33,502 nt of DNA from Acidobacteriota bacterium (GTDB lineage Bacteria > Acidobacteriota > Blastocatellia > UBA7656). Numbering within the stretch: position 1 is the first letter of the stretch; each line of letters begins with the position of its first letter. Location: positions 1-33,502 of the forward strand of contig JACQDB010000120.1 in NCBI GenBank assembly GCA_016201275.1, read 5' to 3'. This document shows positions 1 to 33,502 of the stretch, piece after piece. The notes under the pieces are model-generated. The model was not told the DNA's origin, did not search any database, and saw only the letters and a list, made by a program, of their open reading frames with translations. Both the position numbers and the translations under genes were made by a program.

Positions 1-298
1 AATCCCCCCAACGGCAGTTGGGGGATGGTTAAAGTCCAACCTACAGAGCATCGGGCAAGGTTGGACTTTAACCATCCCCCGATTTCCATCGGGGGGATTG
101 GTTTATCGTAGGCGGCGTTTTCGTAGGTTGAACTTTAACCATCCCCCAACTGCCGTTGGGGGGATTGGTAGAGGTTGCGCGGTGTTTCGTAGGTTGGGCT
201 TTAACCACCCCCGATGGTAATCGAGGGGATTGGTTTATCGTTGGCAGCGTTTCGTAGGTTGAGCTTTAACTATCCCCCGATGGTAATCGAGGGAATTA
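1..298. repeat. Cluster of five REP-like palindromic repeats
   Basis: Five copies of a roughly 45-nt unit occur at about 1-46 (inverted), 58-103, 121-169, 189-234 and 253-298. Each begins TAGGTTGRRCTTTAAC and continues into a palindromic core of the type ATCCCCC(A/G)A...TNGGGGGGAT. The copy at 1-46 is almost the exact reverse complement of the copy at 121-169. It faces the copy at 58-103, so 1-103 can fold into one long cruciform. The three rightmost direct copies start about 64-66 nt apart, separated by about 20 nt of unrelated sequence. This resembles REP/BIME-type intergenic repeats; no protein-coding signal is visible. Function is unknown. The cluster lies downstream of the minus-strand cyclase gene and may extend past the window edge. 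Confidence 0.85.
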
Positions 299-396
299 GC
301 AAAGCCGCTTCGCTTCTGAAAAATGTACAAAGTCGAGCTAAAAGTGTGTTGTCGTCTGCTCGTCGCGCTTGATGCTTTTGCCTTTTTACTTTTGCC

Positions 397-2043
397 TTAT
401 TTGGTCAGCGGCGAAGTTAAACCCAAATTCTGCCAGATGACTTCATACAAACGCACGGGGTCTTTCTTGCCTTTAATTTCGCGCTCATCGAGAAAGCGCA
501 CCGGATAGACGCTGCCCATATTTTTCAAGGTCGTTTCGCTGATGACGATTTGCGACGCTTGCGCCTGTTTTTCCAGACGCGCCGCCAAGTTTACGGCGTC
601 GCCAACTGCCGAATAATCGGTGCGCTGTTCCGAACCGATGTAACCGACGGTAGCTTTGCCGGTGTTGATGCCAATGCCAATGGAGATTTCCGGCAAGCCG
701 TCGTTCTTCAAATCGTTGTTCAACCGCTGCACCTGGCGAATCATCTCCACGGCGGCGGTCACCGCATTCAAGGCCGCGTCGTCCTGCGGTTGCGGCACTC
801 CGAACAACGCCATCATGCCGTCGCCCATATACTTGTCGAGCAAGCCGTGATGTTTGAAGATCAACGGTGTGACCGAGGAAAAATATTTATTCAGCAGTTG
901 AATCAAGGTTTCCGGTGGCATGGTTTCCGCTATCGAAGTGAAGCCGCGAATGTCGGAAAACAACACCGTTACTTCCTGATTGGTGCCGCCGAGGCTGAAG
1001 GCACCGGGATTGGCGAGAATCTCATTGACGACGTGTTCCGGCATGAAGCGCCCATAGGTCTCACGCGCCAGCGCTTCTTTGACCAGTTGCTTATGAGTGG
1101 TCGCATTATCAATCGCCATCGAAACCGTTGCCGCCAAAGCGTTCAATAATTCCATGTCGGCGGCTTCCAGCAGTTGCAGTTGATTGTGACAATCCAGATA
1201 AATCACGCCCAGCACGGCGTCTTGACTCAACAACGGGGCGCAGATAATCGAATGAATTCTGTCCAGGATGATGGAGTGCGCCATCGCCAACCGCGAATCG
1301 GCTTGGGCATCCGACGACAGCAGCGAGACGCGATCTTTTAACACCGTATCCAGCACCGTCTTGCTGATCGAAATGTTGGCACCGCTTTGCTGGTCTTCTT
1401 CCTCACGAAATTTCGACATGAAGGGCTGCAATTCGTCGCTGAACGAGTGTTTCAGCAAAACGATGAAGCGGTCGGCAGGCGTCAAACGAAAAATCATCTC
1501 GCTCAATTTCTCGAAAATATTTTCCAAGGAAAAAACCGAACTGAGCAATTTGTTCAACTCGAAAATATTGACCAGCGTTTCAGCCTTTTTCTTGAGCGTG
1601 GTCAATTCGCTCAACAGTTCATCTTTGGTGTTGAGCGCCGACAGGTCGGCAACCAGCGGCCCCGACAAACTCGACATATATTCGGACGGTGTACGCATGA
1701 CGATGGTGTGGCCGAGTTTGATGTCTTGAACCTGTATGGAAGAGATCGTTTCCTGATAATAGAACAGGCTGTAGCTGCCTACGGAAATCGTGTCTTTATC
1801 TGCGAGCAGATGTTCTTTGATTTGCTTGCCGTTGACAAAAGTGCCGTTGGCGCTGTTGAGGTCTATGAGCAGATGGGTATTGCCGACGCGCCGCAACAGC
1901 GCGTGCCAGCGCGAAATTTTTTCATCGTTCAAAATCAGGTCGTTGTTTTCAACGGCACGTCCGATGTGGGTTTCGGGGCGCACCAAGTCGAAATGGAATT
2001 CGCGCCCAGAGGCCATATTGGTTACCAGGAGTTTTGCCGGCAT
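397..2043 (-). CDS. FHA-GAF class III adenylate/guanylate cyclase
   Basis: A 548-aa soluble signalling protein with three modules. Residues about 24-95 form an FHA phosphothreonine-binding domain, with IGRA at 27-30, SRWHA at 44-48 and the NSANGTFVNG loop at 63-72. Residues about 155-315 resemble a GAF sensor domain. Residues about 355-535 are a class III nucleotide cyclase domain: metal-binding Asp364 (FSDIRGFTS) and Asp408 (KYMGDG), Lys404 at the purine-selecting position, and transition-state residues Asn485 and Arg489. The Lys favours ATP and hence cAMP production. The partner specificity position is Ser478, where bacterial enzymes usually have Thr or Asp. The start is supported by GAGG shortly upstream of the ATG. 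It is divergently transcribed from the gene at 2205. The FHA domain suggests control by a Ser/Thr kinase, but none is encoded nearby. Confidence 0.93.
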   Translation of the reverse strand: MPAKLLVTNMASGREFHFDLVRPETHIGRAVENNDLILNDEKISRWHALLRRVGNTHLLIDLNSANGTFVNGKQIKEHLLADKDTISVGSYSLFYYQETISSIQVQDIKLGHTIVMRTPSEYMSSLSGPLVADLSALNTKDELLSELTTLKKKAETLVNIFELNKLLSSVFSLENIFEKLSEMIFRLTPADRFIVLLKHSFSDELQPFMSKFREEEDQQSGANISISKTVLDTVLKDRVSLLSSDAQADSRLAMAHSIILDRIHSIICAPLLSQDAVLGVIYLDCHNQLQLLEAADMELLNALAATVSMAIDNATTHKQLVKEALARETYGRFMPEHVVNEILANPGAFSLGGTNQEVTVLFSDIRGFTSIAETMPPETLIQLLNKYFSSVTPLIFKHHGLLDKYMGDGMMALFGVPQPQDDAALNAVTAAVEMIRQVQRLNNDLKNDGLPEISIGIGINTGKATVGYIGSEQRTDYSAVGDAVNLAARLEKQAQASQIVISETTLKNMGSVYPVRFLDEREIKGKKDPVRLYEVIWQNLGLTSPLTK

Positions 2044-2204
2044 AGCGTTTCCTCGGCCTCTATTTTCCTTGAATGCGGCCTAACTGACAACCAAAGCTTT
2101 CGGCTTCGCGGTGGGAATTTTTTTGTCGCACGCCAAAGTTTTTGTATTGCCGGGCAATTTTTTTCCGTCTCCCAACAAAGAGAACATTTTTTTGGAGGTG
2201 AACC

Positions 2205-2936
2205 ATGCCCAACTTTATCAGAATTGCAGGGCTATTTTTGCTGCTGGTTTTTGGGGTTGCCGCGCCCGCTTTTTCACAGATTGCCTTCGTTGTGGACGAC
2301 CGCCTCTCGGCGCTCAGAACAGAGGCCGATTTGAAAGCGACCGTGGTGCAGCGCTTGCGTCCACCGCGACGGGTTGTGATTTTCGCCGCCAGCCGCGCCA
2401 AATCCGCGTCGCCGAAATTTTATCGCGTCGCCGTCACGCGCCGCACACGCGGATGGATTCATCAAGCCGCCCTCGTCATTCCTGGTCGCCTCGGTGATGA
2501 TGCGCGCTTGATGAAACTGATCGAAGAGACGCGCCTGGAAAAAGAAGGCGTTATCAACTTCGCCGACCGCATGGCGCTGTGCCGTTTGTTCATCGAAAAA
2601 TTTGCTTACTCGAAATTGCTGCCCAAAGCGCTGCTGAGTTTTGCTCAGGACGCCGACCGCCTCGCCCTGTGGCTCAACAACGCGGCGCAGAAGCATCTGA
2701 AAAATTTATCTGCCGACAGCGCTGCGGCCAGCGCTCGCGATTATTATTTGAGCGACGCCAGTCTTGACCGCTTCAACCGCTTGGGAGCGCATTTCGATTA
2801 TGTGGAAAAAAGCGGCGAATATGTTTACGACGGGCGCGCCTATCGCCAACTCCTGCGCCACTTTCCGAAAAGCCCGGAGGCCGAAATCGCTGGCAAACAA
2901 CTGGCCTTGACGCGCCAAAAGCTGGCGCAAAAATAA
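2205..2936 (+). CDS. Exported SH3-like domain protein, function unknown
   Basis: A 243-aa protein preceded by a clear ribosome-binding site (GGAGGTGAACC, then ATG). Residues 1-24 form a classical signal peptide ending in AFSQ, so the product is probably periplasmic. Residues about 27-95 look like a bacterial SH3-type beta-barrel: the pattern of alternating hydrophobics ends in RGWIHQAALV, typical of the last strand of SH3_3-like domains. The remaining 150 residues are mainly helical with no motif that I recognise. The C-terminal part (HFPKSPEAEIAGKQLA) resembles a TPR-type helix pair. It shares a 161-bp divergent intergenic region with the cyclase gene. Peptidoglycan or protein binding is possible from the SH3 fold, but the role is not established by sequence alone. 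Confidence 0.85.
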   Translation: MPNFIRIAGLFLLLVFGVAAPAFSQIAFVVDDRLSALRTEADLKATVVQRLRPPRRVVIFAASRAKSASPKFYRVAVTRRTRGWIHQAALVIPGRLGDDARLMKLIEETRLEKEGVINFADRMALCRLFIEKFAYSKLLPKALLSFAQDADRLALWLNNAAQKHLKNLSADSAAASARDYYLSDASLDRFNRLGAHFDYVEKSGEYVYDGRAYRQLLRHFPKSPEAEIAGKQLALTRQKLAQK

Positions 2937-2952
2937 AAGCTTGTGAAAATGC

Positions 2953-2982
2953 TTGAAAATGCCTGCGATTTCGGTTTACATA
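2953..2982 (+). promoter_or_regulatory. Candidate promoter of the LysW-like gene
   Basis: TTGAAA at 2953-2958 and TACATA at 2977-2982 are separated by 18 bp. A small hairpin (CTGTGG pairing with CCGCAG) lies at about 3007-3024, just before the strong GGAGGAG ribosome-binding site at 3030-3036. The boxes are only moderate matches to sigma70 consensus. Confidence 0.35.
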
Positions 2983-3043
2983 TTCCTCGTCACGTTTCCG
3001 CTACCTGTGGCGGGAACCGCAGCTTTTACGGAGGAGATGAACG

Positions 3044-3220
3044 ATGCCAAGAGGAACTTGCCCAGAGTGTGATGCCGATGTCCAGGTGGACGAAGACAGC
3101 GACAAGGGCGATACGGTCGAATGCGATGATTGCGGCGCGCACCTGGAAGTCGTCGGTCTTGACCCGATTGAACTCGATGTAGCCGTGCAAGAGGAGGAAG
3201 ACGATTGGGAGGAAGAGTAA
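3044..3220 (+). CDS. lysW: LysW-like amino-group carrier protein
   Basis: A 58-aa acidic protein. It has the four-Cys zinc knuckle of LysW (CPEC at 6-9, CDDC at 27-30), followed by GAHLEVVGLDPIELD, which closely matches the core of Thermus LysW. LysW carries the alpha-amino group of 2-aminoadipate or glutamate as an isopeptide on its C-terminal Glu during lysine or arginine synthesis. Here the tail reads EEEDDWEEE instead of the usual EDWGE, but still ends in Glu. The start is fixed by GGAGGAG 7 nt upstream of the ATG. None of the usual partners (lysX, lysZ, lysY, lysJ, lysK) is adjacent, and a terminator follows, so it looks monocistronic. The family is clear; the pathway it serves is inferred only. 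Confidence 0.85.
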   Translation: MPRGTCPECDADVQVDEDSDKGDTVECDDCGAHLEVVGLDPIELDVAVQEEEDDWEEE

Positions 3221-3265
3221 AACGACGCGGCTGACTCGATTGCCTTTTTTCCTTGCTACGAACTC

Positions 3266-3301
3266 AAAAAAGAAGCCATTGCCTTTGATGGCTTCTTTTT
3301 T
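3266..3301 (+). terminator. Rho-independent terminator after the LysW-like gene
   Basis: A perfect 14-bp inverted repeat (3266-3279 with 3288-3301) encloses an 8-nt loop, with an A-tract on the left arm and a T-tract on the right. It begins 45 nt after the lysW stop codon and could work in either direction. Confidence 0.9.
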
Positions 3302-3322
3302 ATTAATCTTGCGGCGGAAAGT

Positions 3323-3352
3323 TTGTTCAACGGCAAGGCCGCAGTATAGAAT
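3323..3352 (+). promoter_or_regulatory. Candidate promoter of the YkgJ-like gene
   Basis: TTGTTC at 3323-3328 is followed by TATAGA at 3345 (16-bp spacer) or TAGAAT at 3347-3352 (18-bp spacer). It lies directly downstream of the terminator and 43 nt upstream of the start codon at 3395. Confidence 0.5.
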
Positions 3353-3394
3353 GCACAGTCGTTGCCGACATCAATTTCATGCAGGGAAAGATTC

Positions 3395-3787
3395 ATGGAA
3401 ACATCAAACGCGAAGACCAACGGGCGAACGCTGAAAGTCTTGTTCAATTGCGCCAAATGCCCTGGCTACTGTTGCAGCTATGACCGCATTGAAGTGACCA
3501 AAAAAGATTTGCTGCGATTGGCCAAACATTTCAAGTTGTCTTACAAAGACGCCGAAAAGAAGTTCACCAAAATCGCCTGGGGCGACCGCGTGTTGCGTCA
3601 CCGCAAAGATCGCGTCTTCAAATCCATCTGCCAGTTTTTCGATCAGACCGCACGCCGCTGCACGATTTATGAAGCGCGCCCCGAAGTGTGCCGCGAATAT
3701 CCCGACAACGTGCGCTGCGCCTATTACGATTTCCTGAAAGCCGAACGCCGTCGCCAAGGCGACGAAGACTTCATCCCTTCCGCCTGA
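3395..3787 (+). CDS. YkgJ-family zinc/iron-chelating cluster protein
   Basis: A 130-aa protein with the defining CxxCxxxCC cluster at Cys19, Cys22, Cys26 and Cys27. Further cysteines lie in [22 protein letters not shown] and NVRC, the usual set of the YkgJ (UPF0153) family, thought to bind zinc or an iron-sulfur cluster. There is no signal peptide, so it should be cytoplasmic. I chose the ATG at 3395, preceded by AGGGA at a suitable distance, over a GTG 33 nt upstream. It stands alone between a terminator and a palindromic intergenic repeat. No enzymatic function can be assigned from sequence. Confidence 0.88.
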
Positions 3788-3820
3788 GGCCTGAACACAT
3801 TTTATTTGTCAGATTGAGGT

Positions 3821-3866
3821 AGCTCTGAAAGAGCGCCATTCGATAGCCCAGCGCGATGCGCTGGGC
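3821..3866. repeat. Palindromic intergenic element
   Basis: A 9-bp perfect stem (3846-3854 with 3858-3866, arm GCCCAGCGC, loop GAT) is preceded by a small hairpin, GCTCTGAAAGAGC, at 3822-3834. It is located after the YkgJ-like gene. The right side has no T-run, so it looks more like a REP-type element than a canonical terminator. Confidence 0.6.
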
Positions 3867-4056
3867 GGTTGCATTTCGCACCTTCGGCGCTTTTCAACAC
3901 CTTTTCAAAAAGTGTCCAGAGTTCAGCCCTTGCGCCTGATTTTTTTCTCGGCGCAAAACTTGACGAGCGCTTGATAAATCTCTCTCCTCGCTCAAGCCTT
4001 TCATGAAAAAACTTGCACTAAACTTTGGTCTGCCGCAAAACTTCCTTGCTCTGCGG

Positions 4057-4062
4057 TATAAT
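4057..4062 (+). promoter_or_regulatory. Consensus -10 box just upstream of rsmB
   Basis: A perfect TATAAT lies only 10 nt before the ATG at 4073. I see no convincing -35 box at 16-18 bp. If it is used, the transcript would start a few nucleotides before the ATG and be nearly leaderless. Confidence 0.4.
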
Positions 4063-4072
4063 CGAAGTCTTT

Positions 4073-5440
4073 ATGAAACCTGTAGCCAATCAGTCTCCCG
4101 CGAACCAGAAAAATAAAAGCGGCATCAGCCCGGCGCGGCGCGTTGCCTTTGATATTTTGCGGCGCGTCGAAGCCGAAGGCGCGTATGCTGCGGTGTTGCT
4201 GGCGCAACCAACGAACCTTTCACGCGAAGACCGTGCGCTGGCGCATGAAATCACCTTGGGAGTTTTGCGCCATCAACTGACGCTTGATTTTCTGATTGAA
4301 AAATACACGCGGCGGCGAATGCAAAAACTCGATTTGGCAGTGGTGTTGGCGCTTCGCATGGCGCTTTATCAAATGCGTTTTCTGTCGCGCATACCGCCCT
4401 CGGCGGCGGTCAACGAAGCGGTGAATCTGGTGAAACTGGCGCGCAAAACCAGCGCCGCCGGAATGGTCAACGCGGCGCTACGCAATGCCGCCAGAAACCT
4501 TGATGAAGAAATCGGCAACGCTATTGAAGACCCAGATGAGCGCCTTGCGGTCAGGCTTTCGCATCCGCGTTGGCTGCTGGAATCGTGGGCGATAAATTTC
4601 GGCAAAGCAGAAACCGAGGCGATAGCTGTAGCCAATAATCAAACGCCAGAAAGCGCTTTTCGTATCAACACGCTGAAAGCCGACAGCGGTGAAACGCTGG
4701 CGAAGATTGACGCGGCGGGAGTGCAAACGCGGCCTTCAAAAATTGCCGCTGAGGCGTTGGTCATCGCCAGCGGTCATCCTGCAGCGCTTGTGCCATTGAT
4801 CGAAGACGGTTTGCTTTATCCGCAGGACGAAGCTTCGCAACTGGTCGCGCAACTTCTCGACGCCCGACCTTCGCAACGCATATTGGATTTGTGCGCCGCC
4901 CCAGGCTCGAAGACTTCGCAGCTTGCCGCGCTCACCGAAAACCTTGCGCCGATTGTCGCCAGCGATCTTCACCCGCACCGCTTGAGCGCCTTGATGAACA
5001 CTTGCCGACGCCTGGGCGCAATCAATGTGGCAGCCGTTGCCGTAGATGCGACGAAAGATTTACCGTTCGCAGACAATGCGAAGTTTGATCGCATATTGAT
5101 AGACGCGCCCTGCACCGGAACCGGCACGCTGCGCCGCAATCCCGAAATCAAATGGCGGCTTGCGCCAGACGATAAACACCGTCTGGCCGAAATTCAATAC
5201 ACCTTGCTTGCAGGCGCGGCGCGATTGCTGGCGACCAACGGCAGGCTTGTCTATTCAACCTGTTCGCTGGAACCCGAAGAGAATGAAGCGGTGGTGCAAC
5301 GCTTCCTGGAAGCGAACCCGCAGTTTCATCTAGTGCAACCAGACGCGCCGACCGCTTGCCTCACCGCCGCAGGTTTCCTCCGCACCTTTCCGCATCGCCA
5401 CGGCACGGATGGTTTTTTTGCTGCGGTGATGGAAAGATAA
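4073..5440 (+). CDS. rsmB: 16S rRNA (cytosine-967 C5) methyltransferase RsmB
   Basis: A 455-aa protein of the RsmB/NOL1/NOP2/Sun family. The N-terminal part, about residues 20-145, is a NusB-like RNA-binding domain (ARRVAFDILRRVEAEGAYA near its start). The C-terminal part is the SAM-dependent methyltransferase. It has the SAM-binding motif DLCAAPGSK at 272-280, the motif IV Cys347 in DAPCTGTGTLRRNP, and the motif VI Cys397 in YSTCSLEPEENE. The paired cysteines are the nucleophile and release residues of m5C rRNA methyltransferases. I chose the ATG at 4073 because it begins the normal N-terminus; a GTG 48 nt upstream would place the TATAAT inside the gene. No good Shine-Dalgarno precedes it. 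The usual neighbours fmt and def are absent. Confidence 0.93.
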   Translation: MKPVANQSPANQKNKSGISPARRVAFDILRRVEAEGAYAAVLLAQPTNLSREDRALAHEITLGVLRHQLTLDFLIEKYTRRRMQKLDLAVVLALRMALYQMRFLSRIPPSAAVNEAVNLVKLARKTSAAGMVNAALRNAARNLDEEIGNAIEDPDERLAVRLSHPRWLLESWAINFGKAETEAIAVANNQTPESAFRINTLKADSGETLAKIDAAGVQTRPSKIAAEALVIASGHPAALVPLIEDGLLYPQDEASQLVAQLLDARPSQRILDLCAAPGSKTSQLAALTENLAPIVASDLHPHRLSALMNTCRRLGAINVAAVAVDATKDLPFADNAKFDRILIDAPCTGTGTLRRNPEIKWRLAPDDKHRLAEIQYTLLAGAARLLATNGRLVYSTCSLEPEENEAVVQRFLEANPQFHLVQPDAPTACLTAAGFLRTFPHRHGTDGFFAAVMER

Positions 5441-5485
5441 AAAATGTTCAGCCTGGCGTTTTCAGAAGTTGGTTGCGACGGTTGG

Positions 5486-5493
5486 TATAAAAT
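5486..5493 (+). promoter_or_regulatory. Possible -10 region of the MBL-fold hydrolase gene
   Basis: The sequence TATAAAAT lies 53 nt before the chosen start codon at 5547. No matching -35 box is evident, so this is only a weak call. Confidence 0.3.
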
Positions 5494-5546
5494 GCGAGAA
5501 CAACCACTAGAAGGTAGAACGCTAAACTTTTTCATCGGAGATGCAA

Positions 5547-6497
5547 ATGAGGCCGTTTTTATTGGGTTTTTTGCTGATCGCGCTGTTGATTCCGGTTGCC
5601 GACAACGCTTCCTCGAACGGCGAGGGCGCAAAGCAAACGGCAAAGCAAACTGCTGTTGAGAAAAAAACGCAGGTCGTTTTGCTTGGCACAGGGACGCCAA
5701 ATGCCGACCCTGAACGCTCTGGCCCTGCGGTTGCCGTTGTGGTCAACGACACGCCTTACCTGATTGATTGCGGCCCCGGCGTCGTGCGCCGCGCTGCCGC
5801 CGCTTTTCAAAAAGGCGTCGCCGGATTGAAAGTTGATAAACTCAAAATCGCTTTCGTCACTCATCTGCATTCCGATCACACCACCGGTTACGCCGATTTG
5901 ATCTTGACGCCGTGGACGCTGGAACGCCAAGCGCCGCTACAGGTTTATGGCCCCAAGGGCATCAAAGCCATGACCGCAAATTTGCTCAAAGCTTACCGCG
6001 AAGACATCCATATTCGTTTGCAGGGCGGCGAACCGTCCAATCACACTGGTTACAAAGTCCTCGCGCACGAGATCAAACCGGGGGTGATTTATCAAGATGA
6101 AAACGTCACCGTCAAAGCCTTTGCGGTGCAGCACGGCAAGTGGCGCGAAGCCTACGGCTATCGCTTTGAAACGCCCGATAAAATTATCGTCATCTCCGGC
6201 GATTGCGTGCCGAGCGCCAGCGTTATCGAAAATTGTCGCGGCTGCGATGTGTTGATTCACGAAGTCTATTCGACGGTGGGCTTCGCCAAACGTCCGCCGG
6301 AATGGCAAAATTATCATTCGAAATATCACACCTCGTCGCGGCAACTCGCAGAGATAGCGACCCAAGCACAACCGAAATTGCTGGTGCTGTATCATCAATT
6401 GTTCTGGGGAACCAGCGAAGCGGATTTGCTCAAAGAGGTCGCGCAATATTATCAAGGCCGCGTTGTGTCAGGCCGCGACCTTGATATTTATCCATAA
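5547..6497 (+). CDS. Exported metallo-beta-lactamase-fold hydrolase
   Basis: A 316-aa protein with an N-terminal signal peptide (about residues 1-20, ending near VADNAS). It then has a metallo-beta-lactamase fold of the RNase Z/arylsulfatase-like branch. The metal-binding signature is HLHSDH at 106-111. Other family landmarks are the opening strand VVLLGTGTP, LIDCGPG, a later GDC Asp ligand (VISGDC) and a downstream LVLYHQ in place of the final His. The signal peptide argues against a tRNA-processing RNase Z. The substrate is unknown. I chose the second ATG: the GGAG Shine-Dalgarno at 5537-5540 abuts the first ATG (5541) but is 6 nt from the one at 5547. Confidence 0.88.
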   Translation: MRPFLLGFLLIALLIPVADNASSNGEGAKQTAKQTAVEKKTQVVLLGTGTPNADPERSGPAVAVVVNDTPYLIDCGPGVVRRAAAAFQKGVAGLKVDKLKIAFVTHLHSDHTTGYADLILTPWTLERQAPLQVYGPKGIKAMTANLLKAYREDIHIRLQGGEPSNHTGYKVLAHEIKPGVIYQDENVTVKAFAVQHGKWREAYGYRFETPDKIIVISGDCVPSASVIENCRGCDVLIHEVYSTVGFAKRPPEWQNYHSKYHTSSRQLAEIATQAQPKLLVLYHQLFWGTSEADLLKEVAQYYQGRVVSGRDLDIYP

Positions 6498-6536
6498 ACG
6501 CTTGACGAAAAAACACCGATAAAAAAAGGCTCAAAG

Positions 6537-7502
6537 ATGATGAAGCGCCTCACCCTAGCCGCTATTGAAGCCGCTCAAGCGCGCATACAACGCACCATTC
6601 ATCGCACGCCGCTGGCGTATTCGCGTCGTCTGTCGAATGAATGTTCACTCGAAGTTTTTCTCAAGCTCGAATGTTTTCAAACCACCGGTTCATTCAAACT
6701 ACGCGGCGCAACGGCGAAGCTCTCGGCGTTGAACGAGGAAGAAAAAGCACGCGGCGTGTTGACGGTTTCGGCGGGCAATCACGGCCTAGCCGTAGCGCAT
6801 TGCGCCGCCGCGCTCAAGCTCGATGCCACCATCGTGGTCCCGCAAACGGCTTCACGCGCCAAAGTCGAAGCCATACAGCGTTATCCCGTCACGCTCCTTG
6901 AACGCGGCGCAAATTATGACGAAGCCGAGCGGCTGGCGCGCGAGTTGGAACAGCAGACCGGCAAGACTTTTGTATCGCCTTACAACGATGCCGAAGTGAT
7001 TGCCGGTCAAGGAACGATTGCGCTGGAGATATTGGCAGACGCGCCGCACCTTGATGCCATCATCGCGCCCATTGGCGGCGGCGGCTTGCTTGCCGGTATT
7101 GCGATTGCCGCCAAAGCGCTCAATCCCAACATCAAAATATATGGCGCGGAACCGGTGGCGACGCCAACCATGCGCGAAGCTTTGCAGGCCGGGCGGATTA
7201 TCGAAATCGAAGACGACGACACCCTTGCCGACGGGCTGGCGGGCAACATCGAAGCAGGCTCGATCACGTTTCCAATTATTCAGGAGTTAGTTGATGAAAT
7301 TATTCTGGTGAGTGAAGCGGAGATTGCCGAAGCGCTGGCGCGCTTTGCCCGCGAAGAACACATCATCGTTGAAGGTTCGGCGGCGGTGGCGCTGGCCGCC
7401 TTGCAGGATTCGCGCTTTAAGGGTCAGCGCCTTGGCGTAGTGGTTTCAGGCCGCAATATCAGCCTTGATCTATTCACAACTATCGTGACGCGCTATTCGT
7501 GA
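6537..7502 (+). CDS. Threonine/serine dehydratase-like PLP enzyme, short form
   Basis: A 321-aa fold-type II PLP enzyme. The PLP Lys54 lies in TTGSFKLRGA, the substrate/cofactor loop SAGNHG at about 79-84, and the phosphate-binding GGGGLLAG at about 178-186. The length matches catabolic threonine dehydratases (TdcB-like) and serine/threonine racemases. It lacks the C-terminal ACT-type regulatory domains of biosynthetic IlvA, so isoleucine feedback is not expected. The likely reaction is L-threonine (or serine) to 2-oxobutyrate (or pyruvate) and ammonia. Serine racemase is a plausible alternative. Two adjacent ATGs (6537 and 6540) could each start it; the Shine-Dalgarno is weak (AAGG). It is convergent with the small gene at 7521. 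Confidence 0.9.
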   Translation: MMKRLTLAAIEAAQARIQRTIHRTPLAYSRRLSNECSLEVFLKLECFQTTGSFKLRGATAKLSALNEEEKARGVLTVSAGNHGLAVAHCAAALKLDATIVVPQTASRAKVEAIQRYPVTLLERGANYDEAERLARELEQQTGKTFVSPYNDAEVIAGQGTIALEILADAPHLDAIIAPIGGGGLLAGIAIAAKALNPNIKIYGAEPVATPTMREALQAGRIIEIEDDDTLADGLAGNIEAGSITFPIIQELVDEIILVSEAEIAEALARFAREEHIIVEGSAAVALAALQDSRFKGQRLGVVVSGRNISLDLFTTIVTRYS

Positions 7503-7520
7503 ACGTACCACGTCCATTCA

Positions 7521-7760
7521 TCAGGCGGCGTTTTGCAGTAAGCGTTTCGAGCCGGTGTAAAACACATAGACCTGCTCGAACGATTCTTTCAACTTGATTG
7601 CCGACCACACGAAGCGTTCGTCGCAACTATGGGTGATGAGTTCACCGGCAGTGGCAAAGCCGTCTTCGTCAGTCTGTTCGATTTCAATAGCGACCCATTC
7701 ATTCGGATAATGGTTGGTGATTTCATGAAGCGATACGATTTCATTCCCTCTGGAAAACAT
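7521..7760 (-). CDS. Small conserved-looking protein of unknown function
   Basis: A 79-aa acidic protein. I placed the start at the ATG at 7760, which has AAGAGG about 9 nt upstream; a longer version to 7829 lacks such a signal. Visible features are an early LHEITNHYPNEWVAIEI stretch, an acidic DEDGF turn and a C-terminal YVFYTGSKR. It has no signal peptide, membrane segment or Cys pair. I have an impression of similar small proteins in Acidobacteriota and cyanobacteria but cannot name a family. It is convergent with the dehydratase gene, with only 18 bp between the stop codons. Confidence 0.65.
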   Translation of the reverse strand: MFSRGNEIVSLHEITNHYPNEWVAIEIEQTDEDGFATAGELITHSCDERFVWSAIKLKESFEQVYVFYTGSKRLLQNAA

Positions 7761-8013
7761 GATTGGTAAACCTCTTACTTCTTTCGGGGCTGCTGCTGCG
7801 CCGTTTATGGGTTGATAAAAGCGCCGCACCCGAAGGGGCTTTTCTCTGCAAAATCTGTATCAAGGGGAAGTTTAATCGAGGGCTACCGGATTAAAGAATT
7901 AGGGGTAACATTCACACTTTCATTGTAAACCGCGTGTCAACAATTCGACGGTAAATGAGACAACTTTGGCTCGCTTGATTGACGAATGACCAAAGTTCGC
8001 CCAACCAAATCGT

Positions 8014-8096
8014 ATTCCCAGCGACTCAGACGGATGCAGCCGATCAGCGCCGATCAGCCGTCTTTATCGGCTCCATCCGCCGCATCCGCTGGGAAT
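8014..8096. repeat. Nested inverted repeat (cruciform-forming)
   Basis: Three nested complementary arm pairs are visible. ATTCCCAGCG at 8014-8023 pairs with 8087-8096. CGGATG at 8031-8036 pairs with 8074-8079. AGCCGAT at 8038-8044 pairs with 8066-8072. Together they make an 83-nt imperfect palindrome with short internal asymmetries. It could be a small mobile-element remnant or a structured RNA; nothing in the sequence decides. Confidence 0.65.
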
Positions 8097-8167
8097 TCAA
8101 ACCACGAATGCTTCACGATGCGCTTCCGTAAATTCACTTGGCAACCACTCAGCGACGCGAGCCATGA

Positions 8168-8220
8168 CCGTCTTGATTTTCCCTCTGCCCGTTCATTTTC
8201 AATCGCCCCAATCAAGACGG
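8168..8220 (-). terminator. Stem-loop downstream of the sulfatase gene
   Basis: A perfect 11-bp inverted repeat (CCGTCTTGATT at 8168-8178 with 8210-8220) has a 31-nt loop. It lies just past the stop codon of the minus-strand sulfatase gene. There is no T-run after the stem on the minus strand, so it may be an mRNA 3'-end structure rather than an intrinsic terminator. Confidence 0.4.
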
Positions 8221-8228
8221 CCTCTACC

Positions 8229-10250
8229 TCAACGCGACCAATTGACAGTGTGCAAGAAGGGTTCGGGATAGCCCGCCGCTTGGAGCTTTTGATTGAGCAG
8301 GCGCAACAGCGCAGGCAAGGCCGCCGCCGCCTTCGGATGCGCTTTGCCTTTGTCGTTCAAAACCGGTTGCCCGTTTTGCCAGCTCACCAGATTGATGCGT
8401 TCGCGTATGTCCGTCTCCATGTCGTACATCTCCCACTGGTCGCTTTCCTGTCCAGACGGGTCCCAGTACCGCGCCAGTCGCCACTCTGTTGTCCGCACGC
8501 ATTGCACATGGTTGGGCTGCGCGACGCTGCCGGGCGCTAAGGCTTTGGGCAGAAATTCGCGCTGCACACCAGGCGGCAACTGGTCGGCGTCGGTGTTGAT
8601 TAATTCGCGCAAGGCTTCGATGTTGTCGCAGAAATAGCGATAGCTGTCGTCGCCGTAATCATTGGAAAGCGGCGAGGTGATGTCGTCGTCGGTGACAAAC
8701 AGCACGGCTCGGCGCGACTCGCCATCGGGTTCGATGACCGGCAAACTGGCGGTCGGGTCTTTGAGCAGGGCGCTCAAATCCGCTCCCGGCAAATCAAAAA
8801 CTTTTTTGCCCAGCATAGTATTGGCGATCTGCTTGCGCGCCTCGGCGTCGTAGCCCGCCAGCCCAAGCAGCGTTGGCGCGATGTCTATGTGGCTGGTCAA
8901 CTCTGTGACGTGGCGCAGGGTTTCATCTTCATTGATTAAAGGCGAAGCGACGACGCAAGGCACATGGATAACTTCTTGATAAGCGCTGAACCACTTTTCA
9001 ATCATGCCGCCGTGCGCGCCGCCGTGTTCGCCGTGATCGGAAAGAAAAACGATTATCGTGTTGTCTCGCAGACCGCTGCTGTCGAGGCAGTCCATCAATC
9101 GCCGCAGTTGCAGATCAACCAGATAATAAAAATAGACATAGTAGCTGCCATAGACCTCGAACCATTGCCGCGCATCGGCGGAAGCGGTTTCCGGCAGCAG
9201 TTGAAACGGCAGCGGACAGGTGTCGCGTATGTTGTAGCCAAACGGAGCCATGTCTGGCCATTGCGATTTGAAGCCGAGGCCAACTTTGTAAGCCGATTCG
9301 TACTGAGCGCGTGGTTTGGTGTTGAACAAAACATCCAATTCGGCTTTGAGGTCGTCGGTGAAATTGAACAGATGCGAAGGCAGCCCATCGGGATTCAACT
9401 CGACCTGTTTGGTGCCGCCTTTGGGCGGATTGCTGCGCGCTCCTGGCTCCGGCACGGTCGGCGGCGTCAATTCTTCGGCAAGCGATTTGGGCTGCGTACC
9501 GTAAGGGCCACCACGCCAAGGGCGCGGCCAGCCGGTGATGTCATGCGGATTGACGAACGAGGCAACCGCCAACCACGGCGGCGGCTCTTCGTCAACAAAA
9601 TGTTTGCGCGCTACCGGATTGTTCGGATAGGCAAGATTCGAACCGCTACGCATCACTTCGTATTGACTGCCTAGCGCTTTGCGATCCAGAAACGTCGTGA
9701 CCAGATCGGTAAAACTGATGTCGCGGTAAATGCCCAGATTGCCCGGCCCGTTGCCTTGGCCTTCGGGCAAAGACAATTCCCATTCACCAAAACCCCAAGG
9801 CTGCAAACTGCCCACCGTAGGATTGGAGATGTGCCATTTGCCGAAGTAGTGCGTCGAGTAACCGGCGGCGCGGAACCAGTCGCCCAAGGTCGGCGTGCCG
9901 TTGGGCGCAAGCCAAGGATAGAGCGAATCGTTCGGGTCTTTAAAGATGCCGTCGGTTTGTGTGACGCCGGTGCGACTGGCGTACTGTCCAGTGTAGATTG
10001 AAGCGCGGCTCGGCACACAGGCCGCCGAAGCTATGGTGTGATGGTGCAGCGCCACGGCGTTGCGGCGCAGCGCCATCAAGCCGGGAAAATATTTGACGAA
10101 GGCATTGCCTGCGAGTTCTTCATCGGGCGCAAAGCCGACGATTTTGGCAATCTCCTGAATGACGCCATCGCCGCCGTGCGGAGCATTGTTCGGGGCGCGC
10201 ATCTCGTCAACGGTAATCAACAGAATGTTGGGGTGTTTGGTTTTCGTCAT
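8229..10250 (-). CDS. Cys-type sulfatase, apparently cytoplasmic
   Basis: A 673-aa alkaline-phosphatase-superfamily hydrolase. The sulfatase signature CVPSR lies at 78-82, followed by ASIYTGQY. Cys78 would be converted to formylglycine. The N-terminal metal site starts with ILLITVDEMR (Asp15), and the second with FLSDHGEHGG. The FGKWHI and GKKVF-type elements match arylsulfatase/choline-sulfatase-like enzymes. The start at 10250 is set by AAGGAG 8 nt upstream; longer versions lack a ribosome-binding site. In this form there is no signal peptide, so the enzyme may be cytosolic or exported by another route. The substrate is unknown. No formylglycine-generating enzyme or transporter is adjacent. 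Confidence 0.9.
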   Translation of the reverse strand: MTKTKHPNILLITVDEMRAPNNAPHGGDGVIQEIAKIVGFAPDEELAGNAFVKYFPGLMALRRNAVALHHHTIASAACVPSRASIYTGQYASRTGVTQTDGIFKDPNDSLYPWLAPNGTPTLGDWFRAAGYSTHYFGKWHISNPTVGSLQPWGFGEWELSLPEGQGNGPGNLGIYRDISFTDLVTTFLDRKALGSQYEVMRSGSNLAYPNNPVARKHFVDEEPPPWLAVASFVNPHDITGWPRPWRGGPYGTQPKSLAEELTPPTVPEPGARSNPPKGGTKQVELNPDGLPSHLFNFTDDLKAELDVLFNTKPRAQYESAYKVGLGFKSQWPDMAPFGYNIRDTCPLPFQLLPETASADARQWFEVYGSYYVYFYYLVDLQLRRLMDCLDSSGLRDNTIIVFLSDHGEHGGAHGGMIEKWFSAYQEVIHVPCVVASPLINEDETLRHVTELTSHIDIAPTLLGLAGYDAEARKQIANTMLGKKVFDLPGADLSALLKDPTASLPVIEPDGESRRAVLFVTDDDITSPLSNDYGDDSYRYFCDNIEALRELINTDADQLPPGVQREFLPKALAPGSVAQPNHVQCVRTTEWRLARYWDPSGQESDQWEMYDMETDIRERINLVSWQNGQPVLNDKGKAHPKAAAALPALLRLLNQKLQAAGYPEPFLHTVNWSR

Positions 10251-10487
10251 GATGAATCTCCTTTTGCTGTGGAAAAAAAGTTTTGGTTGCAGGGCGACCG
10301 TAAGACCTTTTGTGAATGGTAAGAAAAAAGTTTTCGGCATACGCGATTGAGTTCAACTGGAAAACATTTTCTTACAACCTAATCGGTCCCTTTTCGGGTC
10401 GCCGCACGAAATTTAGGTTCGAGGCCAAAGCCGCCTGGCTGGCCGTTGGTTCCGGCGTTCGTGAAATCACACGCGAGGCGGACGACG

Positions 10488-10742
10488 TTACGACGGCAAC
10501 GAATTGATGCAGACCAGCAGTTGACCGTCTTCGGTTTCGACAAAGTGAATCTGACTGCTTTCGACCCAGCGATAAACGGCACGGGCGCTGACCTGGGCAA
10601 GCGCGGCGGCTTCATCAATGGTAATCATCGTCAACTGATCGTTGCAATCGGCACAACGCCCTTGCGCTTGATGCTGCGCTCGTCGGATTATCCACTCTTC
10701 ATGAATTTCAATGGTAATCTCGGTGATCTTGCGTGATTTCAT
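10488..10742 (-). CDS. Small HTH (excisionase/MerR-like) protein with a CxxC motif
   Basis: An 84-aa protein. Residues about 40-66 (MITIDEAAALAQVSARAVYRWVESS) read as a helix-turn-helix of the excisionase/HTH_17 type, followed by a short wing-like segment, IHFVETEDGQLLVC. An upstream CADC pair (Cys30, Cys33) could bind metal together with Cys78. It starts ATGAAATCACGC with no obvious Shine-Dalgarno. It is transcribed divergently from the winged-helix regulator at 10976 and in the same direction as the sulfatase 237 nt downstream. A DNA-binding role is inferred; targets are unknown. Confidence 0.7.
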   Translation of the reverse strand: MKSRKITEITIEIHEEWIIRRAQHQAQGRCADCNDQLTMITIDEAAALAQVSARAVYRWVESSQIHFVETEDGQLLVCINSLPS

Positions 10743-10893
10743 TTTTTTACCGGTACTGCCTAATGATTCAGCTTTCGAGTTGCTGCAAGCTGAAACCGAG
10801 TGTTACATTTCCGCTTGTTCTGATTGACTTCTGATTCGGAAATCAACCTTGTGCGATACTACCCGATGCACCGCTCTTTTGTACTTTAGAACC

Positions 10894-10976
10894 GGTAAAG
10901 AAAAGGTTAAGAAGCGGTAAAGCAGGTTATACGCACACCAGCAACGGATCAAGTTTACGCCTTGGTAAAGGGGTTA
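10894..10976 (+). promoter_or_regulatory. Three repeated half-site pairs upstream of the winged-helix regulator
   Basis: The pair GGTAAAG...GGTTA occurs three times: 10894-10909, 10916-10929 and 10964-10976. Half-sites within a pair start 11, 9 and 8 nt apart. The first two pairs start 22 nt apart, about two helical turns. The last pair runs into the ATG of the regulator gene. OmpR/PhoB-type winged-helix proteins bind direct half-sites about 10-11 bp apart, so this may be an autoregulatory operator. Confidence 0.5.
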
Positions 10977-12949
10977 TGAGCAAGCCGCCTGATGATTTAT
11001 TTGTGTTTGGTGATTTTCACCTGAAGGCTAACGAGCGTCTGCTGCAAAGGCGCGGCGTAGATGTGCCATTGCCGCCCAAGGTCTTCGACCTGTTGCTGGT
11101 GCTGGTGCAAAATCACGGGCGCGTGGTGGATAAAGAACAACTCATGAACGAGGTCTGGCCGGATACCTTTGTCGAAGAGAACAACCTGAAGGTCTATATT
11201 TCAACGCTGAGAAAAGTTCTGGGCGAAAGCACGGAGGGACAAAAGTACATAGAGACCTTGCCCAAACGCGGCTATCGCTTTGCCGCAGACCTCACGCGCC
11301 TGGCCGCCGAAGACACCGAACTGCACGGCATCAAACACACCGTCGCCAAAATCAGGATTGAAGAACAGGAAGAGACCAGCGAGCCACAGCCCGACCACGC
11401 TACCCAAGTCGCTGTCGTCACCGTCCCCGTCAAGCGCCTCGCCACGCGCCGCAAACTTCTCGTCGCGGTTGCGGCCTTGTTCATCCTCGCTGTCGGAGTG
11501 AGTCTCTGGCTGATGGTGCGCGCCAAGTCCACCACGCCGCCGCCGGCTCTGCGTTCAATCGCCGTGTTGCCGTTCAAGCCGTTAAGCGCCGAAGCCAAAG
11601 ATGAATATCTGGGGCCGAGTCTGGCCGATGCGCTTATCACACGCTTGAGCAGTTTGCGACAAATCGCCGTGCGGCCTTCAAGCGCGACCTTGAAATATGA
11701 GCAGCCGGAGCAGAACCCTCGGCTCATCGGTCAGCAATTACAGGTGGATGCGTTGTTGATGGGCGGCGTGCAAAAATCGGGCGAACATCTGCGCCTTACC
11801 TTGCAACTGGTGCGCGTTGCCGACGGCACGACGTTGTGGGCGAACACCTTCGACGAGTCTTTACGCGATCTCTTCAAAGTTCAGGATTCGATTTCCGAGC
11901 AGGTGACACGAGCGTTGGCGTTGGTGTTGACGGGCGACGAAAAACCGCTAGTGGTCAGACATCAAACCGAAAATGCTGAGGCTTATCAATTGCTCCTCAA
12001 AGGCCGCTACTTTTTTACGCGACGCACCGAAGAAGGTTTGAAAACCGCTCTGGACTATTTTCAACAAGCGATAGATAAAGACCCAAACTATGCGCTCGCT
12101 TATGCCGAGCTTGCTGAAGCTTTTCTGGTGTTGTCCACCCCGGAAGGCGTCGAGTCCATGCCCTTGAGCGAGGGCTTTCCAAAAGCCGAAGCAGCGGCGA
12201 CGCGGGCGCTGGAACTCGACGACACGGTGCCGGAAGCGCACGTTGCGATGGCGCTGGTGATGCTCTTGCATCCGACGCGCTTCGGAGCCGAACGCGAATT
12301 CAAACGCGCTTTGGAGTTGAACCCCGACGATTCGGCGGCGCGCAACTATTATGCGAATTACCTGATGGTGGTCGGGCGCACGGAAGAGGCCAAAGAGCAA
12401 TTCCGCACGGCGCTGGAACTGGATCCGTCATCGTTGATTATCAATTGTAACTGGGGATTGATTCTCTATCGCGCCGGTCTTTATGAACAGGCCATCGAAC
12501 AGTTGCAGAAGACCATAGCAATGGATGCGACCTTCTTTCGCGCTCATTGGGTATTGGGTCAGGTCTATGAGCAGAAGCTAATGTTTGAAGCCGCGATAGC
12601 CGAATTTCAACAGGCCTTGGCGTTGACCGACAATCAGGCGCAAGCCTTGGCGGCGCTCTCTCATGCGTATGCGGCGGCACAGCAGATGAAGCCGGCGCGG
12701 CAAGCCTTGCTGGAGTTGCAGGCGTTATCAGCCAGACATTATGTGTCGCCGTATCAATTCGCCATCGCCTACGCCGGGTTGGGCGAAACCAATCAGGCGT
12801 TTGCGGCATTGGAACAAGGACTGCAAGCTCGCCAGATTCGCATTGCCCTGGTGCGTAACGACCCGCGCTTTGACCAACTGCGCGGTGCTCCGCGTTACCG
12901 GGATTTGTACCAGCGCTTTCCACCCGTCACGCCGCAACCCGCTCGTTAG
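10976..12949 (+). CDS. CadC-like winged-helix, membrane-anchored TPR regulator
   Basis: A 657-aa one-component regulator. Residues about 8-105 are an OmpR/PhoB-type winged helix (PPKVFDLLLVLVQNHGRVV, then YISTLRKVLGE and TLPKRGYRF). Residues about 160-181 form a single transmembrane helix (LLVAVAALFILAVGVSLWLM). Residues about 191-315 resemble the TolB/FlgO-type N-terminal module (SIAVLPFKPLS, VDALLMGGVQ, GTTLWANTFDE). About 335-640 is a series of TPR repeats. DNA binding would be cytoplasmic and the TPR sensor periplasmic, as in CadC. The ATG at 10976 follows AAAGGGG. This architecture is very common in Acidobacteriota. The divergent small HTH gene and the sulfatase are possible targets by position only. 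Confidence 0.92.
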   Translation: MSKPPDDLFVFGDFHLKANERLLQRRGVDVPLPPKVFDLLLVLVQNHGRVVDKEQLMNEVWPDTFVEENNLKVYISTLRKVLGESTEGQKYIETLPKRGYRFAADLTRLAAEDTELHGIKHTVAKIRIEEQEETSEPQPDHATQVAVVTVPVKRLATRRKLLVAVAALFILAVGVSLWLMVRAKSTTPPPALRSIAVLPFKPLSAEAKDEYLGPSLADALITRLSSLRQIAVRPSSATLKYEQPEQNPRLIGQQLQVDALLMGGVQKSGEHLRLTLQLVRVADGTTLWANTFDESLRDLFKVQDSISEQVTRALALVLTGDEKPLVVRHQTENAEAYQLLLKGRYFFTRRTEEGLKTALDYFQQAIDKDPNYALAYAELAEAFLVLSTPEGVESMPLSEGFPKAEAAATRALELDDTVPEAHVAMALVMLLHPTRFGAEREFKRALELNPDDSAARNYYANYLMVVGRTEEAKEQFRTALELDPSSLIINCNWGLILYRAGLYEQAIEQLQKTIAMDATFFRAHWVLGQVYEQKLMFEAAIAEFQQALALTDNQAQALAALSHAYAAAQQMKPARQALLELQALSARHYVSPYQFAIAYAGLGETNQAFAALEQGLQARQIRIALVRNDPRFDQLRGAPRYRDLYQRFPPVTPQPAR

Positions 12950-13195
12950 AAAGCTGAAAAAATACCTCGTGATGAGGTGATTGCAGGTGCATCAATTTGG
13001 AATCCGCGCCGCGCCAATCGCTGCGTTGTTGTCAACCTAACGCTTCATTCTGCGCCCACAACTTTTTCAGCAGACTTGGCCTGGTAGCCAATAGCCTTGC
13101 GCCGGTCAATTGCTATGCGGTATTTTACCAAGTTGGCCGAGGGGCTGAAACCTTAACCTACGGATAGACACTTTTACGAAGGGAATCAATTTTTT

Positions 13196-13753
13196 ATGAA
13201 TGCAAATGATATACGACGCGGGATGTTAATCATGTACAACAACACGCCGCACCGCGTGCTGGATTTTCAACATCGCACGCCGGGCAATCTGCGCGCTTTT
13301 GTGCAGGCCAAACTCCGCAACATTAAAACCGGCTCGTCAACCGAAGTTCGCTTCAGCTCTACGGAAAACATCGAACGCGCCATCCTCGAAGAAGTCGAGA
13401 TGGAATATCTCTACTCCGATGGCGATCAGTTCCACTTCATGAACACCGAGACTTACGAACAGACCGCTCTCGACCGGGAAACTTTGGGCGACGCGATGAG
13501 TTATTTGGTCGAAGGCGCAAAAATCAAAGTCGAGTTTTTTGAAGGCGCGCCGATGGGCGTTGAACTTCCCGCCTCTGTGGAATTGACGGTCGTCGAAACC
13601 TCGCCGGAATTGAAAGGCGCTACCGCTTCCAACAGTCCCAAACCGGCGAAACTCAACACCGGCGTCACCGTGCAGGTTCCGCCCTTCATCAAAGAAGGCG
13701 ACCGCATTCGCGTTGACCCAACCAAGGGCGTCTATCTCGAACGCGCCAAATAA
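13196..13753 (+). CDS. efp: Elongation factor P
   Basis: A 185-aa translation factor with the three OB-like domains of EF-P. It relieves ribosome stalling at polyproline stretches. Landmarks are [23 protein letters not shown] at the start, the tip loop TPGNLRAF at 28-35, [17 protein letters not shown], and the C-terminal [15 protein letters not shown]. The residue that is Lys34 in E. coli EF-P (lysylated) or Arg32 in Pseudomonas-type EF-P (rhamnosylated) is Asn31 here, so neither known modification can occur. An AAGGGA stretch precedes the ATG at a somewhat long distance (about 12 nt). A terminator-like hairpin follows at 13769. Confidence 0.95.
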
Positions 13754-13768
13754 TCGGCAAGGTGTAGA

Positions 13769-13803
13769 GGCGGGTTCCAGAGCCACCAACCCCGCCGCTT
13801 TTT
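13769..13803 (+). terminator. Likely intrinsic terminator of efp
   Basis: GGCGGGTT at 13769-13776 pairs with AACCCCGCC at 13788-13796 (one bulged C) around an 11-nt loop, and is followed by GCTTTTTCT. It lies 15 nt after the efp stop codon. Confidence 0.7.
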
Positions 13804-13912
13804 CTCCGCCGCTGATTGGCCAAAAAATCAGCCGCGCAATTTTCTCGAAGACGCGAAACTGGCTCTGGTAGCCGGTTTCGCGTCTTTCATCAACCGCCGC
13901 ACTCATCGAGCC

Positions 13913-15412
13913 ATGTACTTCCTTTACAGCTTCGCTCTTGCTATTTTGTTCGCGCTGCTGCTGCCCTATTTTCTCTTTCAAGGCTGCAAACACGGCAAGT
14001 ATTTCGGCTCGTTCAAAGAGCGCCTCGGTCATTTGCCTGACGCCATCCTGGATTCATCCAAACCGACCTTGTGGGTGCATACGGTTTCGGTTGGCGAGTT
14101 CAATGCGGCGCGCCCTTTGCTCGCGCAACTCAAAAACCAGTTTGCCCAGTATCGTCTGGTGGTTTCGACGACGACGATGACCGGGCAAAGTTTGGCGCGT
14201 GCCGCTTGTCCGCAACCTCTCGACGCGGTTTTTTATTTTCCCTTCGATTGGAATTTTTCAGTGCGCCGCGCTCTCGATAAAATTCAACCGGCGGCAGTCA
14301 TTATTTTAGAGACCGAGTTGTGGCCGAACTTTTTGCGCGAATGCCGCAAGCGCCGCATTAAAACCCTCGTCGTCAACGGCAGAATTTCGCCGCGTTCATT
14401 TGCCCGTTACTCGCAAGTTCGCAACTTTATCCGGCGCGTCTTGAATGACGTAACGCTTTTGGTCATGCAATCGCCGGACGATGCCGAACGGGCGCAGGCG
14501 CTCGGCGCACCAGCGTCACGCCTGCAAGTGTGCGGCAATCTGAAATACGATGTCTCGATACCCAGTCTGGCGTCTGGCGTCCGGCGTCCGGCGTCCGCTG
14601 CCGCAAGTGCAGAACTCACGGGGCAACCGGCAAAGCGCGACGCAAACGGCGCAGAGTTAGATGCGAGGTTCAACTTGTCGGCGTCAAAACATCTGCTTGT
14701 AGCGGGCAGCACCGCTTCCGGTGAAGAAGAAATTCTGCTCCAAGCGTTGCGTGAAATTCATAAGCAGGACGGCCTCGAAGACACGCGCTTGTTGATTGCG
14801 CCGCGTCGCCCCGAACGCTTTAACGAAGTGGCAAAATTGATAGCCGATAACCGCTTCACGCTGGCACGGCGTTCTGAACATCGGCGCGACAAGGTGAATC
14901 ATCACGCCGGGCCGCTGGAATCGCGTGATGAAAAAACATCGCCGGAATCGCGTGATGAAAAAACATCGCCGGAATCGCGTGATAAGTTGGTGACGAATGT
15001 CGCTGCACAAACAGCCGAGGTGATTTTGCTCGACAGCATAGGCGAGCTTGCGGCGGTCTATGAATTTGCGGCGGTGGTTTTCGTAGGCGGCAGTCTGGTT
15101 GCCGTTGGCGGCCATAACATCATCGAACCGGCGGCCTTTGCCAAACCCATCGTGGTTGGCGCGCACACCGAAAATTTTCGCCAGATCATCGGTGATTTCG
15201 CGCACGCCGAGGCCGTTGTGCAGATCAACACGACAGCGGAAAATCTTACCGGTGAATTGACTCGCGCCTTGATTCGCCTGTTGTCCGACACCGAGGCGGC
15301 GCAGGCGATGGGCGAACGCGCCGCGAAATTATTGCTTGAAAATCGCGGCGCTACGGACTGCGCGCTGGCGGCGATTCGTGATGTCTTGAATGAAGCGGAC
15401 CGCAAACCATGA
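13913..15412 (+). CDS. waaA: 3-deoxy-D-manno-octulosonic acid (Kdo) transferase
   Basis: A 499-aa GT-B glycosyltransferase that adds Kdo to lipid IVA at the inner membrane. Residues 5-23 form the N-terminal membrane anchor. HTVSVGEFNAARP holds the proposed catalytic base Glu62. ILETELWPN and later VGGSLVAVGGHNIIEPA are family hallmarks, the latter in the CMP-Kdo site. At about 70 residues above the usual length, it carries two low-complexity insertions. One is around residues 215-255, built partly from a 7-nt DNA repeat. The other is at about 336-357, built from ESRDEKTSP repeats. Both fall between conserved blocks. The start is the ATG at 13913; the ribosome-binding site is weak. Its stop overlaps the lpxK start (ATGA), so the two are translationally coupled. 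Confidence 0.93.
   Translation: MYFLYSFALAILFALLLPYFLFQGCKHGKYFGSFKERLGHLPDAILDSSKPTLWVHTVSVGEFNAARPLLAQLKNQFAQYRLVVSTTTMTGQSLARAACPQPLDAVFYFPFDWNFSVRRALDKIQPAAVIILETELWPNFLRECRKRRIKTLVVNGRISPRSFARYSQVRNFIRRVLNDVTLLVMQSPDDAERAQALGAPASRLQVCGNLKYDVSIPSLASGVRRPASAAASAELTGQPAKRDANGAELDARFNLSASKHLLVAGSTASGEEEILLQALREIHKQDGLEDTRLLIAPRRPERFNEVAKLIADNRFTLARRSEHRRDKVNHHAGPLESRDEKTSPESRDEKTSPESRDKLVTNVAAQTAEVILLDSIGELAAVYEFAAVVFVGGSLVAVGGHNIIEPAAFAKPIVVGAHTENFRQIIGDFAHAEAVVQINTTAENLTGELTRALIRLLSDTEAAQAMGERAAKLLLENRGATDCALAAIRDVLNEADRKP
14566..14600 (+). repeat. 7-nt tandem repeat inside waaA
   Basis: Two TCTGGCG units and two TCCGGCG units stand in tandem, followed by a diverged fifth (TCCGCTG). Because 7 is not a multiple of 3, gain or loss of one unit would shift the waaA reading frame. 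Confidence 0.85.
14918..14983 (+). repeat. 27-nt in-frame tandem repeat inside waaA
   Basis: Two identical 27-nt units (14918-14944 and 14945-14971), each encoding ESRDEKTSP, are followed by a 12-nt partial third copy (14972-14983). The array lies in a charged loop of the C-terminal Rossmann domain. Confidence 0.95.
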
Positions 15413-16503
15413 TGGCGAAGAACGAAAAATGGAAACGCGCTTTGCTGTGGTTGCCAGCTAAACTTTATGAGCTGGCGGTGCGTTTGCGCGTCGTCGCTTA
15501 TGAAACGGATTATTTGAAAGCCAAACGGCTGGATGCTTTTGTTATCAGCGTCGGCAATCTGACGTTGGGTGGCACTGGCAAAACGCCCATCGTCAACTAC
15601 ATTGCGCGCTACTTGAAACGCGAAGACCGTGCGGCGGCGATTCTCACGCGCGGTTACGGGCGCGCCTCGAAAGGTCGCCGCGTGTTGAATTGGCCGGATA
15701 AAAAAGCGGCAGGCGAGGCGAGAAAGCATCCGCCAGAAGCGCGCTATCAGGAGTTTGGCGACGAGCCGTTGATGCTGGCTCGCGCTTTGCCCGACGTGCC
15801 GATAGTGATTGATCGCAATCGTTATGAAAGCGGTTTGTTCGCGCAGCAGGAATTTCATACCGAGGTGATGATTCTGGATGACGGCTATCAGCACTTGGCG
15901 CTTGAACGCGATTTGAATATCTTGCTGCTCGATGCGACCGACCCTTTCGGGGCTTTCGAGATGGTGCCGTTTGGGCGTTTGCGCGAACCGCTGTACGGCT
16001 TGAAACGCGCCGACGTAGTGATTATCACACGCGCCGATAAACCCTTCGATCAGGCGCAGACGGTCGCTATTATCAAGCTGTTTTGCGGCGCTCAAATTCC
16101 TATTCTCTATTTTTATTCGACCATCACCACATTGCGTTTATTGACCACCAACGAAGTGTACGCAGCGAGCGAGTTTGTCGGCTGGAATGTCGTCGTGATG
16201 TGCGGCATAGGCAATCCGCAAGCCTTTTCCGAAGACCTCTTGGGCGTCGGCATCAACATTGCGGCGGAGCATTTTTTCCAAGACCACCATCCCTACACGC
16301 AGGCCGATATGGACAGCGCCGTGCAGTTGACCGCCGAGCTTGGAGCCGATGCCATCATCACCACGGAAAAAGATGCGACGCGCCTCGCCGGACTTTTGCA
16401 CGGCGACATCCCGATTTACGCGGCGCAACTGGAAATCGCAAGCGATGATGAAGTGCGCTTCAAAAGCCTGCTGCTCAGAGCCTTGCTGCGAAAGCAGAAG
16501 TAG
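15409..16503 (+). CDS. lpxK: Tetraacyldisaccharide 4'-kinase LpxK
   Basis: A 364-aa lipid A 4'-kinase that phosphorylates the tetraacyldisaccharide precursor to lipid IVA. The P-loop is GGTGKTP at 54-60 in the family context ISVGNLTLGGTGKTP. ILTRGYGR, then DDGYQHLALERDLNI from Asp157, and later TTEKDATRL are typical LpxK motifs. The N-terminus is amphipathic rather than a clear membrane helix. The ATG at 15409 overlaps the waaA stop; an adjacent ATG at 15412 is an alternative. LpxK makes the acceptor for WaaA, so the two-gene operon is functionally coherent. It ends at the strong terminator at 16535. Confidence 0.95.
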   Translation: MMAKNEKWKRALLWLPAKLYELAVRLRVVAYETDYLKAKRLDAFVISVGNLTLGGTGKTPIVNYIARYLKREDRAAAILTRGYGRASKGRRVLNWPDKKAAGEARKHPPEARYQEFGDEPLMLARALPDVPIVIDRNRYESGLFAQQEFHTEVMILDDGYQHLALERDLNILLLDATDPFGAFEMVPFGRLREPLYGLKRADVVIITRADKPFDQAQTVAIIKLFCGAQIPILYFYSTITTLRLLTTNEVYAASEFVGWNVVVMCGIGNPQAFSEDLLGVGINIAAEHFFQDHHPYTQADMDSAVQLTAELGADAIITTEKDATRLAGLLHGDIPIYAAQLEIASDDEVRFKSLLLRALLRKQK

Positions 16504-16534
16504 GGGAAGCGGCAAGAAATAGCATCTCGTTGAG

Positions 16535-16581
16535 AAGCGGACTCTGACCGCCAGAATTTCGACAATCAGAGTCCGCTTTTT
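16535..16581 (+). terminator. Rho-independent terminator after lpxK
   Basis: A perfect 13-bp stem (AAGCGGACTCTGA at 16535-16547 with 16566-16578) and an 18-nt loop are followed by Ts. It lies 32 nt after the lpxK stop codon. Confidence 0.92.
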
Positions 16582-16632
16582 GACCGCGAATCTCTTGTAG
16601 CGAATTTCATTTGCCCACGGCCATAACACCTG

Positions 16633-16698
16633 GTTGAGAGGCGATCAGCGCGCCCGGCATGGCGGTCGGAGACCGCCTCTCAACAGGTCGCACACCTG
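16633..16698. terminator. Compound stem-loops downstream of the Gly-rich protein gene
   Basis: GTTGAGAGGCG at 16633-16643 pairs with 16674-16684. An inner GCGGTC/GACCGC hairpin lies within it (16662-16676), and an overlapping CAGGT/ACCTG pair lies at 16684-16698. It lies just beyond the 3' end of the minus-strand gene and may end its transcript. No T-run is present, so a REP-like role is possible. Confidence 0.45.
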
Positions 16699-16732
16699 TG
16701 CAACTCGCTATAGGTAGTTTCGCCCTCGCCTA

Positions 16733-17386
16733 TTATTGGTGCGCGACGTTGGTGAGTTGAGAAGCGGTGGAAGCGCCGCCGCGAACTTCGATAGCGCCGT
16801 TGGTCTGCACGGTCACTTGCGTTGAAGTGTACAACGCGCCGTCCCCGCTGCCGCCGGAATTTACCGTCAAGCGTATATAACCGCCCGCCGCGCCGCTGGC
16901 TTTGCCACCGCGTCCGCCGCGCCCTGTGGCTTCGCCGGAAAACGGTTTCGCCGATACCAGATAGATATAGTAATTGGAACCGGCTTGCAGCGAATACGCC
17001 GCATTGATCGGATAGCTCTTGCCGCTGATGGTCACGCTACCGTGATTGTAGCCATTCAAGGTATTCAAAAAAGCGCTGGCATCATTTTGCGTCTGCACCA
17101 GTTTATTAATTTCTTCCTGCGTTGAATAACTGCTGATGTTGAGGGAAACATTCGCGCCGGAAGCCGCAGTGGAAGCCGAACCGCCGCCTCTGGTCATTCT
17201 GCCGCGTGCCGCGCCGCCGCCGGATCCGGTAGCACCGCCACTGGCCATGCCTGCCGAATTGCCGAGGCTCGCCGTATAGGTTCCGGTCGCTGCTTGACCG
17301 CCGATGGCGTGGACTGTGGTGGTGAGTAAAATACCGATTGCCAGTAACGCAACGGCGCAATGAATGTGTCTTGATGGTGATTTCAT
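16733..17386 (-). CDS. Exported Gly/Ser-rich protein, function unknown
   Basis: A 217-aa protein starting at the ATG at 17386, which has a strong AAGGAGAAAGGA upstream. The signal peptide is about residues 1-27 (hydrophobic core VALLAIGILLTT, cleavage near VHA). The mature part begins with a Gly/Ser/Ala-rich stretch (GATGSGGGAARGR). It continues with a more regular segment containing NISSYSTQEEINKLVQ and SGKSYPINAAYSLQAG. A second Gly-rich patch (GRGGRGGKASGAAGG) and a Thr/Val-rich tail follow. There are no cysteines in the mature protein. It could be a surface or matrix protein. I do not recognise a family. It is divergent from the first macroglobulin gene across 372 bp. Confidence 0.75.
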   Translation of the reverse strand: MKSPSRHIHCAVALLAIGILLTTTVHAIGGQAATGTYTASLGNSAGMASGGATGSGGGAARGRMTRGGGSASTAASGANVSLNISSYSTQEEINKLVQTQNDASAFLNTLNGYNHGSVTISGKSYPINAAYSLQAGSNYYIYLVSAKPFSGEATGRGGRGGKASGAAGGYIRLTVNSGGSGDGALYTSTQVTVQTNGAIEVRGGASTASQLTNVAHQ

Positions 17387-17758
17387 AACTTGTCCTTTCT
17401 CCTTTTTTATCGCGTGGTCGCGAGCTTGATAGATTGGCTTTGCCAATTTGAGGTGAACTCACAAGCGGGCTGCGGTTGTCAGCGCTTCTTGCCTTCACGC
17501 TCAAGCAGACAATGTTTTCTGGCATGGTGTCGTAAAGAATTGGTAAGAGTTAAACAAAGATTGGGCAGAAAAGAAAGGGCTTTCTTGCCTCCTTTTTTGC
17601 CGAGCCGGTTTTCCGCATCGCTCACCAAACGGCTCGCCGTTTTCGCCCTCTTGAACCACTGCCGAAAAATGAAACGGCAAGACCGCGACGCTTCAAGCGT
17701 TCCCTTGGCGAAGTTCAAAAATCAGCAGCAAAATTCTCGAACCCCTTTGAGGTGATTT
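17387..17758. other. Divergent intergenic region, no gene seen
   Basis: These 372 nt separate the Gly-rich protein gene from the first macroglobulin gene. Small reading frames here lack ribosome-binding sites. A short palindrome, AAGAAAGGGCTTTCTT, lies around 17571-17586. The right end holds GAGGTGATTT, the ribosome-binding site for 17759. I see no clear promoter boxes. Confidence 0.5.
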
Positions 17759-20700
17759 ATGCGCCGTTGCTGGATTCTCTTTACCTTTGGCGTGTGCGCC
17801 GCTTTGCTTATGGTTCAACTGGCTTCGGCAGACTCGGCGTTGCGAATCAATCAAGCGAAGACCCTTGCCACCCTCAATGAATCAAGCGCTACGATTCACA
17901 TCGAACTGGCGATTGATAACTCGACCGCGAACAGCGTTGCCGCGCATATCAAAATGGAATTGCTCGATACCGCCAATGGCTTGCGCGATGTGGCGGAAGG
18001 CGATGCCGTGATCGCGCCGGGGCTGCACCTTGCGCCCTTTGATTTGTCTTTCGGCGAGGTCAAAGAAGATTTGCTGTGGGGGCGGCTGCGTTATGAAATC
18101 ACCGGCGGCGCACAGCGGCTTGTGGGCGTCCTCGCGTTGTCGGCAATCACCCCGGAGATGTTCGAACTTCGCGCCGCCGCGCCGTTTGCGGTAAGCGGCA
18201 GCAAGCCATATCGCGTGCGCGTCATCAGCGTGCATCCGATTACCGCGCAACCCGTAGGCGGCGTGAAACTGACGGGCGAAATTACCATAAGCGAAGGTCA
18301 AAAGGAAAAACTTTTGCAGGCCGTGGGCGTGACCAACCCAGAAGGTTATGCAACCCTGGAATTCACTCTGCCCGAAAATATTGACCGGCAAAACCTCGGC
18401 CTCAAAATTACCGGCGAACATCTGGGACTGGTTCAGGAAGTGGAAAGCGACATCCAAAATAGTTCGCAGAAGCAGTTTCTCATCAACAGCGATAAACTGA
18501 TTTATCAACCCGGACAAACTCTGCACGTTCGTGCGCTGTTGTTCGACGCTGAACGCCGCGCCCTTGCCGACCAGAACGTGACGCTCAAAATTCTGGATGA
18601 AGAAAACATCGTGGTCTATCGCGCCGCGCTCAAGACTTCGCGCTTCGGCATTGCCAGCAGCGATTGGCGCATTCCGGCAAACCTGCGCCTGGGCGAGTAT
18701 GAAATCCGTTTTCGCGCTGATGATGAAGTGGAAGAAACCTGGCAAGCGCGGCACGTCGTCAGAATCAGCCGCTACGATTTGCCTAACTTTACGGTGCAGG
18801 CAAAACCCGACCGCACGTATTATCTGGCCAATCAAAAACCGCAAGTTGAAGTGCGCGGCGATTATCTATTCGGGCAAGCGTTGCACAGTGGGCGCGTCAA
18901 GATAGTGCGCGAAACCGCACGCCATTGGAATTACCGCGACCAGAAATATGACATCGAAGAAGAAGACGAACAGACAGGCACGTTGGACAAAGACGGGCGC
19001 TTCGTCGCTACGCTGGATGTAAGCAAGGTCCGCGAAGACCTCAAACAGAGACCGTACCAGCGTTTTCAAGATGTATCGTTCACCGCTTACCTCACAGACC
19101 TGACGACCAACCGCACCGAGCAACGCCGCTTTGATGTGCGTGTGACCACAGCGCCGATTCACCTCTATTTGATTGAAGGCCGTCCGCAGAGCCGCGATTT
19201 TCCGGCACAATTTTATCTCGCAACTTTCTATGCCGATGGCGCTCCGGCTCCGTGCGAGGTGGCGATCAACGAAGTTATCGAAGGGCAGAGCGAAGAGCGT
19301 TCGCTGGAAAAACCGTTGTTGAAGGTGAAGACCAATCGTTACGGCGTGGCCAAAGTGAACAGGCTTTTTATTGGAGATTTGCGCGAAACTCACGCAAACG
19401 CAACGCTTCACTTTAGCGCCAGAGATCGCAACGGGCGGTCGGGTGAATATAAAGATGACTTACGATTTAAGCCGGGTGCTGCGGTGCGTCTCAACACCGA
19501 CAAACCCTTGTATGGCGCTGGCGAATCCCTGCGTGTTCAGATAGAAGCCAGCAAGGCAATCGCCACGCTCTTTGTCGAAGTTCACGCAATAAAAAACTGG
19601 CAGCCGTTGTTTTCGCAAGTGGCGCAACTCGTCAACGGGTGCGCCACCCTCACCATTCCCTATGCTGAAACATTCAAAGGCGAATTGATCGTTTCGGCGT
19701 ACACCAATTTCGGCAAAGAGGTGAGCGAGTACGAATATCCGGCTGATTCGCGCCGTGTGCTGTATCCGCAAGATGACGAATTGAAAGTCAACGTGACGAT
19801 GAGCCAGACGCTTTATCGCCCCGGCGAAGAAGCCAGCGTCGCTATGCGCGTGCAGGCGCAAGGCGCAGGAGTTGAAAGCGCGCTGGGTCTAACGGTCTTT
19901 GATAAAGCGGTTGACGAACGCGCCCGTACCGACAATGAAAGCCTATCGCGCTACAATTATTTCGTCCGCTATCAGCGCCAATTCACCAATGCTGAGAGCA
20001 TCAGCGGCATCAATCGTCGCGTCTTGAATCAACTCGATTTGTCGAAACCGCTGCCGCCGGATTTGCGCTTGGTCGCTGAAATTCTGCTGGGCAACAATCA
20101 ATACCTCTGGCGAAATCTGATGAACGCAGGCTACGCCACAGAGCATCAACGCACTTATAAACGAATCACGGTGGCGCAATTTCAGCCCGTCCTTGCGGCG
20201 CTCGACCGGCGTTACAAAAAAACCGGGGAGTTTCCGCGTAATGGCACGGAATTGCGCCGCGAACTGCAAGTCTTCAACCTTGACATAGATGCGCTGCGCG
20301 ACCCTTTGGGGCTGCCTTACCGCGATCAGTATTCGATTGATCGAGATGAAAAAACTGTGACCTTCATCAGCGCCGGAGCCGATAAAAAATTCGGCAGCGA
20401 TGACGATTTCGCTGTCGCTTCGATGAGTTGGAAATACTTCAAGCCAGTTGGCGAAATCGTTGACCGTGCGCTCAAAAATTATCACCAACGCACAGGGCTT
20501 TACATCGCCAACAGGAAAACTTTGCAAGCCGAATTGCGGCGCGAGGGTGTCGAGTTACAGCGCTTGCGCGACCCTTGGGGCAAAGCTTATCGCGTTGAAT
20601 TCGGCGTGCTGCAAACCACCTACACCATCGCTTTTGTAAGCAGCGGTGCGCCTCGCCATTTCGGTGAGCGCAGTAAAAGGAAAAGCCGTTCCGACGATTT

Positions 20701-23700
20701 CCGGGTGTGGACTTCTGCGATTGATTACACGACGGAGATCAAGGCGAAGTTGAACGCCGCCTTCAATGAACATTATCGCAAGGCGAAAAGTTTTCCGCAG
20801 AATGATGCGGAATTTGCCAGTGCTATGAAAGCCGAAGGCATAGATGTTGAAACATTACGCGATGGTTGGAACCAGCGTTTATACGCGACCTACAAAACTC
20901 AATCGCGTTATGCCGACCGCGTGACGATTTACAGTTACGCTAAATATCCCGAACCGGCAAAGCAACGCAACGACATCACCCCAGTCACGCAACGCATCAA
21001 TTACCTCACGCTACGCAGTCGCGGCGCGGACAATCGGGAAGGCACGGCGGATGATTTCGACGTGGCGGCTTTTTCGCGCATCGTCGCAGAGCAGGCGGCG
21101 CAAGCGGCGCAGGCCGCCGCGACCGGCAAGTCTGTATTTTTGCCTGAGGGGATGGGCGCAATCGCTGGCGCAATGCTTGACCCGCAAGGCGCGGTGATCG
21201 CTGGCGTAAACATTATGGCTACCAACAAAGCGACAGGGATGGAATATCGCGCCACGAGCGATGACCAAGGGCGCTACACGTTGGACAATCTGCCTGCGGG
21301 ATTTTACGAAATTAAGTTCAAGGCGCAGGGATTTGCAACCACAGTGATTACAGAAGTGCCGGTCGTCGCAGCGAATGTGACGGAAATTGATGCCGAACTG
21401 AGTCCCGGCGGTGTAAGTGAGGCCCTCACCGTCACCGTCACCGCAACAGAGTCTCTTTTACAAACAACGAATGCTTCCGCGACGACTATCGAAACCATGC
21501 ACGTTGAAAGTTTGCCCCTCAACGGCAGGAATTATGTTGAGTTTGTGACCCGAACCGGGGGGGCCGTAGATGGCGGACTTTCGACGCCGCGACTGCGCGA
21601 CTACTTTCCTGAAACGCTGTTGTGGCAGCCTGAAATTATCACCGACGCGCAAGGCCAGGCGCAGTTGAAATTCAAACTCGCCGACAACATCACGACCTGG
21701 AAAGTGGCGGCTATCGCGTCAACCCTTGACGGGCGCATAGCGGTTGCCGAACGCGAAGTGCGCGCTTTTCAACCCTTCTTCATCGAACACGACCCGCCGC
21801 GCATACTCACCGCCGGAGATCAATTGGCTTTGCCTATCGTGCTGCGAAATTATCTCGACAAAGCGCAAACCATCAAACTGGAATTGCAGCCTGCAACTTG
21901 GTTTGAAACTCTCGGCGCAGCGCAACAGCAATGCCAACTTGCCGCAGGTGAAGCGCGCCGCGAAACCTTTAACATACGCGCTACCGCTTTCGTCAAAGAC
22001 GGCAAACAACAAGTCAAAGCCATAGGCAGTGAGGCGAGCGACGCCGTAGAAAAAACCGTCAGCGTGCATCCCGATGGTCAGGAGATTTTGCAGACCGCGA
22101 GTCAAATATTCGGCGACGCAGGAAACCTCGAAATCCATATTCCCGCCGCCGCCATCAACGATTCGACAACCGCCGAGTTGAAGATTTATCCGAACTTGAT
22201 GGCGCACGTTTTGGAAAGTGTCGAAGCCATTATGCAGCGCCCTTACGGGTGCGGTGAGCAAACGATTTCGGCGGCCTATCCAAGTTTACTGGCCTTGCGT
22301 CATTGCCAACAACAAGGCGACGAAACTTCGCCCTTAGCCGTGAAAGCGCGGCGATATGTGCAGTCGGGTTATGAACGCTTGCTCAGTTACCGCAATGAAA
22401 ACGGCGGCTTTTCGTATTGGGGGCGCGATGCGGCGGACTTTGCTTTGACCACTTACGCGCTGCAATTTTTGGTGCAGGCAAGCGAATTTATTGCCGTTGA
22501 TGAAGCGGTGCTTGATGCAGCGCAGGCTTGGCTGCTCAAGCATCAACAGGCCGATGGACATTGGGCGGCGCTCGATTGGCGACAAGTTGAAGACCCTCGG
22601 CGCTCGCTTATGTTGACCGCTTATGTGGCTCGCGTGCTTGCTGCGCTTCTCAACCAAAAGGCCAAACCGAGCGCCAGCGCACCACGCCAAGCGAAGGCCA
22701 ACACCAGGCAAAAAGATGCGGAAAGCGAGAAGCCCGTGCCGTCGTTGCGTGCTTCGACGCAGCGCGCTTTGGCTTATCTGGCGCAGCGCGTGAATGAATT
22801 TGACGAGCCCTATTTGCTCGCTTCGTATGCACTGGCGGCTTTTGATGCCAGAGAAATTGCCGAAGCCGAAAGCGCTGTCGAACGCTTGCCGAGACTGGCT
22901 CACGCGGAAGAAGGCGCGAATTACTGGGCGCTGGAAACCAACACGCCGTTTTATGGCTGGGGCTTGGCGGGACGCATTGAGACCACGGCGCTGGCGGTTC
23001 GCGCTCTGGCAACCTGGCAAAGAATAAAAGATGACGCGGCGACGCGGCGCAATGATGACGCGGCGCATCAACCACGCCAAGAGACCACCGATCAACCACG
23101 CCAAGAGACTACCGATCAACGAAGCAACGACGCCAAGCTACAGCGCGACGCGGCGGAATTGATCAATCGCGGCCTGCTCTTTTTGCTCAAACAGAAAGAC
23201 CGCTACGGCGTCTGGTATTCCACCCAGGCGACCGTCAACGCGCTTGATGCGCTGCTTGCCATCTTGTCGCAACGCGAAGCAAAAACCGCGAGTAGCGCCA
23301 ATCAAACTGGTGCGACGCAAGCGGCGGAAATCTTTGTCAACGGCAGGCAGGTGGAAACCGTCGTTATGCCGAATATCAACCAGTTGACAAATCCGATTTT
23401 GCTGGATGTCGGGAAATATTTATCAACGGGGAGCAACCTCGTCGAGATTCGTCGTCCGGCAAACGCGGTGCAGGCATCGGCGCAACTGGTGGAAACGCAC
23501 TACGAAAATTGGGCGACAAGCATTACGAAAACACCGTCGCAGGCGTTGCGCTTTGCCGTTCATTTTGACAAAACGCAGGCGCAGACCCGCGAGGAAATCG
23601 TCTGCCAGGTTGCCGCTGAGCGTGTGGGTTTTCGCGGTTACGGCATGATGATTGCCGAAATTGGTTTGCCGCCGGGCGCAGAGGTTGACCGCGCTTCTTT

Positions 23701-23923
23701 GGAACTAGCGATGACGAAATCGAATGGAGAGATCAATCAGTACGATGTGTTGCCGGATCGAGTGATCGTCTATTTGTGGCCGCGTGCCGGAGGGTCGCAA
23801 TTTGCCTTCAAGTTCCGCCCACGTTTCGCCATTGCCGCGCAAACCGCCGTATCGGTGTTGTACGATTATTACAATGCGGAAGCGCGCCAAGTCGTTGCGC
23901 CGGTACGGTTCAAGGTTGAATAA
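17759..23923 (+). CDS. Secreted alpha-2-macroglobulin with pseudopilin-like and Oar-like insertions
   Basis: A 2054-aa protease-trapping protein. The signal peptide is residues 1-24 (no lipobox, ends LASADS). Macroglobulin beta-domains follow: an MG2-like SDKLIYQPGQTLHVRA near 244 and a bait-adjacent SQTLYRPGEEASVAMRV near 681. Residues about 799-1108 are three repeats resembling the C-terminal part of the GspG pseudopilin (LRDPLGLPYR, GADKKFGSDDDFAV). Residues 1132-1216 are a carboxypeptidase-regulatory-like domain, then a TonB-receptor-plug-like segment ending LPLNGRN at 1252-1258. The core MG domain follows (LLWQPEIITDAQG). The thioester is intact: PYGCGEQ, Cys1498 and Gln1501. A helical thioester domain with two low-complexity inserts and a receptor-binding-like domain finish it. 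PbpC, the common partner, is absent here. Confidence 0.92.
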   Translation: MRRCWILFTFGVCAALLMVQLASADSALRINQAKTLATLNESSATIHIELAIDNSTANSVAAHIKMELLDTANGLRDVAEGDAVIAPGLHLAPFDLSFGEVKEDLLWGRLRYEITGGAQRLVGVLALSAITPEMFELRAAAPFAVSGSKPYRVRVISVHPITAQPVGGVKLTGEITISEGQKEKLLQAVGVTNPEGYATLEFTLPENIDRQNLGLKITGEHLGLVQEVESDIQNSSQKQFLINSDKLIYQPGQTLHVRALLFDAERRALADQNVTLKILDEENIVVYRAALKTSRFGIASSDWRIPANLRLGEYEIRFRADDEVEETWQARHVVRISRYDLPNFTVQAKPDRTYYLANQKPQVEVRGDYLFGQALHSGRVKIVRETARHWNYRDQKYDIEEEDEQTGTLDKDGRFVATLDVSKVREDLKQRPYQRFQDVSFTAYLTDLTTNRTEQRRFDVRVTTAPIHLYLIEGRPQSRDFPAQFYLATFYADGAPAPCEVAINEVIEGQSEERSLEKPLLKVKTNRYGVAKVNRLFIGDLRETHANATLHFSARDRNGRSGEYKDDLRFKPGAAVRLNTDKPLYGAGESLRVQIEASKAIATLFVEVHAIKNWQPLFSQVAQLVNGCATLTIPYAETFKGELIVSAYTNFGKEVSEYEYPADSRRVLYPQDDELKVNVTMSQTLYRPGEEASVAMRVQAQGAGVESALGLTVFDKAVDERARTDNESLSRYNYFVRYQRQFTNAESISGINRRVLNQLDLSKPLPPDLRLVAEILLGNNQYLWRNLMNAGYATEHQRTYKRITVAQFQPVLAALDRRYKKTGEFPRNGTELRRELQVFNLDIDALRDPLGLPYRDQYSIDRDEKTVTFISAGADKKFGSDDDFAVASMSWKYFKPVGEIVDRALKNYHQRTGLYIANRKTLQAELRREGVELQRLRDPWGKAYRVEFGVLQTTYTIAFVSSGAPRHFGERSKRKSRSDDFRVWTSAIDYTTEIKAKLNAAFNEHYRKAKSFPQNDAEFASAMKAEGIDVETLRDGWNQRLYATYKTQSRYADRVTIYSYAKYPEPAKQRNDITPVTQRINYLTLRSRGADNREGTADDFDVAAFSRIVAEQAAQAAQAAATGKSVFLPEGMGAIAGAMLDPQGAVIAGVNIMATNKATGMEYRATSDDQGRYTLDNLPAGFYEIKFKAQGFATTVITEVPVVAANVTEIDAELSPGGVSEALTVTVTATESLLQTTNASATTIETMHVESLPLNGRNYVEFVTRTGGAVDGGLSTPRLRDYFPETLLWQPEIITDAQGQAQLKFKLADNITTWKVAAIASTLDGRIAVAEREVRAFQPFFIEHDPPRILTAGDQLALPIVLRNYLDKAQTIKLELQPATWFETLGAAQQQCQLAAGEARRETFNIRATAFVKDGKQQVKAIGSEASDAVEKTVSVHPDGQEILQTASQIFGDAGNLEIHIPAAAINDSTTAELKIYPNLMAHVLESVEAIMQRPYGCGEQTISAAYPSLLALRHCQQQGDETSPLAVKARRYVQSGYERLLSYRNENGGFSYWGRDAADFALTTYALQFLVQASEFIAVDEAVLDAAQAWLLKHQQADGHWAALDWRQVEDPRRSLMLTAYVARVLAALLNQKAKPSASAPRQAKANTRQKDAESEKPVPSLRASTQRALAYLAQRVNEFDEPYLLASYALAAFDAREIAEAESAVERLPRLAHAEEGANYWALETNTPFYGWGLAGRIETTALAVRALATWQRIKDDAATRRNDDAAHQPRQETTDQPRQETTDQRSNDAKLQRDAAELINRGLLFLLKQKDRYGVWYSTQATVNALDALLAILSQREAKTASSANQTGATQAAEIFVNGRQVETVVMPNINQLTNPILLDVGKYLSTGSNLVEIRRPANAVQASAQLVETHYENWATSITKTPSQALRFAVHFDKTQAQTREEIVCQVAAERVGFRGYGMMIAEIGLPPGAEVDRASLELAMTKSNGEINQYDVLPDRVIVYLWPRAGGSQFAFKFRPRFAIAAQTAVSVLYDYYNAEARQVVAPVRFKVE
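23067..23114 (+). repeat. 24-nt in-frame tandem repeat in the first macroglobulin gene
   Basis: Two 24-nt units (23067-23090 and 23091-23114) differ at one base and encode PRQETTDQ-type repeats. They lie in a polar insert within the thioester domain, next to other DDAA-rich repeats. Confidence 0.9.
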
Positions 23924-23929
23924 AGCGCT

Positions 23930-23963
23930 AGGCTTTGCGCTGTTGAAGATTAGCGCAAAGCCT
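23930..23963. terminator. Stem-loop between convergent macroglobulin and rpn genes
   Basis: A perfect 12-bp stem (AGGCTTTGCGCT at 23930-23941 with 23952-23963) encloses a 10-nt loop. The right arm includes the last codons and part of the stop codon of the minus-strand rpn gene. It may terminate both convergent transcripts, although T-runs are short. Confidence 0.55.
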
Positions 23964-24294
23964 CTTTGAGGGTTTTGGCGTCGAGGATTTGCAGGCTCCA
24001 TTTTTCCAGTTTGGTGGTGTTTGCCGTAGCAATTTTTTTGACTGCCCAGTCAGGCAATTCACCGAAGCGTCGCTCAAGGAGGCGACGCAAAAAGGCCGCT
24101 TCACCTTTCTTTTCGCCGCGCGCTTCACCGCGCTTTTCACCGCGCGCTTCACCGCGCTTTTCACCGCGCGCTTCACCGCGCTTTTCACCGCGCGCTTCAC
24201 CGCGCTTTTCACCGCGCGCTTCGCCTTTCTTTTCGCCTTCTAAAAAGGCTTCTTTGACGAACGGAATTCTCATGACATCTACAGTAATCGGCAT
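23950..24294 (-). CDS. Predicted intragenic Rpn-short protein (candidate antitoxin)
   Basis: An in-frame ATG at 24294, codon 192 of the nuclease gene, is preceded by a perfect AGGAGG (24303-24308) with an 8-nt spacer. Translation from here gives a 114-aa protein beginning MPITVDVMRIPFVKEAF. It carries only the GEARGEKR repeats and the DUF4351-like C-terminus, with no nuclease core. The signal is far stronger than that of the full-length start. In E. coli, Rpn genes contain just such internal starts, and the short product binds and neutralises the long one. That this happens here is an inference from layout. Confidence 0.7.
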   Translation of the reverse strand: MPITVDVMRIPFVKEAFLEGEKKGEARGEKRGEARGEKRGEARGEKRGEARGEKRGEARGEKKGEAAFLRRLLERRFGELPDWAVKKIATANTTKLEKWSLQILDAKTLKEALR

Positions 24295-24867
24295 CTTTTG
24301 TACCTCCTGACGGATTTTGATTTCCAATTTTCTCAACCCCGATAGTATCAGAAGTTTGGTCAAGGCGTCTTCACGGTTTTTGCCGCTGAGACGAGCGATT
24401 CGCCGCAGTATCTCTTGAATGGTCGCGGTCGCGTTCTCCATACGACAGAGCAGCGCCAGCAGATTATCTTCGAGTGAATCGCTGTCCAATAAAACGCCAC
24501 TGTCTATGGTGCGTATGTCTTTCACCTCGTAAGTGAACAGCAAATTTTTATGCTGAATGCCTGCCGACATTCGTAGCGGTTTGTCGCCAACATAGAGAAC
24601 CGTCTGCACCGGTTGCAGCCCCGTCAGTTTGAAAATCGGCGCATAATATTCCAGCATACGCCAATTCATGTCGTCATCGTTTTCGCTCTGCAATTCGAGA
24701 TGATGGATGCGCCCGTCCGACAGCCGCGCAATCAAATCAGGCTTTCGCATACGCACCGCAGGGTATTCGACGGTCAGCAACTCAACCGGTTGCGCCCCCA
24801 CCAATAGTTCCAACAAACGACGCGGCGGCGATTGAAACAACTCTTTCAAAGTCGTATCGTATTTCAT
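23950..24867 (-). CDS. rpn: Rpn-family PD-(D/E)XK nuclease with DUF4351-like tail
   Basis: A 305-aa protein of the recombination-promoting nuclease/putative transposase (Rpn) family. The N-terminal nuclease core starts MKYDTTLKELF. The PD-(D/E)XK residues are Asp44 (RKPDLIARL) and Glu58-x-Gln60 (HHLELQSE), with Arg70 and Tyr74 in WRMLEYY also typical. A helical linker leads to MPITVDVMRIPF at 192. Six GEK(K/R)GEA(R/A) octapeptides follow at about 211-258, then a DUF4351-like end (FLRRLLERRFGELP...LEKWSLQILDAKTLKE). The ribosome-binding site at the long-form start (24867) is poor. Rpn proteins cut DNA, and some are abortive anti-phage toxins held in check by a short protein from the same gene. 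It lies antisense between two macroglobulin genes. Confidence 0.88.
   Translation of the reverse strand: MKYDTTLKELFQSPPRRLLELLVGAQPVELLTVEYPAVRMRKPDLIARLSDGRIHHLELQSENDDDMNWRMLEYYAPIFKLTGLQPVQTVLYVGDKPLRMSAGIQHKNLLFTYEVKDIRTIDSGVLLDSDSLEDNLLALLCRMENATATIQEILRRIARLSGKNREDALTKLLILSGLRKLEIKIRQEVQKMPITVDVMRIPFVKEAFLEGEKKGEARGEKRGEARGEKRGEARGEKRGEARGEKRGEARGEKKGEAAFLRRLLERRFGELPDWAVKKIATANTTKLEKWSLQILDAKTLKEALR
24094..24237 (-). repeat. Six 24-nt tandem repeats inside rpn
   Basis: Six consecutive 24-nt units encode the octapeptide GEK(K/R)GEA(R/A). The central units are identical at the protein level and nearly so in DNA. The segment is strictly alternating acidic/basic, expected to form a charged single alpha-helix. 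Confidence 0.97.
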
Positions 24868-25005
24868 CAGCTTGGCATCTTATCACGCGCTCCTCCCCTG
24901 AAACATTTCTGCAAACGGCAGTTCAACCTTTCTCATTGGTCTTACCCGAACAGGGCAAAACCGAGGTTGTTGCTTTGCAGCGCTGAAAATTTAAGGAGGA
25001 AAGAA

Positions 25006-25128
25006 TTGCAACAAGGCCAGCAGCGCGACGTTCTAGGAATTGCTAAACCAAAGTTCAGGAGAGAAATCTTATGCAGCGATTCATCGCCTTTTGTGTGTTT
25101 GCCTTGTTGTGTGTCGGCTCATTCATAG
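25006..25128 (+). CDS. Possible 40-aa leader ORF overlapping the second macroglobulin start
   Basis: A TTG codon at 25006 follows a near-perfect AAGGAGG (24993-24999) with a 6-nt spacer. It opens a 40-codon frame rich in Gln, Arg and, at its end, Cys. The frame ends at 25128, 58 nt inside the macroglobulin gene in another frame. It may be a translated leader that couples to the downstream start, or the strong ribosome-binding site may be a chance match. No homology is recognised. Confidence 0.3.
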   Translation: MQQGQQRDVLGIAKPKFRREILCSDSSPFVCLPCCVSAHS

Positions 25129-28100
25129 CGGTTCACGCCCAGCAAACCGATTATGACAAACTCAAAACCGCCGCCGAAAAATTTTATCAAGACGCTTCGT
25201 TCAGCAAAGCTCACGACCTCTATGTACAAGCCCAAGCGCTCACGCTTGCTGCGCCAGAGACTCGTTGGGTCGCCTTTCGTCTGGCCGACACCGCTTGGCG
25301 CGCACAAGCCGCTACGCAAACCTCCGACTCCACGAAATACGACGAAGCGCGCCAGCAACTCGAAGCCCTGGTGCGTGACGTGCAACGCATAGAAGATAGA
25401 GATGTGGTTTGGGCCGAGGCGCAAGAATCTTTAGGTGATTTTTGGTGGCTGCGCCGCGATGCGAAAAACTGGTATCAGGGTTGGCAATTTTATCAACAGG
25501 CTTTGGACTTTTGGGCTGGTTCGGCAGACCTCGAAACGGCGCGCACACACTATTTGAAAATAGTCTGGAAGCTGGCCAAACCCGATTGGGCGGAACCGTA
25601 TTATTACTACGGTTATTATGGCAACTACGTACCGCTTGAGGTTTTGCAAAACGCTTTGAAGATTGGGCGCAGCGATGATGAAAAAGCCCACGCTCATTAT
25701 TTGATCGCCATGACGTTGCGCGCACAGGGCGGCGATTGGCAACAACGCCAGCGCGTGCCGGAAGAATTTGAAGCCGCAATCGCCATCGGCAAAGCCAACG
25801 CTTGGTACGACGACGCGATTTATTATTATGCCGAATGGATGATGAATTACGGGCGCATCACCCAGGACGATAATAACCAATGGCATCAGCAACCGGATTT
25901 CATCAAGGCTTTGGCATTATTTCGCCGCATCACCGGCGAATTTCAAAAAGGCGAAACCCGTTATTACGATCAGGCCGCGCAGCAAATCGCCAGTATTATC
26001 AAGCCTGCGATCAACCTCGGCGTTGCCAATATCTTTTTGCCGAATTCCGAAATTCAGTTTTATTTGAACTGGCGCAATACCAGGCGCGTTGACCTGGCGC
26101 TTTACAAAGTAGAGTTGACCCGCGATGTGCGTTTCGTCAAAGACGATAGCGCGGGCAGTTGGCTGCAACGCCTCAATACCGGCGACCCAATCAAGACGTG
26201 GGCGAAAGAGACCAACGACAAAGGCGATTATCAACCCGGCGCGGAGATGCTTCGCGTGGAGGAAAAATTAGCCACCGGCGCGTATCTCATCGAAGCAAAA
26301 ATCAACGGCGCAGTTGCACGCGATTTGATTTTAGTCAGTGACGCAACGCTGGTCTTGAAGACTTCGGGCAAACAGGCGCTGGCCTATTTCTGCAACGTCA
26401 ATGACGGCTCGCCCATCGCCAATGCCAATGTGAAATTATACGAGCGCAGCTACAACGGCAGCGCTTACGTTTGGAAAGAGCTTGCCAAACCGACCAACGC
26501 GGACGGCATCGCCGTGTTCGATTTGTCGCAGCGAAACCACGGCTACAACGCGGAAATTTTTGCTGTGGCAAGGAGCGATCAACGACAGGCTTTCGTCAGC
26601 AACTACGTTTACGGTTATCAAAACGATCAGGAAAACTGGCGCGTCTATGCCTTCACGGATCGCCCTGCTTATCGCCCGAACGAAACCGCGCAATTCAAAT
26701 TCATCGCCAGAAAATATAAGGACTCGCAATATACAACGCCTGCCAATCAAGTCGTCGAATACGAAATCGCCGACCCGCAAGGCGCGAAAGTCGGCGAAGG
26801 CAAATCTCGACTCAATCAATTCGGCAGCGCTTGGGGCAATCTGGAATTGACCGACAAAATGCCTCTGGGCGAATACCACATCACCTTTTGGACCGACAAA
26901 GAACACCACGATGAAATCGGGCAGGCAACGCTGTTTCGACTCGAAGAATACAAATTGCCGGAGTTCAAAGTCGAAGTGAAAACGCCGGAAGTTGACGGCA
27001 AGAAAAAGGCTTTCAAGCTGGGCGAAAAAGTCGAAGTCAATATTCAGGCCGATTATTATTTCGGCGGCGCAGTCGCCAATGCCAACGTCGAAGTCATCGT
27101 TTATCAAAATCAATTTTATCAATACTGGAACCCGCGCCGAGATTACGCCTGGTATTACGAAGACCTGGATTCGCGCTATCAAAACTATGGCTATCGCGGT
27201 TCGCAAATCAAACGCGAGACCTTGAAGACCGATGCCACGGGCAAAGCTGTTTTGACTTTTGACACACCGCAAGGCGCTGGGCAGGATTTCCAGTACACCA
27301 TAGAAGCGCGGGTCACCGATGCGTCGCGCCGCGAAATCACTTCGACCAATAATGTGCGCGTGACGCGCCAGCGCTACTATGTTTATCCGCGAGCCGAGCA
27401 TTATCTATATCGTCCGCAGAGCAAAGTCACCGTTAACATCAAGGCGCTGGATGCCAACGATCAGCCGGTGCAAGCCGAAGGGCGCATGAAGTTGACGCGG
27501 GATCATTGGTATGAAATCTGGCTCGACGCCAATGGCCGCGAAGTCAAAGGCGAAGAGTTGAAACGCCTGCGCGCCAATGGGCAAGCCTTCCCGCCGCGTG
27601 CTGCCGATGGGCAGAGAGCTTGGCAGTTGAAATTTCAAGGCTACGAACACGAAGACATCACTTCGCAAATGGTCAAGACCAACAAAGAAGGCGAAGCGGA
27701 ATTTTCATTCACGCCCGAACGCGAAGGCTATTATCGCGCTGCTTGGACGAGTGATGAAAAAGGCGCGTCGCCGATCACTGCCGAAACCGCTGTTTGGGTA
27801 GCGACCACGGCGACCAGTGATTTGGGTTATCGCAACGGCGGCCTTGAAATGATCGTTGACAAAGATACGTTTCGCGCCGGACAAACTGCGCCGGTGATGC
27901 TGGTTGCGCCAACCAATGATCGCTATGTTTTGTTCAGCGTCGAAACCGACGAGTTATTGAGTTATCAATTGATTCGTATGAGCGGCAATGTGAAGTTGAT
28001 TGAATTGCCGTTTGATGAAAAGCACGTCCCGAATATTTTTTTGAACGCAACGATGGTCAACGACCGGCAATTTTTCATGGACAACAAACAGATCATCGTG

Positions 28101-31094
28101 CCGCCGGTGAAAAACTTTCTCAACCTCGAAGTCAAAGCCGACCGCGAAGAGTATCAACCGCGTGATGAAGGAATGTTGACGGTGACGGCAAAAGACAGTG
28201 AGGGCAAACCTGTGTCGGCAGAGGTTGCGGTTGGTTTGGTTGATGAATCGGTTTTCTATATTCAACAGGATTACGCTGGCGATGTGCGGCAATTTTATTA
28301 CGGCACCAAGCGCAATCATCAAGTGCAGACGCAAAGCACTATGAATCAAAAGAGCTATCAACGACTTGTCGAAGGCAAAGACAAGCAATTGATAGATGAT
28401 CGTCTGGTTGGACAGAAGCAAGATCAAAATTTTGAAAAGTTGCAACTGTTAGCCGATTTGCAAAAAGCTCCTGCCGCAACTGCCAGAGGCGAATTCGGAG
28501 CGGCACAGGAAAGTGTTACGAGTACGGGAGCCAGATCAAATATGAGTTTTGATGGCGGGATCAGTAAAGATAAGAAGGAGATGGATCAGTTGGCAAGGCG
28601 CGATGAGGCTTTGCCAATCAATGGTCGCGAGTTCAAACAACTGGCAGAACTGAAACCGGGTCTTGCAGGCAAAAGTAAAGAGCCAGCCGTTGTGGTGCGA
28701 AATGATTTTCGTTCAACCGTCATCTGGCAACCGAATGTCATCACTGATGCGACCGGCAAAGCAAGCGTGAAAATCAAGTTTCCTGATTCGCTGACGACTT
28801 GGAAAGCGACGGCTCGCGCTGCAACGGCAGGCAATCAATTCGGTATCGCTGATGCGAGTGCGCGCACCAAACAACCGTTGATTGTACGTCTGCAAGCGCC
28901 GCGCTTTTTCGTCGTCGGCGATATGGTCACCATCTCTGCGGTTATCAACAACAATACCGATAAAGCCATGACGGTACAGCCTGCGCTCAATGCCGAAGGC
29001 GTTATCGTCACCGGTTTGATTAAAGATGGCAAGCCGGTGAAGGGCGAGCTTGCAAGCGTCAAGGTTGCTGCCAACGGTGAAGCGCGGGTTGATTGGCTTG
29101 CCGCTGTCAAAGACGCCGGCAAGGTGAAATTGAAAGTCACGGGGCGCGGTGACAAGTACGCCGACGCTATGGAAAAATCATTTGTCGCTTATGAACACGG
29201 CATCGAAAAATACATAGCGAAATCGGGCAAAATACGCAGCGATGATGTGACCATCAAACTCAATATTCCCAAAGAGCGCAAAGCCGATTCGACAACCTTG
29301 AGTGTGCAGGTCGCGCCCAGCATGGCCGTCACCATGATTGATGCGCTGCCGTATTTAATCAACTATCCGTATGGTTGCACCGAACAAACTATGAGTCGTT
29401 TCCTGCCTGCCGCGATTACCCGAAAGACGCTGAAAGATTTGGGACTCAAACCCGAAACCGTCATGGGCAAACTCTTCGGCGGCATCGAATCGCAGTTCGC
29501 CGCCAAGACTCACACGCAGGAACGCAAAGACCTCAAAGAACTCGACGACATGATTCAGAAGGGCTTGGAGCGACTCTACGATTTTCAACATACGGATGGC
29601 GGCTGGGGCTGGTGGAAAGATGGCGAAAGCGATCACTTCATGACGGCTTATGTCATCTGGGGACTTGCGCTGGCGCGTGAGGCGGGAATCGTCGTCAAAG
29701 ACGACGCGCTCCATAACGCCGCCGCGTTTTTAAGCAAAGAGCTTGTCGAAGAAGAGAACAATTATGATGAACAGGCGTGGATGCTTCATGCTTTGGCCAG
29801 CTATCACGCGACGATGAAGCGCAGCGAAGTTGAAAAGTTTGAGGCGAAGGCGTTTGATAATTTATGGACAAATCGAGAACGCTTGAACGCTTACACCAGA
29901 GCCTTGCTGGCCTTGAGCGCACACCATTTCGGCTACACCGACAAAGCGAAAACGCTGGTGGAAAATCTTGAGAACGGCGTGAAGCTTGACCGCACGCCTG
30001 ACACTTCTATCATTCAACGCGGCGCAGCGAGCGCCAACGATACGGTCATCGCCACGGCGCATTGGGGCGAAGATGGCATTTACTGGCGCTGGTCGGATGG
30101 CGGCGTTGAAGCTACGGCGTTTGCCTTGCGGGCGATTTTAGCCATTGATCCGCAGAATAAATTGATCGAGCCGGTGACCAACTGGTTGGTCAAAAATCGG
30201 CGCGGCGCGCAGTGGAGCAACACCCGCGACACCGCCATCACGGTGTTGACCTTGAACGATTATTTGCAACAAAGCGGCGAATTGAAACCGGAGCTTGAAT
30301 ATGAATTGAGCGTCAACGGGCAATTGATTGCGGCGAAAAAATTGACCGCTGAAGATGCTTTGAGCGCGCCGAGCGTTTTCAACATTGACCGCAAATTCAT
30401 ACGCGATGGCGCAAACGATATACGCATCGTTCGCAAGCGCGGCAATACGCCGATTTACTTTGCCGCCAACGCGCAGTTCTTCAGTCTGGAAGAACCGGTG
30501 AGCGAAGCGGGCAATGAAATTTTTGTGCGCCGCGATTATTACAAACTGGTCGCCAAACCAACATTGTTGAAAGGCTACGTTTATGAACGCTTGCCGCTGC
30601 GCGACGGCGAAACAGTAGAGAGCGGCGAGCGCGTTGAGGTGCTGCTCTCGATTGAGGCGAAGAACAATTATTCGTACCTGCTGTTTGAAGATTTGAAACC
30701 CGCAGGGCTGGAAGCCGCAGAGCTTCGCAGCGGCGAAAACCTCTACGCCAGGGAGTTGAAATCGGGCGCAGTCAGTCGCAAATTTGGCGCGGCAAATGCG
30801 CGTGCGGCGAAAGATGCGATGAACACGAAACCGGCTACAGGAGCCAATCCTGCGTCAACGGACGAAACAAATTACACAGGTCGTCAAGCGTGGATTTATC
30901 AAGAACTGCGCGATAGAAAAGTGGCGCTCTTCATCAGCCATCTGCCGGAAGGTATATGGGAAGTGCGCTACGAAATGCGCGCCGAAACTCCCGGCGCATT
31001 TCATGCGTTGCCGGTTTTGGGACACGCCATGTACGTGCCGGAGATTCGCTGTAACAGTAACGAAGCGCGCATCAAAGTTGAAGACAAACCCTGA
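25071..31094 (+). CDS. Second secreted alpha-2-macroglobulin with helical N-terminal extension
   Basis: A 2007-aa protein. The signal peptide is residues 1-23 (ends FIAVHAQQ, no lipobox). Residues about 25-330 are a helical, TPR-like extension (AEKFYQDASFSKAHDLYVQAQ). Macroglobulin domains follow, with DRPAYRPNETAQFKF near 531 and LYRPQSKVTVNIKA around 785. Residues about 1085-1210 form a long polar, probably flexible segment in the bait position. It holds LPINGRE from 1181 just before STVIWQPNVITDATG. The thioester is PYGCTEQ (Cys1436, Gln1439), followed by a helical thioester domain (GGWGWWKDGESDHF) and a C-terminal domain resembling the receptor-binding module. AGGAGAG lies upstream of the ATG. 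It would trap proteases entering the periplasm or surroundings by covalent thioester capture. Confidence 0.92.
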   Translation: MQRFIAFCVFALLCVGSFIAVHAQQTDYDKLKTAAEKFYQDASFSKAHDLYVQAQALTLAAPETRWVAFRLADTAWRAQAATQTSDSTKYDEARQQLEALVRDVQRIEDRDVVWAEAQESLGDFWWLRRDAKNWYQGWQFYQQALDFWAGSADLETARTHYLKIVWKLAKPDWAEPYYYYGYYGNYVPLEVLQNALKIGRSDDEKAHAHYLIAMTLRAQGGDWQQRQRVPEEFEAAIAIGKANAWYDDAIYYYAEWMMNYGRITQDDNNQWHQQPDFIKALALFRRITGEFQKGETRYYDQAAQQIASIIKPAINLGVANIFLPNSEIQFYLNWRNTRRVDLALYKVELTRDVRFVKDDSAGSWLQRLNTGDPIKTWAKETNDKGDYQPGAEMLRVEEKLATGAYLIEAKINGAVARDLILVSDATLVLKTSGKQALAYFCNVNDGSPIANANVKLYERSYNGSAYVWKELAKPTNADGIAVFDLSQRNHGYNAEIFAVARSDQRQAFVSNYVYGYQNDQENWRVYAFTDRPAYRPNETAQFKFIARKYKDSQYTTPANQVVEYEIADPQGAKVGEGKSRLNQFGSAWGNLELTDKMPLGEYHITFWTDKEHHDEIGQATLFRLEEYKLPEFKVEVKTPEVDGKKKAFKLGEKVEVNIQADYYFGGAVANANVEVIVYQNQFYQYWNPRRDYAWYYEDLDSRYQNYGYRGSQIKRETLKTDATGKAVLTFDTPQGAGQDFQYTIEARVTDASRREITSTNNVRVTRQRYYVYPRAEHYLYRPQSKVTVNIKALDANDQPVQAEGRMKLTRDHWYEIWLDANGREVKGEELKRLRANGQAFPPRAADGQRAWQLKFQGYEHEDITSQMVKTNKEGEAEFSFTPEREGYYRAAWTSDEKGASPITAETAVWVATTATSDLGYRNGGLEMIVDKDTFRAGQTAPVMLVAPTNDRYVLFSVETDELLSYQLIRMSGNVKLIELPFDEKHVPNIFLNATMVNDRQFFMDNKQIIVPPVKNFLNLEVKADREEYQPRDEGMLTVTAKDSEGKPVSAEVAVGLVDESVFYIQQDYAGDVRQFYYGTKRNHQVQTQSTMNQKSYQRLVEGKDKQLIDDRLVGQKQDQNFEKLQLLADLQKAPAATARGEFGAAQESVTSTGARSNMSFDGGISKDKKEMDQLARRDEALPINGREFKQLAELKPGLAGKSKEPAVVVRNDFRSTVIWQPNVITDATGKASVKIKFPDSLTTWKATARAATAGNQFGIADASARTKQPLIVRLQAPRFFVVGDMVTISAVINNNTDKAMTVQPALNAEGVIVTGLIKDGKPVKGELASVKVAANGEARVDWLAAVKDAGKVKLKVTGRGDKYADAMEKSFVAYEHGIEKYIAKSGKIRSDDVTIKLNIPKERKADSTTLSVQVAPSMAVTMIDALPYLINYPYGCTEQTMSRFLPAAITRKTLKDLGLKPETVMGKLFGGIESQFAAKTHTQERKDLKELDDMIQKGLERLYDFQHTDGGWGWWKDGESDHFMTAYVIWGLALAREAGIVVKDDALHNAAAFLSKELVEEENNYDEQAWMLHALASYHATMKRSEVEKFEAKAFDNLWTNRERLNAYTRALLALSAHHFGYTDKAKTLVENLENGVKLDRTPDTSIIQRGAASANDTVIATAHWGEDGIYWRWSDGGVEATAFALRAILAIDPQNKLIEPVTNWLVKNRRGAQWSNTRDTAITVLTLNDYLQQSGELKPELEYELSVNGQLIAAKKLTAEDALSAPSVFNIDRKFIRDGANDIRIVRKRGNTPIYFAANAQFFSLEEPVSEAGNEIFVRRDYYKLVAKPTLLKGYVYERLPLRDGETVESGERVEVLLSIEAKNNYSYLLFEDLKPAGLEAAELRSGENLYARELKSGAVSRKFGAANARAAKDAMNTKPATGANPASTDETNYTGRQAWIYQELRDRKVALFISHLPEGIWEVRYEMRAETPGAFHALPVLGHAMYVPEIRCNSNEARIKVEDKP

Positions 31095-31274
31095 AAACGC
31101 TATGGTCTTGATGCGCGCTGAAAGTCACAGTATGATTACGCCATTTTTCAGAGGCTTCCGAAGCGAAGGTGGAATGAACTCACAGGCGCTGCACCAGTGG
31201 AGGATGACCAGCAGGCCAGGACGCCGACGTTAGGGGCTGAACAGCACAGGGATTTTCGCTGACTTCACCTGAAA

Positions 31275-31321
31275 GATGAGACGCTATTCAACCAATGAAC
31301 GATGAGACGCTATCCAACCAA
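31275..31321 (+). repeat. Direct duplication at the start of the DoxX-like gene
   Basis: A 21-nt segment beginning GATGAGACGCTAT occurs at 31275-31295 and again, with one mismatch, at 31301-31321; copies start 26 nt apart. The first copy also opens a 9-codon frame (31276-31305) ending inside the doxX-like gene. Confidence 0.85.
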
Positions 31322-31735
31322 GCCTGGGCGGTGTTATTTGCCAGAGGCGTACTCGGCTTGATTTTTTTCATGGCGGGAGGGTACAAGGTTTTTCAATTGG
31401 GAGCGCTCGAACACGCACGCCAATATTTCCTGCCCTTTCAAGATACCTTTTTGCCAGTGTGGTCTTTGTGGGCGGTGGGCGTGACGATTCCTTTCGTCGA
31501 ATTGATTGCCGGGGCGTTGGTCATCCTCGGCTTTCGTGTGCGCGAAGCGTTGATCGCGCTCGGCGTGGTTTTGCTCATCGTCACCTTCGGCCATCTGTTG
31601 AAAGAGCCGCTTTATCCATTTCACGAACACGTCATTCCCAGACTGGCGCTGCTGTTGTTTGTGCTGGTGATGTCGCGTGAGCGGGATCGTTTTTCAGTTG
31701 ATCATTTTCTGCAATCACGAAACAAATCTTCGTGA
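31295..31735 (+). CDS. DoxX-like four-helix membrane protein
   Basis: A 146-aa membrane protein of the DoxX/MauE-like fold with four transmembrane helices: about 12-30 (AVLFARGVLGLIFFMAGG), 56-76, 81-99 and 112-126. The FMAGGYKVFQLG turn after helix 1 and FVELIAGALVILGF in helix 2 are typical of DoxX proteins, which act in respiratory or redox-linked membrane complexes. The exact partner is unknown. The ATG at 31295 lies within a short direct duplication and has no clear Shine-Dalgarno, so the start is uncertain by a few codons. It sits between the second macroglobulin gene and msrA; 31095-31294 holds nothing else that I can identify. Confidence 0.85.
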   Translation: MNDETLSNQAWAVLFARGVLGLIFFMAGGYKVFQLGALEHARQYFLPFQDTFLPVWSLWAVGVTIPFVELIAGALVILGFRVREALIALGVVLLIVTFGHLLKEPLYPFHEHVIPRLALLLFVLVMSRERDRFSVDHFLQSRNKSS

Positions 31736-31783
31736 ATTATCAAGCTCATTTGCCTGGGTGTTGCCGATACGGCGTTTGTTGAA

Positions 31784-31812
31784 TTGTGACCGAGCAAGGG
31801 CAACGATATACT
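31784..31812 (+). promoter_or_regulatory. Sigma70-type promoter of msrA
   Basis: TTGTGA at 31784-31789 and TATACT at 31807-31812 have an ideal 17-bp spacer. They lie about 50 nt upstream of the msrA start codon. This is the best promoter match in the window. Confidence 0.7.
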
Positions 31813-31861
31813 GAAAGCGTCAGCGCTGGCGCGAATCAAATATTCAGGAGTGAGGCAATTC

Positions 31862-32425
31862 ATGTCGGTTCATCAACAGGAATCGGTTCATCAACAGGAA
31901 ATCACTACGCTTGGCGGCGGCTGTTTCTGGTGTCTGGATGCAGTCTTTCGGAGCTTGCGCGGGATTGAAAAAATCGAATCGGGTTATGCCGGTGGTCGCG
32001 TCAAAAATCCTTCGTATCAAGCGGTCTGCACCGGCGCGACCGGTCACGCCGAAGTCGTGCAGCTTACCTTTAACCCGGATGAAGTTTCCTTCAAAGAAAT
32101 ACTCGAAGTCTTCTTCACCATACACGACCCGACGACTTTGAACCGGCAAGGCTATGATGAAGGCACGCAATATCGCTCGGTGATTTTTTATCATTCGCCG
32201 GAGCAGCAAGCGATTGCCGAACAGACGATTGCCGAATTGAATGACGCGAAGATTTGGAGCAGTCCAATTGTTACTGAAGTGACGCCAATCAGCGAGTATT
32301 ACGCGGCGGAAGCCTATCATCAGGATTATTTCACGCAGAATCCCAATCAAGGATATTGCCGCGCTGTGGTGGAGCCGAAGGTGGCAAAGTTTCGCAAATA
32401 CTTTCTAGAAAAATTGAAGAAGTAA
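31862..32425 (+). CDS. msrA: Peptide methionine sulfoxide reductase MsrA
   Basis: A 187-aa enzyme that reduces methionine-S-sulfoxide in proteins. The catalytic Cys21 lies in GGGCFWC. SGYAGG, TGHAEVVQL, FFTIHDPTTLNRQG, DEGTQYRS and AYHQDYF are all family hallmarks. Cys166 in QGYCRAVVEPKV is the likely resolving Cys. No signal peptide, so cytoplasmic. I chose the ATG at 31862 with GAGG 6 nt upstream; a GTG at 31850 would overlap that site. The N-terminus carries a perfect 18-nt tandem duplication encoding SVHQQE twice, outside the conserved fold. No msrB is present nearby. Confidence 0.96.
   Translation: MSVHQQESVHQQEITTLGGGCFWCLDAVFRSLRGIEKIESGYAGGRVKNPSYQAVCTGATGHAEVVQLTFNPDEVSFKEILEVFFTIHDPTTLNRQGYDEGTQYRSVIFYHSPEQQAIAEQTIAELNDAKIWSSPIVTEVTPISEYYAAEAYHQDYFTQNPNQGYCRAVVEPKVAKFRKYFLEKLKK
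31865..31900 (+). repeat. 18-nt tandem duplication at the msrA N-terminus
   Basis: Two identical 18-nt units (31865-31882 and 31883-31900) directly follow the start codon and keep the frame. Each encodes SVHQQE. Confidence 0.95.
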
Positions 32426-32572
32426 ACTGTAGGTCGGACGCGCTCAAAGGGCTTGCGGAGGTTGGTTCACGCCAAGCCGCCAAGTCGCCAAAACCCGCAC
32501 AGCCAGACCTGTCGTTTGAGATTTGCAGGATGACAGACCGCGTTTTGGTGAGCGATGCGGGAGGAAAAAAAT

Positions 32573-33337
32573 ATGGCTGACTACAACAAAATTCTTTACC
32601 GCGTCGAAAATAAAATTGCTCGTGTGACGCTCAATCGTCCCGATAAACGCAATGCCCTGGATGCGGAAATCATCAATGAAATTAAGGTCGCGCTTAAACA
32701 GGCGGCGGATGATGAAACGGTTCGCGTCGTCTTAATCAGTGGCGCAGGCAAGGATTTTTGCTCAGGCGCAGATCTCGCCGCTTTGCAGAAAATCAGCACG
32801 GCGACAGTGATGGAAAACGTCGAGGATGCACGCAACCTCGGCGAATTGTTTATGCAGATGCGCGAGCATCCGCGCCCGATTCTTGCGGCGGTGCGTGGGC
32901 GGGCGCTGGCGGGAGGTTGCGGCATCGCTACGGCTTGCGACATCGTGTTGGCCGCAGCGTCAGCGCAATTCGGTTACCCGGAAGTCAACATAGGCTTTAT
33001 ACCGGCGATGGTGATGGCGATTTTGCGGCGCTCGGTTTCCGAAAAACGCGCCTTTGAACTGATTACCAGAGGCGATATTCTCAAGGCGCAAACCGCCGCC
33101 GACATCGGCTTGATCAATCGCGTCTTTGCCGATGACGAATTTGAAATGAAGGTTGAAGAGTACGTCGGACAGTTGGCGGCGAAATCGGCTTCGGCAGTGA
33201 GTTTGTCGAAAAATCTGTTGTATCACATGGACGCCATGAGTTTTGCAACGGCACTGGAAGCCGGTGTGCAACTCAATGCCATCACCCGCCTGACCGAAGA
33301 TTGCCAGCGCGGCGTCGAGCGGTTTCTGAAAAAATAG
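32573..33337 (+). CDS. Enoyl-CoA hydratase/isomerase family protein
   Basis: A 254-aa crotonase-fold enzyme. VTLNRPDKRNALD opens the domain. SGAGKDFCSGADL and ALAGGCGIA form the oxyanion hole. Glu137 (YPEVNIGFIP) and Glu162 (FELITRG) align with the two catalytic glutamates of enoyl-CoA hydratase. It probably hydrates a 2-enoyl-CoA in fatty acid or branched-chain amino acid breakdown. The sequence around YPEVNIGFIPAMV is reminiscent of methylglutaconyl-CoA hydratases, but the substrate cannot be fixed. The ATG at 32573 has GGGAGG 8 nt upstream. It is 147 nt after msrA and probably separately transcribed. The last 165 nt of the window hold no gene, only a TATAAT at 33419-33424. Confidence 0.92.
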   Translation: MADYNKILYRVENKIARVTLNRPDKRNALDAEIINEIKVALKQAADDETVRVVLISGAGKDFCSGADLAALQKISTATVMENVEDARNLGELFMQMREHPRPILAAVRGRALAGGCGIATACDIVLAAASAQFGYPEVNIGFIPAMVMAILRRSVSEKRAFELITRGDILKAQTAADIGLINRVFADDEFEMKVEEYVGQLAAKSASAVSLSKNLLYHMDAMSFATALEAGVQLNAITRLTEDCQRGVERFLKK

Positions 33338-33502
33338 TTATCGCTCATCTTTGCTGCCGGGTTAAGTACACCGGAACCTAAATTTCTAGGTATTTCATAT
33401 TTTCAGAATTTACCTTTGTATAATGCCTATTTAGTTTAGTTCTGGCTGTTTTGATTGAAAACTGCCAGTTGATTTTAACTGCTTTTTCACTTCGCTCTTT
33501 GA

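Follow-up and report, generated by a model that had tools for sequence, protein, structure and literature searches.

Why should a bacterial protease trap carry, within the bait that proteases cut, a stretch of sequence that reads like the beginning of an outer-membrane receptor? According to PMC4498604, alpha-2-macroglobulin (A2M) traps a protease after its bait has been cleaved, the thioester binding the protease, and bacterial A2M is described as periplasmic with a largely disordered bait. A sequence-only reading of the A2M gene considered here had proposed that residues 1132-1258, followed by LPLNGRN, have the order that opens Oar-type TonB-dependent receptors, that this module sits at the bait position, and that domain shuffling brought it there as a bait or decoy mimicking an outer-membrane receptor.

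Results

The window, by which we mean the whole stretch of DNA that was analysed, is one entire contig of 33.5 kb from the 6.84-Mb genome of a soil bacterium of the Acidobacteriota (class Blastocatellia). It carries two A2M genes in tandem (Table 1), and two further A2M genes of the same genome lie on another contig (C26). In both window proteins the MG2, bait-region, A2M and TED domains follow one another in order (Pfam), the N-termini read by eye are signal-peptide-like and, judging by domains and thioester motifs, both are bacterial A2Ms that are apparently intact. With E. coli YfhM/ECAM and Salmonella SaA2M they share the MG, bait-region and A2M domains and a TED with CxEQ, and the YfhM and 4u48 chains match them in sequence. 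YfhM has an inner-membrane anchor, whereas a lipid-anchor motif was not seen by eye in the window A2Ms. The baits differ as well: cleaved YfhM has 20 bait residues without density (PMC4498604), whereas in gene 1 about 570 residues, holding repeats and the receptor start, separate the Pfam bait-region domain (ending at residue 718) from the A2M domain (starting at 1286). Between the two window genes lies a DUF4351 gene (23950-24867, minus strand) with repeated GEKRGEAR units; in G003, a genome of the same family, locus L099 has a matching A2M pair without the DUF4351 gene, the stop-to-stop frames lying about 350 bases apart. A glycine-rich frame (16733-17446, minus strand) adjoins the A2M genes and has no Pfam match.

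Table 1 Features of the two A2M genes in the window
Feature	Residues	Position	Strand	Basis
A2M gene 1 (P0001, 2054 aa)		17759..23923	+	ORF; Pfam MG2, MG3, A2M_BRD, A2M, TED, A2M_recep
Gene 1 A2M_BRD	577-718	19487..19912	+	Pfam E 2.4e-07
Gene 1 three type II pseudopilin (T2SSG)-like repeats	801-1092	20159..21034	+	repeat HMM
Gene 1 carboxypeptidase regulatory-like domain	1135-1214	21161..21400	+	PF13620 (CarboxypepD_reg) E 1e-18; AlphaFold; Foldseek
Gene 1 TonB-box-like strand SEALTVTVTA	1220-1229	21416..21445	+	receptor alignment; 12.2 bits
Gene 1 plug start TMHVESLPLNGRNYVEFVTRTGGAVD	1246-1271	21494..21571	+	29.5 bits (19-receptor matrix); 24.9 bits (64-receptor matrix)
Gene 1 A2M domain PF00207	1286-1376	21614..21886	+	Pfam E 4.6e-22
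Gene 1 thioester motif CGEQ	1498-1501	22250..22261	+	sequence; inside TED_complement 1479-1832
A2M gene 2 (P0002, 2007 aa)		25071..31094	+	Pfam MG2, A2M_BRD, A2M, TED, bMG10
Gene 2 receptor-like bait segment, without regulatory domain	1140-1205	28488..28685	+	BLAST E 1.6e-06
Gene 2 plug start ARRDEALPINGREFKQLAELKPGLAG		28593..28670	+	27.3 bits (19-receptor matrix); 31.0 bits (64-receptor matrix)
Gene 2 thioester motif CTEQ	1436-1439	29376..29387	+	sequence

The receptor-like graft of gene 1 spans residues 1132-1271, residue 1132 lying at window position 21152 of an uninterrupted 2054-residue frame, so that the coordinates and the LPLNGRN of the sequence-only reading are confirmed. Directly ahead of the A2M domain, the graft runs from a regulatory-like domain through a TonB-box-like strand to a plug start (LPLNGRNY), the order found in Oar-type transporters, as Pfam domains, matches in the same genome and the receptor alignment agree. 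The CarboxypepD_reg domain is internal in the protein, not N-terminal (Pfam). Single-sequence AlphaFold gave pLDDT values of 64-89, in blocks, across most of this domain, to which confidence is limited in the model of the graft (mean pLDDT 44.9); in Foldseek the transthyretin-like domain 5aq0 ranked 16 (TMt 0.80), the top matches being other beta-sandwich proteins. The TonB-box-like strand is weaker, its top window lying two residues out of register, and 2 of 108,768 non-bait positions score higher.

The plug start stands out more clearly. Scored with a matrix of 19 of 27 receptor frames inspected in the same genome, it far exceeds the best of 100,652 non-bait A2M positions (-0.08 bits), none of 500 shuffles reached its score, and the receptors themselves, scored leave-one-out, range from 15.5 to 57.5 bits; with the 64-receptor matrix the best non-bait score is 1.8 bits. 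All matrix receptors are frames picked by an anchor motif, the larger matrices being built from 64 such receptors and from 39 and 63 windows of these. The Pfam Plug model has no match in P0001, and the same model found only one of five receptors of the genome; a complete plug is judged absent from the sequence itself, in which the plug start, ending at residue 1271, is followed by the A2M domain at 1286. The outer-membrane barrel family, present in all five receptors tested, was likewise not found in P0001 by Pfam. Oar-type transporters thus differ from the window A2Ms in having a complete plug and a beta barrel.

That the module occupies the bait position, as had been proposed, is borne out by alignment to the A2M structure 6tav, which for gene 1 picks up immediately after the graft, at residue 1276 (chain position 728); for gene 2 it starts at residue 1207 (chain position 729). 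We take 6tav and 7voo to be human A2M, with a bait that presumably spans positions 690-728. These eukaryotic structures are the best PDB sequence matches of the window A2Ms, the similarity beginning right behind the bait, and we know of no relation of the eukaryotic A2M bait to any receptor.

Upstream of the graft, the bait of gene 1 holds three pseudopilin-like repeats, recognised with an HMM built partly from these same repeats. Pfam T2SSG does not match the gene 1 protein itself; it matches an A2M paralog on C26 (24.5 bits with neighbours; E 3.3e-06) and L189 (E 2.2e-06), an A2M from outside the class with the same layout as gene 1. Repeats were counted in the 43 rows whose stretch ahead of the A2M domain is 700 residues or longer, gene 1 being entered as its full sequence. 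Eleven of these rows have two or three, and every one of the 11 is of the regulatory-domain kind; six other regulatory-domain rows have none. The L036 bait also has T2SSG-like repeats before its regulatory domain, and L193, which lacks a regulatory-domain match and falls outside the repeat count, shows a repeat-like stretch by eye.

Searched against its own genome, the 141-residue graft matched 40 places including itself, the others at 25-41% identity. The seven best of these others are receptor-size frames (35-41% identity) whose matches end at query residues 131-138, past LPLNGRN; part of the weaker matches cover the regulatory domain alone. All five partial matching frames run through Pfam contain CarboxypepD_reg and an outer-membrane barrel. 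A best-match list confined to macroglobulins would have spoken against a receptor source; the list found instead, together with the plug-start score, led us to reject a generic regulatory-like fold as the whole explanation. The remaining matches include the C26 A2M paralog and a fusion of VIT and VWA with a receptor. The latter, L035 (1091-6556, minus strand, contig C144), is an 1822-residue frame in which VIT and VWA parts are fused to an Oar-type receptor with regulatory domain and barrel, and LPLNGRSF stands between the VIT-VWA part and the full receptor. In G003, L203 fuses what by eye is a VIT part to a receptor, the VWA part being absent.

Compared at the nucleotide level with nine receptor genes of the genome, the graft is 43-51% identical, and the capture is therefore old. 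A recent copy of a receptor gene was rejected on this ground and on GC3, which is 0.574 in the graft and 0.607 in the whole gene. An assembly artefact is unlikely, the layout recurring in further genomes. Of the proposed domain shuffling, the presence of a receptor-like module in an A2M holds; a recent graft into one protein does not, given the DNA identities and a distribution across the clade (21 of 22 rows). In a tree of the regulatory-domain segment (28 A2M and 87 receptor rows, few alignment columns), eight changes are needed, and 19 of the 28 A2M rows share one fork of 26 with seven receptors (SH-aLRT 94). This fork falls inside receptor diversity with poor resolution, and the regulatory-domain segments of the A2Ms may have a single origin.

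The bait of gene 2, like the pseudopilin-like repeats of gene 1, adds to what the sequence-only reading had described. This bait has its own plug start (28611), within a segment whose BLAST match, obtained with composition correction off, spans receptor positions -45 to +25 around LP. The plug-start scores compare with best non-bait scores of -0.08 (19-receptor matrix) and 1.8 bits (64-receptor matrix); the TonB box is hardly recognisable (-2.3 bits). GC3 of this bait (28488-28707) is 0.452 vs 0.592 for the whole gene. In baits of the gene 2 type an NxxxDG stretch precedes the plug start (L099, 3115-9120, minus strand; L097; window 28536); it resembles a later plug strand of the receptors with the order swapped, and only L099a lies above all non-bait positions. 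With one of 88 baits above that level, a second plug strand (...DG...) is not claimed.

How specific is the motif? A strict DNA pattern, LP-x-NGR-x-[FY] with limited codons at x, matched 68 places in 14 genomes, as against two for the reversed control. By context, 64 are receptor N-termini, of which three were also run in Pfam, and four are A2M baits; no other protein type is among them. The LPLNGRSF of L035 escapes this pattern. A composite pattern was found in one genome of GTDB 220, in a search that may omit records near the window, and the exact form is therefore rare. Independently of the motif, 60 baits without regulatory domain were compared by BLAST with the N-terminal parts of 64 receptors (composition correction off): nine reached E<=0.05, and shuffled sets gave 2.7 each. 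In the five strongest matches (E 1.6e-06 to 1e-03) the alignment is centred on the segment that runs from TonB box to plug start; among the four weaker ones, L097 matches in the same segment, L070 further upstream, and L067 and L065 in the barrel region.

PF00207 was found at 73 places in 30 of 39 genomes, the host included, and the contexts of all 73 were inspected. The regulatory-domain model matches 21 of these baits, all in a single clade of 22 rows. On the A2M tree, a quick one with SH-aLRT support only, three rows filling <15% of the columns and some long branches, this takes two changes, which fits one capture and one loss of the regulatory domain. Plug starts scoring above all 100,652 non-bait positions occur in 9 of the 73, in windows whose first residue lies 35-51 positions ahead of the A2M domain. 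The regulatory-domain clade holds three of them (L032, L088, L104), the gene 2 clade four (L031, L043, L097, L099a) and a third clade two (L101, L051). The nine plug starts take eight changes on the tree, a figure that depends on the score threshold. Five lie inside the receptor range (minimum 15.5 bits), L101 falls just under it (15.4), and L097, L051 and L099a score far below all receptors (3.9, 3.1 and 0.1 bits). In 46 of the 73 baits both the regulatory domain and a passing plug start are missing.

When plug-start-bearing A2Ms served as queries across the phylum, matches with E<=1e-28 came from 45 of the 247 genomes, and 30 loci of the resulting list were inspected. The 16 new A2Ms added were best matches to graft-bearing queries, and counts among the resulting 88 A2Ms therefore describe a biased sample. 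With the 64-receptor matrices, the plug start passes in 8 of 88 baits and the TonB box in 13; L051, L097 and L099a fall under the single top non-bait score of the plug-start matrix. Among the 60 baits without regulatory domain, the plug start passes in four and the TonB box in three, with about 0.07 expected for each, an expectation that treats related rows as independent and so makes the printed probabilities too strong. The TonB-box-like stretches of this group (for example VSEAITVTAGAPAV) are those of L192, L194 and L071. The best-scoring window has the form E/D-x-hydrophobic-x-hydrophobic in 17 of 28 regulatory-domain A2Ms and 30 of 39 receptors, and at 336 of 60,078 other positions. By these alignments and scores, receptor-like baits are broader than the single module of the sequence-only reading, occurring in several A2M clades and in one A2M from outside the class.

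Discussion

Altogether, each bait in the window holds a segment that, as read from sequence, resembles the way Oar-type TonB-dependent receptors open at their N-terminus; that of gene 1 came, on the tree, with its regulatory domain, an old trait of its A2M clade, and that of gene 2 is confined to the part reaching as far as the plug start. We propose a model in which the bait mimics the exposed periplasmic start of the receptor, so that proteases which attack or use receptors would spring the trap, and we put the probability of this reading at roughly 0.4. A protease able to attack the receptor-start mimic, or to dock on it, would cut the bait, and the cut would bring about the conformational change and thioester capture of known A2Ms. 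Support for the model comes from the receptor similarity at the bait, the layout with CGEQ and CTEQ, the recurrence, the specificity of the motif, the BLAST matches to one receptor segment and the presence of the layout outside the class, and from published work on the periplasmic bacterial A2M with its disordered bait (PMC4498604) and on the part that the plug and TonB box of Oar play in PopC export (PMC6434023). Against it, no passing plug start was seen in 24 of the 28 baits with a regulatory domain, which fits decay equally with fast bait evolution; moreover, mimicry is dispensable because a bait need only be cuttable. Also against it are the 46 of 73 baits with neither feature, the low scores of L097, L051 and L099a, the rarity of the exact form in GTDB 220 and the finding that PopC export does not require the Oar regulatory domain (PMC6434023). 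More tentatively, mimicry of receptor starts may be something that Acidobacteriota evolve in their baits: at least three A2M clades share the segment at a similar place, which would reflect an old capture and a separate gain of the plug start, and the relevant proteases would have been worth trapping.

An alternative history would be that the shuffling was tolerated: a single capture brought in a receptor N-terminus, whose regulatory domain now acts as one more Ig-like spacer, and what is left of the plug start has no role and is decaying. The confinement of the regulatory domain to one A2M clade with two changes, the same 24 of 28 baits and the tolerance of baits for inserts such as the pseudopilin-like repeats are all as such a history would have it. 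It accommodates less well the recurrence of the plug start, at similar spacing to the A2M domain, in A2Ms of other clades that have no regulatory domain, and the absence of the strict motif from any further protein type (68 matches, 14 genomes), and we regard it as rather unlikely.

The TonB-box-like strand could also act by itself, binding the C-terminal domain of TonB and so bringing the A2M to the Ton machinery or close to receptors. In 13 of 88 baits, three of them without regulatory domain, a TonB-box-like window outscores every non-bait position, which points this way, as does the E/D-x-hydrophobic-x-hydrophobic form kept in 17 of 28 regulatory-domain A2Ms, given that changes at E118 and I122 of the Oar TonB box lower PopC secretion (PMC6434023). 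The motif is short, however, and the A2M windows were chosen by score, a bias in their favour; the gene 1 strand is weak and its register is shifted, that of gene 2 is hardly recognisable, and some passing plug starts have none beside them. Docking of this kind therefore seems improbable. Still less probable is that the A2M poses as an exporter and catches proteases that become active too early in the periplasm. The thought arises because Oar is needed for PopC export in Myxococcus, and receptors of Acidobacteriota may export proteases too; according to PMC6434023, PopC is a periplasmic protease that interacts with Oar, and both the plug and the TonB box of Oar are important for its export, the regulatory domain of Oar being dispensable. 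The A2M, however, has the plug start only, not the whole plug, and no protease family was matched in Pfam among 19 other window frames of the 67 listed.

A2Ms as a kind are already known, and database architectures contain Bacteroidota A2Ms with regulatory-like and plug domains; if these are right, the novelty is lower. A word-based search of the open-licence literature found no receptor-like A2M bait with pseudopilin-like repeats, which in that body of text would be new; it found nothing that links A2M to TonB or to the regulatory domain, A2M papers without mention of TonB, and nothing on Acidobacteria together with Oar.

Returning to mimicry at the bait, the similar pieces in neighbouring trap genes suggest, at the level of sequence, that bacteria of this sort may use imitations of their own receptors as bait. 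If baits do copy the receptors of the cell, the bait sequence would name the substrate being guarded and the target proteases would become findable. Decoy evolution would then have taken place inside a bacterial protease trap, and there would be a route to asking whether the starts of TonB receptors are a weak point for proteases of the envelope.
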